From NCBI GenBank assembly GCA_937919625.1, contig CALFRK010000036.1, forward strand, positions 1 to 52,458: DNA of 52,458 nucleotides. The letters run 5' to 3'. The stretch comes from an uncultured Ilumatobacter sp. Its GTDB lineage: Bacteria; Actinomycetota; Acidimicrobiia; Acidimicrobiales; Ilumatobacteraceae. The position numbers and the translations under genes are program-made. Below the pieces are notes generated by a model, which saw nothing but the letters and a program-made list of their open reading frames with translations, was not told the origin of the DNA and did no database searches. This document shows positions 1-52,458 of this stretch, piece after piece (the stretch's first letter is position 1; every line of letters begins with the position of its first letter).

Positions 1-5
1 GTGAG

Positions 6-476
6 ATGCTCTTTGTTGTTGTGAGCTTCGAAGCGTTCGCCATTGAGCACGGTCCTCGGCTACGTGCGGGGCTTGTGTCGGCGTACGGTCCCGATGTTGG
101 TCTCGACGCGGCTGCGGAGGCGATGGCTTATGGCTTCGAGCACTGGCCACGGTTGTCGAAGATGGGAAACCCGTCGGGGTATCTCTACCGAGTCGGCCAG
201 ACAGCGGCGCGGAGTTCGCGTCGAGCCGGGCCGGTCATGCCAGTACCCGAACCATCGACGATGCCCACGATCGAGCCAGGCCTCGTGCCCGCCTTGAATG
301 ATCTCAGTGAGATGCAACGCACCTGTGTTCTCTTGGTCCACGCCTTCGGTTGGACGCGAGTAGAGGCAGCCGGGTTGCTCGACATCGATGAGTCGTCGGT
401 CCGCACCCACATCCGACGTGGAATGAACAAGCTCAAAGGAGCACTGGAGGAGAACTGTGATGTCAGTCGATCTTGA
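6..476 (+). CDS. ECF-type RNA polymerase sigma factor (5' end at window edge)
   Basis: Short sigma-70 family protein that would direct core RNA polymerase to a small regulon. A region-2-like helical part lies at about residues 15-75. A region-4 helix-turn-helix lies at about 95-145, with the usual SEMQRTCVLL, AAGLLDIDESSVRTHIRRG and KLKGAL pattern. The reading frame is open to the left window edge, so the start is uncertain. ATG at 6 and GTG at 21 are both possible; GTG 21 would give a typical N-terminus (MSFEAFAIEHG). The 3' end overlaps the next gene by 20 bases, a sign of translational coupling with a membrane partner. It is the first of three sigma/partner pairs in the first 7 kb. Confidence 0.8.
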   Translation: MLFVVVSFEAFAIEHGPRLRAGLVSAYGPDVGLDAAAEAMAYGFEHWPRLSKMGNPSGYLYRVGQTAARSSRRAGPVMPVPEPSTMPTIEPGLVPALNDLSEMQRTCVLLVHAFGWTRVEAAGLLDIDESSVRTHIRRGMNKLKGALEENCDVSRS

Positions 477-1515
477 TGACCAGCTCAAGGCCTACGGATC
501 ATGGCTTCGAGAGACCTACGGCGCCGACCTGTGTCCGCCAGTCAGCCGAGCAGAGAGGACAGGTCGAAACATTCGCGTCGACCCCGAAGCAGATCGACAT
601 CCAAGTCTCGGGCGCAGCTGGCTGCGGGTCGCCGCGGCGCTGCTCGTCGTCGTCGGGATCGGTGGCCTCGTCCTCGCCCAGCGCGACACCAATTCCCCGC
701 CTGCGACAGCGCAGTACAAGTCGCCGATCGATCCGGCTGCTCACCTTTTCGTGTTGCCGGCTGATCCCCAAAGTCTCGAGCTGGGCAGCGGCGGGGCCTA
801 CACAGCTCGGCCGGAGCAAGCCGAACCCCCGTTGGAAGAGAGCACTGGAACTCTCATCGGGATCGAGCGTGATGGTGGATTCTCGAACCTTGTCTACATC
901 AGCGTGACCAACGCAATCCCCGAGGCGTCCGGGTTGGACGAGTCGACCAAGGTCGATACACCGACCGGCCCCGCAATCGTCGCCGGTGACCGGCTGCCGT
1001 TTCAACGGCTCGCACAGCAGCGCGGCGACGTCTGGCTGCTGCTGACCGGAACCAATGGGAATCAGGATCTGATCGAAGTCCTGTCGAATGTCTCGATCGA
1101 CTCGTCGGGGTCGCTCACGGTTCAAGGCGGCCAGCGAGTCATCATCGACGAGTTCAGCCAGAGCCTGGCCGCCGTGGACTACAGCACCTACTACGAGGCA
1201 ACCGATCCGGCGAGTGGGACCACGTTCGTCGTCGAGACAGCGACCTCACCGTCTGCGATCGCACTCGGTGCGTTCAGTTCCGACACGGTGACCCCGACGA
1301 TGGTGAACGGAACGCCTGCATGGATCATGACCCGAGACGGCGATCCACCTGAAGGCCTGAATACCGCAATCGTTTGGCGGGCGACACCAAACCGAGTCAT
1401 CGCAGTCAGTGCACCTGCCCAATCCGACGTCGTCAAGGCAATGGCAGAACGTCTCCAGCAAGTGACGGACGAAGAATGGTTCACCGCGCTGCCCGGAGCA
1501 TTCACCGAAGACTGA
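457..1515 (+). CDS. Membrane-anchored partner of the first ECF sigma factor
   Basis: Encodes a protein of 352 residues with a cytoplasmic N-terminus of about 50 residues, one membrane span (about 52-72, RVAALLVVVGIGGLVLA) and a long outer domain. I infer an anti-sigma or co-regulatory role from the overlap with the upstream sigma gene and the topology. No HxxxCxxC zinc anti-sigma motif is visible. A GGAGG sits at 446-450; GTG 457 or ATG 460 can be the start. The C-terminus (AERLQQVTDEEW) resembles the equivalent part of the second partner protein (AEQLQPATTTEW, gene at 2676), so the two look paralogous. The function of the outer domain is unknown to me. Confidence 0.72.
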   Translation: MMSVDLDDQLKAYGSWLRETYGADLCPPVSRAERTGRNIRVDPEADRHPSLGRSWLRVAAALLVVVGIGGLVLAQRDTNSPPATAQYKSPIDPAAHLFVLPADPQSLELGSGGAYTARPEQAEPPLEESTGTLIGIERDGGFSNLVYISVTNAIPEASGLDESTKVDTPTGPAIVAGDRLPFQRLAQQRGDVWLLLTGTNGNQDLIEVLSNVSIDSSGSLTVQGGQRVIIDEFSQSLAAVDYSTYYEATDPASGTTFVVETATSPSAIALGAFSSDTVTPTMVNGTPAWIMTRDGDPPEGLNTAIVWRATPNRVIAVSAPAQSDVVKAMAERLQQVTDEEWFTALPGAFTED

Positions 1516-2109
1516 GCTTGCGCACGTACGGCCCGCCTATTTGTACACCAGCGGGCGGCGGCCAGCAACAGAGGGCTCATCGCCTGAGTTATGGCGATCG
1601 CGCCAACCGCAACTTGTGACCGCGCTGTCAGCCCGAAGCGGCGCTGAGCCACCCAAATCGACCGGCCCGTTCGTAGCGACATAGCGAAGCACCCGAGAAG
1701 GATCGGCACCCTCGATCGGTCGATCGCTCCTCCACCCCCGAGTGATAATCCCGGGCGGGAACGGTCAGGTTCGCGTGGCAGAACCGGCAGCCGAGCGAGT
1801 TGGCCGGCTCGAGATCGGCGCATAACAACGGTGCAGATCAGCGTCGCGTCGAGACAAGTTGGCGCGCACCGATCGGCGCATCGGTGTCAGCCTGATGGCC
1901 GGCGCGGTCAGGTCGCTCGATGTCGTGATTCGGGGATGTTTGCGGGACGGTCTCGTTCGGAACGAAGTGCCGATCGCTGACTGGATTCGCGATGCTTGGC
2001 GACGTCTTCGTCGGCAGGTGTGTGTGGCTGCACCGGATTCGGGCTGCGTCGAGTCGGCATTCTGGACGTGTGATGGAACCGATCCCCGGCGGACAGGGTC
2101 GATACTTGT
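1516..2109. other. Intergenic region, 594 bases, no supported gene
   Basis: Several short reading frames exist on both strands here, but none shows a family motif, a credible ribosome site or agreement with neighbouring codon use. I see no tRNA, no clear terminator and no strong tandem repeat. It probably carries the promoter of the sigma factor gene at 2110. Its length is unusual for this compact region and it could hold decayed coding sequence. Confidence 0.5.
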
Positions 2110-2679
2110 GTGAGCTTCTTTATGGATGATCCACCTGTGAACAGCGCGTTGCCGTGTCGGGGCCCCGCTACCGCGGCGGGCGCCAGCACCGCAGATCAGA
2201 CGACCAAAGACGAACACCGTGACCTCGATTTCAACGAGTTGTATCGGCTTCACCGACGTGACACGGTTCGTCTCGCACGGCTACTGAGCGGGTCGGACGC
2301 AGCAGCGGAAGATCTCGCCCACGAGGCATTCGTAAGGGTGTATCGACGAAGCGGCGCCCCCGTCGACAACCCCGCAGCCTTCCTTCGCACCGTCACCGTG
2401 AACGTGTGCCGAAGCTGGCATCGTGCCCGCCAACGCGAGCGCCTCCGCATCGTGCACCACGGCCCCGACGCCGACAGCGACGGAGTCTCGTCCGAAGCGC
2501 GAGAACTCGACGCCAGCCTCGCCCGCCTGCCATATCACGAGCGAGCGGTGGTCGTGCTGCGCTACTGGCTTGATTTGTCCGAAGCGGACATCGCCTCAAC
2601 GCTCGGGTGTCGACCCGGCACTGTCAAATCCCGCCACTCGCGTGCCCTGCGCAAACTCGAAAAGGACATCACCCGATGA
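2110..2679 (+). CDS. ECF-type RNA polymerase sigma factor
   Basis: Sigma-70 family protein of about 189 residues. Region 2 spans about residues 38-100 (FNELYRLHRRDTVRLARLL, then DLAHEAFVRVYRR). Region 4 spans about 135-185 (LPYHERAVVVLRYW, DIASTLGCRPGTVKSRHSRA). The first 35 residues have no sigma similarity, so GTG 2110 or ATG 2122 may not be the true start. The stop codon TGA overlaps the ATG of the next gene as ATGA (2676-2679), the classic arrangement for a sigma factor and its membrane-bound controller. Complete and with no missing region-4 residues that I can see. Confidence 0.88.
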   Translation: MSFFMDDPPVNSALPCRGPATAAGASTADQTTKDEHRDLDFNELYRLHRRDTVRLARLLSGSDAAAEDLAHEAFVRVYRRSGAPVDNPAAFLRTVTVNVCRSWHRARQRERLRIVHHGPDADSDGVSSEARELDASLARLPYHERAVVVLRYWLDLSEADIASTLGCRPGTVKSRHSRALRKLEKDITR

Positions 2680-4124
2680 CGAACAAGACCGACCTCCAGG
2701 ATCGCCTCCCGCGTCTTCTCGACGAACTCGCCGAAACAACCCGAATCGACGACACCACAACAGATTTCGACCCGAACCGGCTAACGGTTGTGGCGATGCG
2801 GACCGGTGACCGACGAAACCTCCGTCCAATCCTGGGCGCGGCTGCAGCCATCACGCTGGTGATCGGCGGCCTCGTGGTCCTCTCCAACCGCTCCGAGCAA
2901 CCGGCCACCTCACCGCCAGACGCCACACCAGCGGTGAGCGCACCGCCCCCAACCACAGCACCAACCACGACGGCGAACACACCGCCGGTGGTGGGGGTGA
3001 CGTTCGCTTCGCTCCCCGCAGGATTCGCGCTCGTCGAGGCAGACTCCGACCGTTTCGCAGGCTATGAATGGAAAGTACAAACACGGTTCTATACCGCTGA
3101 TCCCGACAAGCCCGAGACCGCCGCCACGTTCGCCGTCACCATGATGCCTGCCGACAGTTTCGTGATCGATATTCCCGCCGACGCGATCACTGTCGCTCTC
3201 AGCGCCGTAGATGGATCGATCTATGACCATCCTCAAACCGGGGCACGAACCGTGTCATACCAACTCAACGACAACGTGTACACAATCACCGGGTATCGGG
3301 TCACCGACGACGAGATCATCGCCGTCGCGAACAACACCCGACCGGCCGGAACCGGCCACGACAACTACGGCGCTGTTGTCGACCCGGCCGGGCTGCCGGA
3401 CGGTGTCGAAGAGGTCTACATCGGTGGCAGCTGGTTCGAACGGTGGTTCATCGGCAAGAACGCCCTCACACAGCCGATCCCCATGGCGAGATGGGACAGC
3501 GACACCTCGTCGCTGTGGGCGATGGTGGTGCAACAGAACCCGAGATGGCTGCCGCTCGGCCGAATCGGCTGGGACACAGTCACCGACACAACCATCCACG
3601 GGCAACCCGCCTTCGTTGTGTCCACCGCCGATCAACCCGGCTTCCTCAGTATCAGCTGGGTCGAAGACGGAGCAATCACCTACATGGTCGGCAGCCAAGG
3701 ACTCGACGAAGCAACACTGATCGAACTCGCAGAACAACTCCAACCCGCCACCACAACAGAGTGGAACGACATGGTCGCGACGACCGTCGTTGAGACGACG
3801 CAGACGGTTCCGCCCACCAATGCCGCTTCGACGACCGACTCGGGCCCTGCGAGCATGGAGGCATTCTGCGCCGAGTATGCCTCGCTCCAAGATCGGCAGT
3901 CTGAGTCCTACGTCGGATCTTCGGAGCATCTCGCGGACATCGATGGTCTGCTCGCGGTCGCACCGGACTCGGTGACAAGCGACCTTGCCACCTTCCGTGA
4001 CTATCTCTCGTCCGGGGCCATCGACTCCGACGCCAATCCAGACTCCAACCTGACGGAGAACTGGCCCAGCGAAGTGCAGAGCGCGATTGCGAGCACACAA
4101 GCCTTCGCAGCAGAGAACTGCTGA
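2676..4124 (+). CDS. Membrane-anchored partner of the second ECF sigma factor
   Basis: Encodes 482 residues from the ATG inside the ATGA overlap with the sigma gene. A longer frame from 2607 exists but would overlap the sigma gene by 73 bases and lacks sense. A short cytoplasmic part (1-50) is followed by one membrane span (about 51-69, ILGAAAAITLVIGGLVVL), a Pro/Thr linker (about 75-105), a beta-rich outer domain, a second Thr-rich linker and a C-terminal helical domain with two Cys residues. The outer domain ends in AEQLQPATTTEW, like the partner at 457-1515. Inferred role: anti-sigma or cell-envelope sensor. The extra C-terminal domain is absent from the first partner. Confidence 0.75.
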   Translation: MTNKTDLQDRLPRLLDELAETTRIDDTTTDFDPNRLTVVAMRTGDRRNLRPILGAAAAITLVIGGLVVLSNRSEQPATSPPDATPAVSAPPPTTAPTTTANTPPVVGVTFASLPAGFALVEADSDRFAGYEWKVQTRFYTADPDKPETAATFAVTMMPADSFVIDIPADAITVALSAVDGSIYDHPQTGARTVSYQLNDNVYTITGYRVTDDEIIAVANNTRPAGTGHDNYGAVVDPAGLPDGVEEVYIGGSWFERWFIGKNALTQPIPMARWDSDTSSLWAMVVQQNPRWLPLGRIGWDTVTDTTIHGQPAFVVSTADQPGFLSISWVEDGAITYMVGSQGLDEATLIELAEQLQPATTTEWNDMVATTVVETTQTVPPTNAASTTDSGPASMEAFCAEYASLQDRQSESYVGSSEHLADIDGLLAVAPDSVTSDLATFRDYLSSGAIDSDANPDSNLTENWPSEVQSAIASTQAFAAENC

Positions 4125-4466
4125 AATCCTCAGACCGCCCAGAGTTCTCGGCGGTAGGCGTCACGCTAGCGAACCTCACTTCCGATCGATCGACCCCGGC
4201 GCAAGCGGAAACAGCGGCCAGCGACGCCACCCAGCGCTCCCGTCCCGGCCAAGTCGAGCGAACTGATCGCCCTCGAGAGCCGCCCATATCAACGGCACAG
4301 ATTCGCAAACACCGACAATCGCTTGTCGAGTGCCGATCGGCGCCTCTGGCGCGTCCCACCGGCCTCTTGTCATCGTTGACGGTGATCCGGGGGTGTGGCC
4401 AGCCTTTGGGTCGAGGTCCTGGATCCGCGTCGACAGTGTCCGGCCCGAGACGGTAGACCCGTGTGT
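4125..4466. other. Convergent intergenic region, 342 bases
   Basis: Lies between the 3' ends of the second sigma partner (plus) and the META-domain partner (minus). Apart from the hairpin at 4134-4155 I see no gene, RNA or repeat. Confidence 0.5.
4134..4155. terminator. Hairpin between convergent genes, possible terminator
   Basis: ACCGCC (4134-4139) and GGCGGT (4150-4155) are perfect inverted arms around a 10-base loop, nine bases after the stop at 4124. The gene on the other strand ends at 4467. No T-run follows, so it is only a weak terminator candidate. Confidence 0.35.
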
Positions 4467-6659
4467 TCAGCAGAAGTGGATCTCGTTGCCGACGCCGACG
4501 ATCATGTCGTTGAGGACGACGAGGGTCACCCGTCCGACTTGCCACGTCGTGGCACCGTCGTCGAAGGTCGGGCCTGCGGCCTGGATGACGTCGGGGTACG
4601 CGTCGGTCACGTCGCCGGCGATGGTACCGACGCCGATCGGGAGACTGCCGTCGGTCGTGATGTCGGACCGGTCGGTCGCTGGGGCGACGTACGGCTCGCG
4701 ACGGTCACCGTGGCGGGTCGCTCGGACGTCGCCGACCGACCAGGCGAACAGTCGCTCGGTCCCGTCGAAATGACGCCACACCACGAAGCTCAGGTCGTGC
4801 CACCACAGCACGCGGGTGGTGTTGTCGCCCATGCAATCCTCGTGGTCGGTGATCGTCGGGTCGTTCGGCGTGACGAACCAGCCGGTGTCGTATGTTGTCG
4901 GCCCGAGCAGCGACGACACGTGCGCCTCGATCTCGTCGGCGGTGATCTCGTCGGCGGGCTGGTAGCCGAACGCCGATCCGAGTTCGATCGACACGGTGGT
5001 CGGATCGAGCAGTGGTCCGGCGGCGTGCAGTGCGAACACGATCGGGCGGCGCTTGGCCGAATGCGAGTCGATCACGAGCACATCGCCAGCGAGGTGGACC
5101 TGGTTGATGGCCTGTTGGGTTTCGCTCATCTCCAGGGCACGCATGAGGCTGAGCTCGGTCCCCGCGCAGTCCGTGCCTTTCCAGCCGTCGGTGCCGAGGT
5201 ACGCCGATCCAGGCCGGGTGGCGATAGTCGTCTGGCATCCGCCGAGCAGCAGCCGCGACTGCGACGGATCGACGATCAGGTTCCCTTCATCGCCGACCGA
5301 CCAGCGCCCTCCGAGCTGCTCGAGATTCGGAACCGGGAGTCCGTCGATGGCGACGAGCGACCAGGTCGTTTCGTCACCGACTACGTCCAGCACCTCGCCC
5401 GATACGCCGAAACGGGTCGTGTTCGACACGGTCACGAGGTCATCGCCGGGCGAACAACCAGCGGTCCCGACGGAGATCCCGCCGTCCAGCGATACGTAGC
5501 CGTCGCCCGCGTCCGACCACGTGCCGCGCCCGAAGAACGACATGCATCCACCGAAACCCTCGACGGCGAGTTCGGGATCGCTCGCATCCTGAAAGGTGAT
5601 GTACGGCCGGTCGATCGCCACGTCGCCGCCGTCCGGGAGCAGGACGAACGTTCGCCCGCCGACCGCGTCGATGAACGCCTCGACGGCCGGTTCCCCGGCC
5701 GTATCGTCCGGCGTCGGTGGCAGGAACTCGTCGGCCGGACGCAGCAGCACGGTCAGCGTGGTCGTGTCGGCGTACAGCACCCCGCCGTAGCGGGCGAGCC
5801 GCAGCGACCCGCCGAGCAGAGCATCGAGCAACACGCCATACACACCCCCCGTCGAGCACGTGACGCCCTCGCGGACCGACAAGAAGCCGTCGTCGCCGAG
5901 CTCGACAGCGGTGACACACAACCCGAAAGCGATCACCGGCCCCGGCGCGATCTCCAACAGGCCAGACCACTCAGCTCCGGCCGCCGTATACGAGCCGTCC
6001 CAGCCCGACGCCGTCGGGTCGTACTGGTCCAGCGCCTCGAAACCGACGAACCGATGGACCTCGTCGCCCGTGACGATCTCGACGCCGCCGTCGATCGGCC
6101 GCAGCACGTCGCCAGCGGTCGGCACGACCGAGTTGTCATCGCATGCCTCCCCGATCGACTCGAGCTCGGTGCCCGTGACACGGCCGCGGTCGTCGACGGT
6201 GATCGTGCCGCCGTAGCGATTGCAGGTGTCGTCACCGCTCAGCTCGACGACCCCGGTCGCGGCGTCGGCTGTTTCGATGCGTAGCGAGGCGACGAGATCA
6301 CGGCCCGGATCGGCCACGATCTCGCTCCTGGTCACCCGTACCTCCAGAAGCCGCACGTGAGCAACAGCCGTCAAGGCAGCAAACACATCGGGCTGATCGG
6401 CAGGTGACGGATCGTCGCGGCGAGTGACCACGACGAGCCCGGCCACCACCAACGCCATCGCCGCCGCGACCGCCCCGATGACCAGCCAACCGGGGCGGCC
6501 GGCGCGGCGGTGCGCGTCAGGCGACTCGACGTCGATCGGCACGATCGTGCGACCGGTCGCCTCGTCGACGAGTCGCTCGCGCAGGGCCGCCCGGAACTCC
6601 GGAGTCGGGTCGCCGCCGAGCCGGCCGAGCATCTGGGCGAGACGGGCGTCGTCGTTCAT
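4467..6659 (-). CDS. Large membrane-anchored sigma partner with META-like repeats
   Basis: Encodes 730 residues. The N-terminus (LGRLGGDPTPEFRAALRERL) is typical of proteins paired with ECF sigma factors. One membrane span lies at about 57-78. The outer part contains several segments like the META/HslJ fold: VVELSGDDTCNRYGGTITV near residue 140, a Cys-Gly segment near 395, and a WSLVAIDGLPVP segment near 435. META domains occur in envelope or secreted stress proteins. A strong AGGAGG lies before the ATG, and the gene overlaps the upstream sigma gene by four bases (6656-6659). Inferred function: anti-sigma or sensor for the sigma factor at 6656-7183. A long open frame on the opposite strand is a GC-rich shadow. 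Confidence 0.78.
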   Translation of the reverse strand: MNDDARLAQMLGRLGGDPTPEFRAALRERLVDEATGRTIVPIDVESPDAHRRAGRPGWLVIGAVAAAMALVVAGLVVVTRRDDPSPADQPDVFAALTAVAHVRLLEVRVTRSEIVADPGRDLVASLRIETADAATGVVELSGDDTCNRYGGTITVDDRGRVTGTELESIGEACDDNSVVPTAGDVLRPIDGGVEIVTGDEVHRFVGFEALDQYDPTASGWDGSYTAAGAEWSGLLEIAPGPVIAFGLCVTAVELGDDGFLSVREGVTCSTGGVYGVLLDALLGGSLRLARYGGVLYADTTTLTVLLRPADEFLPPTPDDTAGEPAVEAFIDAVGGRTFVLLPDGGDVAIDRPYITFQDASDPELAVEGFGGCMSFFGRGTWSDAGDGYVSLDGGISVGTAGCSPGDDLVTVSNTTRFGVSGEVLDVVGDETTWSLVAIDGLPVPNLEQLGGRWSVGDEGNLIVDPSQSRLLLGGCQTTIATRPGSAYLGTDGWKGTDCAGTELSLMRALEMSETQQAINQVHLAGDVLVIDSHSAKRRPIVFALHAAGPLLDPTTVSIELGSAFGYQPADEITADEIEAHVSSLLGPTTYDTGWFVTPNDPTITDHEDCMGDNTTRVLWWHDLSFVVWRHFDGTERLFAWSVGDVRATRHGDRREPYVAPATDRSDITTDGSLPIGVGTIAGDVTDAYPDVIQAAGPTFDDGATTWQVGRVTLVVLNDMIVGVGNEIHFC

Positions 6660-7183
6660 CGTTCGTCCTCCTGCAGTAGGTGGCGCATTGCGGCGCGGGC
6701 GCGAGCCAGCAGCGACTCGGTCGCGGCGACGCTGCGACCCAACCGGCGCGCGACCTCAGACACCGAGTAGTCGTCGACGTAGCGCAGTACGAGCGCGGCC
6801 CGCTGGTCGTCGGACAGCTCGGCCAGCTGGGTCGTCGCGACGTGGTCGAGTTCGGGGCCGATCGTGGCGTCGACGGCCGGGACCACCCGCAGCTCCCGCT
6901 TCGTTCGACGGCGGTCGGCCTTGACCCCGTCGAGGAACCGGTTCCGACACGTCGTGATCACGTAGCCGACGCCGAGTTCAACCGGCTTGCCCGACTGGAT
7001 CCGCCGGAGGATGGCCAGGTAGGTCTCCTGCACCAGATCGTCGGTACGCGAACGGTCACCACCCGTCAGCCGCGAGGCGTACCGGTACACGTCCTCGATG
7101 GTGCGGTCGTAGAGCGCGAGCAGATCGTCAGGTGTAGTTGCCACCGCCGACGAGTTGATCACATCGCTCCGTTCGGACCGCAC
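6656..7183 (-). CDS. ECF-type RNA polymerase sigma factor
   Basis: Sigma factor of about 175 residues. Region 2 is at about 22-85 (LYDRTIEDVYRYASRLTGG, DDLVQETYLAILRR, GYVITTCRNRFLDGVK). Region 4 is at about 120-170 (LSDDQRAALVLRYVDDYSV, VARRLGRSVAATESLLARARAAMR). The stop overlaps the ATG of the META-domain gene as ATGA. The true start may lie a few codons inside (before TTPDDLLALYD), because the first 15 residues are not family-like. Third of the three sigma/partner pairs, and the only one on the minus strand. Confidence 0.88.
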   Translation of the reverse strand: MRSERSDVINSSAVATTPDDLLALYDRTIEDVYRYASRLTGGDRSRTDDLVQETYLAILRRIQSGKPVELGVGYVITTCRNRFLDGVKADRRRTKRELRVVPAVDATIGPELDHVATTQLAELSDDQRAALVLRYVDDYSVSEVARRLGRSVAATESLLARARAAMRHLLQEDER

Positions 7184-7632
7184 ACCCTCTCAACGACACC
7201 GACGACGATTCCCTGTCGCAATGTGAATCGCCACCGACAGATTGGCCCGCCGGACGAATCGACGAACCGTCGCATCCGGTGGAGGCGGGGTCAGAAGAGT
7301 CGTGCCCGCCCGAGACCCATCGCCGGACAACGGTCACCGTCGAACAAGCAACACACGCCGCCAAGCGGCCGCACACTTCGTGCAATCGAATCGTCGTTCT
7401 GGGTAACCGACTCCCGGCGATATGTAGGTGGCCACGTTGACGCATGACCCACCTCATGATGCGCGCCGACAGAGCCCGTGGACGCGCCACCGATGTGAGG
7501 TTGGGTGTGGTTCCACAGTGTGCTCGGTCCACATTGTCGGTGCCACTCGGGATCCGCAGCCCGCCGAGTCGGGTGATGGTGACGCGGACTGGTTCGTGGT
7601 CCGTGTCCTGGGATTCGGCACACCAAACGTGT

Positions 7633-7648
7633 TGTGATATCAGTCACA
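7633..7648. promoter_or_regulatory. CRP/GlxR-like palindrome
   Basis: TGTGATATCAGTCACA matches the TGTGA-N6-TCACA pattern used by CRP-family regulators. It lies about 140 bases before the HTH gene at 7789. That a CRP-type protein binds here is inference. Confidence 0.5.
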
Positions 7649-7662
7649 CAGTTCTGCTGCTC

Positions 7663-7717
7663 TGGTGTCCGTGGAGTCCGCTGGTGTCCGTCGGTGTCCG
7701 TTGCGTCCGTGTGTTCC
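7663..7717 (+). repeat. Iteron-like degenerate direct repeats (TGTCCGT)
   Basis: TGTCCGT occurs at 7666-7672, 7685-7691 and 7695-7701, with variants (AGTCCGC, GCGTCCGT, TGTTCCG) between and after them. The phase is near 10 and 19 bases. Such clusters act as replication iterons, oriT-associated sites or regulator sites in mobile elements; which applies here cannot be decided from sequence. Confidence 0.55.
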
Positions 7718-7788
7718 GAAGTTCGACATCGAGGCCCACTGCCAGCCTGTTGCGTTCTGAATGACATCCGTGTAAGTCAGACGTTCTC

Positions 7789-8055
7789 ATGGACAAATCC
7801 GACATGTTGGGGATTCCTTCGGCGCCGTTGCTGACCGTTGAGGAAGCCGCGGGCGTGTTACGAATCGGTCGCTCGCTCGCATATCAGTTGGCCGGCCAAT
7901 ACGACATCACGGGCGGCGTCTCAGGCCTGCCGGTGATCCGCCTCGGTGGCTGTCTACGGGTGCCGCGTTGGGCACTCGTCGAACTCGCTCTGACCGGGCG
8001 CGTCGTACGGCTATGCGACACCGAAATCGCTGTCGAGGTGTCCAGTGGCGACTGA
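7789..8055 (+). CDS. Excisionase-like helix-turn-helix protein
   Basis: Encodes 88 residues with a MerR/excisionase-type (HTH_17) fold: LLTVEEAAGVLRIGRSLAYQ at about 14-33, followed by a beta-wing part LPVIRLGGCLRVPRWALVE. Such proteins act as recombination directionality factors or repressors in integrated elements. It is the first plus-strand gene of the element, about 70 bases after the TGTCCGT repeats, and it overlaps the next gene by 11 bases. Likely roles are control of excision or of relaxase expression; I cannot choose between them from sequence. Confidence 0.75.
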   Translation: MDKSDMLGIPSAPLLTVEEAAGVLRIGRSLAYQLAGQYDITGGVSGLPVIRLGGCLRVPRWALVELALTGRVVRLCDTEIAVEVSSGD

Positions 8056-8464
8056 CCGCCGGGTCGTGCTGACACCCGACAGCGTCGAGTTGCGTCGCCG
8101 GCTCGGCCCGACCACGTGGATGGTGTTCGAAGAACTCGTACTGGCTTCGAGCGGACCTGTCGACGCCTGTCGGGCGACGATGTCGATCCGGTCGCTGGCA
8201 TCGCGGCTCGGTCTCGCCAAAGACACCGTCGCTCGCGCCCTCGGCCAGCTTCGGCGCCTCGGACTGGTGACCGCCCAACAGTCGCGGACGAGTACCGGCG
8301 CGTTCGCGACTGGCTGCTACACGCTCACGATCCCGACCTCGATCAACTTCGACGACCACACCCCATCACCGGCATCCACAACGACGCCTCCCGCGTCACG
8401 CATCACCCGCCACCGCACGACGCGCACCACCCCCAACGTCCAGCTCACCTTGCCGCTCCCCTGA
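8045..8464 (+). CDS. Winged-helix DNA-binding protein of the mobile element
   Basis: Encodes 139 residues from GTG 8045. Residues about 15-90 form a winged helix: TTWMVFEELVLAS, then MSIRSLASRLGLAKDTVARA, GQLRRLGLVTAQQ and the wing SRTSTGAFATGCYTL. The last 40 residues are Pro/Thr rich and low in complexity. Overlap with the upstream gene by 11 bases suggests one operon. Genes of this type often sit directly before MobF relaxase genes in actinobacterial elements (from memory of the family), so a role in replication or relaxase control is likely but not shown. Confidence 0.7.
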   Translation: MATDRRVVLTPDSVELRRRLGPTTWMVFEELVLASSGPVDACRATMSIRSLASRLGLAKDTVARALGQLRRLGLVTAQQSRTSTGAFATGCYTLTIPTSINFDDHTPSPASTTTPPASRITRHRTTRTTPNVQLTLPLP

Positions 8465-8552
8465 GCGCACCCCCCGCCATGACCACCGTCATCTCAACCG
8501 CCACGACAACTTCCGAGAACAGACAGGTGCCCGCGGGCCTTGGGGAGCGCAC

Positions 8553-11500
8553 ATGTTGCGGGTGACGACCCTGTACGCGTCGACCGCGGCGGCGACGGCG
8601 CTGTACTACACCCGCTACCTGACCACCGCCGACGGCGAACTCCCCGGCCGGTGGACCGGCCACCAAGCCGACCTCCTCGGACTCCATGGTGAGGTCACCA
8701 CCGAAGCACTCGAGATGCTGTTGGAGGGCCGTGACCCAACCTCTGGGTCACCGCTCGGCAACCCACTGCTGGATCGGATCACCAAGTCCGGCAAGACGGT
8801 GCGGGCGGTGGCCGGGTTCGACGCGACGTTCTCAGCACCGAAGTCGTTGTCGGTGTGGTGGGCACTGACCGGCGACGACGGCCTCGCCGAATGTCACGAC
8901 ACCGCTGTGAGGGCGGTCATCGACCATCTCGAACGCTACGGATCGACCACCCGGATCCGGTCGAACGGTCACCGACTCCACCCCGACACCCAAGGACTGA
9001 CCGCGGCAGTGTTCCGGCAAACCACGTCACGGTTGGATGATCCACAGCTGCATTCCCATGTCGTGATCTCATCCAAAGTGCAAACAGCTGACGGATGCTG
9101 GCTGGCGCTCGATGCCCGCACCTTGAAAGGCTTTCAGCGGGCGCTCGGTGGCATCTATCAGTCGGTGCTACGGGCCGAGGTCACCGCCCACTACGACGTC
9201 GCCTGGGGCGACATCGACAAAGGGCAAGCCGAGATCGCCGGTATCCCACAGGAACTGTTGGAGTTGTTCTCGAAACGCAGCGCACAAGTCGACACGGCGT
9301 TCCAAGCGAAGTTGGCGGAGTTCTGGGCACGCGAGGGACGCGACCCGACCCCGAAAGAACGCGGCGCCCTCGGCCGTGAAGCCGCGGTTGACACCCGCCG
9401 GCACAAGACCGGCAACGGTGTCACCGATCTGCGGTCACGGTGGCTCACCGAAGCCGCCACGATCGGCGTCACGGCCGACACACTCACCGCCGACATCCAC
9501 ACCGCTGCACGCTCGCAACCGACCGAGCGCCAACAGATCGCGATCGGCGATGTGGTCACCGAGCTTGCCGAGCGGCGTTCGGCGTGGCATCGCCTGGATG
9601 TCACCCAAGCTCTGTGCGACACGTTCCGCCCGCTCCCCGGGATCGACGGCCTCGATTGGGCGACACTGTTGGAACGGGCGACCGGGACCGTGCTCGCCGA
9701 GTGCGTCGACTTGGATCCACAGGAAATCCACAGCCGCCGCGCATCTGATGGGCGGTCGGTGTGGATTGAGCCCTCCGCCCGCCACCACACCAGCGAACAG
9801 GTCCTCGCCCAAGAAGAACACATCATCGTGTGGGCGATCGACAACCAGATCGACCCACCCAACCCCTCCACCACCATCACCAGCGATCGGTTGGACGTGA
9901 TGCAGGTCGAAGCCGCCGCCGCGGTCGCCGGTTCGGACCGACTCGTCCTCGTGGTCGGCCCGGCCGGGACCGGCAAAACCACCATGCTCCACGCCGCCGC
10001 GACCGACCTTGACCGTCAGCATCGGCCGATGTTCGGGTTGGCACCGACCGCTAAAGCTGCCCGCGTCCTCGAAACCGGCACCGGCATGCCAACGGACACT
10101 GCTGCGAAACTCCTGTACGAATACACCCGCGCCGACCGGCCACCCGACCCGCTTTGGCAGTTGCCGGCCGGTACGACACTGATCGTCGATGAGGCCGGGA
10201 TGCTCGCCACCAGCGACCTGCATCACCTCACCCGACTCGCCGACCAACACCAGTGGCGACTCGCCCTGATCGGGGACCCGCATCAACTCTACGCCGTCGG
10301 CCGAGGTGGCATGTTCGCCGAACTGTGCGCGACCGGGCGCACGATCGAACTGGACACGATCCACCGCTTCCGCAACCAATGGGAAGCAGCCGCGTCCCTC
10401 AAACTGCGACACGGCGACCCGACCGGCCTTGACGCATACGCAGCCCACGACCGGATCATCGCTGCGCCGTTCGCCGAACACCTCGACAACATCGCCGCAG
10501 CATGGGCCGGCGCCCACCAGCGCGGTGAGTACATAGCGATCACGACCACCACCAACGACCACGTCGACGCCATCAACCACGCTGTGCAAGCCCACCGTGT
10601 CGCACTCGGAGAACTCGACGACCAACACCTCGAGATCGGTGACACCACCCTCCACGTTGGTGATGTGATCACGACCCGACGCAACCAACGACTCCTCCGC
10701 ACCAGCTGCGGCGACTCGGTGCGCAACCGCGACTACTGGACCATCAACACGATCACCGACAACGGGGACCTGACCGTGACCCGCATCGACGGACACGGCA
10801 CCACCACCCTCCCCCACAACTACGTCACCGAACACGTCCAGCTCGGCTACGCCGCCACCGAACCCGGCAACCAATCCGACACCGCCACCGGATCGATCAC
10901 CCTCGCCACCGGCGCCACCACCTGCCGCGGGCTCTACGTCGCTGTCACCCGCGGCCAACGCGAGAACCTGATCTGTGTCGTCACCGACACCCACGACGTA
11001 GCCGACGCCATCGACGTCCTCGAACACATCCTCGCTACCGACCGCGCCGACCACCCCGCCACCCGCACCCGACGCGAACTCGCCACCGCCACACCCTCGA
11101 CGCCGGCGGTTCGGCCACGGTGTGAGATCCCCGACTGGTTCTGGGACCTCCACAACCACGCCCGCCGCGAAGTCGCTGACGCCAGAGCCGACGCCGCCGC
11201 CCAACTGCAACGAGACGCCGAACTCCAACAGCGCATCGACCAACTCACCCAACAACTCGGCGGTCTCGAACCACACTGCGCACCCCACGACCACGCCATC
11301 ACCCGCATCACATCCGATCTTCACCAAGCGCAACAGCGACAACGTCAAGCCGAGCGAGAACTCGCCAACTCAGGGCGACTCCACCGCCGAACCGCACGAC
11401 ACACAGTCGCCGATACCGCCGACGACGTCACCACCGCCCACACCGCACTCGACGAGATCACCCGCCGCGCCCAACCACTCCTCGACCAACGAAACGAACT

Positions 11501-11843
11501 GCGCACCGAACGCCACCAACTACAACAACATGCGAAAGCCGACCGACAATTCTCCCGCAGCCTCGACCGCTACGACCACCGTCTCCTCAACGCTCGACAC
11601 CGACTCGACGCCCTCGACATCTGGGCCGACTGGGCCAACGGACACACCCCACGCCCCGCCGCGCTCATCAACGCCGCCCACCACCTCCACCACACCGGCG
11701 GCCACCACACACTCCTCGCCGAACCACTCACCATCTGGATCCACGAGCACGACCTCGCGCCACGGCGCCCGGCCCCATCCCAGCGACCAGTCGTCGAGCA
11801 CCACCGTGCGCCAGAAGCGCCCGGGCTCGGGATCGGCTTCTGA
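8553..11843 (+). CDS. MobF-family relaxase-helicase (TrwC/TraI-like)
   Basis: A full-length 1096-residue conjugative relaxase, which nicks one strand at oriT through a tyrosine and unwinds DNA during transfer. The TrwC relaxase domain covers about 1-320, with the tyrosine pair Y18-Y19 (ALYYTRY), FDATFSAPKSLSVWW at about 89-103 and the metal-site segment SRLDDPQLHSHVV (H167, H169). The usual first histidine of the triad appears as Gln156 (FRQTTSR). A superfamily-1 helicase follows: Walker A GPAGTGKTT at about 469, Walker B LIVDEAGML at about 543, GDPHQL near 574 and a C-terminal motif VI segment GLYVAVTRGQRENL near 795. The last 250 residues are coiled-coil rich. No T4CP or mating-pore gene is nearby. 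A long antisense frame is a shadow. Confidence 0.93.
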   Translation: MLRVTTLYASTAAATALYYTRYLTTADGELPGRWTGHQADLLGLHGEVTTEALEMLLEGRDPTSGSPLGNPLLDRITKSGKTVRAVAGFDATFSAPKSLSVWWALTGDDGLAECHDTAVRAVIDHLERYGSTTRIRSNGHRLHPDTQGLTAAVFRQTTSRLDDPQLHSHVVISSKVQTADGCWLALDARTLKGFQRALGGIYQSVLRAEVTAHYDVAWGDIDKGQAEIAGIPQELLELFSKRSAQVDTAFQAKLAEFWAREGRDPTPKERGALGREAAVDTRRHKTGNGVTDLRSRWLTEAATIGVTADTLTADIHTAARSQPTERQQIAIGDVVTELAERRSAWHRLDVTQALCDTFRPLPGIDGLDWATLLERATGTVLAECVDLDPQEIHSRRASDGRSVWIEPSARHHTSEQVLAQEEHIIVWAIDNQIDPPNPSTTITSDRLDVMQVEAAAAVAGSDRLVLVVGPAGTGKTTMLHAAATDLDRQHRPMFGLAPTAKAARVLETGTGMPTDTAAKLLYEYTRADRPPDPLWQLPAGTTLIVDEAGMLATSDLHHLTRLADQHQWRLALIGDPHQLYAVGRGGMFAELCATGRTIELDTIHRFRNQWEAAASLKLRHGDPTGLDAYAAHDRIIAAPFAEHLDNIAAAWAGAHQRGEYIAITTTTNDHVDAINHAVQAHRVALGELDDQHLEIGDTTLHVGDVITTRRNQRLLRTSCGDSVRNRDYWTINTITDNGDLTVTRIDGHGTTTLPHNYVTEHVQLGYAATEPGNQSDTATGSITLATGATTCRGLYVAVTRGQRENLICVVTDTHDVADAIDVLEHILATDRADHPATRTRRELATATPSTPAVRPRCEIPDWFWDLHNHARREVADARADAAAQLQRDAELQQRIDQLTQQLGGLEPHCAPHDHAITRITSDLHQAQQRQRQAERELANSGRLHRRTARHTVADTADDVTTAHTALDEITRRAQPLLDQRNELRTERHQLQQHAKADRQFSRSLDRYDHRLLNARHRLDALDIWADWANGHTPRPAALINAAHHLHHTGGHHTLLAEPLTIWIHEHDLAPRRPAPSQRPVVEHHRAPEAPGLGIGF

Positions 11844-11949
11844 CCGCGCTCGACGGCAAGGCCCAGACGCGCTATCGCCCGGCGGCTGCTCAGAACGGGG
11901 GAGAACGCCGAGCGCACTTCCCTCGCCTACTGACTCGGGCAACCATCAG

Positions 11950-11967
11950 TCAGTCGGTACCGACTGA
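11950..11967. repeat. Perfect 18-bp palindrome between convergent genes
   Basis: TCAGTCGGTACCGACTGA is a perfect palindrome. It lies between the end of the relaxase gene (11843) and the end of the 84-aa gene on the other strand (11973). With no loop and no T-run it looks more like a protein-binding or recombination site than a terminator. Confidence 0.6.
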
Positions 11968-11972
11968 GGTGG

Positions 11973-12227
11973 TCAAGCCCCTACACGGGCCAGGAGGCGG
12001 CGGTACTGCTCGATCGTTCCAGGCAGCACTCGAAGATGAACGACCGTGCCGACGGGCTTCTCGACGAGGTCGACGACTTCACAAACAGCCGGCGACAGAG
12101 GCGAGCCGGCGACAACCACCTCGCCAGGCCGGATGACTGCCTGATCCTCGGCTTCGTCGAGAAACGTCCAGACGAACCCGGTCTCGTCCTCGCTGTTGAG
12201 GTCAGCCTTGATGTCGACCCGTGTCAT
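11973..12227 (-). CDS. Orphan small protein, 84 residues
   Basis: I do not recognise this family. The ATG at 12227 follows a near-ideal ribosome site (GGAAGGAGGG, spacer of three bases), which fixes the start; a longer open frame upstream has no support. The product is acidic, with an alternating beta-rich pattern (IKADLNSEDETGFVWTFLDE, VIRPGEVVVAGSP, AVCEVVDLV, TVVHLRVLPG) and a short C-terminal helix IEQYRRLLARVG. It has one Cys, no signal peptide and no membrane span. It sits inside the mobile element, 178 bases downstream of the DUF4411 toxin-like gene on the same strand, so it could be element cargo. Confidence 0.75.
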   Translation of the reverse strand: MTRVDIKADLNSEDETGFVWTFLDEAEDQAVIRPGEVVVAGSPLSPAVCEVVDLVEKPVGTVVHLRVLPGTIEQYRRLLARVGA

Positions 12228-12405
12228 CGGCCCTCCTTCCAAGTCATCATCCCTGGGCCCAGAGAATAGGCACACCGTGGGTTCCAAAAGTCTGGAGCGG
12301 ATCATCGTGCATGCACCCTCAGTCGCTTCGGTGGCTGGGTGCGAGGCCCGCTTCGTTGGCGACCTCGTGATCAAGCCGTCGCTGTCATGAAGCGAGCGTG
12401 AGTGG

Positions 12406-12891
12406 CTACCCCAGGACGAACCGGGCTCGCTCCGTACGAAGCATCGTGAACACATTGACGTACTTGACGCCCATCGCCACGCATGCGTTGGGTACCTTGA
12501 TGTTCTTCGGGGAGTTCGACACGATCTCCATCGTCACCACGGTGTGGCCGTGCGCATGCGCATGCGCAACGAGGTACGAGTCGGCGATGTCGAGAAAGGT
12601 CGCCACAGCCGCCGGCTCGTAGTCGCCGCCGGTTGCCCACATGCTCAACTGACTCAGGCTCGCGAGCACTGCGGCATCAGGCCGGAGGAACAACCCCTCA
12701 CCGCGGGCACGCGACCAATCGACGAGTTCGTCGTCGCCAGCTTGGATTTCGGCGGCGACCCGCTCGATGCTGAACAGTTCGCCGTTCGCGTTGACCGTGT
12801 CCAGCCAGTCCCAGTACGCCGGGCAGAAATCAAAGCCGTACCAACGCTTTCGAGCTTCAATGAAGGCGTTGGCATCGAGCAGGTACGCCAT
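12406..12891 (-). CDS. DUF4411 PIN-like toxin
   Basis: A 161-residue protein of the DUF4411 family, a branch of the PIN-like ribonuclease fold. The start is typical (AYLLDANAFIEARKRWYGFD, with Asp6 as first acidic site). Further acidic residues are seen at EIQAGDDELVDW and in the DIADSYLVAHAHAHGHTVVT part (a second Asp in the catalytic centre). Its ATG overlaps the stop of the upstream XRE-ImmA/IrrE gene by one base (TGATG). Pairing with an XRE-ImmA/IrrE protein is a known toxin-antitoxin-like layout. Expected role: RNA cleavage restrained by the upstream protein, stabilising the element or acting in defence. The target RNA is unknown. Confidence 0.82.
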   Translation of the reverse strand: MAYLLDANAFIEARKRWYGFDFCPAYWDWLDTVNANGELFSIERVAAEIQAGDDELVDWSRARGEGLFLRPDAAVLASLSQLSMWATGGDYEPAAVATFLDIADSYLVAHAHAHGHTVVTMEIVSNSPKNIKVPNACVAMGVKYVNVFTMLRTERARFVLG

Positions 12892-14036
12892 CAGCCAACA
12901 CCCAGGCTGTGGCCAAGTTCATCAAGCGTCGCCAACTTCTTGAAGCCGAGCAGCCGCGTCGCATCGCGGTACATCGTCTGACCCTCCCAGGTGCTGGCAA
13001 TCACCGCTCTGGCGAAGCGTTTGCTGACCCGGACCGGCGTCGTGTTATAGAAGTTCCCCCCGGAACCGCGCTCACCCATGAGGCCGAGCACCCGTTCGCG
13101 CTCGGCGGTGAATGCCGATCGGTACTCACGCCAACTGAGATTCCCTGCATCGTGGATCCGCCGCAGAATCACGAGCGTGCTCACCTTGAAGAGTCGCGCA
13201 AGGCGGTCGAGTTCGACGGTGAGGTCGGACAGGTCACCAATCGCCGCTTGGAGCGCGTCGAGCGGCACAAGAAACTCTGCCGCCACCTCGTTGCACCAGC
13301 GTTCGATCGGACGAGCAGATTGGCCGACCATGTCGGCATCCGACAGCGCCGACTCGCCGAGCCAGATGTGAGCCAGCTCGTGAGCAAGCGTGAAGATCTG
13401 CGCCGCCTTCGTATCGGAACCGTTGACGAAGACCACCGGAGCGAGTGGGTCTGACAGAGCGAAGCCGCGGAACTCTTCGGGATCGAGCTTGCGATGACTG
13501 TTGCTCCCGACGATGCCGTTGACCATCACGAGCACACCGGCTTCCTCGGCATGTTCACGCAGAAGGTCGAGCGCCGCCGACCACGTACTGGCTTGACTTC
13601 GTTCGTTCAGCCCAAACTCAAGTGCCTCTCGCATCGCGTTTGCCGCGACCACAACACTCGCATCGATGTCGACCGATCCCACGAACGGCACGAAGTCTTC
13701 CCGGTTTGAACGCGCGTAGTCGCGATACCAGTCCTGGCGTTGCTGGCAGGCGTACACGGTGTCGAGCAGATCGGCACTGACGCCGGAGAGCGCCTGGTCG
13801 CTGATCGTACGGAAGTCAGGAATGGGTATCGACTCGGTTGGTGGCTCGGGCAGCAGGAGGAACCCAAGCGAGGTATGCGTGGCGTTGGCATAGTTCTCGA
13901 GTTGTTTGAGCGTCGGTTGCACATCACCCGATTCCCATTCTGAAAGCTTCGGGAAGCGACGAGACAAGCCCTCGGCCTCGATACGAGCGCGTTCGCGCGC
14001 CCACACCAGCAGATCTGGTTTCACGTCAACTCTCAC
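12891..14036 (-). CDS. XRE-family HTH protein with ImmA/IrrE metallopeptidase domain
   Basis: A 381-residue protein with an N-terminal XRE-like helix-turn-helix (about 10-60: FPKLSEWESGDVQPTLKQLE) and an ImmA/IrrE zinc-peptidase domain carrying HELAH at 219-223 (IFTLAHELAHIWLG), followed by WCNEVAAEFLVP, whose Glu is the usual third ligand. ImmA relatives cleave phage or ICE repressors; in fused form they serve as antitoxins. The gene starts at GTG 14036, overlapping the integrase stop by four bases (GTGA), and its own stop overlaps the DUF4411 toxin start by one base. So integrase, this protein and the toxin are probably translated from one message. Possible cleavage targets are itself or an element repressor. 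Confidence 0.88.
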   Translation of the reverse strand: MRVDVKPDLLVWARERARIEAEGLSRRFPKLSEWESGDVQPTLKQLENYANATHTSLGFLLLPEPPTESIPIPDFRTISDQALSGVSADLLDTVYACQQRQDWYRDYARSNREDFVPFVGSVDIDASVVVAANAMREALEFGLNERSQASTWSAALDLLREHAEEAGVLVMVNGIVGSNSHRKLDPEEFRGFALSDPLAPVVFVNGSDTKAAQIFTLAHELAHIWLGESALSDADMVGQSARPIERWCNEVAAEFLVPLDALQAAIGDLSDLTVELDRLARLFKVSTLVILRRIHDAGNLSWREYRSAFTAERERVLGLMGERGSGGNFYNTTPVRVSKRFARAVIASTWEGQTMYRDATRLLGFKKLATLDELGHSLGVG

Positions 14037-15226
14037 AACTCACCCCCTCTCCTCTCCGACATCGTGCCACGCTGAGTAATCAACGCGGCGGCTGCGGCCG
14101 CGGCTTCGGCTTGTTGGCCCGGCATGACGTGGGCGTAGGTGTCGAGGGTGAAACTCACCGAGGCGTGGCCGAGGCGTTCGCTCACTACCTTGACGTTGAT
14201 CCCTGCCATCAACAAGTGTGACGCGTGGGTGTGACGCAGATCGTGGAGACGAATCTTCGGCACGCCGGCCGTCGTCGCGAGGCGGCCGAACGCCTGGCCG
14301 ATCGAGTGCGGGCGGATCGGGTCACCGATCTCGTTCGTGAACACTCGGTCGCTGGCAGACGCGGTCACCCCGAGCCGGAGGAACATCTCACGCTGGCGAG
14401 CCCGATGACGCGACAGCATCGCCGTGGTGGCGCCGTCGAGATCGATCACGCGGCGGCTGCGCCGGGTCTTTGGCACATCGACCAACTCGAGACCGTCGAC
14501 CACCGTCGCGGCCTGGTTTACCGTCAGCCGATGCCTGTCGAGCTGCACGTCTGACCACCGCAGACCGACCACTTCCCCGCGGCGCAGGCCAGTCATCGCC
14601 ATGACCCGGAACAGTGCGTCGTTGCGGTTGCCCTCGATCGAGTCGAGGAACGTCGACAGCTCGGCAGGCGTCCACACCGTCATCTCCGGACCTCTGGCGC
14701 GAGCCGTCGTGAGCGACGGAGCGTCGGCGAGCTTGGCGACGTTGCGGGTGACGAGCCCCTTGCGTTCAGCGTCGTGGAGCAGCTTGTTGATCGCGGCGTG
14801 CGCATGATGCACCGTCGTCATCGACAGCGGCCGACCCCCACGACCGCCCGAGCGAAGCAGTTCGGCGTACATCGCGTCGAGATCACTCGCCCGCAACTCC
14901 TGCAACGCGACACCGCCGAGGCGTGGCAGCACATACGCGTTCAGAGTTTTGTGATACCCCTGCAAGGTGGTCGGCTTGCGGCCTTGATTCGCGAGACCAT
15001 CGAGCCACGGCTCGACGAAGTCGCGCAACACCATCCGGCTCGGCGCGACAAACGTGCCGGTCTGATGGGCGGCCAGGAGTTCGGTCAGCGCGGCCTGCGC
15101 TTCCTTCTTCGTGCGGAACGAGCGCTTCGCCTGACGGCGCTTTCCACCTTCCTGCCAGGTGGCATGAGCGACCCACGACGATGCCCCCGAAGGTGTCTCA
15201 CGACGATAAACCGTCCCACTCGCCAC
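14033..15226 (-). CDS. Tyrosine-family integrase
   Basis: A complete 397-residue phage-type integrase that would recombine the element with tRNA-Arg. It has an N-terminal arm-binding domain (about 1-60, VAHATWQEGGKRRQAKRSF), a SAM-like core-binding domain (about 65-165) and a catalytic domain with R215 (TGLRRGE), K253 (VPKTRRSRR), H328 and R331 (HDLRHTH), H354 (RLGHAS) and the nucleophile Y364 (LDTYAHV). All key residues are present, so it is probably active. The gene reads away from the tRNA, starting 84 bases from its 3' end. Its 3' end is coupled to a toxin-antitoxin-like pair. Confidence 0.93.
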   Translation of the reverse strand: MASGTVYRRETPSGASSWVAHATWQEGGKRRQAKRSFRTKKEAQAALTELLAAHQTGTFVAPSRMVLRDFVEPWLDGLANQGRKPTTLQGYHKTLNAYVLPRLGGVALQELRASDLDAMYAELLRSGGRGGRPLSMTTVHHAHAAINKLLHDAERKGLVTRNVAKLADAPSLTTARARGPEMTVWTPAELSTFLDSIEGNRNDALFRVMAMTGLRRGEVVGLRWSDVQLDRHRLTVNQAATVVDGLELVDVPKTRRSRRVIDLDGATTAMLSRHRARQREMFLRLGVTASASDRVFTNEIGDPIRPHSIGQAFGRLATTAGVPKIRLHDLRHTHASHLLMAGINVKVVSERLGHASVSFTLDTYAHVMPGQQAEAAAAAAALITQRGTMSERRGGEL

Positions 15227-15310
15227 AAAATGACGTTACCACAGCGTTACCACGAAGGGAAGCGTCACATTTGATCGAGACGAGCAGATCATCTACCAGG
15301 TGTTTTATAG

Positions 15311-15383
15311 CGCCCCAGGTAGGAATCGAACCTACGACACACGGTTTAGGAAACCGATGCTCTATCCACTGAGCTACTGGGGC
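15311..15383 (-). tRNA. tRNA-Arg (anticodon CCU), attachment site
   Basis: A 73-base cloverleaf on the minus strand. Acceptor arms GCCCCAG/CTGGGGC pair fully. The D arm is GCTC-AGTGGATA-GAGC, the anticodon loop TTCCTAA reads CCU, and the T arm GTAGG-TTCGATT-CCTAC is perfect. No CCA is encoded. The anticodon stem has a T-T mismatch at 27/43. It is host DNA whose 3' half is the likely attB of the integrase next to it. Confidence 0.95.
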
Positions 15384-15561
15384 GGGGCCGGCGCGAAAGG
15401 TGGGAGAAAACCCGCTCGGTTCGTGGGTGCCGACGTTGACCCCCGATTCTAGGTGCGGGTGCGGCGGTTCGAGTCGACTACTGAGCCGTGTATTGATCGC
15501 CGCTACGCCGGTTCTGCGATCGCGGGCGCGCTTGAAGCCGGGTGGCCGTGGGAGGGGATGT

Positions 15562-16050
15562 TCAGGCCGCTGCAAGCGGTGTTGGTGGGTCGCTGCTGCG
15601 TTGTTTGTGGCAGTGCAGTGCGAGGCTGTTCATGCCGAGCGCGAAGGTCAGCAAGTTGAGGTGTTGACGCTCGTGTCCGATCGAGTGGGCGCGGCGCAGC
15701 CAAAGTGTGTCATCGAGTGCCCGGTTGATCGATTCGGCATCGCTGCGACACCGACACAACCCATCGAAGTCGGGGTCGCTGGCTGGAAGCGGGCGGATGT
15801 TCTCGGTGCGGTTGAAGCGTCGCTGTTTGGCGTCGTCGTTGGCGTGCAGTCTGACCGCGACCGTGCCGGCGCCGAGGTTGTCGGGGATCCGGTAGTCGTT
15901 GTACCAGCAATACTTGCCGTTCTTGTCGGCGTGATGTCGGTCGCGTCGTCCCGCGCGTGCTGTGGATCGGTCTGTCGCTGGCTCGGGCTGCGCAGGACGG
16001 GTCGATTGTCTCTGACTAGTTTGCCCGAACCGACGCTGACCAGTGCCCAC
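15562..16050 (-). pseudogene. Transposase remnant (C-terminal part)
   Basis: About 160 codons on the minus strand encode the C-terminal part of what looks like a DDE transposase. The telltale segments are NRTENIRPLP, RCRSDAESINRALDDTLW (with the likely catalytic Glu), RRAHSIGHERQHLNLL and FALGMNSLALHCH. The first 300 or so residues expected of the family are missing; the region is cut off by the methyltransferase gene at 16098 on the other strand. The first 30 residues of this open frame are not family-like. It lies right beside the tRNA-Arg site, outside the integrated element. The family assignment is from memory of similar actinobacterial proteins. Confidence 0.6.
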
Positions 16051-16097
16051 CGGAGCGCACTACGCGCGCCTCTGGCCAGAAGTGGAATGATGATCTG

Positions 16098-16907
16098 ATG
16101 GCAGACCAAGAGCGTTGGCAGGTATCAGACTCGACCGCCGAGTTGTACGAGCTACATGTTGCCTCATGGTTCGCGAAATGGGCGACCGACCTTGTGGAGC
16201 GGGCGGGCATCAAGACTGGGTCGACTGTCTTGGATCTTGGGTGCGGCACCGGCGTCGTCTCGCGTGCGCTCGGACCAGTAGTAGGCGCCGCCGGTGCGAT
16301 CACGGCGTCCGATCTGAACGAGTCCATGCTCGCTGAAGCCGAGCGACTCGGCATCGAGAGTGCTCCGATCCAGTGGCGTCGTGCCGATGCCGAGAGCCTT
16401 CCCTTCGCGACAGACGAGTTTGACGCGCTGCTCTGCCAGCAAGCGCTGCAGTTTGTACCGAATAAGGGAGCGGCCGTATCGGAGATGCGACGCGTGGTAC
16501 GCCCTGGTGGCATCGCGGCCGTCAGTGTTTGGAGCCGGCTCGAGGAAAACCCATATGTGGCTGCACTGGCGAACGGACTCGCCGCACATTTGTCGGAACC
16601 GGCCGGTGAGGTGATGCGTGCTCCGATGGGGTTTGGCGAACGCTCGAAACTCGAAGAGGTCTTCACCGGAGCTGGCTTCGTTTCGGTGGAAGTCGAACCT
16701 GTCGTCATCACACGCTCGCCGATCAACGCGATCGAGGCCATCGACGGAAACCTGCGTGCGCTGCCAATCGCCGAACGAATCGGAGCAATGCATCCCGATG
16801 CCTACAACGCCATGATCGATCAAATCGCTGACGAACTCTCGGACTACATCACCGATGGAACACTCACGATGCCGAGCACCTCGTTGGTTGCGATCGCGAT
16901 GGCCTAG
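16098..16907 (+). CDS. SAM-dependent methyltransferase (class I, UbiE-like)
   Basis: A 269-residue Rossmann-fold methyltransferase. Motif I is VLDLGCGTGVVSRAL at about 44-58, the acidic end of strand 2 is ASDLNESML, motif II is WRRADAESLPFATDEFDALLC, and motif III is RRVVRPGGIAAVSVW. The profile is that of the methyltransferase-11/UbiE group acting on small molecules; the substrate is unknown. It starts at ATG 16098, in the scarred stretch between a transposase remnant and a frameshifted gene, and has no operon partner. Confidence 0.85.
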   Translation: MADQERWQVSDSTAELYELHVASWFAKWATDLVERAGIKTGSTVLDLGCGTGVVSRALGPVVGAAGAITASDLNESMLAEAERLGIESAPIQWRRADAESLPFATDEFDALLCQQALQFVPNKGAAVSEMRRVVRPGGIAAVSVWSRLEENPYVAALANGLAAHLSEPAGEVMRAPMGFGERSKLEEVFTGAGFVSVEVEPVVITRSPINAIEAIDGNLRALPIAERIGAMHPDAYNAMIDQIADELSDYITDGTLTMPSTSLVAIAMA

Positions 16908-17326
16908 TAGAGCCGGGCCAATCTTGACGTCACCAGATCAGACAAATCCGTTCCCGAGGCACCAGAACACGACCGTCTGACCAGGTCAAACCCGATTTCC
17001 TACCGGCCCCACTGGGGCGAGGCCGCAACACACCAGCGTGCGGCGCCCTGCAGGCTATCGAGCCGAACACCGGTGGGTCACAGACCTCCCCCAGACCTCC
17101 GCAAGGGCGTCACTGCGCCGACGGCCAGAGACTTGTACCTCACATGTTGGGCGGTCGGACCGACTCAGGTGCTGACGCTCCAGGCCAAACACGGCGAGCT
17201 GTCCGGAACCGGCGAAACATGGCTGCTTCAGCAAGGCCCCTGGACAAGACTGTCGAGATGGCAAGTGCCGGCGCCGATGCGGATACAATTCTTTGGGCCG
17301 AGCTCGCTGACCGGGGAGTTCAAGAT
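16908..17326. other. Intergenic region, 419 bases
   Basis: No gene could be supported. It contains a short direct repeat (CAGACCTCC at about 17082 and 17093). The last part should carry the promoter and ribosome site (GGGGAG) of the frameshifted gene at 17327. Confidence 0.4.
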
Positions 17327-18150
17327 ATGTCTGAACTCGAATCACCGCAGATCGTGGCATTGGCTTCGCGATACGCGCTTTGGTTGCCCGTGGACACCTA
17401 CCTCAGAGCTCCGTGGCTTGCCCGTACGCGATCCGCAAACTCCGAAACCGGACCGATGAACGAGCGCCCGGTCCGAAGCGCGATCTATGGGGCATGCCCG
17501 ACGAGCAGGGGTACTTCGCTGACGACAACTCGCTGATCAAGGGAGTCGTGAAGAATCTGGCCGCCTCCCCCGGCGATCCTTACCAAGACAGCAGAATCGG
17601 CAAGGGTCTCGTCTGTTGTCACGTGTGGCCCGCGACGACAGGCGATCCGTTGCTGTTCTCGTTCGTACCGAATCTCGCGTGGTTGCCGAAGAGTCTTGCC
17701 CCGTACTCCGATGCCCACCTGGCTGGACCACCCCACGAAGTCCACGAAGTGTTGAAGGCAACCTCTGCTCGGCGCTACCGGTCGGCTCGTCCGGGCGTTG
17801 GGCGTGAGCGCTCCGAACGAGCATGGGAACGGCTTCCCGACGCAACCGCGGCGGGGCCCCAAGAAAGCTACGAATTCGCCGCGGGCGACCGAGTGGTCTT
17901 ACTCGTTGAGGACCGCGTCCAGAAGATGATCAACTTCCTAGAAGCGACGCTGGATGACGCAGCGCCACCGCCCAGGAGATTCAGCAAGCGATACCACTCA
18001 GGCATCGGCGGCCGAATCGATCGGACGGTCTGGCCAGTGCAGGACGCAGTCTCCGCAGAGGCGCGATACGCGCTGATTGCGGAGCTCCGGGCTTGCGTGG
18101 AGCGTTCAGCGGACGTCTCGATCAGTACGAGTATCGAAGTCGATCGTTGA
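17327..18150 (+). pseudogene. Frameshifted orphan gene (one-base loss in a C run)
   Basis: Two overlapping frames read as one protein. The first, from ATG 17327 behind a GGGGAG site, gives MSELESPQIVALASRYALW then LPVDTYLRAPWLA. The second, open to 18150, continues naturally with YAIRKLRN, DLWGMPDEQGYFADDNSLIK, GKGLVCCHVWPATTGDPLLF and FVPNLAWLPK. Adding one C to the CCC at 17421-17423 joins them as WLAPYAIRKLRN, about 274 residues in all. I do not recognise the family; the Cys-Cys-His-Val-Trp-Pro segment may be a metal or active site, but that is a guess. Either a true inactivation, a sequencing error, or slippage. Confidence 0.7.
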
Positions 18151-18360
18151 ACCCGAGACTCGATGATCTATTCGCTGTCCAACGCGCCGCCGCTGGCGTA
18201 CCGTAGGGCATCGCACCGTTCCCCGATCATCGATGCAATCAGGTCGCTGCCGCCGGCAGCACGGTCGAGCGCGACGCCGCGGCGGGTGCTCCCGCGCCGG
18301 TCTGGGTTGTGACGCGAATCCCCGATGACGGCACACTCCGTCGGCTCGCGGGATGGAACG

Positions 18361-20553
18361 ATGGCTCGCGATAGCCGGCAGCCGGCGATGCGTCGGATCG
18401 TCGGCACCACCGCGCCGATCGGTGTGCTGGTCGCGGCCCTCACGACCTTCTCGTCGCCGACTGGAACCGTCGACGCTCAGGACCCGTTCGAGCCGGCCGA
18501 GATCGTGTCACGGCTCCCGAACGACAACGGTCCGATGCCGAACGGAGCCGAGCGGGCGTCGATCTCCAACCTCGGCCACATCCTGTCGTTTGCATCGAGC
18601 TTCACCTTCAACGTTGCGCCCGAGATCTGGCATCGGGATCGGCCGAACTCCACCACCGGTCCGCCGACCCCGATCATCGGCCAAAATCCTGGGCTCAGTG
18701 ACGACGGGTGCGTCATCGCGTACAACGGGGATCCGGTCGCCGAGTTCACGTTTGCCCTGATGACGATCAATCGGTGTGCCGGTGGCGTCTCGACGCAGGT
18801 AGCTACGAATGGGTCGGGATTCGTCGCACCTCGGCCCAGTCTCAACGCCGACGGCACGGTGATCGCATTTCCGAGGCGCACGAATGCGCTGGTGTGGCGT
18901 CAGAACGGGGCGAGCGTCACGGTCAACGCTCCCCTCTCCGGGTACATCATCGGCGAGGTCGCGCTGTCGAGCGATGGCAATGTCCTGGCTTTCGTCGCCG
19001 GACGGTCGAATGGCACGGGCGGTGTCGACTCGTCGACGACCAACATCTGGGTTGCGGACGTGCCGGCAGGGGTGACAAATCCATCGTCGACGATCATCTC
19101 GCAGACGCCCAGTACCGGAGCGCTCCAGAACTCGTTCGATCCTTCGATCTCCGCTGATGGGCAGCTGGTCGCGTTCCGGCAGACGGCCGGGATCTTCGTG
19201 GGGGATCGGACGACCGGTTTCGCAACGTCGGTCGTGCCCGGAGGTGGCCGGCCGGCGATCAGCCGTGATGGGCAGTACCTGGGATTTGAGATCTTCTCCG
19301 GCGACAATTCCGACGTCTTCATCATCCAGACATCGGATCGTTGGGCGTCGGCCAGCCCACCCGAACTCGTCAGCTATGCCCGGCCCGGCGCGTCGACGTT
19401 CCACCTCGAAACCGACGCCGTCGTGTCGGAGCACGGCAGGTGGGTCGCCTGGTCGACCGGGGAACCCGACGACTTCGTGCAGGATCCGCTGTTCCCACAG
19501 TCCCTCTCGTTCCCCCAGAGCGACGCCATCCTGATCCGTCAGCGGCGTCCGGTGCTGAGCGTGCAGAGTCTCGATTTCGGCCTGCGTACCTCGCCGGCCA
19601 CACTGCAGTCGACGGTCACCAATGTCGGTCCGTCGGGTTGGCGTGTGACATCGATCGCCGCAAATGGCGAGTTCGACGTGGCCACCGAGAACTGCCCCTC
19701 GGTGCTACAACCCGGCCAGAGTTGCAGGGTCGATGTTCTCTTCAGCGCCGCCGGCGATGGGGCGAAGTCGGGGACGCTGACGGTTCGCGACGACTCGTAC
19801 CCCGGAGTTCCTCTGGCGGCGACGGGCTCGCTCGTCGGTGTCAGCGACGGGGGGCCCCCGACGACCCCTCCGCGCCAGAGCACGACGACCACCGTGCCGG
19901 CGTCGGTCGGTCTGTCGATCACGCCGAACCCGGTCACGTTTGATGAGGCGGTCGTCGGCCAACCTGCTGCGAGCCGTGCGGCCACGGTCGTCAACATCGG
20001 GCAGGTGCCGGTGACTGTTCAGACGGTACTGCTATCCGGCATCGCGGCGGGCGACTATGCGGTGAGCGTCGACGGCTGCACCGGCGAGACCTTGGCCGTC
20101 GGTGGCGACTGCCAACTGACGCTCGGGTTCGTGCCGAGCGACGCCGGCGACCGGGTGGGCACGTTGATGGTGAGCGGAAGCGGTTCGGCGTCCGCGAGCA
20201 CGTCGTTGCGCGGCAGCGGCCGGTTCGACGCGGTGCTCGAGCTGACGCCCGGGGTCGCGGCAGGCGGCCAGGTGGTCACGCTGGTCGGTTCGGGGTACCC
20301 GGTCTCGACCGCTGTCACGCTGTCGCTCGGCGGATTGTCGACGGTGATCGCCACCACCGATCCCAACGGTGGGTTCATGGTCCCGTGGCTCATCCTGTCC
20401 GGCACGCCGCAGGGTGAGCTGCTTGGTGACGACGTCGCGATCATCGGACGCTACGACGCCGACCCGGCGCCTCTCCTCGTCGTCGGGACGCCGATGCGAC
20501 CCCAGTCGACGGGGATGCTGAGGAACACCCAGCGACGCTACCTCTCGCGCTGA
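18361..20553 (+). CDS. Secreted beta-propeller protein with two ASH/choice-of-anchor-D domains
   Basis: An exported protein of about 730 residues. A signal peptide (MRRIVG then TTAPIGVLVAALTTF, ending near VDAQ) is followed by TolB/PD40-like propeller blades (ISNLGHILSF, LSDDGCVIAYNGDP, LNADGTVIAFPRR, LSSDGNVLAFVAG, ISADGQLVAFRQ, ISRDGQYLGFEIF, VVSEHGRWVAWS). Two immunoglobulin-like ASH domains follow (SLDFGLRTSPATLQSTVTNVG and PNPVTFDEAVVGQPAASRA), each with a Cys pair, then a last beta domain (LVGSGYPVSTAVTLSLGG). ATG 18361 is chosen; 18325 and 18388 are also possible, the last giving the neatest signal peptide. No sorting motif or C-terminal membrane span is seen. Function unknown; surface binding or envelope scaffolding is likely. 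Confidence 0.82.
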   Translation: MARDSRQPAMRRIVGTTAPIGVLVAALTTFSSPTGTVDAQDPFEPAEIVSRLPNDNGPMPNGAERASISNLGHILSFASSFTFNVAPEIWHRDRPNSTTGPPTPIIGQNPGLSDDGCVIAYNGDPVAEFTFALMTINRCAGGVSTQVATNGSGFVAPRPSLNADGTVIAFPRRTNALVWRQNGASVTVNAPLSGYIIGEVALSSDGNVLAFVAGRSNGTGGVDSSTTNIWVADVPAGVTNPSSTIISQTPSTGALQNSFDPSISADGQLVAFRQTAGIFVGDRTTGFATSVVPGGGRPAISRDGQYLGFEIFSGDNSDVFIIQTSDRWASASPPELVSYARPGASTFHLETDAVVSEHGRWVAWSTGEPDDFVQDPLFPQSLSFPQSDAILIRQRRPVLSVQSLDFGLRTSPATLQSTVTNVGPSGWRVTSIAANGEFDVATENCPSVLQPGQSCRVDVLFSAAGDGAKSGTLTVRDDSYPGVPLAATGSLVGVSDGGPPTTPPRQSTTTTVPASVGLSITPNPVTFDEAVVGQPAASRAATVVNIGQVPVTVQTVLLSGIAAGDYAVSVDGCTGETLAVGGDCQLTLGFVPSDAGDRVGTLMVSGSGSASASTSLRGSGRFDAVLELTPGVAAGGQVVTLVGSGYPVSTAVTLSLGGLSTVIATTDPNGGFMVPWLILSGTPQGELLGDDVAIIGRYDADPAPLLVVGTPMRPQSTGMLRNTQRRYLSR

Positions 20554-20697
20554 CGACACACTGGCTCGCTACCGGCGGAGCCGCACCGCGTCGTTCAGCG
20601 TCTCCCAAGACACGTTCCAGGTTGTCAAGTCCTGGTCGCCAACCGGACCATTTCGATCAACGATTTGAGTCGAACCCGTTCCAAAGTGATTCAGTAG

Positions 20698-21269
20698 GGC
20701 ACTGTTGCGTTGACAGATCGTGCGTGGGTCGTAGCGTGCCCGGGTGATTCGTCGATGAAGCCTACGTCCGCGTCGGCGGCGTCTGGCGGTACGTGTACCG
20801 CGCCGTCGACCAGCACGGCCAGGTGATCGACGTCTACGTGTCGAAGCGGCGCAACGTCCCAGCGGCGACCAGGTTCTTCGAAACGATGCTGGCCGGTCGC
20901 GAACGACCGCGCGAGATCACCACGGATCTGGCCGCACCCCTGCTGCGCGTCGTCGACGAACTTCTCCCCGACGCTCTCCACGACACCACGCAATATGCGA
21001 ACAACCGGATCGAGTGCGATCACGGACGACTCAAGGCACGGCTTCGCCCGATGCGAGGTCTGCGGACCGACCGGACCGCCACGGTCGTGATCCGCGGTCA
21101 CGCGTTCATCCAGAACCTTCGACGAGGCCACTACCAACTCGGCGTCGAAGCCCGCCACGACCGTCTACGCATCGCGGCAGCGTTCGATGAGCTCACCACC
21201 GTGATCTGAACAGTCATCCAGCACCTCGCAGGTCGGCCGCGCCCTTCGATCGATCGACGCAACAGTGCC
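20698..21269 (+). mobile_element. IS6-family element with internal deletion (572 bases)
   Basis: Perfect 13-bp terminal inverted repeats GGCACTGTTGCGT (20698-20710) and ACGCAACAGTGCC (21257-21269) flank a transposase fragment; the match extends imperfectly to about 22 bases. The GGCACTGTTGC end is typical of the IS6/IS26 family. At 572 bases it is about 250 shorter than usual because the N-terminal transposase part is missing. No 8-bp target duplication is seen (TTCAGTAG against GGCTACGG). The right end lies three bases from the stop of the AAA/DUF4143 gene. Confidence 0.85.
20748..21209 (+). pseudogene. IS6-family transposase, N-terminally deleted
   Basis: About 153 codons carry the complete DDE catalytic part: FVDEAYVRVGGVWRYVYRAVD (first Asp), ITTDLA (second Asp) and YANNRIECDHGRLKARLRPM (Glu). 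The N-terminal helix-turn-helix part of about 85 residues is absent, and an in-frame stop (20745-20747) lies directly before the fragment. It cannot make a normal transposase but could be moved in trans. Confidence 0.85.
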
Positions 21270-21271
21270 GG

Positions 21272-22558
21272 CTACGGTCCGAGGAGTGCTGCCGGGACGA
21301 CTCCGATGCCGTCACTGCGACGGTACGCCTCGGTGCCCGTCGTCACGACGAACGAGTCCAGCAGCCGATCGCCGAGCTCTTCGGCCAGCCACGCCAGATG
21401 CCGCACGTCACTACCGCCGACGGACTGATCCAGCTTCACCTCGATCGCCACTACCGCACCGTCGTCGCGTTCCACGATCAGATCGACCTCATGCTCGCCG
21501 GCCCGGGTACGCAGATGCGACACCCGGCACTCGCATGCCTGAGCAAACACGCGCACTGACAGTGTCACCAGCGATTCGAACAGTGCTCCCAGGAACGTCC
21601 CGTCGCGTGGCACCGCTGGCGTCACCTCCTTACCTGACAACAATGTGTCGCGTGTGGCACCAACGAGCCGTGCAGCAAGCGCCGGGTCGGCAAGGTGGTG
21701 CTTCGGGCTCTGCACCAGTCGGGACATATGGCTCGCCGAAGTCGACCACGACGGCACCGGGTCCACGATCCAGATCCGCTCGAGCGTGTCGCGGTACGGC
21801 AGGGTGGTTGACTTTGCCGGCTTGTCGCCCTCACCTGACGTTGCCGCATCCCGAATCGTCTCGTACGACGCCGTCGATGACGTCGCCGCCGCGTACGCCG
21901 TCAGCCACCGCTGCAACGCCGCCGGGTTCCGTACCTGATGACCGGCTTCTTCGAAGTCCCGGTCGATGACCAGCCGCAGGTATCCGTCGAGTAGTTGGCG
22001 GCGTGCTCGGCCCGTCGCCCGACGGATGCCGGGCAGGCCGCTCGCCAGCATTTCTTCGACGTAGTCCTCCAGCCTGATGTCGGTCGTGCCCGAGAGCTTC
22101 GGTCGCCCACCCTGACACAACGCGGCCAAACTGACGGTCGGCTCCCCCACGCCTCGCTCGCACAAGGTCAGTGGGCGCATCCGCATTGGCACGATCCGTC
22201 CCGCCTCCGAATGTGTCGCCGGCGCGTCCGGTGACGCCGACCCCGTCAGTAGGAAGTGGCCTGGGGCCAGGTCGGCGTCCACCGCCCGGCGTACTTCGTC
22301 CCATACGAACGGCAGCCGCTGCCACTCATCAATCAGCACCAGAGGGTCCGCAGCCGCCAGCCGCGACGGATCCGCCGCGACGATCTCGGCAACCTCCGGT
22401 CGGTCCAGCGTGAAGACCGTCGCGGCTCGTTGCGTGGCCGTCGTCGTCTTCCCGACGCCTTTCGGGCCATCGATGCTGAGGGCCGCCAACCCGCTCAACA
22501 GCTCGTCCAGTTCGTCGTCCAGCACCCGTCGGCGATACCCGTCACTACTGTCTGCCAT
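21272..22558 (-). CDS. AAA ATPase with DUF4143 domain
   Basis: A 428-residue protein of the widespread AAA_14/DUF4143 group. Walker A is DGPKGVGKTTTATQRA at about 30-45, Walker B LVLIDEWQRLP at about 73-83, sensor LLTGSASP near 102. The DUF4143 part covers about 170-400 and includes a nuclease-like segment HEVDLIVERDDGAVVAIEVK (D, E and K of a PD-(D/E)XK-like core). Its role in cells is not settled; some relatives look like toxin or defence ATPases. The start ATG 22558 lies next to two and a half tandem 23-bp repeats that probably control it. The gene ends three bases from an IS6 end. Confidence 0.88.
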   Translation of the reverse strand: MADSSDGYRRRVLDDELDELLSGLAALSIDGPKGVGKTTTATQRAATVFTLDRPEVAEIVAADPSRLAAADPLVLIDEWQRLPFVWDEVRRAVDADLAPGHFLLTGSASPDAPATHSEAGRIVPMRMRPLTLCERGVGEPTVSLAALCQGGRPKLSGTTDIRLEDYVEEMLASGLPGIRRATGRARRQLLDGYLRLVIDRDFEEAGHQVRNPAALQRWLTAYAAATSSTASYETIRDAATSGEGDKPAKSTTLPYRDTLERIWIVDPVPSWSTSASHMSRLVQSPKHHLADPALAARLVGATRDTLLSGKEVTPAVPRDGTFLGALFESLVTLSVRVFAQACECRVSHLRTRAGEHEVDLIVERDDGAVVAIEVKLDQSVGGSDVRHLAWLAEELGDRLLDSFVVTTGTEAYRRSDGIGVVPAALLGP

Positions 22559-22562
22559 AGTC

Positions 22563-22623
22563 TTACGCTACCGTTTGCCGAACCATTACACTACCATTTG
22601 CCGAACCATTACACTACCGTTCC
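22563..22623 (-). repeat. Tandem 23-bp repeats in the promoter of the AAA/DUF4143 gene
   Basis: Two full units (22563-22585, 22586-22608), differing at two positions, and one partial unit (22609-22623) begin with TTACGCTACC or TTACACTACC and end with TTTGCCGAACCA. They start five bases before the ATG at 22558. On the gene strand each unit supplies TGGTTCGGCAAA followed by a TAG-GTAA-like element. Probably operators or repeated core promoters. Confidence 0.7.
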
Positions 22624-23082
22624 GATGTCAGTCAGCAAAAGCCGGAGCACTGAGATCGGGTATGAAACGTTGGGCGTGTCAGCGAGTGAAAAGTCACATG
22701 GCTCGGAGAGTCCGCGTTCGCTCTGAACGCAACACTCGCGGTGCCCGGCCTACCGCTCGACTTGGTCGAGGAAATGCAAAGTGCTCTCGACGCGATTCGC
22801 GAGGGCTTCCGTCGCGTGGCACGGAGCCAACATTCTGACCGCGCCATATCTGTAGATATTCCGGTGATCGGGGCCAGATGATTATCGGACGCACGATATG
22901 GGTAGATGCGATGCGGCGCGCACCGTGACGATGAGGCGGTGATTCTGCGGGGCGTTATGCAGCTTGTCCTGGGTCGCCAGCGAGGTGGCGGCGCCCCTAG
23001 TGGAGTCAGCGCGGCTGTGGGAGGCTTCGCAGGCTTTCGTCCGGGGGACGGAAGCACAAACGGAAGCACAAGGGGAATCTCG
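22624..23082. other. Region between ATPase promoter and ligase remnant
   Basis: Holds only a short plus-strand coding remnant (22699-22881) and a small direct repeat CGGAAGCACAA (twice near 23050-23070) before the ligase start. No full gene seen. Confidence 0.4.
22699..22881 (+). pseudogene. Short coding remnant of unknown family
   Basis: This frame, 61 codons with the stop, reads like genuine protein: WLGESAFALNATLAVPGLP, LDLVEEMQSALDAIREGF, RRVARSQHSDRAISVDIPV. An in-frame stop lies just upstream and there is no good start (a GTG inside is the only candidate), so it is probably the C-terminal end of a lost gene. The amphipathic helix LVEEMQSALDAIREGFRRV recalls phasin-like proteins, but that is a weak impression. 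Confidence 0.35.
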
Positions 23083-23955
23083 ATGTACACGAATCTTGGT
23101 CAGGTGATGCCGCTCGGCGCAGCGAAGTACGGTGATCGTGTTGCGCTGGTTTTTCGGGGCGAGGAGTTCACGTACAACCGCCTTGACGAGTTGACGGCGC
23201 GACTGGCGAACGGCCTGAACGGTCTCGGCGTATCACAAGGCGACCGCGTGACGCTCTACTCGCCGAATCGGTGGGAGTGGATCGTCAGCTACTACGCGGT
23301 TTTGCGCTTGGGGGCTGTGATCAACCCGATCAACGTGATGCTGACACCCGAAGAGGTCGTCTTCGTGACGAAGGATTGTGGGGCCAAGGTCTTGCTCGCC
23401 TCGGTCGACAAGGGCACCCCGATCATCACTTGCCAGTCGGGAACGCCGCTCGAGCACATCGTCGTCTTCGGCGACGACACTCCTGACGGCGCCACCTCGT
23501 TCGATCAACTGATGGACGACAACAGCGCCGAGCTCCCCGAGTTCGAGATCGATCCGATGGCGACATCGACGATCGGCTACACGAGCGGTACGACAGGTCA
23601 CCCCAAGGGCGCGATGTTGAGCCATCACGGGATCGTGCTCAACAGTGCTCTCACCAGCAACCTGCACGCCCGAACTGGCGAGGACGTGTGCTACTCGGCG
23701 CTGCCGTGTTCGCATGTGTACGGCAATGTCGTGATGAACGGGGTCTTCTTCTTGGGCGGCAGGCTGATCCTGAACGACCGCTTCGATGCGGTCGACACGA
23801 TGGGCTTGATCGAGCAACACCGGGTCACCATCTTCGACGGTGTGCCGACGATGTACTTCTTCATGCTCGCCGACCCGAAGTTCGACGATTTCGATCTGTC
23901 TTCGCTGCGCTTGTGCGCGGTCGGCGGCCCGAGATCGTCGAGGAGGCCGAGTTGA
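23083..23955 (+). pseudogene. Truncated acyl-CoA ligase (adenylate-forming enzyme)
   Basis: Starts at ATG 23083 behind AAGGGG and gives the N-terminal half of a class I adenylate-forming acyl-CoA synthetase: GDRVALVFRGEEFTYNRLDE, LGAVINPINVMLTPEE, and the AMP-binding P-loop STIGYTSGTTGHPKGAMLSH at about 165-184. After LSSLRLCAVGG (about 23930) the sequence stops matching the family and ends within ten codons. The adenylation core end and the whole C-terminal domain are missing (normal length is 500-550 residues). From the break on, the DNA is the antisense of the CLC gene's 3' end, so a rearrangement fused the two genes tail to tail. Not expected to be active. Confidence 0.85.
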
Positions 23956-25871
23956 TTCTCGAGTCGCTCCCGCGCTGCCGTCAGATCGCCGCCGACAGGA
24001 AGCGGCACGACGATGTGGAAGCGGCTGAAAGGTTCAAGCGCCACTCGACGCTCCAACTCGGCAGCGAGGGCCTGTCCACCGAGCGACTGGTTGCCCACGA
24101 CGATGATCCGCCGCCCGACCCTGCTTCGTCTCTGCACCACCGGAGCGAGCCACCCTGGTTCGAGTCTTTCCAATGCCAGTTCGTCGCTGCGTGACCGCAC
24201 GATGTCGGCCCGGGTGCAGATGCCCACGATCACGCCGTCGTCAATCACCGGTATATGAGTCACGTCTTCCTGGGCCATCACCTGCATCGCATCGACAAGG
24301 CTCGCTTTGGGGCCGACCCTTACGAGATCAGACGACGTGACTTGCGACACCGGCGCGTCTCTCGGATGTTCCTCCGTCAGCAAGTCGCGACGGGTGACCA
24401 TGCCGAGGCATCGCCCTTCGGCATCGACGACCGGAAAGGCACCATGATCGCCACGCAGGATCCGGTCAGCCACGTGGCCAACGGTGTCATCGGGTGAGAC
24501 GCTGTCGACCAAACGATTCATCACGTCGGCCACCGCCGTGGTCCGCAGCGAGTCGGCCACGAGCTCGTTGCCAACCCGAATCCCTCTGCGGGAGAGCTTC
24601 TCGGTGTAGATGGTCTCGTCCGACAGGACGCTGAACACCAACGCCGACAACACGGTGGCCAGCATCAGTGGCAGCACCACCTCGAAATCGCGGGTGATCT
24701 CGAGCACGAACACCATGGCGGTCAGCGGTGCTCCGGTCGCGGCACCAAACACTGCCGCCATCCCCACCATGGCGAAAGCTCCCTCCGAGATGTTGAGCCC
24801 GGGAATGATGTGGAGGGCGATGATGGCGAAGACCCCGCCGAAGCTGGCACCCATCAGCAGCACCGGAGCGAGCGTTCCACCCGATGTGCCTGACCCGAGC
24901 GCGACCCACCACGACACCATCTTGGCCACGAGCACCGCCGCGAGCGGGATCAGCGTGAGCTGGCCGGCGAGCACGTCGTCGATCACGTTGTAGCCGACAC
25001 CGAGCGAACGCGGAACGAGCAGGCCGATTGTTGCGAACACCAGCGAACCGATCAAAGGGTGCCAGAAGATCGAGATCCGGGACGAACGGAAACTACGTTC
25101 CGCACGGAACAGCCCACGGGCGATGACGACGGCGACCAGTCCGCTCATGAGTCCGAGCACGGCATAGACGGGAAGCTTGTCCAACCCGGCGTAGTCGTGC
25201 CGCGGGGCGTCGAAGAGTGGCCCGTTCCCGAACACGGCCGAGTGGATGCCGCCTGCGATCGATGTCGCCACCGTGAGCGGAATCAGTGATCGCACTGAGA
25301 GCTCGAACAGCAACAGTTCGATCGCGAGCAGGATCGCGGCCAAGGGCGCGCCGAATGTGGCGGCCATCCCGGCCGCCGCCCCGGAGGCGAGCAGGATCTT
25401 GCGTTCCGACGGCGTGACCTTGAGGATCTGGCCGGCGAGCGAGCCGATCGCACCGCCCGTGACGATGATCGGACCCTCGGCTCCGAACGGGCCACCAGTG
25501 CCGATCGCGATAGCTGCGGTAAGCGGTTTAGCGATCGCCGTTCGCGGGGCGATACGGCTGTCACGACGCAGCACCGCCTCCATAGCCTCGGGGATGCCAT
25601 GCCCACGAATGATCGGAGCCACCCTGGCGATGATGGCGATGATCAGTGCACCGATCGCTGCGGCGATCGGAAGCCGTGGCGATGGGTCGAGATCTGAGAT
25701 TGGGGGGATGCTCCCCCAGGCGACGTCGCCATAGAACACGATGTGGGTGATCAAACTGATGGTTCGAATCAGTAAATAGGCGGCGCCGCCCGCCGTGAGA
25801 CCGACGGGCACGGCCAAGCCGACGAGAAGCAGAAGCCGACGCGTCGAAGGCGTCAGCCGAGTATCAAGCAT
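23691..25871 (-). CDS. CLC-family chloride channel/antiporter with CBS domains, chimeric C-terminus
   Basis: Voltage-type CLC membrane protein. Selectivity segments are RGHGIPEAME (first), GGPFGAEGPIIV with the gating Glu (second) and SGGTLAPVLLMGA (third). About ten membrane helices (residues 15-430) are followed by two CBS domains (VADVMNRLVDSVSPDDTVG and VTSSDLVRVGPKASLVDAM) and part of a USP-like tail (RRIIVVGNQSLGGQALAAEL). From about residue 647 the reading frame runs into antisense of the ligase gene, giving some 80 foreign residues to the stop at 23691. ATG 25871 overlaps the SulP stop by eight bases; a longer start at 25952 is less likely. The channel domain is intact and could still work; the tail is not original. 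Confidence 0.85.
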   Translation of the reverse strand: MLDTRLTPSTRRLLLLVGLAVPVGLTAGGAAYLLIRTISLITHIVFYGDVAWGSIPPISDLDPSPRLPIAAAIGALIIAIIARVAPIIRGHGIPEAMEAVLRRDSRIAPRTAIAKPLTAAIAIGTGGPFGAEGPIIVTGGAIGSLAGQILKVTPSERKILLASGAAAGMAATFGAPLAAILLAIELLLFELSVRSLIPLTVATSIAGGIHSAVFGNGPLFDAPRHDYAGLDKLPVYAVLGLMSGLVAVVIARGLFRAERSFRSSRISIFWHPLIGSLVFATIGLLVPRSLGVGYNVIDDVLAGQLTLIPLAAVLVAKMVSWWVALGSGTSGGTLAPVLLMGASFGGVFAIIALHIIPGLNISEGAFAMVGMAAVFGAATGAPLTAMVFVLEITRDFEVVLPLMLATVLSALVFSVLSDETIYTEKLSRRGIRVGNELVADSLRTTAVADVMNRLVDSVSPDDTVGHVADRILRGDHGAFPVVDAEGRCLGMVTRRDLLTEEHPRDAPVSQVTSSDLVRVGPKASLVDAMQVMAQEDVTHIPVIDDGVIVGICTRADIVRSRSDELALERLEPGWLAPVVQRRSRVGRRIIVVGNQSLGGQALAAELERRVALEPFSRFHIVVPLPVGGDLTAARERLENQLGLLDDLGPPTAHKRSEDRSKSSNFGSASMKKYIVGTPSKMVTRCCSIKPIVSTASKRSFRISLPPKKKTPFITTLPYTCEHGSAE

Positions 25872-27609
25872 TCGACACTCCGTCACTCCCAATGCCGGCG
25901 TGGCGATCGTGCCGTCGTTTGACATGGCTGTGAGCATGGGCGATCGCTGCATCGAGATCGGTAAAGACGTGCTTTGGGTCTGCCAGGCGGTCGATCACGC
26001 CGACCTCGCGGAGGATGCGCAGATGCTGTGACCTCGGGCCCTTGATGAGCACGGTGATGCCGCGCCCTTGGAGGTCGTCGATCGTTTCTCCGAGCGCCTG
26101 AGCCCCGGTCGCGTCGAGCATCTGGAGGTCGGGAAACCGGAGGATCACCACCTCCACGTTGTCGACCGCGGTGAGCTCGTGGAGGAACCGCTGGACGGCG
26201 CCAAAGAACAGTGCCCCATCGAGACGGTAGGAGATGATGTGATCGTGGTGCAGCGATGCGGCCGTGTCGGAGTCGATCAGCGGCAGCGGCTCGGCGATCA
26301 TCGTCGACGTGCGCGCGAGGTGTCGCAGAGCGAGCACGGCGGCGGCCGCCATGCCGACCTCGACTGCAAGGATCAGATCGAAGGCAACCGTGATGAGCGC
26401 TGTGACCGCTAGAACGATTGCGTCAGATCGAGTGGCGCGCACCACGGCTCTGACGTTGTGGACGTCGACCATCCGGAACGCCGTGACCATCAGAACCCCT
26501 GCGAGCGCCGCCAATGGGATTTCGGCGACCAGACCCGAGCCGGCGAGTACGACCCCGAGCAGCACCAACGCGTGAACGATCGCAGCGACCCTGGTGCGGG
26601 CGCCGGCCTTGACGTTGACGGCTGTCCGCGCGATCGCTCCGGTGGCGGGCATCCCGCCGAACAGGGGTGAGGCGATATTTGCCAAGCCTTGGCCGATCAG
26701 CTCGCGATTGGCGTCGTGTCGTCCTACGCCGGCCATCCCGTCGGCAACCTTCGCCGACAACAGGCTCTCGAGCGCACCGAGGGCGGCGACCGCCAACACC
26801 GCTCCGGACAGATCGGACGCCAGCGTCATCGAGAACGTCGGCAACGAGGGGGCCGGCAACGAGTTGGGAAGTTCACCGATGACGGCCACATCAAGATCGG
26901 CGAGTCGAGCGACAAGCGTCGCCGCAACCACGCCAAGCAGCGACACCGGCATACCACGGTGAAGCCGCGGGCCGACGACCATGATCGCCACCACGAGGGC
27001 GACCAGAGCGATCGCCCACCACAGACCGGCACTGTCGATGGCATCGATGACCGCACGGGCAGCTACCACGGCCGTGTTCTCGCCGTGCGGCTTGGGTACA
27101 CCCAACGCGGCCGGCACCTGCTGCAGGAAGATGATCACAGCAATACCGAGCGTGAAACCCTCGATGACGGGCCACGGTATGAAGGCGAGAAATCGGCCGA
27201 ACCCGGCGAGCCCGGCGGCGAGGATGACAAGGCCGGCGAGCAACCCCACCAGAAACACGGCCTCGACCCCTTGCCGGGCCACGATCGGTACGAGCACGAC
27301 GGTCATCGCACCGGTCGGGCCCGACACCTGCACGTTGGACCCGCCGAACACTCCGGCAACGAGGCCGGCAACGATTGCGGTGATCAGACCAGCGTCGGCA
27401 CCGAGCCCGGAAGTGATGCCGAATGCAAGCGCAAGCGGAAGCGCCACCACTCCAACGGTTACACCCGCCACCACGTCGCCCCGCCACGTTCGTCGAAGGT
27501 CGGCATAGTCGGCCCGTCCGGGGAGCAACAGGCGGAGCCGCTGCGCCGCCCCTTGGCCAGGTTTATCCGCGGCAACCGGTTGGGCCGGCGCCCCGTTGGA
27601 TCCGCTCAC
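25864..27609 (-). CDS. SulP-family anion transporter with STAS domain
   Basis: A 581-residue SulP/SLC26 transporter. The N-terminal signature is RRTWRGDVVAGVTVGVVALP near residue 38-57, followed by ALAFGITSGLGADAGL and GSNVQVSGPTGAM. About 12 membrane helices span 45-430. A cytoplasmic STAS domain covers about 450-560 (VEVVILRFPDLQMLDATGAQAL). Substrates in the family are sulfate, bicarbonate or other anions. It is the middle gene of an ArsR-SulP-CLC operon: eight bases after ArsR ends at 27618, and overlapping CLC by eight bases. An ArsR-type repressor with a CLC channel suggests anion homeostasis, but the ion is not identifiable. Confidence 0.9.
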   Translation of the reverse strand: MSGSNGAPAQPVAADKPGQGAAQRLRLLLPGRADYADLRRTWRGDVVAGVTVGVVALPLALAFGITSGLGADAGLITAIVAGLVAGVFGGSNVQVSGPTGAMTVVLVPIVARQGVEAVFLVGLLAGLVILAAGLAGFGRFLAFIPWPVIEGFTLGIAVIIFLQQVPAALGVPKPHGENTAVVAARAVIDAIDSAGLWWAIALVALVVAIMVVGPRLHRGMPVSLLGVVAATLVARLADLDVAVIGELPNSLPAPSLPTFSMTLASDLSGAVLAVAALGALESLLSAKVADGMAGVGRHDANRELIGQGLANIASPLFGGMPATGAIARTAVNVKAGARTRVAAIVHALVLLGVVLAGSGLVAEIPLAALAGVLMVTAFRMVDVHNVRAVVRATRSDAIVLAVTALITVAFDLILAVEVGMAAAAVLALRHLARTSTMIAEPLPLIDSDTAASLHHDHIISYRLDGALFFGAVQRFLHELTAVDNVEVVILRFPDLQMLDATGAQALGETIDDLQGRGITVLIKGPRSQHLRILREVGVIDRLADPKHVFTDLDAAIAHAHSHVKRRHDRHAGIGSDGVSNA

Positions 27610-27617
27610 GACGACGC

Positions 27618-27968
27618 CTATCCGTTCTCGAGTCCGGCCAGGAGGTCCCTGGTCTCGGACAGCGATGCGATCAACAGACGTCGAGCTGCACCGAGCAATT
27701 CGACCAACTGCGGGTCCTTGATCGAATAGAACACAGTCGTTCCTTCTTTTCGGGTGACAACGAGCCCGGCCCGGCGAAGCACAGCCAGCTGCTGTGACAG
27801 ATGGGCCGGCTCGATCCCGACCTCGGGTTGCAACTCCGATACCGACCGTTCGCCGTGAGCCAACACCTCGAGTGCCCGAATCCGAGCCGGATGGGCGAGC
27901 GCCTTGAAAAGCTCGGCCTTGATCTCGAACACCGGTGTCTCAGCCTGAGGGTTCACGCTCGGCATCAT
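27618..27968 (-). CDS. ArsR-family transcriptional regulator
   Basis: A 116-residue winged-helix repressor: LFKALAHPARIRALEVLAHG (helix 1-2), VSELQPEVGIEPAHLSQQLAVLRRAG (recognition region, about 42-67), LVVTRKEGTTVFYSI (wing). No CxC metal motif is visible in the recognition helix and there is no Cys in the protein, so it is not a classical metal sensor. It is the first gene of the ArsR-SulP-CLC operon and is preceded by an AT-rich double operator. Likely autoregulatory; the signal is unknown. Confidence 0.9.
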   Translation of the reverse strand: MMPSVNPQAETPVFEIKAELFKALAHPARIRALEVLAHGERSVSELQPEVGIEPAHLSQQLAVLRRAGLVVTRKEGTTVFYSIKDPQLVELLGAARRLLIASLSETRDLLAGLENG

Positions 27969-27983
27969 AACTAGAAGTTTCGC

Positions 27984-28014
27984 TATATTCGATATTTACA
28001 ATATAACGATATTT
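27984..28014 (-). promoter_or_regulatory. AT-rich double operator before the ArsR gene
   Basis: On the minus strand AAATATCGTTATAT (28014-28001) and AAATATCGAATATA (27997-27984) form a direct repeat with 17-base phase. Each is also partly palindromic. The stretch stands out by low GC in a high-GC window and fits the sites of ArsR-type repressors. Confidence 0.65.
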
Positions 28015-28031
28015 CTACTCAAGTTTAGTGA

Positions 28032-29189
28032 TCAGCGCAAACCGGCGACAATCGAAACCGATCGCCGACGGCACGCTTCGATCCCTGCCACTGCAGTAGG
28101 TGGAATCGGCGTCGCCGACGGAGCGAAACCCGGATAGACAACCCGACTGTCGACCATCTGGCAAAGCAGTATGGGATCGACCGAGGAGGTAAACGAGCCA
28201 TCGGCCTGCTCGGTGAAACGCACTGCGGCCATCAATCCGTCGAGGGTGCGCAGGTCGCTGAACCGGCCGCGGCCGGGTATGCCCATAGCAGACACGAAGT
28301 TGCCAAGGCTCCAAAACACTGGGGTTCCATTCACCACCTCGACGGGCTGGACCGTGTGTGGCCCATGGATCACGATCAGATCGACGTCCGAACCGGCGAT
28401 GACCGCCTGAACCAGCGCCCGGTCATCGGGGACCGGTTGCGTCTGCATCTCCACGAACACGTGGAGGCTGACGATCACGACCTCCGCACCCAGTCGGCGA
28501 GCCTGATTCGCGCCGGCGATCACGTCGGTACTGGACGCGGCGCGGTTGAGTCGCCACGAATCTCCTGGAAAACCCGAGTTCGAGTTCAGGGCGAACGAGA
28601 TGTGGGCGATGCGAGTCCCACCAATGTCGAACACAGCGACGGAGGCCTCGGCAGGCGAGCGCGCCGTTCCGGTGTGCGAGATGCCGGCCGTGTCGAGCGC
28701 CGCCAGCGTCGACCCGATTCCGGGTTCGCCGAGATCCCACGAATGGTTCGATGCTGTGCTGCAACGGTCGAATCCGACTCGCCGAAGATCGGCGGCCAAC
28801 TCGTATGGCGCGGCGATCAGGGAACTGCCGTACGGCCCGCGCCCCATAAAGCCGTACTCCGCGCCCGGCTCAGAGATCGGCGTTTCCATGTGACAGATCG
28901 CCAGGTCGGCGGAGCCGATGATCGGCGAGATCGGCGCCAACAACGGGCCGTGGTCGACCCTCACACCCGGCGCCGCAAACGCGGCGGCGGCCTGATTCAC
29001 CCGGTGTTCGGACAACCAGTCGCCGACGGCGACCACGGAGAACGAGCGAGGCGGTGTTGTGAGCCGATCTGCTTGCCGACGGACTGCGGCGCCGGAAGCG
29101 CCGAGCCCGTGCGCGGTGCCAGCGACGCCGACGAGCAAAACCATCACGGCAATCAAGCGACCACCTTTCACCTTTGGATCGTAGAACAC
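28032..29189 (-). CDS. CapA-family (PGA_cap) metallophosphatase-like protein
   Basis: A 385-residue protein of the CapA/PgsA group, with an N-terminal membrane anchor or signal peptide (GGRLIAVMVLLVGVAGTAHG at 9-28). Then VVAVGDWLSEHRV, ADLAICHMETPIS, RCSTASNHSWDLGEPGI, VVIVSLHVFVEMQ (in place of the usual HWG/HGGxE) and LIVIHGPHTVQPVEV with VFWSLGNFV. These are the metal-site blocks of the calcineurin-like CapA fold. Relatives act in poly-gamma-glutamate export or unknown envelope work. No pgs/cap partners are nearby, so capsule synthesis should not be assumed. Divergent from pfkA with 68 bases between starts. Confidence 0.83.
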   Translation of the reverse strand: MFYDPKVKGGRLIAVMVLLVGVAGTAHGLGASGAAVRRQADRLTTPPRSFSVVAVGDWLSEHRVNQAAAAFAAPGVRVDHGPLLAPISPIIGSADLAICHMETPISEPGAEYGFMGRGPYGSSLIAAPYELAADLRRVGFDRCSTASNHSWDLGEPGIGSTLAALDTAGISHTGTARSPAEASVAVFDIGGTRIAHISFALNSNSGFPGDSWRLNRAASSTDVIAGANQARRLGAEVVIVSLHVFVEMQTQPVPDDRALVQAVIAGSDVDLIVIHGPHTVQPVEVVNGTPVFWSLGNFVSAMGIPGRGRFSDLRTLDGLMAAVRFTEQADGSFTSSVDPILLCQMVDSRVVYPGFAPSATPIPPTAVAGIEACRRRSVSIVAGLR

Positions 29190-29257
29190 CAGCTTCTCTC
29201 AGCGCTGAACACGTTCGCCGCGACGCGCACCGCCGAGAGTGTCGTAGCCTCCGTCAG

Positions 29258-30373
29258 GTGTTCAACAACATCTCGAAAATTGCGATCAGCACCGGCGGCG
29301 GCGACGCGCCCGGGCTCAATGCCGTTATCCGTTCGGTGACCCTGGCCGCCCGCAACCGCGGCTGGGACGTCGTGGGCATCCGCGACGGTTTCAACGGGCT
29401 GATGTTTCCCGACGAGTATCCTCACGGCGGTCTCGTCGACCTCTCGCGCGAGGCCGTTCGCGGTATCTCCCACCTCGGAGGGACAATTATCGGCTCGACC
29501 AACAAGGGCAATCCGACCGCTTACCCGACCGAGCAGGAGGACGGCTCATTCGTCGAGGTCGACCGCTCCGAGGAGCTGATCGGCCGATTCCACGACGCCG
29601 GAATCGATGCCCTCATCACGGTCGGCGGCGATGGATCGCTGACGATCGGCAACCACCTGTTCCAGAACGGACTGAGGGTGATCGGCGTACCGAAGACGAT
29701 CGACAACGACCTCGACAAGACAACCGCAACATTCGGATTCGACACCGCCGTCGACTTTGCCACCGAGTGCATCGACCGATTGTTCGTAACGGCCACGTCG
29801 CATGGTCGCATCATCGTGGTCGAGGTCATGGGACGCTACGCCGGCTGGATAGCCCTGCACTCAGGCATGGCGGCCGGGGCACACGGCATCCTGATTCCGG
29901 AGATCCCGTACGACCTCGAACCGATCGCGGCCACGATCAGGCAGCGCGAAGAGCGCGGTGCGAAGTTCTCGATCGTCGTCGTCGCTGAAGGCGCGGTTCC
30001 GATCGATGGCGAACTTTCGACAAAGGGCCAAACCATTGGCCAGGCCGTGCAACTGGGTGGCATCGGAACCAAGGTGGCACAGCGACTCGAAGCACTCACC
30101 GGCAAAGAGAGCCGCTGCGTCGTGCTCGGTCACCTGCTTCGCGGCGGGCCTCCGACATCGCTCGATCGCCTGCTCGGCCTGCGCTTCGGCGCCGCCGCCG
30201 TTCGGGCCTTGGAGATCGGTCACAATGGCGTCATGGTTGCCCTCGACCCCCCGAATGTGACCTACGTTCCGCTGGTTGGTGCGACACAGCGGATGAAAAC
30301 CGTTCCACTCGACGGGGACACAATGACGACCGCACGCGATCTCGGCATCAACTTCGGCGACCAGATGCCCTGA
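29258..30373 (+). CDS. pfkA: 6-phosphofructokinase
   Basis: A 371-residue phosphofructokinase that phosphorylates fructose 6-phosphate in glycolysis. Seen: ISTGGGDAPGLNAVIR (10-25), GGDGS at 123-127, PKTIDND at 145-151 with the catalytic Asp149, and EVMGRYAGWIAL. The residue after GGD is Gly126 (ATP type) but the residue before TIDND is Lys146 (pyrophosphate-enzyme type). That pairing occurs in some ATP-dependent enzymes such as those of trypanosomes, so ATP is the more likely donor. GTG 29258 is chosen because the conserved sequence starts directly after it; an ATG at 29174 would overlap the divergent CapA gene. Confidence 0.92.
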   Translation: MFNNISKIAISTGGGDAPGLNAVIRSVTLAARNRGWDVVGIRDGFNGLMFPDEYPHGGLVDLSREAVRGISHLGGTIIGSTNKGNPTAYPTEQEDGSFVEVDRSEELIGRFHDAGIDALITVGGDGSLTIGNHLFQNGLRVIGVPKTIDNDLDKTTATFGFDTAVDFATECIDRLFVTATSHGRIIVVEVMGRYAGWIALHSGMAAGAHGILIPEIPYDLEPIAATIRQREERGAKFSIVVVAEGAVPIDGELSTKGQTIGQAVQLGGIGTKVAQRLEALTGKESRCVVLGHLLRGGPPTSLDRLLGLRFGAAAVRALEIGHNGVMVALDPPNVTYVPLVGATQRMKTVPLDGDTMTTARDLGINFGDQMP

Positions 30374-30378
30374 AGGGC

Positions 30379-30400
30379 CCGGCGAGCTTTCGAACGCCGG
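30379..30400. terminator. Hairpin after pfkA, possible terminator
   Basis: CCGGCG (30379-30384) and CGCCGG (30395-30400) form a 6-bp stem with a 10-base loop, six bases after the pfkA stop and before the converging MFS gene. No T-run follows. Confidence 0.35.
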
Positions 30401-30431
30401 ACCCCGCTGATCGCACCAACCGAACTCTGCC

Positions 30432-32060
30432 CTACAAGACGTCGGCGGTAACCGGCAAGACCGTGGGTGTTTCGGTGATGGTACGAGTGACCTGATCGGT
30501 CCTGGCTTTGTTGGGAAGCAGCCAGGCCGCCAATGCGACCGCGAAGGCAAGAATCGCGGCGCTCAGCCAGAATCCGCTGTTCATCGCGTCGATGAACGCC
30601 GTGCTGGCGCCTTGGAACGTGGTCGCGCCGACCTCTGCCGGAAGCGCCGGAATGGTTGCGGCGACTGCTCCGATGCCTTCCTTGGCCGATTCGAGCACAT
30701 CGAACGGCACCTGACCGGCCAATTGGTTCTCAACGTTGGACCGGTAGATGCTCGAGATGAACGTTCCGACGACGGCGACGCCGAGGGCAGACCCGAGCTC
30801 GCGTGCGACATCGTTGACCGCTGACCCGACCCCGGCGTCTTCGACCGGGACCGACGCCATGACCATGTCGGTCAAGGACGGCATTCCCAACCCGAACCCG
30901 AACCCGAACAGCATGATGACGGCGATTTCGGTGGTGGCGGACCAGTCGGCGGAAACACCGGTCAAGATCACCACGGCGGCGGTCATGATCGCCACCGCCA
31001 GCATGACGATCCGCTTCGGTCCGACCATCTGAGCCAGCTTCGGCGCCGCGGCCGAGGCGAGAATGATCGCCCCCGCATTGGGCAGGATCAGTAGCCCGGC
31101 TTCCAAGGGGCTCTTGCCCTGCACGATCTGGAAGAACTGGGTGAGGAAGAAGAACGTGGCCGGCCCGGCGAAGAACATCATCCCCAGGATCAGCACCGAA
31201 CCCGTGAAGTCGCGGTTCTTGAAGAACCTCAGCGGCAACATCGGATCGGCGGCTTTGGTCTCAACATAGACAAACAGAGCGAGCAAGCCGGTGGCGATGG
31301 CGAAGCTCGAGATGATCAACGGCGAACTCCAACCTTGTTCTGCACCCTGGATCACAGCGAAGACGAGCGTCGAGATACCGAGTGTGGCTGTGATCGCCCC
31401 AGGGACGTCGAGACCGACGTGACCGGGGTCGCGTGATTCCTTTACGACGAATTGGCCAATCAGCGCGACGGCGATGATCGGAATGTGGATCCAGAATGCG
31501 GCTGACCAATCCCAGCGGTCAACGAGATAGCCACCGACCGCAGGACCAAAACCGATACCCACACCACCGACCGCGGTCCAGATCGCGATCGCCTTGCCGC
31601 GCTCATCACGTTCGAACGTATTGGTGACGATGCTGAGGGTGGCCGGGAGCACGAACGCCGCGCCCAAGCCCTGGATCGCCCGGCCGATCACCAGGGTGGT
31701 GACATCGCCGGACAACGCACCGACCACCGATCCGACCCCGAACACGACCAGCCCTACCGTCATCCAACGTCGCCGTCCGAAGCGGTCGCCGATGGAGCCG
31801 GCAAACATCAGCAGGCCCGCCAGCGCCAACACGTAGGCGTCGACGATCCACTGCAGCTGTGACGTCGATGCGCCAAGGTCGAGTGAGATCGCCGGGAGGG
31901 CGGTGTTCACGACGGTCAAGTCGAGGAACACGATCAGTGTGCCGAGCGACATCACTGCCAGGATCAGCCAACGGCGCGGATCTCGTTGCTCGTGTTCGAT
32001 ATTCGGAGGATTCTCATTCTCTGCCAACACTGGTCTCTCCTTTGGATCTGGCTCGTCCAT
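30432..32060 (-). CDS. MFS drug efflux transporter (DHA2, EmrB/QacA type)
   Basis: A 542-residue proton-coupled exporter with about 14 membrane helices. Typical family segments: FLDLTVVNTALPAISLDLGA (motif D1), GSIGDRFGRRRWMTVGL (motif A), IGRAIQGLGAAFVLPATLSI (motif B), GGVGIGFGPAVGGYLVD (motif C). Its gene is divergent from a TetR-type regulator at 32169, with two overlapping palindromes between them, so it is most likely repressed by that regulator until a toxic substrate appears. The substrate cannot be told. Confidence 0.92.
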   Translation of the reverse strand: MDEPDPKERPVLAENENPPNIEHEQRDPRRWLILAVMSLGTLIVFLDLTVVNTALPAISLDLGASTSQLQWIVDAYVLALAGLLMFAGSIGDRFGRRRWMTVGLVVFGVGSVVGALSGDVTTLVIGRAIQGLGAAFVLPATLSIVTNTFERDERGKAIAIWTAVGGVGIGFGPAVGGYLVDRWDWSAAFWIHIPIIAVALIGQFVVKESRDPGHVGLDVPGAITATLGISTLVFAVIQGAEQGWSSPLIISSFAIATGLLALFVYVETKAADPMLPLRFFKNRDFTGSVLILGMMFFAGPATFFFLTQFFQIVQGKSPLEAGLLILPNAGAIILASAAAPKLAQMVGPKRIVMLAVAIMTAAVVILTGVSADWSATTEIAVIMLFGFGFGLGMPSLTDMVMASVPVEDAGVGSAVNDVARELGSALGVAVVGTFISSIYRSNVENQLAGQVPFDVLESAKEGIGAVAATIPALPAEVGATTFQGASTAFIDAMNSGFWLSAAILAFAVALAAWLLPNKARTDQVTRTITETPTVLPVTADVL

Positions 32061-32094
32061 TGAGGACCAAACCGTTGCGTCCGACCATTAAAGG

Positions 32095-32129
32095 ACCGAT
32101 CGGTAGTAAATGTCAAGGATTTACTACCG
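32095..32129. promoter_or_regulatory. TetR-type operator between MFS and regulator genes
   Basis: CGGTAGTAAAT (32101-32111) and ATTTACTACCG (32119-32129) are perfect 11-bp arms with a 7-base spacer. ACCGATCGGT (32095-32104) is a second palindrome overlapping the left arm. Both lie in the shared promoter region, as expected for autoregulation and efflux control. Confidence 0.8.
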
Positions 32130-32168
32130 AGAGTTCCAATATTCTTTCGAATGTGCCATAATGGTGAC

Positions 32169-32783
32169 GTGAGCGAAACCGACACCAAACCCCGCGGACG
32201 CCCGCGGCTGTTCGACGAAGAGGCCGCGCTCGACGCGCTGACCGCGTTGTTCTGGGAGAAGGGTTATTCGCAGACCTCGATGACAGACCTGGTCGAAGCC
32301 AGTGGCGTCCACAAATCGAGCCTCTACAACACGTTCGGCAGCAAGGACGAGCTGTTCGCCAAGATCCTGCGCCGCTACCTGACAATCCGGATGGACAGTT
32401 TGTCGTCGGTATTCGACTCTGCGGGTCCGGGAATCGAAGGAATCCATGCCGCCCTTGAACTCATCAGAACCGATGTCATCTCGGGCAGCAGCCAAAACGG
32501 CTGCATGCTCGTCAACAGCTCGACCGAACTGTGCGGTTCGACCGCTGGGTTCGAAAGTTTCGGGGCTGAGTACCGTGCCGCGATGCGCGACCGCATCCGA
32601 GTTCTGATCAGCCACGCCGAGCCAAAGGGGTGCACCGACCCCGATCTGACCGATCAACGGACCGATTTGTTCATCACGTTCATGTTCGGCCTCAACGTCA
32701 CAGTGCGAGGTGGTGCCGACGAGTTCGAAATCGGCCGGGCGATCGACGCCATGCACGCCGCCGTCGACACCTGGCAACGCTGA
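32169..32783 (+). CDS. TetR-family transcriptional regulator
   Basis: About 204 residues from GTG 32169. The N-terminal HTH is GRPRLFDEEAALDALTALF, KGYSQTSMTDLVEASGVHKSSLYNTFGSK (helix 2-3 with the usual S-LYNTFGSKDELF ending). The ligand domain (about 80-204) includes NGCMLVNSSTELCG, a known feature of the TetR_C-16/'AcrR-like' group with a Cys in the pocket. Divergent from the MFS exporter with an 11-bp inverted repeat between them; likely represses both genes. Confidence 0.9.
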   Translation: MSETDTKPRGRPRLFDEEAALDALTALFWEKGYSQTSMTDLVEASGVHKSSLYNTFGSKDELFAKILRRYLTIRMDSLSSVFDSAGPGIEGIHAALELIRTDVISGSSQNGCMLVNSSTELCGSTAGFESFGAEYRAAMRDRIRVLISHAEPKGCTDPDLTDQRTDLFITFMFGLNVTVRGGADEFEIGRAIDAMHAAVDTWQR

Positions 32784-32840
32784 ACCGGCGTGCCACGGTG
32801 AGTCAACTCGCCAGCCGTCCGACCCAACGTCGACGGCGGA

Positions 32841-33341
32841 TCAGCCTGGGCGTCGGCCTGATTCGGTCGCGAGGGCGACTTCCTCGACCAGAGACCACTG
32901 CCAGTTTCCGACGGGACCGGCAGCAATCCGGTTGGCCGCGACGGTGCTGAGCGCCTGGTCGGGTGAGGCACCCAACATCATCATCAGGCAAACGGCCATC
33001 GTGCCCGCCCGACCCTGCCCGAGGGCACAGTGCATCACGACACCTTCGCCAGCCTCGAGCCTGCGGACGATCATCTGTAGGAACGGCATCGTGGCGTCGG
33101 CCGACTCGGCCCGAAAATCGTTGATCGGGAACCACAGCGCGCGTCCGGCCTTGTTGGTGCGCAGCCATTCGACATAGGTCGGATACCGGGTTTCGAGTTC
33201 CTGGATCGGGAGCAGACACACAACCGTCGTGGCGCCGTCGGCGTATGCGAGGGCAGCATCGGGATCGCGGGCGATGTCGTCACGGCCACACAGCCACAAC
33301 GACCCGTCGGTGCCGGCCAGCGGGATTCGGTCGATGCTCAC
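32841..33341 (-). CDS. Protein-tyrosine/dual-specificity phosphatase-like protein
   Basis: 166 residues from GTG 33341, the G-T-G-A overlap with the stop of the gene upstream (33338-33341). It has the cysteine phosphatase loop HCALGQGRAGT (Cys, Arg) and an upstream general-acid candidate in WFPINDFRAESAD. The start segment VSIDRIPLAGTDGSLWLCGR is typical of phosphatases that clear the opening strand pair. A longer open frame upstream has no support. Expected reaction: removal of phosphate from protein or small phosphoesters; substrate unknown. It probably shares a message with the split-barrel gene. Confidence 0.85.
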   Translation of the reverse strand: MSIDRIPLAGTDGSLWLCGRDDIARDPDAALAYADGATTVVCLLPIQELETRYPTYVEWLRTNKAGRALWFPINDFRAESADATMPFLQMIVRRLEAGEGVVMHCALGQGRAGTMAVCLMMMLGASPDQALSTVAANRIAAGPVGNWQWSLVEEVALATESGRRPG

Positions 33342-33670
33342 GGCGCAGGACGATGCAATACGGCCCACGTCGGCCGCACGTCGACATACCGATCCTCGAC
33401 CGTTGCCTGGCCGTCGACCACCAGGCTGTAGCCGTCGGAGTGCTCGGCAGGTGGGAACACCATCGACACGCTTGGGCGGTCGACGGCGTTTCGACACGCC
33501 CGCCCGCCACCTGCGTCGAACCGCAGGCGCCGATCGTCGCCTTCACCTGTAACGGTGGGCCGCAGCGCCAGCAGATGTGAACGGTGATCGACCGACACGG
33601 TAACCAGATACCCGAACCCCCAGCGGCCGACGTCGACGAACAATTGGTCGATCGAAACCTCGATACTCAT
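33338..33670 (-). CDS. Split-barrel (PPOX/pyridoxamine oxidase-like) protein
   Basis: 110 residues from ATG 33670; the frame extends upstream without support. The pattern is that of the flavin-binding split barrel: FGYLVTVSVDHRSHLLALRP, RACRNAVDRPSVSMVFPP, YSLVVDGQATVEDRYVDVRPTWAVLHRP. Such small proteins bind FMN, F420 or heme, or are cofactor-free. The stop overlaps the phosphatase start by four bases. The cofactor cannot be assigned. Confidence 0.75.
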   Translation of the reverse strand: MSIEVSIDQLFVDVGRWGFGYLVTVSVDHRSHLLALRPTVTGEGDDRRLRFDAGGGRACRNAVDRPSVSMVFPPAEHSDGYSLVVDGQATVEDRYVDVRPTWAVLHRPAP

Positions 33671-33735
33671 GCGGGAAACCGTAGTCGTCGGCAACGGACG
33701 GCGCCCGGAAAGGTGCATGACCTTTACGTTCGGGG

Positions 33736-34686
33736 TCAGCGATGTTCGAGCCCGAACCACGGTTTGGCATGCAGATCGGCCTCGAAGATCGAACGGTCCT
33801 GTTGGTCGCTGATCTCGACGGCGGCAGCCCGACGGTAAGCCTCTCGGGCCTCGTCGAGGCGGCCGAGACACGCCAACGCTCTCGCACGCGCCTCATACGT
33901 GTACCCGTGATCGAAATCGGCGGCGTCATGGGCAGCCTCAGAGGTGAACGCCAGGCACTGATCGGCATGACGCAGCGCAACGTCACCATCGCCGAGCACC
34001 ACGTGGGCGCGTGAAACCAACCATGCCGCTCGGGCCTGATTGATCGTCGTCGCCCCCGTCGCCCGGCGCCAGTGGTAGGCCGAGGCGTAGGCCCGCTGCA
34101 ATAGGTCGTCGGACTCGTCGGCGTTGTGGGCTCGCCCATCGAGCAGCTGCCACGCCGAGTTGTGGGCGGTGATCGCCTGGGTCCGGTGCCAGTTGCCCTC
34201 GACCTCGACCGGATCGATCTCGCCCGACGGTGCGTCGACGTCGGGCAGTGATTCACCCGTCTCAAGCATCGTCTTCAGGCCGTCGATCACGGCGACCCAG
34301 CCGAGCCGTACGTTGGCCCACGTCTTGGGGCTCAACGCCAGGTCGGCATGGCGCAGCGTCACCCGGGTCACGGTGCCATCGTCGTTGGCCGGGGTGAGTG
34401 TCCACTCGACCCGACTTGGCGGCTCGAGTGCCATCTCGTCGTCGTACAGAACGTGCCAGGTCATCACCAGCCGGTGCGGTGGATCGAAGGTTTCGATCAC
34501 ACCGTCGACGGCATCAGCGTCGTTGTGGTCGAGTACGTACCGGTAGGGCTCGCCCGGCAAGAACGACGATTCGAGGCGGGTGTGATGAAAGTACCGCCCG
34601 GTGAGTTCGGGACTCGTGAGCGCCTCCCACACGGTTTCTCGAGGCGCCCATATGAATATCTCGTAGAGGTGCGCTGTGGCGGCCAT
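33736..34686 (-). CDS. SRPBCC (AHSA1-like) protein with TPR-like C-terminal half
   Basis: 316 residues from ATG 34686. Residues 1-150 form a START/AHSA1-type fold: YEIFIWAPRETVWEALTSPE, TGRYFHHTRLESSFLPGEPY, DPPHRLVMTWHVLYDD, RVTLRHADLALSPKTWANVRLGW. Residues 170-316 are helical repeats (ITAHNSAWQLLDGRAHN, INQARAAWLVSRAHVVLGDGD, DHGYTYEARARALACLGRLDEA). SRPBCC proteins bind hydrophobic ligands or act as co-chaperones. Only one base separates it from the gene upstream (stop at 34688). Fusion with helical repeats is uncommon but known. Confidence 0.82.
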   Translation of the reverse strand: MAATAHLYEIFIWAPRETVWEALTSPELTGRYFHHTRLESSFLPGEPYRYVLDHNDADAVDGVIETFDPPHRLVMTWHVLYDDEMALEPPSRVEWTLTPANDDGTVTRVTLRHADLALSPKTWANVRLGWVAVIDGLKTMLETGESLPDVDAPSGEIDPVEVEGNWHRTQAITAHNSAWQLLDGRAHNADESDDLLQRAYASAYHWRRATGATTINQARAAWLVSRAHVVLGDGDVALRHADQCLAFTSEAAHDAADFDHGYTYEARARALACLGRLDEAREAYRRAAAVEISDQQDRSIFEADLHAKPWFGLEHR

Positions 34687-34687
34687 G

Positions 34688-35521
34688 TCAGCCGTTGCCG
34701 GCAGCGTCGAGACAGCCCTCGATTTCGACTGGTAGCTCGAAATCGAATCCCTCAAAATCGTCCGGCAGCATCCGCTCGAACCGATCCATCGGGAAGTCCC
34801 CAAACATCTGCTCGAAGTCGAACCCTTCCAGATCGAGCGACCCGAGATCGGCGAGGTCGAGCGCGCCGAGCATGTCCCCAAGCTCGCTAACCGTCGCAGC
34901 ACCATCAGTGACGATCGTGAGCTCGCCCTCGTGCTGGGTGATCGTGACCGATCCGTCACCATCACCCAGCTCGATCATGTTCAGCCCGTCGGGTCCGAGC
35001 ACTGTCACGTGTGCGCCATCGCCCCCGAACGAACCGAGTCCGCCCAGCTCGCCGAGGTGCCCAAGATCGAATGGGAGTTCTCCGTTCCCGAAGTCGAACA
35101 GATGCCCCTCGCCGAACGCCGGCAATCCGATGCACTCGGCGATCTGCTCGAATGATTGACCATCGACGGTTCCATTTTGAAGGTCGATGATGATCGGCTC
35201 GCCGTCGCCGTCGTCAAACACAATCTGACCATCGACGATCGGAGCACCGCCGCGATCGCCGCCGTCCGGCTGCTCGTCGTGATCGGAGTCGCCCTGATCG
35301 GGTTGGGGTACAGCCAGCGCTTCGCCGGAGGGATTCGGATCGATCTCGGGACGGTCGGCCGAAGCGAACTGGCTGACGCCCACCAAACCGACTCCCATCA
35401 GGCCGGCAACGGCGACGGCAACGAACACCATCCGGCCGCGCCCGGGCGCAGGCCGGATCAAAGCATTGGGCGGATCGAACGAGACCGGCGGAGTGGCAGG
35501 TGTTTGGTCGAACGGGTTCAT
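34688..35521 (-). CDS. Acidic membrane-anchored protein of unknown function
   Basis: 277 residues, no family recognised. A Pro-rich cytoplasmic start (1-29) precedes one membrane span (about 30-50, MVFVAVAVAGLMGVGLVGV). The outer part is very acidic (IDPNPSGEAL, PDQGDSDHDEQPDGGD, IVFDDGDGEPIIID) and Gly/Asp/Leu rich (LGHLGELGGLGSFGGDG), with a Cys near each end (IAECIGLP and EIEGCLDAAG) that could form a disulfide. Directly upstream of the SRPBCC gene (one base apart), so they share a message. Possibly calcium binding, from the acidic loops only. Confidence 0.72.
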   Translation of the reverse strand: MNPFDQTPATPPVSFDPPNALIRPAPGRGRMVFVAVAVAGLMGVGLVGVSQFASADRPEIDPNPSGEALAVPQPDQGDSDHDEQPDGGDRGGAPIVDGQIVFDDGDGEPIIIDLQNGTVDGQSFEQIAECIGLPAFGEGHLFDFGNGELPFDLGHLGELGGLGSFGGDGAHVTVLGPDGLNMIELGDGDGSVTITQHEGELTIVTDGAATVSELGDMLGALDLADLGSLDLEGFDFEQMFGDFPMDRFERMLPDDFEGFDFELPVEIEGCLDAAGNG

Positions 35522-35570
35522 GACAACATGATGCCTGATCTAGCCGCTCGACGGTATTCAGACCGCTCCG

Positions 35571-38500
35571 TCAGAGCTGGGGCGCCGGTACAAGTAATTC
35601 CGCCACGCTGCGCCATCCGCCGGTCGGGAGATCGGAAGGCCGACTCGATTCCTCACCGTTGGCATCCAGTCGGCGCATGACATCGGCCGCGTAGGAGACC
35701 ACCACCACGTCCTCGAGAGAGTCGGCCAGACCCTGCAAATCGCGGCGGCGGCGGACAGCTTCGTCGCCCGATGCTGCCACCGCACCGGCCACCTGGGCGA
35801 TCGCCAGATCCCAATAACTCACCGAGTCCATCGCCTCGACAGCGACGACATCTGCCAATGCTCCGTCACGATCGCCGATGATCGCCAGGGCCGTGGCGCG
35901 TGCTGCCAGAGCGAACGGCGAGACCTCGACGTTGACCTCGACCAACTTGGCCAGGGCGCCATCCACGTCTCCGTTCAACAGGCGGCCGAAGGCCAGCACA
36001 ACGCGGCCCTCGTGGACGTTGGCGCCGGTGGTGTCGAGCCGGTTGATGGCCTCATCCGCCAACTCAGCGGCGCGCTCGCCGCGGCCGAGATGCATCGACG
36101 CTCCCGCCGCCGCAATCGTCGGGTACGCCATCGCTCCGAACGAGTTGGAGAGCACCAGCACCTCCTCGACCGATCGGTTGGCTTCGGCAAACCGTCCCGA
36201 CGCGACATACGCACGGTTGAGTGTGCTGAGCGCCTGGATCATGCCGAAACGATCGTCGACCTTGCGAAAGCCGGCCAGCGCATCCTCGGCCAGATCGGCG
36301 GCGAGGCCGACATGGCCACGCCAAAGATTGATGCTGGCCTGCAGGTTGAGCATCAGCGAACCTCCCCAATGGTCGCCCCAATCACGCGCCTCGTCCAGCA
36401 CAATCGCCGCCAGCTCGAACGCTTCATCGGTGCGCCGCCCGAAGTGATACACGTACGCCAACAGTCCCCGTGACCACGTCAGACCGGCCCGGTCGCCGAT
36501 CGTCTCGAAGTCTTCGATCGCTCTTTCGAGCCGGCGTTTGGACTCGTCGTGATCGCCGGCCAGGAACGATACCCATGCGCGATTCTGCAGTACCCAGGCG
36601 GTACCGCGGGCGTTGCCCGTGGCGGCGAACAGCGCCTCTGCCTCGCCGAGGAACCATTCTGCATCGGCCAGCGAACCGCCGAAGATCTCTGCGTATCCAC
36701 GCGCCCGCAATGCCTCGCCGAGGTGGGCGTCGTCGCCCAGTTCGCGGAAGATCTCCACGGCCCGGCCGAGTTCTCGGCGTGAGGCGATCAGGTCGCCCTC
36801 CAACTGCTCGATCGAGCCACGCAAGCGGAAGGTCTCCCCCTGCGTCACGAGATCGTCGGCCCCCTCAGCGCGTTGGGCGAGGTCACGCAACACCGCACGA
36901 CCCCGACGAAGATCGTGGGTTTCGATCAGGGCCTCGGCCTGTAGCAACAGAAGTCGGCGCAGCATCTCGGGCGTCGGGTCAGGCAACGCCAGCGCCCGTT
37001 CGACAAGCTCGAGGCCGCGTCGATGCGCTCCTTGATGAAACCATCGCACGGCGGCGTCACCTAGCAGATGAATCGCCTCGAACCCGATGTTGTCGGGCAC
37101 GCCCGGCACCAAACCCAGCTCGGCTCGCATTTCGGCGGCGGACGCCGCGTGGTGGGCGCGGGCATCGAGGGCGTCCGGCTCGGCCGCGCTGAGATACCTC
37201 GCCACACCGGCATGGCGTTGGGCGCGAGCTTGTTTTGTCAACGTGTGATACGCCACCTCACGAACGACGTCGCTGCGAAACCGCCACCTCGAACGATCGA
37301 TCACCAGCATGCCGGTCGACTCGAGCTGTTCGAGATCGGCCGGATCGAACGGCTGCTGGAGAGCCTTGGCGAAGTCGCGTAGAGACCCGGTGTATCCACT
37401 GTTGCCCAGTACAGCGGCGTTGTCGATCACCGCACGCGGCGATGGAGGCAACTCGTCGAGGCGCGCCGCGATCAGGGCCCGTAGAGACCCCGGCAGCTCA
37501 TCGTCTTCGTGTGATCCCGAGGCCGCTCGCCGAGCGAGTTCAATCAAGAACAACGGGTTACCGCCGCTGCGGGTCGAGATCCGCTCGATCACCGTCGAAG
37601 GCAGATCGGGCCCGGCGGCGCTCGCCACGAGCGCCGCCGAGTCGTGTTCGTCGAGCGCATCGAGCGCAAGGCGCAATGTGAGGGCGTGATCCGATACCGG
37701 CGGCCAATTGAGTTGGGGCTGGTCAACCGGGCGTTCGGTCGTGATGATCAATAGCGGTTCGTCGACCAACTGGCGCGCCGCCGACTCGAGCAGTTCGAGC
37801 AGTAGCGGGGCCGCCCACTGAATGTCGTCGACCCAAACCACGACCGGGCCACGAGCGGTGCGCCGACGAAGTGCCCGCACGATCGCCGCGAACACGGCGT
37901 CGCGAGTCGCGACTGGACCGAGTGCATCGAGCGAGGAGGGTTGCCCGAGCAGGTGCAGAACCAGCTCGACCATGCCGTCGAGACTGGTCGGGTCGGACGA
38001 GAAATCCTCGGTACGCGCAAGGATCCGGGTAACCCCGCTGCGGATGTCATCGGCGGATCTGTTGCGATTGAAGCCGAGCCGCGTCACGAGCCCGCCCACG
38101 ACCGGCCACCACACGTTCGGTTCGCCGTATGGCGCACACGCCCCTTCGATGACAGATGTGTTCGGGCGCTTGCTGGCGAGCGATCGAACTGCCTCGTGGA
38201 CAAGGCGAGACTTGCCGATCCCGGCCTCACCCGCCACGGTGACCACCGCGCTACGGCCCGTGGCGACGACCGACCAGACCGATTTGAGCATTGCCATCTC
38301 GACGGCACGGCCAACAAACGCCACATCCGACGCCCATCGCCGAGCGACGGGTGCGCTATCGACGCCGAGCGCCTCCCATACCAGCGTGTCCTGAGTGCGA
38401 CCCCTTAACTGGACGTCTTCGAGAGAGCGAAACCGAACTGCTGATGAACAAAGTTGTTTGGTGGGATCTCCGACGTAGACCGAGCCGGCGGCGGCGAGCT

Positions 38501-39002
38501 GCTGCAGGCGGGCGGCTGTGTTTACGACGTCGCCCATCGCCGTGTAATCCGTGCCGGCAACGGTGCCGACCAACACCTCGCCGGTGTTGACGCCAACCCG
38601 CACTTCGATCGCGTCGGACGGGTTCTCGGCGCGGAACTCTTGGAGCGTTACGTGCATCGCCAGCCCAGCGCGAACCGCTCGCTCTGCATCATCTTCATGC
38701 GCCACCGGGGCGCCGAACAGTGCGACGATCGCATCACCGAACACCTTGTCGACGACCCCGCCGTGTGACTCGACATCGGCGACGAGCTGTTCGAACACAG
38801 CGTCGACGAGACGCTTCACCTGCTCAGGGTCTCGATGCTCGGACAGCGACGTGAACCCGACCAGATCGGCGAACAAGACCGTGACGACACGACGTTCCTC
38901 ATCGCCGACGAAGCGGTGGCTCGCACGTTGCGGAGTGCCACACGACGGACAAAAGTTGGCGCCTTCGGGAACCGTCAATGAACAAGAGACACAAACCGGC
39001 AA
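35571..39002 (-). CDS. Adenylate/guanylate cyclase with AAA ATPase and TPR domains
   Basis: A 1143-residue signalling protein. A zinc ribbon (CVSCSLTVPEGANFCPSCG, 4-22) is followed by a class III cyclase domain (about 35-200) with FADLVGFTSLSE, DKVFGDAIVALFG and YTAMGDVVNTAARL, so the metal Asp residues and the transition-state Asn and Arg are present. An NTPase follows (Walker A VAGEAGIGKSRLV near 266, Walker B VVVWVDDIQWA near 391), then about 500 residues of TPR-like repeats. The layout is common in actinobacteria and resembles LuxR/SARP ATPase regulators without a DNA-binding end. Making cAMP is likely; the CRP-type site at 7633 is a possible, unproven, link. Confidence 0.9.
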   Translation of the reverse strand: MPVCVSCSLTVPEGANFCPSCGTPQRASHRFVGDEERRVVTVLFADLVGFTSLSEHRDPEQVKRLVDAVFEQLVADVESHGGVVDKVFGDAIVALFGAPVAHEDDAERAVRAGLAMHVTLQEFRAENPSDAIEVRVGVNTGEVLVGTVAGTDYTAMGDVVNTAARLQQLAAAGSVYVGDPTKQLCSSAVRFRSLEDVQLRGRTQDTLVWEALGVDSAPVARRWASDVAFVGRAVEMAMLKSVWSVVATGRSAVVTVAGEAGIGKSRLVHEAVRSLASKRPNTSVIEGACAPYGEPNVWWPVVGGLVTRLGFNRNRSADDIRSGVTRILARTEDFSSDPTSLDGMVELVLHLLGQPSSLDALGPVATRDAVFAAIVRALRRRTARGPVVVWVDDIQWAAPLLLELLESAARQLVDEPLLIITTERPVDQPQLNWPPVSDHALTLRLALDALDEHDSAALVASAAGPDLPSTVIERISTRSGGNPLFLIELARRAASGSHEDDELPGSLRALIAARLDELPPSPRAVIDNAAVLGNSGYTGSLRDFAKALQQPFDPADLEQLESTGMLVIDRSRWRFRSDVVREVAYHTLTKQARAQRHAGVARYLSAAEPDALDARAHHAASAAEMRAELGLVPGVPDNIGFEAIHLLGDAAVRWFHQGAHRRGLELVERALALPDPTPEMLRRLLLLQAEALIETHDLRRGRAVLRDLAQRAEGADDLVTQGETFRLRGSIEQLEGDLIASRRELGRAVEIFRELGDDAHLGEALRARGYAEIFGGSLADAEWFLGEAEALFAATGNARGTAWVLQNRAWVSFLAGDHDESKRRLERAIEDFETIGDRAGLTWSRGLLAYVYHFGRRTDEAFELAAIVLDEARDWGDHWGGSLMLNLQASINLWRGHVGLAADLAEDALAGFRKVDDRFGMIQALSTLNRAYVASGRFAEANRSVEEVLVLSNSFGAMAYPTIAAAGASMHLGRGERAAELADEAINRLDTTGANVHEGRVVLAFGRLLNGDVDGALAKLVEVNVEVSPFALAARATALAIIGDRDGALADVVAVEAMDSVSYWDLAIAQVAGAVAASGDEAVRRRRDLQGLADSLEDVVVVSYAADVMRRLDANGEESSRPSDLPTGGWRSVAELLVPAPQL

Positions 39003-39107
39003 GCTACAAAGCGTAGTGCCCTGGCCGAGGCGTGTCGTCCGACCGGCAACCCAAGATCATCCGCAAGTCGGATGTGATCGCCCACCCAGCCCCGTAGAAC
39101 TACACGT

Positions 39108-39872
39108 ATGACGAGTTCTGTATCCACTCCTCCCCCTCCCTCGGCGCTCACCGCTGCGGCAGGCGCGATCGACGCACGCAAGACTTACGGCATCGGCGAT
39201 GCGGCGGTGCATGCCCTCGACGGCGTCTCGCTCAGCTTCGAGGCCGGTCGTTTCACGGCGATTATGGGCCCATCGGGGTCCGGTAAGTCGACGCTGCTGC
39301 ATTGTCTGGCGGGGCTCGATTCCCTGACCGAAGGCGCCGTGCACATCGGCGACACGTACCTGGCGAGTCTCAACGACAAGCAGCTGACCGAGCTTCGACG
39401 CAAGCAGGTCGGCTTCGTATTTCAGGCGTACAACCTGATTCCAACGCTGACAGCTCGAGAGAACATCTTGCTCCCGCTGATGCTCGGCGGCGAGACGGGC
39501 GACGCAGTGTGGATCGAGCACGTCATCGAGACCGTCGGTCTCGGCGATCGTCTCAAGCACCGCCCCAGCGAGCTGTCGGGCGGACAGCAGCAGCGGGTTG
39601 CCGTTGCCCGCGCTCTGGCCAGCCGTCCCACGATCATCTTTGCCGACGAACCGACGGGCAACCTCGATTCGAATGCCGGCGGTGAAATCCTGCGATTCAT
39701 GCGCAACGCGGTCGACGAGTTCGGCCAGACGATCGTGATGGTCACCCACGACCCGTACTCGGCGGCGTACGCCGACCGGGTGGTGTTCCTCGACGACGGC
39801 AAGATCGTGCACGACATGCCCGACCCGACGGCCGACCGCATCATCGACCGCATGAAGCAGATCGGGCACTGA
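39108..39872 (+). CDS. ABC transporter ATP-binding protein (MacB/LolD type)
   Basis: 254-residue ATPase: Walker A IMGPSGSGKSTLLHCLAG at about 47-64, Q-loop VGFVFQAYNLIP, signature LSGGQQQRVAVARALA near 148-163, Walker B IIFADEPTGNLDS and the H-loop VMVTHDP. It pairs with the permease gene nine bases downstream as a mechanotransmission-type exporter half-unit. Such systems move lipoproteins, peptides or cell-wall signals; the substrate is unknown. It starts with ATG 39108, divergent from the cyclase gene. Confidence 0.93.
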   Translation: MTSSVSTPPPPSALTAAAGAIDARKTYGIGDAAVHALDGVSLSFEAGRFTAIMGPSGSGKSTLLHCLAGLDSLTEGAVHIGDTYLASLNDKQLTELRRKQVGFVFQAYNLIPTLTARENILLPLMLGGETGDAVWIEHVIETVGLGDRLKHRPSELSGGQQQRVAVARALASRPTIIFADEPTGNLDSNAGGEILRFMRNAVDEFGQTIVMVTHDPYSAAYADRVVFLDDGKIVHDMPDPTADRIIDRMKQIGH

Positions 39873-39881
39873 GGTCTCGAC

Positions 39882-42431
39882 ATGATTGGCACACTCGCAC
39901 GTAAATCGTTGCGCGCCCGCCTGGGCCGCAGCATCTTCATCGGCCTGGCGATCATGCTCGGCGTCTCATTCGTCGCCGGCTCGTTCGTGCTCGCCGACAG
40001 CATGAAGGCAACCTTCGACAATCTCTTCTCCGAGCTCAACGAGGACGTCGACCTCGTGGTCCGCACGCAGCTGACCGGCGTGGACACGAACGACGCGGTC
40101 CGCGATCCGCTGCCACTCGAGATCGTCGATCAGGTCGCTGCCATAGATGGGGTCGCCGTCGCCCAGGGCAGCCTCAACCGCTACGCCCAGATGCTCGACA
40201 AGGACGGCGAGGCGATCGGTACCCAGGGAGCGCCGGCGCTCGGCCTCTCATGGGGTGGCGAGGACGGTCTTGACGGCGTGGTGCTGAAGGACGGCCGTGA
40301 GCCGTCGGGCCCGAACGAGGTGGCGATCGACAAGGCAACCGCCAAACGCGCCGACTACGAAGTCGGCGACGAGATCGCGATCGTGTTCGACACTGGTCAA
40401 CGGTCGTTCACCATCGTCGGGCTCGTGGGGCTGGGCGACACAGATAGTTTCGGCGGCGCCACGACGTCGTTGTTCGACCCTGCATCGGCACAGGAGATCC
40501 TCAACGCCAAGGGCACGGTCGACACGGTCGAGATCGCGATCGCAGAGGGGGCAGATTCGGCCACCGTGCAGGCAGCGATCACCGACATCCTGCCCCCACG
40601 AGTCGAGGTGGTCACGGGCCAAGAGGTCGCCGAGGAGACATCTGACGCGATCAACTCGATCATCGACGTGTTCGGTACGGGACTGTTGGTGTTCGCCTTC
40701 ATCACGGCCTTCGTATCTGCGTTCATCATCAACAACATCTTCGGCATTACGATCGGTCAGCGGCTGCGTGAGTTGGCCCTGCTGCGCTCGATCGGCGCCA
40801 ACGGATCTCAGGTGCGGCGCATGATCGTGCTCGAGGCACTGGCGGTCGCGGTGGCGGCCACGATCGTCGGAGTGTTCGGTGGCTTCGTCGTTGCACGCGG
40901 GATCATCGGCATCTTCAACGCCGCCGGTGCAGGTTTCCCGCCGATCTCGATGATGATGTTGCCGAGAACCGTTGCAGTAGCGGCGATCGTCGGCATCGGC
41001 GTCACCTTGATGTCGGTGATAGTCCCGGCACGTCGGGCCTCAAAAATCCCGCCGGTGGCGGCAATGCGCCCTGAGCTCGGATTTGAGGCGCTCAGCGCCA
41101 GCCGTCGACTGATCGGTGGCGCTGTCGTCACCGGCGTCGGCGCCCTCTCGTTCGTGTTCGGGCTGTTCGTTCGGCCCGGCGGCGGGTTGGGGCTCGCCGC
41201 CTTCGCCGGTGGTGGTGCTTTGCTCGTGTTCCTGGGCGTGACCAGCCTGTCGACCACGGTGGCCCGGCCTGTCAGCCGCGCGATCGGCGCTCCGATCGAG
41301 CGCCTCTTCGGCACATCCGGAAAGATTGCCCGCGACAACGCCGCCCGGTCACCGCGGCGGACCGCCCGCACAGCATCGGCGCTGATGATCGGCGTCGCAT
41401 TGATCAGCGCCGCCGCCGTGTTCGCGTCCTCGTTGCGTGACACGTTCGGACGGATCCTCGATCAGGCCGTGACGGCCGACTACATCATCACCGACGACTC
41501 GTTCCAGGGGTTGCCGCCTGCCGTCGAGGAACGACTGGATGCCCTCGACGAGATCGAATCGGCCTCACCATTCCGTTTCATCGGCGCTTCGGTGAACGAC
41601 AATCAAATCCAGGTCACAGCTGTCGACCCGGTTGCCTTCCCCGACCTCGTCAATCTCAAGGTCAGCTCAGGCAGTTTCGATGGGCTGACCGCCGGAAACG
41701 GTCTGATGCTGCTCGACGACGAGGCAACCGACCTCGGAGTCGGGATCGGCGACTCGATCACGCTCGTGTACCAAAACGGCATCGAGTCGACACTCACCGT
41801 CGCCGGCATCTTCGATGACAACTCGCTCGGGGCCAGTTGGTACATCTCGCTCGACGAACTGGCCTCGGTCAGCGACCAAACGCCTCGCGATCAGTTCGTG
41901 CTGGCCCGACTCGCCGACGGCGTCGATCTGGAAGCCGCCCGCAGCGCTGTCGAAGCCTCGCTCGTGGAGTTCCCGCAGGCCAAGGTGCAGGACAACTCCG
42001 AGTTCCGAGCCGAGCAGGAAGGCCAGATCAATCAGTTGCTCGTCGTGATCAGCACCCTGCTCGGGATGGCGATCATCATCTCGTTCCTCGGCATCGCCAT
42101 CACACTCGCCCTGTCGGTGTTCGAGCGGACCAGGGAGATCGGCCTGCTCAGGGCTGTTGGCATGTCGCGACGTCAGCTGAAGCGATCAGTCCGCTGGGAG
42201 GCCGTGATCGTGGCTGTGTTCGGCGCCGTGGTCGGGCTGGTCGTCGGCCTGATGATGGGTATTGCGCTCAGCATCGCCGTGCCCGACAACGTCATCGACG
42301 GCATCACCTTGCCGTGGACCACGATCATCATCGTCCTGATCGGCACAATCGTGGCCGCTGTGGTGGCGGCGATGTACCCGGCTCGCAAGGCGTCGAAGAT
42401 GAACGTGCTCGAGGCGATCGCCACCGAGTGA
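39882..42431 (+). CDS. ABC transporter permease with two FtsX domains
   Basis: 849 residues, partner of the ATPase just upstream. An N-terminal span (about 18-38, SIFIGLAIMLGVSFVAGSFVL) and a long periplasm-type domain are followed by three spans of the first FtsX domain (VFGTGLLVFAFITAFVSAF, then VAVAATIVGVFGGFVVA and a third). The same layout repeats in the second half (AIIISFLGIAITLALSVFERTREIGLLRAVGMSRRQL). ExxxLLRSIGA and EIGLLRAVG are the coupling helices of the two halves. The arrangement is that of a large MacB/YtrF-like exporter. No adaptor or TolC-like gene is nearby. Confidence 0.92.
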   Translation: MIGTLARKSLRARLGRSIFIGLAIMLGVSFVAGSFVLADSMKATFDNLFSELNEDVDLVVRTQLTGVDTNDAVRDPLPLEIVDQVAAIDGVAVAQGSLNRYAQMLDKDGEAIGTQGAPALGLSWGGEDGLDGVVLKDGREPSGPNEVAIDKATAKRADYEVGDEIAIVFDTGQRSFTIVGLVGLGDTDSFGGATTSLFDPASAQEILNAKGTVDTVEIAIAEGADSATVQAAITDILPPRVEVVTGQEVAEETSDAINSIIDVFGTGLLVFAFITAFVSAFIINNIFGITIGQRLRELALLRSIGANGSQVRRMIVLEALAVAVAATIVGVFGGFVVARGIIGIFNAAGAGFPPISMMMLPRTVAVAAIVGIGVTLMSVIVPARRASKIPPVAAMRPELGFEALSASRRLIGGAVVTGVGALSFVFGLFVRPGGGLGLAAFAGGGALLVFLGVTSLSTTVARPVSRAIGAPIERLFGTSGKIARDNAARSPRRTARTASALMIGVALISAAAVFASSLRDTFGRILDQAVTADYIITDDSFQGLPPAVEERLDALDEIESASPFRFIGASVNDNQIQVTAVDPVAFPDLVNLKVSSGSFDGLTAGNGLMLLDDEATDLGVGIGDSITLVYQNGIESTLTVAGIFDDNSLGASWYISLDELASVSDQTPRDQFVLARLADGVDLEAARSAVEASLVEFPQAKVQDNSEFRAEQEGQINQLLVVISTLLGMAIIISFLGIAITLALSVFERTREIGLLRAVGMSRRQLKRSVRWEAVIVAVFGAVVGLVVGLMMGIALSIAVPDNVIDGITLPWTTIIIVLIGTIVAAVVAAMYPARKASKMNVLEAIATE

Positions 42432-42450
42432 CCGCGCCAGACTGAGCGGT

Positions 42451-42840
42451 ATGGCGTTCGACCTCAACGAGCTTGGTGAGGGGGTGCTCTCGTTTCTGCG
42501 CGAGCGCCACATCGCCACGCTCACCACCTTGCGATCCGATGGTTCACCACACGTGGTGCCGGTCGGGTTCGGGTTCGACCCCGAGGCGCTGGTCGTTCGG
42601 ATCATCACGTTCGACGGTTGCCAAAAGGTCGTCAACGCTCGTCGCCGCGGACGCGCTGCTGTTTCGCAGGTCGATGGCGGCCGGTGGCTGACACTCGAGG
42701 GTTCGGTTCGGGTGGCCACCGACGAGGCCGGTGTTGCGAAGGCGGTCGCGGCATACACCGAGCGCTATCAAGCACCCGGCGAGCGCGCCGATCGGGTGGC
42801 GATCGAGATCGTCGTCGACCGGGTGCTGGGTCGGGCGTGA
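42451..42840 (+). CDS. PPOX-class (probably F420-dependent) oxidoreductase
   Basis: 129-residue split-barrel protein: FLRERHIATLTTLRSDGSPHV (8-33), VPVGFGFDPEALVVRIIT, GCQKVVNARRRGRAAVSQVDG and EGSVRVATDEAGVA. The pattern is that of the TIGR03618-type actinobacterial PPOX family, whose members often use F420. Whether this one does cannot be shown from sequence. It is 19 bases after the permease gene; shared transcription is possible but functional linkage is not obvious. Confidence 0.82.
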   Translation: MAFDLNELGEGVLSFLRERHIATLTTLRSDGSPHVVPVGFGFDPEALVVRIITFDGCQKVVNARRRGRAAVSQVDGGRWLTLEGSVRVATDEAGVAKAVAAYTERYQAPGERADRVAIEIVVDRVLGRA

Positions 42841-42911
42841 TGGTCGGCTACTCGGGGACACCCCCGCCGAAGAAGCTGGCTCGTTTGGGCCAGGCTTCTC
42901 CAGGTCCAGGC

Positions 42912-42958
42912 AACGCGTGAACAACTTGCGCACTATCTACGCAACCAGTTCACGCGTT
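42912..42958. repeat. Bipartite perfect hairpin between two genes
   Basis: Outer arms AACGCGTGAAC (42912-42922) and GTTCACGCGTT (42948-42958) are perfect 11-bp inverted repeats. Inside, TTGCG (42926-42930) and CGCAA (42940-42944) form a second stem around a 9-base loop, with 3-base internal gaps. There is no T-run, so it is not a standard terminator; an RNA structure, protein site or mobile repeat are all open. Confidence 0.75.
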
Positions 42959-43051
42959 CGCCGGCGACCAGCCGTGATTATCGGGCGGCCCTCCGGAGTG
43001 GTGATGTGGGAGGCTGCTTCGACCGAAGTCTGCGGTTGATTCGAAGGGGCA

Positions 43052-44200
43052 ATGATGGAGCAGTCGGATCTTGGTGCGATGAACGGGTATCTGCTCCTCG
43101 CAGATATCTCCGGGTACACGGCGTTCTTGACGGGGACCGAGCTCGAGCATTCGCACGCGATCGTGACCGAGCTGACCAAGCTCATCAGATCCACGCTCGT
43201 CCCGCCACTGAGGTTTGTGAAGCTCGAGGGTGACGCGGTCTTCTGTTTCGCCGATGCCGATGCGTTCCCGAACGGTGAACAGCTCGTCGAACTGGTGGAG
43301 TCGTGCTACTTCGACTTCAGCAGCCGGTTGCTCGACATGACTAGATCCACGACGTGCCAGTGCGATGCGTGCCGAGCCATCGGTGGCCTCGACCTCAAGT
43401 TTGTGGCCCATTTCGGAACCTTCATCGCCGACCGGGACGAGGACGGCCGTATCGATCTCTGTGGACCCGACGTGATCCTGGCGCACCGACTGTTGAAGAA
43501 TACGATCATCGAAGCCGGAGGACCGACCGCGTATGGATTCTTCACCGATGCCTGTTTGACCAAGACCGCCCCGGAGTTCACGCTTCCCGCCCACACCGAG
43601 TTGTACGAGTCGTTCGATGAGATCACCGGTGTCGTCCAAGACCTCGCTGCGGTTGCGCGAAGGCGTCGCGAGTCGCAACGGGTGCGGATCACCGCCGAGG
43701 ACGCCGATCTCGATGTGGGCTATCTGGTCGACGCGCCGCCCGCCGTCGTGTGGCAGTACATGGTGCAACCCGACAAGCGGGTCCGCTGGTCGTTCGAAGC
43801 CAACGAGACCTCGGTCGTGTTCTCACCCAACGACGAGGGGCGCCTCGCGGCCGGCGCGTCGAGCCACTGCGCTCACACGGTTGGCGGCGATGCGCTGCGG
43901 GAGTATCTCGACTGGCGGCCCTACGAGTACTTCACCTGTCGCTTGACACCGCTGCCGGCTGAGCTGGTCATCCTCAGCCCCTGGATCGAGACGTGGAGCT
44001 TGTCGGCGGTCGACGACAACCGCACCGAGTACCGGTGGACGGTGCGCTGCACCGATCGGTCGGCTGAGGAGATGGCCAAGTTCGAGACGATCGCCGCCAT
44101 TGTCCGGGAACGGGCGAGCCAACCGACATACGGTGCCGCCGTGCGAGCGGCGATCGCCGAGGACGCCGCCGCCTTCGGACTGGACGAACCGATCGGCTAG
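43052..44200 (+). CDS. DUF2652 (cyclase-like) protein with SRPBCC-like C-terminal half
   Basis: 382 residues behind AAGGGG. Residues about 10-190 are DUF2652, distantly like class III cyclases: GYLLLADISGYTAFLTGTEL (the metal-Asp strand), PPLRFVKLEGDAVFCFADAD (second Asp in EGDAVF) and DVILAHRLLKN. A Cys cluster CQCDACRAIGG at about 107-117 may bind a metal. The second half (about 220-370) has the SRPBCC shape (VGYLVDAPPAVVWQYMVQPD, then RTEYRWTVRC). Cyclase activity is not established for this family. Start ATG 43052 or 43055. Confidence 0.83.
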   Translation: MMEQSDLGAMNGYLLLADISGYTAFLTGTELEHSHAIVTELTKLIRSTLVPPLRFVKLEGDAVFCFADADAFPNGEQLVELVESCYFDFSSRLLDMTRSTTCQCDACRAIGGLDLKFVAHFGTFIADRDEDGRIDLCGPDVILAHRLLKNTIIEAGGPTAYGFFTDACLTKTAPEFTLPAHTELYESFDEITGVVQDLAAVARRRRESQRVRITAEDADLDVGYLVDAPPAVVWQYMVQPDKRVRWSFEANETSVVFSPNDEGRLAAGASSHCAHTVGGDALREYLDWRPYEYFTCRLTPLPAELVILSPWIETWSLSAVDDNRTEYRWTVRCTDRSAEEMAKFETIAAIVRERASQPTYGAAVRAAIAEDAAAFGLDEPIG

Positions 44201-44556
44201 CTCGCCCTCGAACCACGCCTCGAGTCGGCAGCACCGACCGACCCCTTCGAGTCTGCTTTCGGCACACGAGGCTGAGGCGGGCTCATCTCGCGGGCCCGAG
44301 CGGCCAGCTCTGTATCTGCCTTCGGCGCCGACGGTAGGCCGTTGGTGTAGAGCCGCCAGGTGTCGGAGACACCCTTGAATACGTGAATCCAGGTATCGCT
44401 CCGCTCGACAACGGCGAACACAATCACGGGTAAAGGCCCGCATAGGCGTGCGAATCGGGCCAACATCTCGCCTCCGATAACCTCGGCCGAACGACCAGTG
44501 TCGGTGGGTGGATGTGAACCTCCAGGGTGAACCAGCGGTGAGATCAGATTGGTCAT
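44197..44556 (-). CDS. Doubtful small protein, convergent with DUF2652 gene
   Basis: An open frame of 119 codons between two plus-strand genes. A middle segment (RFARLCGPLPVIVFAVVERS, then DTWIHVFKGVSDTWRLYTNG) reads like protein, but no family is recognised, the ribosome site is weak and the last 35 residues are low in complexity. ATG 44466 would be a second start. It may be a shadow of non-coding DNA. Confidence 0.3.
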   Translation of the reverse strand: MTNLISPLVHPGGSHPPTDTGRSAEVIGGEMLARFARLCGPLPVIVFAVVERSDTWIHVFKGVSDTWRLYTNGLPSAPKADTELAARAREMSPPQPRVPKADSKGSVGAADSRRGSRAS

Positions 44557-44571
44557 CAGATCCGGAGGTTC

Positions 44572-44601
44572 TTGACAGAATCTTTACGAACGCTTGTTCG
44601 T
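44572..44601 (+). promoter_or_regulatory. SOS (LexA) box with -35 element before the DUF222/HNH gene
   Basis: ACGAACGCTTGTTCGT (44586-44601) contains CGAAC-N4-GTTCG, the consensus LexA site of Gram-positive and actinobacterial SOS genes. A perfect TTGACA (44572-44577) lies nine bases before it, and TATCAT (44601-44606) is a possible -10. LexA bound here would block the promoter of the gene at 44662. Confidence 0.85.
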
Positions 44602-44661
44602 ATCATGGTGTTTGACCTGCTACGATAGGGCACTCAACCTCGACAAGCCGGGAGGGGCATC

Positions 44662-45984
44662 ATGCGCAGCGACGGAGTACTCGACACGCTCACCTCGTTG
44701 CTGAACGCCGACCCCGACGTGGCCGATCGCCAGCAAGTCGGAGAGATGATCCGCCGCAACTCGCAGCTGCGCGGCTGGGTCGACGCCGCCGACATTCGTT
44801 TCGCCCGCCGCCTGCGCGAGTTGCAAGCTCAAGGCCAATCCGAAGCTGCCGGTATGGCACTCACCGACGAAGGACGCCGATCCGGTAAAGAAGCCAATGC
44901 CACCGAAAACCGCGAACGGATCTGCGCATCGTTCCCCGCCCTCGAAGACGCACTCGCTGTTGGTGCCGTGTCAGCAGATCATCTCGACGCCCTCGCCCGT
45001 CTGACCCGCAACCTGTCTGATATCGAACGATCCGATTTGCATTTCGTCGCCGACGACGTCGTCAAGTCGGCCACCAATGATTATGTGTCAGAGTTCGAAC
45101 GTAAAACCCGCAACCTGATCGATCACATCCGCAACACGCACGCCCCGAAAGACGAAGCCGCAGAGTTGGATCGGCAGAGGGCCGAGTCGGCGATCAAGCG
45201 GTGGGTCGACAAGGCCTCGGGAATGCACAAAACGTTGATCGAATGCGACCCGATCCGCGACGCCGCCGTTCACGCCGCGATCGACGCCCAACTTGCCCGA
45301 CTCAAGCAACAACCCGAGAACGCCAACATCCCATTCGGGACACTCCGCATCGACGCACTCGTCGCCTCCGTATCTGGCCAGCAACCCGGCCAAGTACGCA
45401 TTCCTGAAGTGTCAGTGCTGATCGATCAACACTCCGCATGTCACGGCCGACACGCTGACACAATCTGCGAAACCTCCGCCGGCGTACCGTTGCCGGTGTC
45501 AACCGTGCAACGCATGTGCTGCGACGCCACCATCCACGGCATCACGATCGGTGACAACGGCGAAGCACTCAACGTCGGACGCGAACTACGCACCGCCAAC
45601 CGAGCACAACGCCGGGCCCTGCGAGCGATGCACCGCACCTGCGCACACCCACACTGCGATGTCGCCTTCGACAACTGCCGGATCCACCACATCATCGCCT
45701 GGATACTCGGCGGCCCGACTGATGTCGACAACTTGCTGCCACTCTGCGAGCAACACCACCACCTCGTCCACGAAGGTCAATGGTCACTCACCATGACCAC
45801 CGGACGAATCGCCGCCTGGATGCGACCAGACGGAACCATCTGGCACACCGGCCCCACCATCAACCGCACCAAACATGGCCACCAGCCGGACGAACCAACC
45901 GAAATAGCCGCCACATCACCACCCGGCACGGCCCCACCCGACACGGTGCCGGCCGCTGGATATCGACAACCCAGCCTCTGCTAG
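44662..45984 (+). CDS. DUF222 domain HNH endonuclease (13E12-repeat type)
   Basis: 440 residues behind GGGAGGGG. A helical DUF222 region (about 1-300) ends in a Cys/His HNH nuclease: HRTCAHPHCDVAFDNC, IHHIIAWILGGPTDVDNL and PLCEQHHHLVH (about 328-375), with all metal and catalytic residues present. Family members are the 13E12 repeat proteins of mycobacteria and often occur in many copies; some mycobacterial copies are LexA-controlled. This one has a perfect LexA box in its promoter, so DNA-damage induction is likely. The biological role is not known; DNA repair or mobile-element work are suggestions only. Confidence 0.92.
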   Translation: MRSDGVLDTLTSLLNADPDVADRQQVGEMIRRNSQLRGWVDAADIRFARRLRELQAQGQSEAAGMALTDEGRRSGKEANATENRERICASFPALEDALAVGAVSADHLDALARLTRNLSDIERSDLHFVADDVVKSATNDYVSEFERKTRNLIDHIRNTHAPKDEAAELDRQRAESAIKRWVDKASGMHKTLIECDPIRDAAVHAAIDAQLARLKQQPENANIPFGTLRIDALVASVSGQQPGQVRIPEVSVLIDQHSACHGRHADTICETSAGVPLPVSTVQRMCCDATIHGITIGDNGEALNVGRELRTANRAQRRALRAMHRTCAHPHCDVAFDNCRIHHIIAWILGGPTDVDNLLPLCEQHHHLVHEGQWSLTMTTGRIAAWMRPDGTIWHTGPTINRTKHGHQPDEPTEIAATSPPGTAPPDTVPAAGYRQPSLC

Positions 45985-46075
45985 CACCCGGCAGCACCGA
46001 GGCCATCCCCCCATTCACCAAACAAGACGACCAACACCCGCCCAGCGCGGGCTGTTGGCGCGCCGACCCGCTAGC

Positions 46076-46957
46076 TCAGCCGGCCTCGCGGGTTCGCCAG
46101 GGGAGTTCGTTGAGATACTTCACAGCGGCGGGATGCGGGTCCATGTGACGGATCTCGGTCGGCAACTGCCGGTCGAGTCGCACCTGACATCCGGGGCACC
46201 AGAACAACATCCGCCCCTGGCGCCCAACGGGGCGGGACTCGATCGTTTCAGAACAGCGAATGCATCCCTGACCGGTTCGGCCATAGACGGCCAGCCCACC
46301 CGAAGTATGACTGGTGGTCGCACGGCGAATCCGGCCCTGATTGGTTCGCACCATCTTGGCGGCCGTGTTGACGATCAGCACCGCGTCATGATGAGTCAGA
46401 TCAGCGATGTGTGTCCACGGGCTCAGCTCGGCCGCCCACAACACCTCGCAGCGGTAGACATTGCCGACGCCCTGCATCACATGCTGGTCAACCATCACAT
46501 CGCGCAAGCGCGCTTGGCGATTGGGATACGACAACATGAGGTCGATCGCCTCGACGAGATTGTCGTCATGCCGACACAGGTCGGGCCCGAGCCGACCCAG
46601 CCCAGGGTGACGTTCCCTGTCGTTCTGGCGATAGGTCTCCACGGTCGGAGCACCGAAACACACCGCAACAAAATCGTCGGTCTGGATCGACGCCCGCAGC
46701 GTGTCCCACGACCGTCGCCAAGGCGCACCTTTTCGATAGACGTGCCACTCGCTCTTGTTCTTGAGATGCGAATTGAGCACGAGCCCGTCGTCCCACATCA
46801 CCTCGAGATGCTTGCCCTTGGCCTCGACGACCTCGACCATGCGACCCGCCTGCGGAACAGGCCCAATCAGGCTGGGGGCATCAAAACGCACCATCGGGTG
46901 ACCGACGAGGGCAGTCCGCATTGCGCATGCGGTTCGGGCAATGTCCACCGCTGTCAT
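46076..46957 (-). CDS. Fpg/Nei-like DNA glycosylase lacking the catalytic Pro-Glu
   Basis: 293 residues of the formamidopyrimidine/endonuclease VIII family. Recognised parts: AKGKHLEVMW (Lys49, beta-strand lysine), the H2TH region RDVMVDQHVMQGVGNVYRCE, SPWTHIADL, and a C-terminal zinc finger CIRC with the second pair in FWCPGCQV (GRQGRMLFWCPGCQ keeps the catalytic-loop Arg). The start is MTAVDIARTA, where active members read MPEGDTV or MPEGHTI: the nucleophilic Pro2 and Glu3 are Thr2 and Ala3. The only in-frame codons before the ATG are GCG TAC GCT CAC CGG GCA, preceded by a stop, so no other start restores them. Base excision is therefore unlikely in the usual way; DNA binding may remain. 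Confidence 0.88.
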   Translation of the reverse strand: MTAVDIARTACAMRTALVGHPMVRFDAPSLIGPVPQAGRMVEVVEAKGKHLEVMWDDGLVLNSHLKNKSEWHVYRKGAPWRRSWDTLRASIQTDDFVAVCFGAPTVETYRQNDRERHPGLGRLGPDLCRHDDNLVEAIDLMLSYPNRQARLRDVMVDQHVMQGVGNVYRCEVLWAAELSPWTHIADLTHHDAVLIVNTAAKMVRTNQGRIRRATTSHTSGGLAVYGRTGQGCIRCSETIESRPVGRQGRMLFWCPGCQVRLDRQLPTEIRHMDPHPAAVKYLNELPWRTREAG

Positions 46958-46962
46958 TGCCC

Positions 46963-46980
46963 GGTGAGCGTACGCTCACC
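46963..46980. promoter_or_regulatory. Perfect 18-bp palindrome directly upstream of the Nei-like gene
   Basis: GGTGAGCGTACGCTCACC is a perfect palindrome ending five bases before the ATG at 46957, where the ribosome site would be. This suits a repressor site or an RNA hairpin that hides the start. The binding protein is unknown. Confidence 0.7.
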
Positions 46981-47036
46981 CACCGCGCGAGGCGGGGATA
47001 CCTCCCGGCCCGATTCGGCTTTCGACCAACCGCCGA

Positions 47037-47576
47037 TCAGGGCAGCTGGCCGACGTGGGCCAGGGCAACCCGCAGAATGCGGTCTTGGCCGCCGGTCATC
47101 TGCCCGATCACGCTCGGGCTCACCACCTCGGCCGGGGTGTACCACGCCAGATCGAGCGCCTCTTGTGTCGGCTCGCACTCGCCGTCGACCGGCACGATGT
47201 AGATCAGGCTGACGGCGTGCTGGCGCGGGTCATAAAACCCAGTGACTTCATTGTCGGGAAAGTATTCGGCGATCGTGAAGGGCGCTGGATTGACGGGGAT
47301 CCGCGGGAGAGCCAGCGGACCGAGGTCTTTTTCGCAGTGGCGCAGCAATGCGTCGCGGATCCGTTCGCCATGGATCACCCGTCCGCTGACGATCAGACGG
47401 CTGATCGAACCGTCGGCCGCCTGCCGCAGCAACAGCCCGATATTGGTGACATTGCCGAGCGCGTCGACCCGCACCGGAACCGCCTCGACATACACGATCG
47501 GCATCTGGGCGCGAACCTGCTCAAGATTGTCGGAAGACAGCCAGATGCTGTCGGTTGCGGTATCGATTTCGCTCAC
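47037..47576 (-). CDS. DUF4916 (NUDIX-superfamily) protein
   Basis: 179 residues of the DUF4916 family: RAQMPIVYVEAVPVRVDALG (23-42), GLLLRQAADGSISRLIVSGR, RDALLRHCEKDLGPLALPRI and DPRQHAVSLIYIVPV. The family belongs to the NUDIX superfamily but a full GX5EX7REUXEEXGU box is not seen, so hydrolase activity is uncertain. It is common in actinobacteria and its role is not known to me. On the minus strand, 79 bases upstream of the Nei-like gene. Confidence 0.85.
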   Translation of the reverse strand: MSEIDTATDSIWLSSDNLEQVRAQMPIVYVEAVPVRVDALGNVTNIGLLLRQAADGSISRLIVSGRVIHGERIRDALLRHCEKDLGPLALPRIPVNPAPFTIAEYFPDNEVTGFYDPRQHAVSLIYIVPVDGECEPTQEALDLAWYTPAEVVSPSVIGQMTGGQDRILRVALAHVGQLP

Positions 47577-47873
47577 TAGCCGACATCCTAAATGGAGGGC
47601 GGGTGGCGCGACCTGGTTTCGGTGCCCGGTTCACCCGACGTTGTCAAACGCACGCGATGAATGACGGCGCCGAGCAACGTCATATCGGAGGCGAACGCGG
47701 CGACGACGTCACGAATCTGGGCCCGGTCAGCCAGGCGCTCGGGTCGGATCGCTCGCGAATCGCCGACTGGGTCGACCAGCAGGTCAGCCATGCCACATCA
47801 TGGCCGTTGATCATGGCCGTACAACATGGCCGTACATCCCGAGTAGCAGCGCTGTTCGCTAGCGTCGACCCAC
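47577..47873. other. Region before mftE, 297 bases, with ATGGCCGT repeats
   Basis: No mftA-like peptide gene (which should end near IDGxCGVY) and no other gene is seen. ATGGCCGT occurs three times at about 47801, 47814 and 47826 with about 12-base phase, just before the mftE start; it may be a regulator site or chance. The divergent DUF4916 gene starts at 47576. Confidence 0.5.
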
Positions 47874-48539
47874 ATGGGCAGCGCCGCGACCTCACTCGGA
47901 GGCATGACGTGGACCGACCTCGTCAGTCCGATCGTCGTCGTGCCAGTCGGCAGCTGCGAGCAGCACGGACCGCACCTACCGCTCCATACCGACACGCTGA
48001 TCGCCACCGAACTTGCGGGCGACCTGGTCGCCCGTCGCAACGACTGTGTGCTCGCTCCACCGATCACGATCACGGCCAGTGGCGAGCACCAGGGTTTCCC
48101 CGGCACCCTGTCGATCGGCACCGACGTAATGGCGAACGTGATAGTCGAGATCGCCCGATCGGCCGACTGGGCATCGGGCATCGTGTTCGTCAACGGACAC
48201 GGCGGCAATTGCGCGGCGATGGATCGAGCGGCCGATGTGTTCCGGCACGAGTCTCGCGAGGTACTGATCTGGTGGCCCCACCTGCCCGACGGCGATCCAC
48301 ACGCCGGCCACACCGAAACCTCGCTGATGCTGGCGCTGGCGCCCGATCAGGTGCGATTCGATGCCGCCGCCCGTGGGCCGATCCCGTCGATGGCCGATCT
48401 GATGCGCCACGGCGTCCGCGGGCTGAGCGAAAACGGGGTGCTCGGCGACCCGTCGCAGGCCAACGCCGATGATGGGCTCGTGATCTTCCGACGCCTCGCC
48501 GACCATCTCGCCGCCGCCACCAACGAATGGATCGGCTGA
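47874..48539 (+). CDS. mftE: Mycofactocin system creatininase-family peptidase MftE
   Basis: 221 residues. MftE removes the C-terminal dipeptide core (Val-Tyr derived AHDP) from the modified MftA peptide during synthesis of the redox cofactor mycofactocin. The creatininase metal site is complete: PVGSCEQHGPHLPLHTDT (Glu, His, Asp at about 26-41), VFVNGHGGN and GHTETSLML. The mycofactocin-branch hallmarks SGEHQGFPGTLSIGTD and SENGVLGDPSQANADDG are both present, which separates it from creatininase itself. It overlaps mftF by one base. The expected mftA, mftB, mftC and mftD are not upstream. Confidence 0.9.
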   Translation: MGSAATSLGGMTWTDLVSPIVVVPVGSCEQHGPHLPLHTDTLIATELAGDLVARRNDCVLAPPITITASGEHQGFPGTLSIGTDVMANVIVEIARSADWASGIVFVNGHGGNCAAMDRAADVFRHESREVLIWWPHLPDGDPHAGHTETSLMLALAPDQVRFDAAARGPIPSMADLMRHGVRGLSENGVLGDPSQANADDGLVIFRRLADHLAAATNEWIG

Positions 48540-49831
48540 TGCCAAAGCCCCAACACTACGGGCTGGACTCGACGGTCCAGATTTACGGCACCACCGTGAT
48601 CGGTGGCTCACCGTTGAAACTTTTTAGGCTCACCGAGGCGGGCGCCGCCCTTGTCTCCATGATCTCCGCCGGGGACCCGGTCAACGATTCGCCGCTGACG
48701 GCGGCGTTGCTCGACGCCGGAGCGATCCACCCCGTGGGGCGCACACCGCTACACACAGCTGCAGACGTCACCGTCGTAGTACCGACCCTCGGCCCCGCCG
48801 AACGCGCTCCCCGAGACGCGATCATCGTCGACGACGGGTCCCAACCGCCCGTTCCAAACGCGACGCTTCGACTCACAAACAACCAGGGGCCAGGTGCCGC
48901 ACGCAACGCCGGGCTGGCGCTCGTCACGACATCACTGGTCGCTTTCGTCGACAGCGACGTCGAGTTGGCCGATGGCTGGCTCGAGCCCCTACTAGCTCAT
49001 TTCGCCGACGACAGGGTTGCATTGGTCGCGCCTCGGATTCGGACCGACAGCGACGACACCGCACTGGGCAAATACGAACACGAGCACAGCTCGCTAGATC
49101 TTGGTCCCTGGCCGGCACGAGTTCGGGCCGGCACCAGGGTTGGCTATGTCCCGGCCGCAACGATCGTATGCCGCGCCGACGCGGTCAGAGAGATCGGAGG
49201 ATTCGACACCTCGCTTCGATACGGGGAAGACGTCGATCTTGTGTGGCGGCTCGTCCATGCCGGCTGGGTATGCCGCTACGAACCGGCCAGCGAGGTGCGC
49301 CACGCTCGACGACCCGATGCGAGGTCGTGGATCCGTCAGCGAATCGGGTATGGCTCGTCAACAGCGCCGCTGGCAAAGCGGCATCCACGATCGGTGGCCC
49401 CACTTCGGATGAGCGGGTGGAGCATCGCCGCATGGACTCTCGGCGCGGTCGGTCGGCCGGTGGCGGGCGCCCTTGTCGGTGCCGGCTCAGCGATCGCACT
49501 GATCAAAAAGCTGCCAGACATTCCGCCTCGCACAGCACTTCGGATAGCGGGACTCGGCAACCTGCGTGCTGCCGATCAGATCGGCTCCGCCGTGCGGAGG
49601 GCGTGGTGGCCACTGTTGGTCGTTGCAGCCTGCCGTTTTAAGTCGGCTCGCAAGGTGTTGCTGGCCGCTGCGGTAAGCGCCCGCAAGCCGTTGCGGCTCG
49701 TCGATGATCTGGCCTTTTCGGTCGGCGTCTGGAAAGGAATGCTGGCCGAGCGAACGCTCGGCCCACTGGTCCCCGAGATCAGCTCGTGGCCGGGACGCTC
49801 GAAGCCAGTGCCACCCGCAGCCGTTCGCTGA
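48539..49831 (+). CDS. mftF: Mycofactocin system glycosyltransferase MftF
   Basis: 430 residues from ATG 48539 (overlapping the mftE stop as TGATG). A family-2 glycosyltransferase that adds glucose units to premycofactocin. The N-terminal MftF-specific part (VQIYGTTVIGGSPLKLFRL, TEAGAALVSM) precedes the GT-A core: DVTVVVPTL, IIVDDGSQP, NNQGPGAARNAGLALVTT, FVDSDVEL, VAPRIRTDS, SSLDLGPWPARVRAGTRVGY, GEDVDLVWRL and RIGYGSSTAPLAKRH. The DXD-like VDSDV and the EDVDLVW motif are intact. C-terminal helices look membrane-associated. The stop region overlaps the converging DUF4395 gene. Confidence 0.9.
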   Translation: MPKPQHYGLDSTVQIYGTTVIGGSPLKLFRLTEAGAALVSMISAGDPVNDSPLTAALLDAGAIHPVGRTPLHTAADVTVVVPTLGPAERAPRDAIIVDDGSQPPVPNATLRLTNNQGPGAARNAGLALVTTSLVAFVDSDVELADGWLEPLLAHFADDRVALVAPRIRTDSDDTALGKYEHEHSSLDLGPWPARVRAGTRVGYVPAATIVCRADAVREIGGFDTSLRYGEDVDLVWRLVHAGWVCRYEPASEVRHARRPDARSWIRQRIGYGSSTAPLAKRHPRSVAPLRMSGWSIAAWTLGAVGRPVAGALVGAGSAIALIKKLPDIPPRTALRIAGLGNLRAADQIGSAVRRAWWPLLVVAACRFKSARKVLLAAAVSARKPLRLVDDLAFSVGVWKGMLAERTLGPLVPEISSWPGRSKPVPPAAVR

Positions 49832-50279
49832 TGTCGGTGCAGTCCTCGCACTCCCAGATGAAGCGATAGGCGATGCAGCCGAGACACACGGCAAGCACCG
49901 ATTCGAGCGACGCCGCTACCACCAGCAGCCCGATCAGCACATAGCTCAGCCCGGGCGCGCCCACCGCCCAACCGATCGCCGCCAACCCGCTGAAGCCCAG
50001 CCCGATGCCCTGGGCGAATCGTTTTGGCGGCCCCGGCGCGAGCCGGTGCTCGATCTTCAATCTGGGGGTGACAATGCGCGTGGCGAACTGCCCGAGCGGG
50101 CTGAGCGTCGGGCCGGTCAGCACCCTCGCCAGGAAGCCATACACCAGCGGCACCAGCAACCATCCCTCGCGGAACAACACGAAGACAACCACCTGGATGA
50201 CGACGCCAGCAGCGACCACACGCGCCGACGTCTCGTTGACCGGGTCAGGGAACTGGAACAACTTGTCCATGGAATCCAC
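49779..50279 (-). CDS. DUF4395 membrane protein
   Basis: 166 residues with four probable membrane helices. The segments FPDPVNETSARVVAAGVVIQ, GFLARVLTGPTLSPLGQFAT, KRFAQGIGLGFSGLAA, and CLGCIAYRF belong to the DUF4395 family, which often accompanies sulfurtransferases or thioredoxin-like proteins. The CLGC pair could be redox active. The start is GTG 50279 or, with a closer AAGGTGG site, ATG 50270. It converges with mftF and overlaps its last 53 bases. Confidence 0.85.
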   Translation of the reverse strand: MDSMDKLFQFPDPVNETSARVVAAGVVIQVVVFVLFREGWLLVPLVYGFLARVLTGPTLSPLGQFATRIVTPRLKIEHRLAPGPPKRFAQGIGLGFSGLAAIGWAVGAPGLSYVLIGLLVVAASLESVLAVCLGCIAYRFIWECEDCTDISERLRVALASSVPATS

Positions 50280-50405
50280 CTTATCCCGACAAATACGATC
50301 AAACTACTCAGGTATTGACCAGGCCGCTGAGATGGGTCCTGAACCGAGGCCGGGGAGTTGGTGATCCGCCACCGCTCGGCCGATCCGAGCCACTACCGTG
50401 CAAAC

Positions 50406-51323
50406 GTGACCGTCCGGCTGACCGTCAACCGCACCCGTTGGTGGAATCACGTCACATACGTGGCCGACACGGTCAACGAACTGGTGCCGGTGGTGAAAGG
50501 CAACGGTTACGGACTCGGCCGCGAAGGTCTGGCGGTCGCCGCCATGAAGCTCTCCTCGATCATCGCCGTCGGAACCGTGCACGAACTCGGCGGCCTACCC
50601 GACCAGGCGACCCCGGTCGTGCTCACACCTACACTCACCGCACCCGATTCGACCGAGCCGGTGCTGACGGTCGGCAACGAGACGCACATCGCCGCCCTAC
50701 AGGGTTGGGGCGGCCGTGTGATCGTCAAGCTCGCCAGCAGCATGCTCCGCTACGGAGGTGGGATTCAACTCGTCGCCGCCGCTCAACAGGCTGGGCTGCG
50801 CACAGTCGGCGTGTCGATCCACCCTCCGCTCGCCGGCGACGACAGTGCCCATCGCTCCGACATCGTTCGCTACCTCCCAGATATCGATCCCTCGCTCGAC
50901 GTCTGGGTCAGCCATCTCGCCCCCACCACTTATGAGACCCTGCCGACCAGCCATCGATACAAGCTGAGGCTCGGCACCTACCTCTGGCACGGTGATCGCG
51001 AGGCACTCAAGCTCGAAGCCGACGTGCTCGACACACGCCCAATCGCCGCAGGTGATCGCGCCGGATACCGGCTGACCGAGGTTTCCGGTGACGGAACGCT
51101 CGTCATGGTCGGGGCCGGCACAGCCAACGGGATCACACCGAACGCCAACGGGCGCAGTCCGTTCCACTTCGACCGCCACCGGCTCGACCTGCTCGAGCCC
51201 TCTCACATGCACACCTCGATGGTGTTCGTACCCGCCGGTGACCCGTGCCCAATCACCGGCGGCTGGGTCGATCTGCAACGCCCGCTCACAATGACCAACG
51301 CCGACCAGTTGCGTTGGACCTGA
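50406..51323 (+). CDS. Alanine-racemase-like PLP protein without catalytic Tyr265
   Basis: 305 residues from GTG 50406; GTG 50361 is an alternative with a close GGGGAG. The fold-type III barrel has the PLP Lys31 in LVPVVKGNGYGLG and the Alr C-terminal linker RLGTYLWHGDREAL with VLDTRPIAAGDRAGYR. At the place of the Alr catalytic-Tyr segment (GYxDGY) it has GAGTANGITPN, and the MCMDQxMVD-type segment near the C-terminus is HTSMVFVP. So the second acid/base Tyr is missing and the protein is about 50 residues short. Racemase activity is doubtful; PLP binding or another amino-acid reaction is possible. The next gene overlaps it. Confidence 0.8.
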   Translation: MTVRLTVNRTRWWNHVTYVADTVNELVPVVKGNGYGLGREGLAVAAMKLSSIIAVGTVHELGGLPDQATPVVLTPTLTAPDSTEPVLTVGNETHIAALQGWGGRVIVKLASSMLRYGGGIQLVAAAQQAGLRTVGVSIHPPLAGDDSAHRSDIVRYLPDIDPSLDVWVSHLAPTTYETLPTSHRYKLRLGTYLWHGDREALKLEADVLDTRPIAAGDRAGYRLTEVSGDGTLVMVGAGTANGITPNANGRSPFHFDRHRLDLLEPSHMHTSMVFVPAGDPCPITGGWVDLQRPLTMTNADQLRWT

Positions 51324-52402
51324 TCGGGCGCCGCTTGGATATTTCGTCACGCAAGCCGGGTCCAGACGTCGTTCGGGCGCTGGCCATGGCCGGCGTTTTG
51401 ATGATGAACTATCACGGCTACCTCATCATCCGGGGTGCTCAGAGCGATGGCGGAGCCCTCTACGACCTCTTCGATCCTTGGACGGGTCCGCTCTCGACCC
51501 GATTCGCAGCCACCTTCGTGTTGACCGCCGGCGTCGGCGTCACATTGATGACCAACAGCTCCGTCGGCGACGCTGACCGCATCGCTGAGATGCGGTGGCG
51601 ACTAGTTCGTCGTGGTCTCTTGCTGTACGCGGGCGGCCTGCTGTTCGACTTCGTATGGGCCGGCACGATCCTGCCGTACTACGGGGCGATGTTCGTGTTG
51701 GCGGCTGCGCTATTCACGCTGCGAGCTAGATGGATCATGCTGGTCGGCGTGACGGCAGCGCTCGCCGGATGGTCGATTCGTTGGTGGCGCTTCGAACGGT
51801 CACTCGACGACCACTCAACAAGTTGGCTGACCAACCCTGGCGCTCGCTCACCTCGCGGACTGTTATTCGATCTGTTCGTCAACGGCACCCACCCGTTGCT
51901 GCCATGGCTGGCCCTGTTGTGCGCAGGAATGCTGCTGGGCCGAATACTTGAAACGAGTTGGTGGCGCCCCGCCGCAGCAAGCGCCGGGTTCACGTTGTAC
52001 GCAGGAGCGCTGCTCGCCAACTCGGCCGCCGAAAGTGAACGGACACTGATCGTGTTGAGCGACGATCCATTCGAACGCGGCCTCGCCTACACGGCCAGCG
52101 CACTCGGCACGGCCCTGATTGCGTTCGTCGTGATCTCGTGGATCGCCGACCGGTTCAGCAGCACCCCGGCAGTCAACGCTCTCCAGCACGCCGGGCAGAT
52201 GTCATTGACGATCTATCTCGCCCACGCGCTGGCGTTCAATCTGTCGGTCGACTGGCTCGATATCGTCGAACCGGGCGGGATCGGCACGGCTCTGGCGTGC
52301 ACCCTCGTGTTTTGGCTGGCAGCCACATCGGCCGCCGTGTGGTACCAACGCCGCTACGGACGCGGCCCAGCCGAGCAGCTGTACCGGCGCCTCACAGCCT
52401 GA
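51314..52402 (+). CDS. YeiB/DUF418-like integral membrane protein
   Basis: About 360 residues with about ten membrane helices. The start PGPDVVRALAMAGVLMMNYHGYL is the opening of the DUF418/DUF1624-type acyltransferase-like group (heparan-acetyltransferase fold). Further segments are VLTAGVGVTLMT, RRGLLLYAGGLLFDFVWAG, ILPYYGAMFVLAAALF, GTHPLLPWLALLCAGMLLGR and LTIYLAHALAF. The start is unclear: TTG 51314 gives a ten-base overlap with the racemase-like gene; GTG 51245 would overlap it by 79. Possibly modifies an envelope amino-acid or sugar substrate together with the upstream protein (inference). Confidence 0.8.
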   Translation: MDLIGRRLDISSRKPGPDVVRALAMAGVLMMNYHGYLIIRGAQSDGGALYDLFDPWTGPLSTRFAATFVLTAGVGVTLMTNSSVGDADRIAEMRWRLVRRGLLLYAGGLLFDFVWAGTILPYYGAMFVLAAALFTLRARWIMLVGVTAALAGWSIRWWRFERSLDDHSTSWLTNPGARSPRGLLFDLFVNGTHPLLPWLALLCAGMLLGRILETSWWRPAAASAGFTLYAGALLANSAAESERTLIVLSDDPFERGLAYTASALGTALIAFVVISWIADRFSSTPAVNALQHAGQMSLTIYLAHALAFNLSVDWLDIVEPGGIGTALACTLVFWLAATSAAVWYQRRYGRGPAEQLYRRLTA

Positions 52403-52403
52403 A

Positions 52404-52458
52404 CCCCACCAATCAGAGCACTCCCCACCAATCAGAGCACTCCCCACCAATCAGAGCA
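52404..52458 (+). repeat. 19-bp tandem repeat running off the window
   Basis: CCCCACCAATCAGAGCACT repeats without spacers at 52404-52422, 52423-52441 and 52442-52458 (the last cut by the window edge). It starts two bases after the stop at 52402. No spacers, so it is not CRISPR. Confidence 0.9.

Follow-up and report, generated by a model that had tools for sequence, protein, structure and literature searches.

What do mftE and mftF serve in a stretch of DNA that holds none of mftA, mftB, mftC and mftD? The window (the whole stretch analysed, 52,458 bp, which is the entire contig C36) carries these two genes as a pair, with 47.9 kb of non-mft sequence on the upstream side of mftE. Our analysis indicates with high confidence that the pair belongs to an ordinary mycofactocin pathway that is complete but located at three unlinked sites of the genome, and that mftABC and mftEF come from one ancestral locus.

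Mycofactocin genes of the window and of its genome

The mftE gene (47874..48539, plus strand) encodes a mycofactocin peptidyl-dipeptidase of the creatininase family with 221 aa (TIGR03964, 255.2 bits vs a cut-off of 172; PF02633, 192.8 bits). The mftF gene (48539..49831, plus strand) encodes a mycofactocin glycosyltransferase (GT2) with 430 aa from the ATG at 48539 (TIGR03965, 332 bits vs a cut-off of 280, scored on the frame from the ATG at 48527, 434 aa). Identity was judged by a score above the NCBI curated cut-off. Both proteins pass, which bears out their assignment to the mycofactocin branch in the preliminary description and argues against their being ordinary homologs. The one-base overlap it reported is present if MftF begins at ATG 48539, where the two genes share the sequence TGATG (48537-48541); with the alternative start at ATG 48527 the overlap would be 13 bases. 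The EQH...D and NGH motifs of MftE align with those of the structure-known creatininases 3no4 and 3a6j, and we take these residues to be metal ligands.

The left neighbour of mftE, at the new junction, is a divergent gene for a DUF4916/NUDIX protein (47037..47576, minus strand; PF16262, 253 bits), and the second is a Nei2/Fpg-like DNA glycosylase gene (46076..46957, minus strand; NF040775, 116 bits, below the cut-off of 400). The promoter of mftEF is presumed to lie in the 297 bp gap between the DUF4916 gene and mftE (47577..47873, plus strand). To the right of mftF are genes for a DUF4395 protein (49779..50279, minus strand; PF14340, 120 bits), an alanine-racemase-like (alr) protein (50358..51323, plus strand; PF01168, 29 bits, cut-off 24.1) and a DUF418/HGSNAT-like membrane protein (51245..52402, plus strand; PF04235, 48 bits; PF07786, 38 bits), the last of which, counted from its first GTG, overlaps the alr-like gene. 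The same three genes (49779-52402 in the window) trail mftEF in joined and in several split genomes.

The window genome has a size of 4.10 Mb in 185 contigs and is 98.7% complete, with an estimated contamination of 3.05%. The preliminary description had found mftABCD missing upstream of the pair and proposed a search of the rest of the genome. Our search located mftA, mftB and mftC on contig C55 and mftD on contig C46, so that the usual, non-obligatory co-clustering of mft genes does not hold here and the genes are spread over three contigs. The gene order on C55 is mftA, mftB, mftC and then plsY. The mftA gene (C55:11321-11434) encodes 38 aa with the canonical end IDGMCGVY, which holds the Val-Tyr core (51.2 bits vs a cut-off of 25), and nothing else in the genome matches the precursor model. 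Next to it lies mftB (101.6 bits vs 33, with the model applied around mftA on C55). The mftC gene (610.6 bits vs 265) and mftD (C46:12511-13662; 660 bits vs 471) also score over their cut-offs, and the window holds no match over the cut-off for mftA, mftC or mftD. All six mft genes are open frames above curated cut-offs. C55 further carries an NDMA-dependent alcohol dehydrogenase (NDMA-ADH), of a mycofactocin client class (TIGR03989, 521 bits vs 440), while no mycofactocin-type SDR (TIGR03971) was found in the genome at E ≤ 1e-60, with 46 of 51 candidates scored.

Other candidates were rejected. A second radical-SAM match on C177 is a MoaA with an adjacent MoeA-like gene, and thus not a second maturase of the MftC family. 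A second creatininase on C58 scores 122 bits, below the mftE cut-off, and the single MftA match argues against a second peptide substrate. As a side observation, a 1024-aa M16-type peptidase (C55, L003:4174-7248, minus strand; 51 bits with the PqqF model, below the cut-off) sits 4 kb upstream of mftA on C55, and a relative of it lies near mftABC in genome G134.

Split and joined loci among relatives

Two genomes of the window's family, G289 and G405, carry on one contig an LCP gene, NDMA-ADH (minus strand), mftA-B-C, plsY, DedA, mftE-F, DUF4395 (minus strand), the alr-like gene and DUF418. Since the first part is like C55 and the second like the window, the two pieces are arms of one locus. 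In the window's family, mftA, mftB and mftC are together in 11 of 11 genomes and mftE and mftF are adjacent in 10 of 11. Among genomes with both genes at the thresholds used, mftC and mftE lie within 20 kb of each other in 19/21 genomes of other orders of the phylum, in 29/43 from the window's order but another family and in 3/11 of its own family. The same-order genomes G424, G429 and G434 of the phylum sample are counted in none of the three groups, and of two mftE matches with 169.2 bits, just below the cut-off, that of G228 entered the phylum group, whereas that of G074 did not enter the order group. Genes on different contigs may partly reflect assembly gaps, outside the family as well as in it. 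The eight split genomes of the family comprise two single-contig cases (G006, and G134, where 163 kb separate mftC from mftE) and six with the genes on different contigs.

The prevalence of the joined arrangement outside the family favours it as the older state, and we infer a change from joined to split. Resolution in the MftE and MftF trees is poor, too poor to date the split, so this direction rests mainly on the flanking genes and on the layouts of other genomes. The ancestral locus would have been mftABC-plsY-DedA-mftEF-DUF4395-alr-DUF418, and it would have broken between plsY and mftE. A first MftC tree did not resolve the family; in a larger one, with 51 genomes, the 11 family sequences form a clade (99/96).

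The DUF4916 and Nei2/Fpg-like genes found before mftE in the window are also upstream of it in G006, MO_167.B34, G064 and G270, the distance from DUF4916 to mftE ranging from 0.07-0.08 kb (G064 and G270) through 1.7 kb (G006) to 4.8 kb (MO_167.B34). Elsewhere mftE is preceded by an ETF block (G327, and 1.9 kb off in G102), by DedA (G299) or by a divergent mftD (G134). This variety of left neighbours in split genomes suggests more than one break of the locus in the family.

Some observations on single genomes may be added. G134 has two unlinked mftF-like genes (L119 and L120; 243 and 237 bits, below the cut-off of 280), neither of them beside mftE. One in-frame TGA occurs in several of the mftE matches, for example G102:C16:17211-17888, perhaps because the match extends beyond the stop of the gene into the next one. 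In the order sample, G031, G049, G142 and G154 have mftC over the cut-off and mftE unmatched at E ≤ 0.001, and another peptidase may serve these genomes.

In mycobacteria, according to PMC7491314 and PMC11778925, MftA is bound by MftB and its Val-Tyr core is cyclised by MftC; MftE frees AHDP, MftD deaminates it and MftF attaches glucose units. If the proteins of the window genome have the activities of the families after which they are named, MftA from C55 would be cyclised by MftB and MftC, likewise from C55, the AHDP core would be released by MftE of the window locus and deaminated by MftD from C46, and MftF of the window locus would attach sugars, all steps occurring in trans.

The genes might instead be remnants of a disused pathway, with mftE and mftF being lost. 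The cluster is broken, and among 58 mftC-bearing genomes of the order mftE is missing over the cut-off in 10, and 23 gave no mftD match at E ≤ 1e-130 (G131, one of these, has an mftD cut by the contig end). However, the six open frames with scores above curated cut-offs, the alignment of the MftE motifs with creatininases and the occurrence of the three-site layout in another species of the genus make decay very improbable.

To an artefact of assembly or binning, in which C36, C55 and C46 would be true neighbours or come from different organisms, we give slightly less credence again, although the genome is a draft with many contigs and some contamination. The upstream flank of mftE is long, and on the 23.7-kb C55 the contig start is 11.7 kb away from mftC. 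Composition is alike in C36, C55 and the C46 stretch that was fetched (GC 0.638-0.644, tetranucleotide r 0.987-0.990 among themselves), a check that DNA of a closely related organism in the bin would pass too, since the same-family genomes G006 and G134 are nearly as similar (r 0.959-0.972). In G006, a genome of the same genus with a single contig of 4,775,416 bp, the three sites are at 1.07 Mb (mftC), 3.94 Mb (mftEF) and 4.65 Mb (mftD). Its mftABC piece has SDR, ABC transporter and plsY flanks in common with the window genome, and its mftEF piece has Nei2 and DUF4916 before mftE and alr and DUF418 after mftF; no common flank was seen for mftD. Proteins of the window genome are 85% (MftC), 77% (MftD), 67% (MftE) and 60% (MftF) identical to their G006 orthologues. 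The closest named record, the MAG Ilumatobacter sp. MO_167.B34, has the same neighbours and an MftE that is 73% identical. The window's family is probably that of Ilumatobacter. The recurrence of the three sites in G006 makes misassembly unlikely and leaves no assembly gap to explain the split. That mftABCD lies just beyond a misassembly, a possibility that the preliminary description had raised, is not borne out, and its suggestion of a locus split in this lineage is supported.

Its other suggestion, that MftE and MftF act on another peptide (or, equally, on a small molecule), is the least credible of all: mftEF is physically unlinked from mftABC in the window genome, which thereby lacks the adjacency that is the classical sign of serving MftA, but the precursor model matches one canonical MftA only, genome-wide, mftC is present in 48 of the 49 order-sample genomes with mftE over the cut-off (the exception being 74% complete), and in G289 and G405 mftEF lies within the mftABC locus.

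Loci without mftD

Several mycofactocin loci of relatives lack mftD, and close to their mft genes are those for two flavoenzymes of the FadH/OYE type (OYE1 and OYE2), for an electron-transfer flavoprotein (ETF) and for FixC and FixX. In G373, of the same family as the window (L113:6450-19500), the order is mftA-B-C, OYE1, plsY, OYE2, DedA, etfA, fixC, fixX, etfB and mftE-F. Between plsY and OYE2, the opposite strand shows a weak SDR-like match (27%). The scores are 712 for OYE1 (cut-off 628), 950 for OYE2 (793), 343 for mft_etfA (240) and 208 for mft_etfB (200). No mftD was found at E ≤ 1e-60 in G373, G102 or G327. Further mftD-less loci with such genes are those of G102 (L121/L122) and G327 (L123/L124), L141-L160 and those of Streptomyces (L181-L183). 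The locus of G289 and G405 is like that of G373 minus the ETF block and both OYE genes; plsY and DedA are retained, and mftD is on another contig. On the Streptomyces plasmids NZ_CP108009, NZ_CP107797 and NZ_CP102515 we found mftA-B-C, two large flavoenzymes, ETF, a FAD enzyme, a 4Fe-4S protein, ETF and mftF-mftE, with no mftD in the locus in all three records examined of four found. Both flavoenzymes are named mycofactocin FadH/OYE in two records, and only the second in the third.

Near mft genes, etfA and etfB were found together in 0/29 mftD-bearing and 14/23 mftD-less genomes (Fisher p 4.6e-7, with relatedness ignored and G131 still grouped as mftD-less). After G131 was regrouped as mftD-bearing, for the mftD piece at its contig end, OYE matches above 150 bits were present in 1/30 mftD-bearing and 17/22 mftD-less genomes. 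Over all searches combined, at least one of the six OYE/ETF/Fix genes scored above 60 bits in 20 of 22 mftD-less genomes, among them G117 with a single 70-bit etfB match from a relaxed search that covered the mftD-less genomes alone; in G063 and G077, both mftD-less, the OYE/ETF set was not found either in the neighbourhoods examined. G042, which has mftD, contains a distant OYE relative with 469 bits, below the TIGR03997 cut-off of 793. These counts refer to DNA near mft genes, mostly ≤20 kb, down to short contigs of 3.3 kb (G047) and 4.2 kb (G072), and in split-locus genomes they often cover one part of the locus. The queries were taken from G327 alone for ETF and from a single Streptomyces plasmid for OYE. 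Two of the 23 mftD-less genomes of the order sample (G143 and G031) and 11 of the 35 mftD-bearing ones are outside the counts; the phylum sample contributed the mftD-less G327 and G373 and the mftD-bearing G289, G405, G270, G299 and G194.

The window genome belongs to the kind with mftD, and none of OYE1, OYE2, mft_etfA, FixC, FixX and mft_etfB was found in the region searched, which comprised the window, C55 and the C46 stretch. The MftA end IDGMCGVY occurs in both kinds, in 13 of 15 mftD-less and 22 of 24 mftD-bearing loci, and the pattern was unmatched in the other four.

OYE2 has its best matches in the ene-reductase NCR and dienoyl-CoA reductase and shows kinship also with histamine dehydrogenase (E 5.8e-59) and with trimethylamine dehydrogenase (3.3e-51); OYE1 has the same relatives with weaker matches. 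Trimethylamine dehydrogenase hands electrons to ETF. From this kinship and this electron route we propose that the OYE, ETF and FixCX proteins may oxidise AHDP in place of MftD, feeding quinones. We also propose that an unlinked mftD accompanied the decay of the cluster in the window's family. As a tentative scheme, offered as a possibility rather than an expectation, there would be two interchangeable kinds of locus, one with MftD, an FMN enzyme, the other with amine-dehydrogenase-like OYE1 and OYE2 that would use an ETF and FixCX of their own to send electrons from AHDP to the quinone pool. The window's family would have gained an unlinked mftD repeatedly and then lost the OYE/ETF genes from between mftC and mftE, after which the shortened cluster would have fallen apart and left the lone mftEF. 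A competing explanation is that the OYE/ETF block re-oxidises mycofactocin, like MftG in mycobacteria, or that the OYEs are plain ene-reductases acting on client substrates.

On the 51-genome MftC tree the mftD label changes 14 times, with at least 8 changes forced by well-supported branches, so the alternation of mftD and OYE is not one inherited event. Shuffled labels gave a mean of 15.5 changes, and 125 of 500 shuffles were as low as 14, which indicates that the presence of mftD hardly tracks descent. In the MftD tree the window's family stands in three separate places (L132, L116, L131, L137-L140 and L118), and the family label changes 5 times, 3 of them forced. Repeated gain of an unlinked mftD may have occurred in the family, and it would explain both this scatter and the position of mftD apart from mftABC, seen in 8/8 mftD-bearing family genomes with both placed. 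Three changes are possibly one gain and two losses, so separate gains are one reading of the tree, and losses or old duplicates could explain it as well.

Relation to known systems

The gene families involved, and the fact that they belong with mycofactocin, have been described before (NCBIfam names; PMC3023750). The portion of the open-licence literature that we covered contained no report of a lineage split or of an exchange of mftD, and a mention elsewhere in it is possible. The split is a caution for genome mining, as a complete cofactor pathway can look fragmentary to cluster-based tools. Section 9 of PMC3023750 states that mftD and mftE occur in most, not all, mycofactocin species. The near-exclusive alternation of MftD and OYE/ETF near mft genes, if it is a true replacement, would explain why mftD is not universal, and it would offer a candidate MftD-independent route from AHDP to the redox-active cofactor.

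The mftD-less clusters with FadH/OYE and mft-ETF genes (TIGR03996, TIGR03997, NF038209 and TIGR04503), which occur in the window's family in G373, G102 and G327, have mftA, mftB, mftC, mftE and mftF in common with the window genome. They are without mftD, whereas the window genome has mftD and no OYE/ETF in the fetched mft stretches. A compact arrangement is found in G194, from another family of the phylum, where mftA-B-C-D-E-F lie within 5.1 kb and are followed by a 481-aa frame, a putative MftG, to which none of the other neighbourhoods searched gave a match at E ≤ 1e-15. With the mycobacterial mftABCDEF cluster, as described in PMC3023750 and PMC7491314, the window genome has in common the six gene families, the precursor core and the order of mftE then mftF. 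It differs in having these genes at three unlinked sites and in the neighbours plsY, DUF4395, alr and DUF418, and the split is thus a layout variant of a known system.
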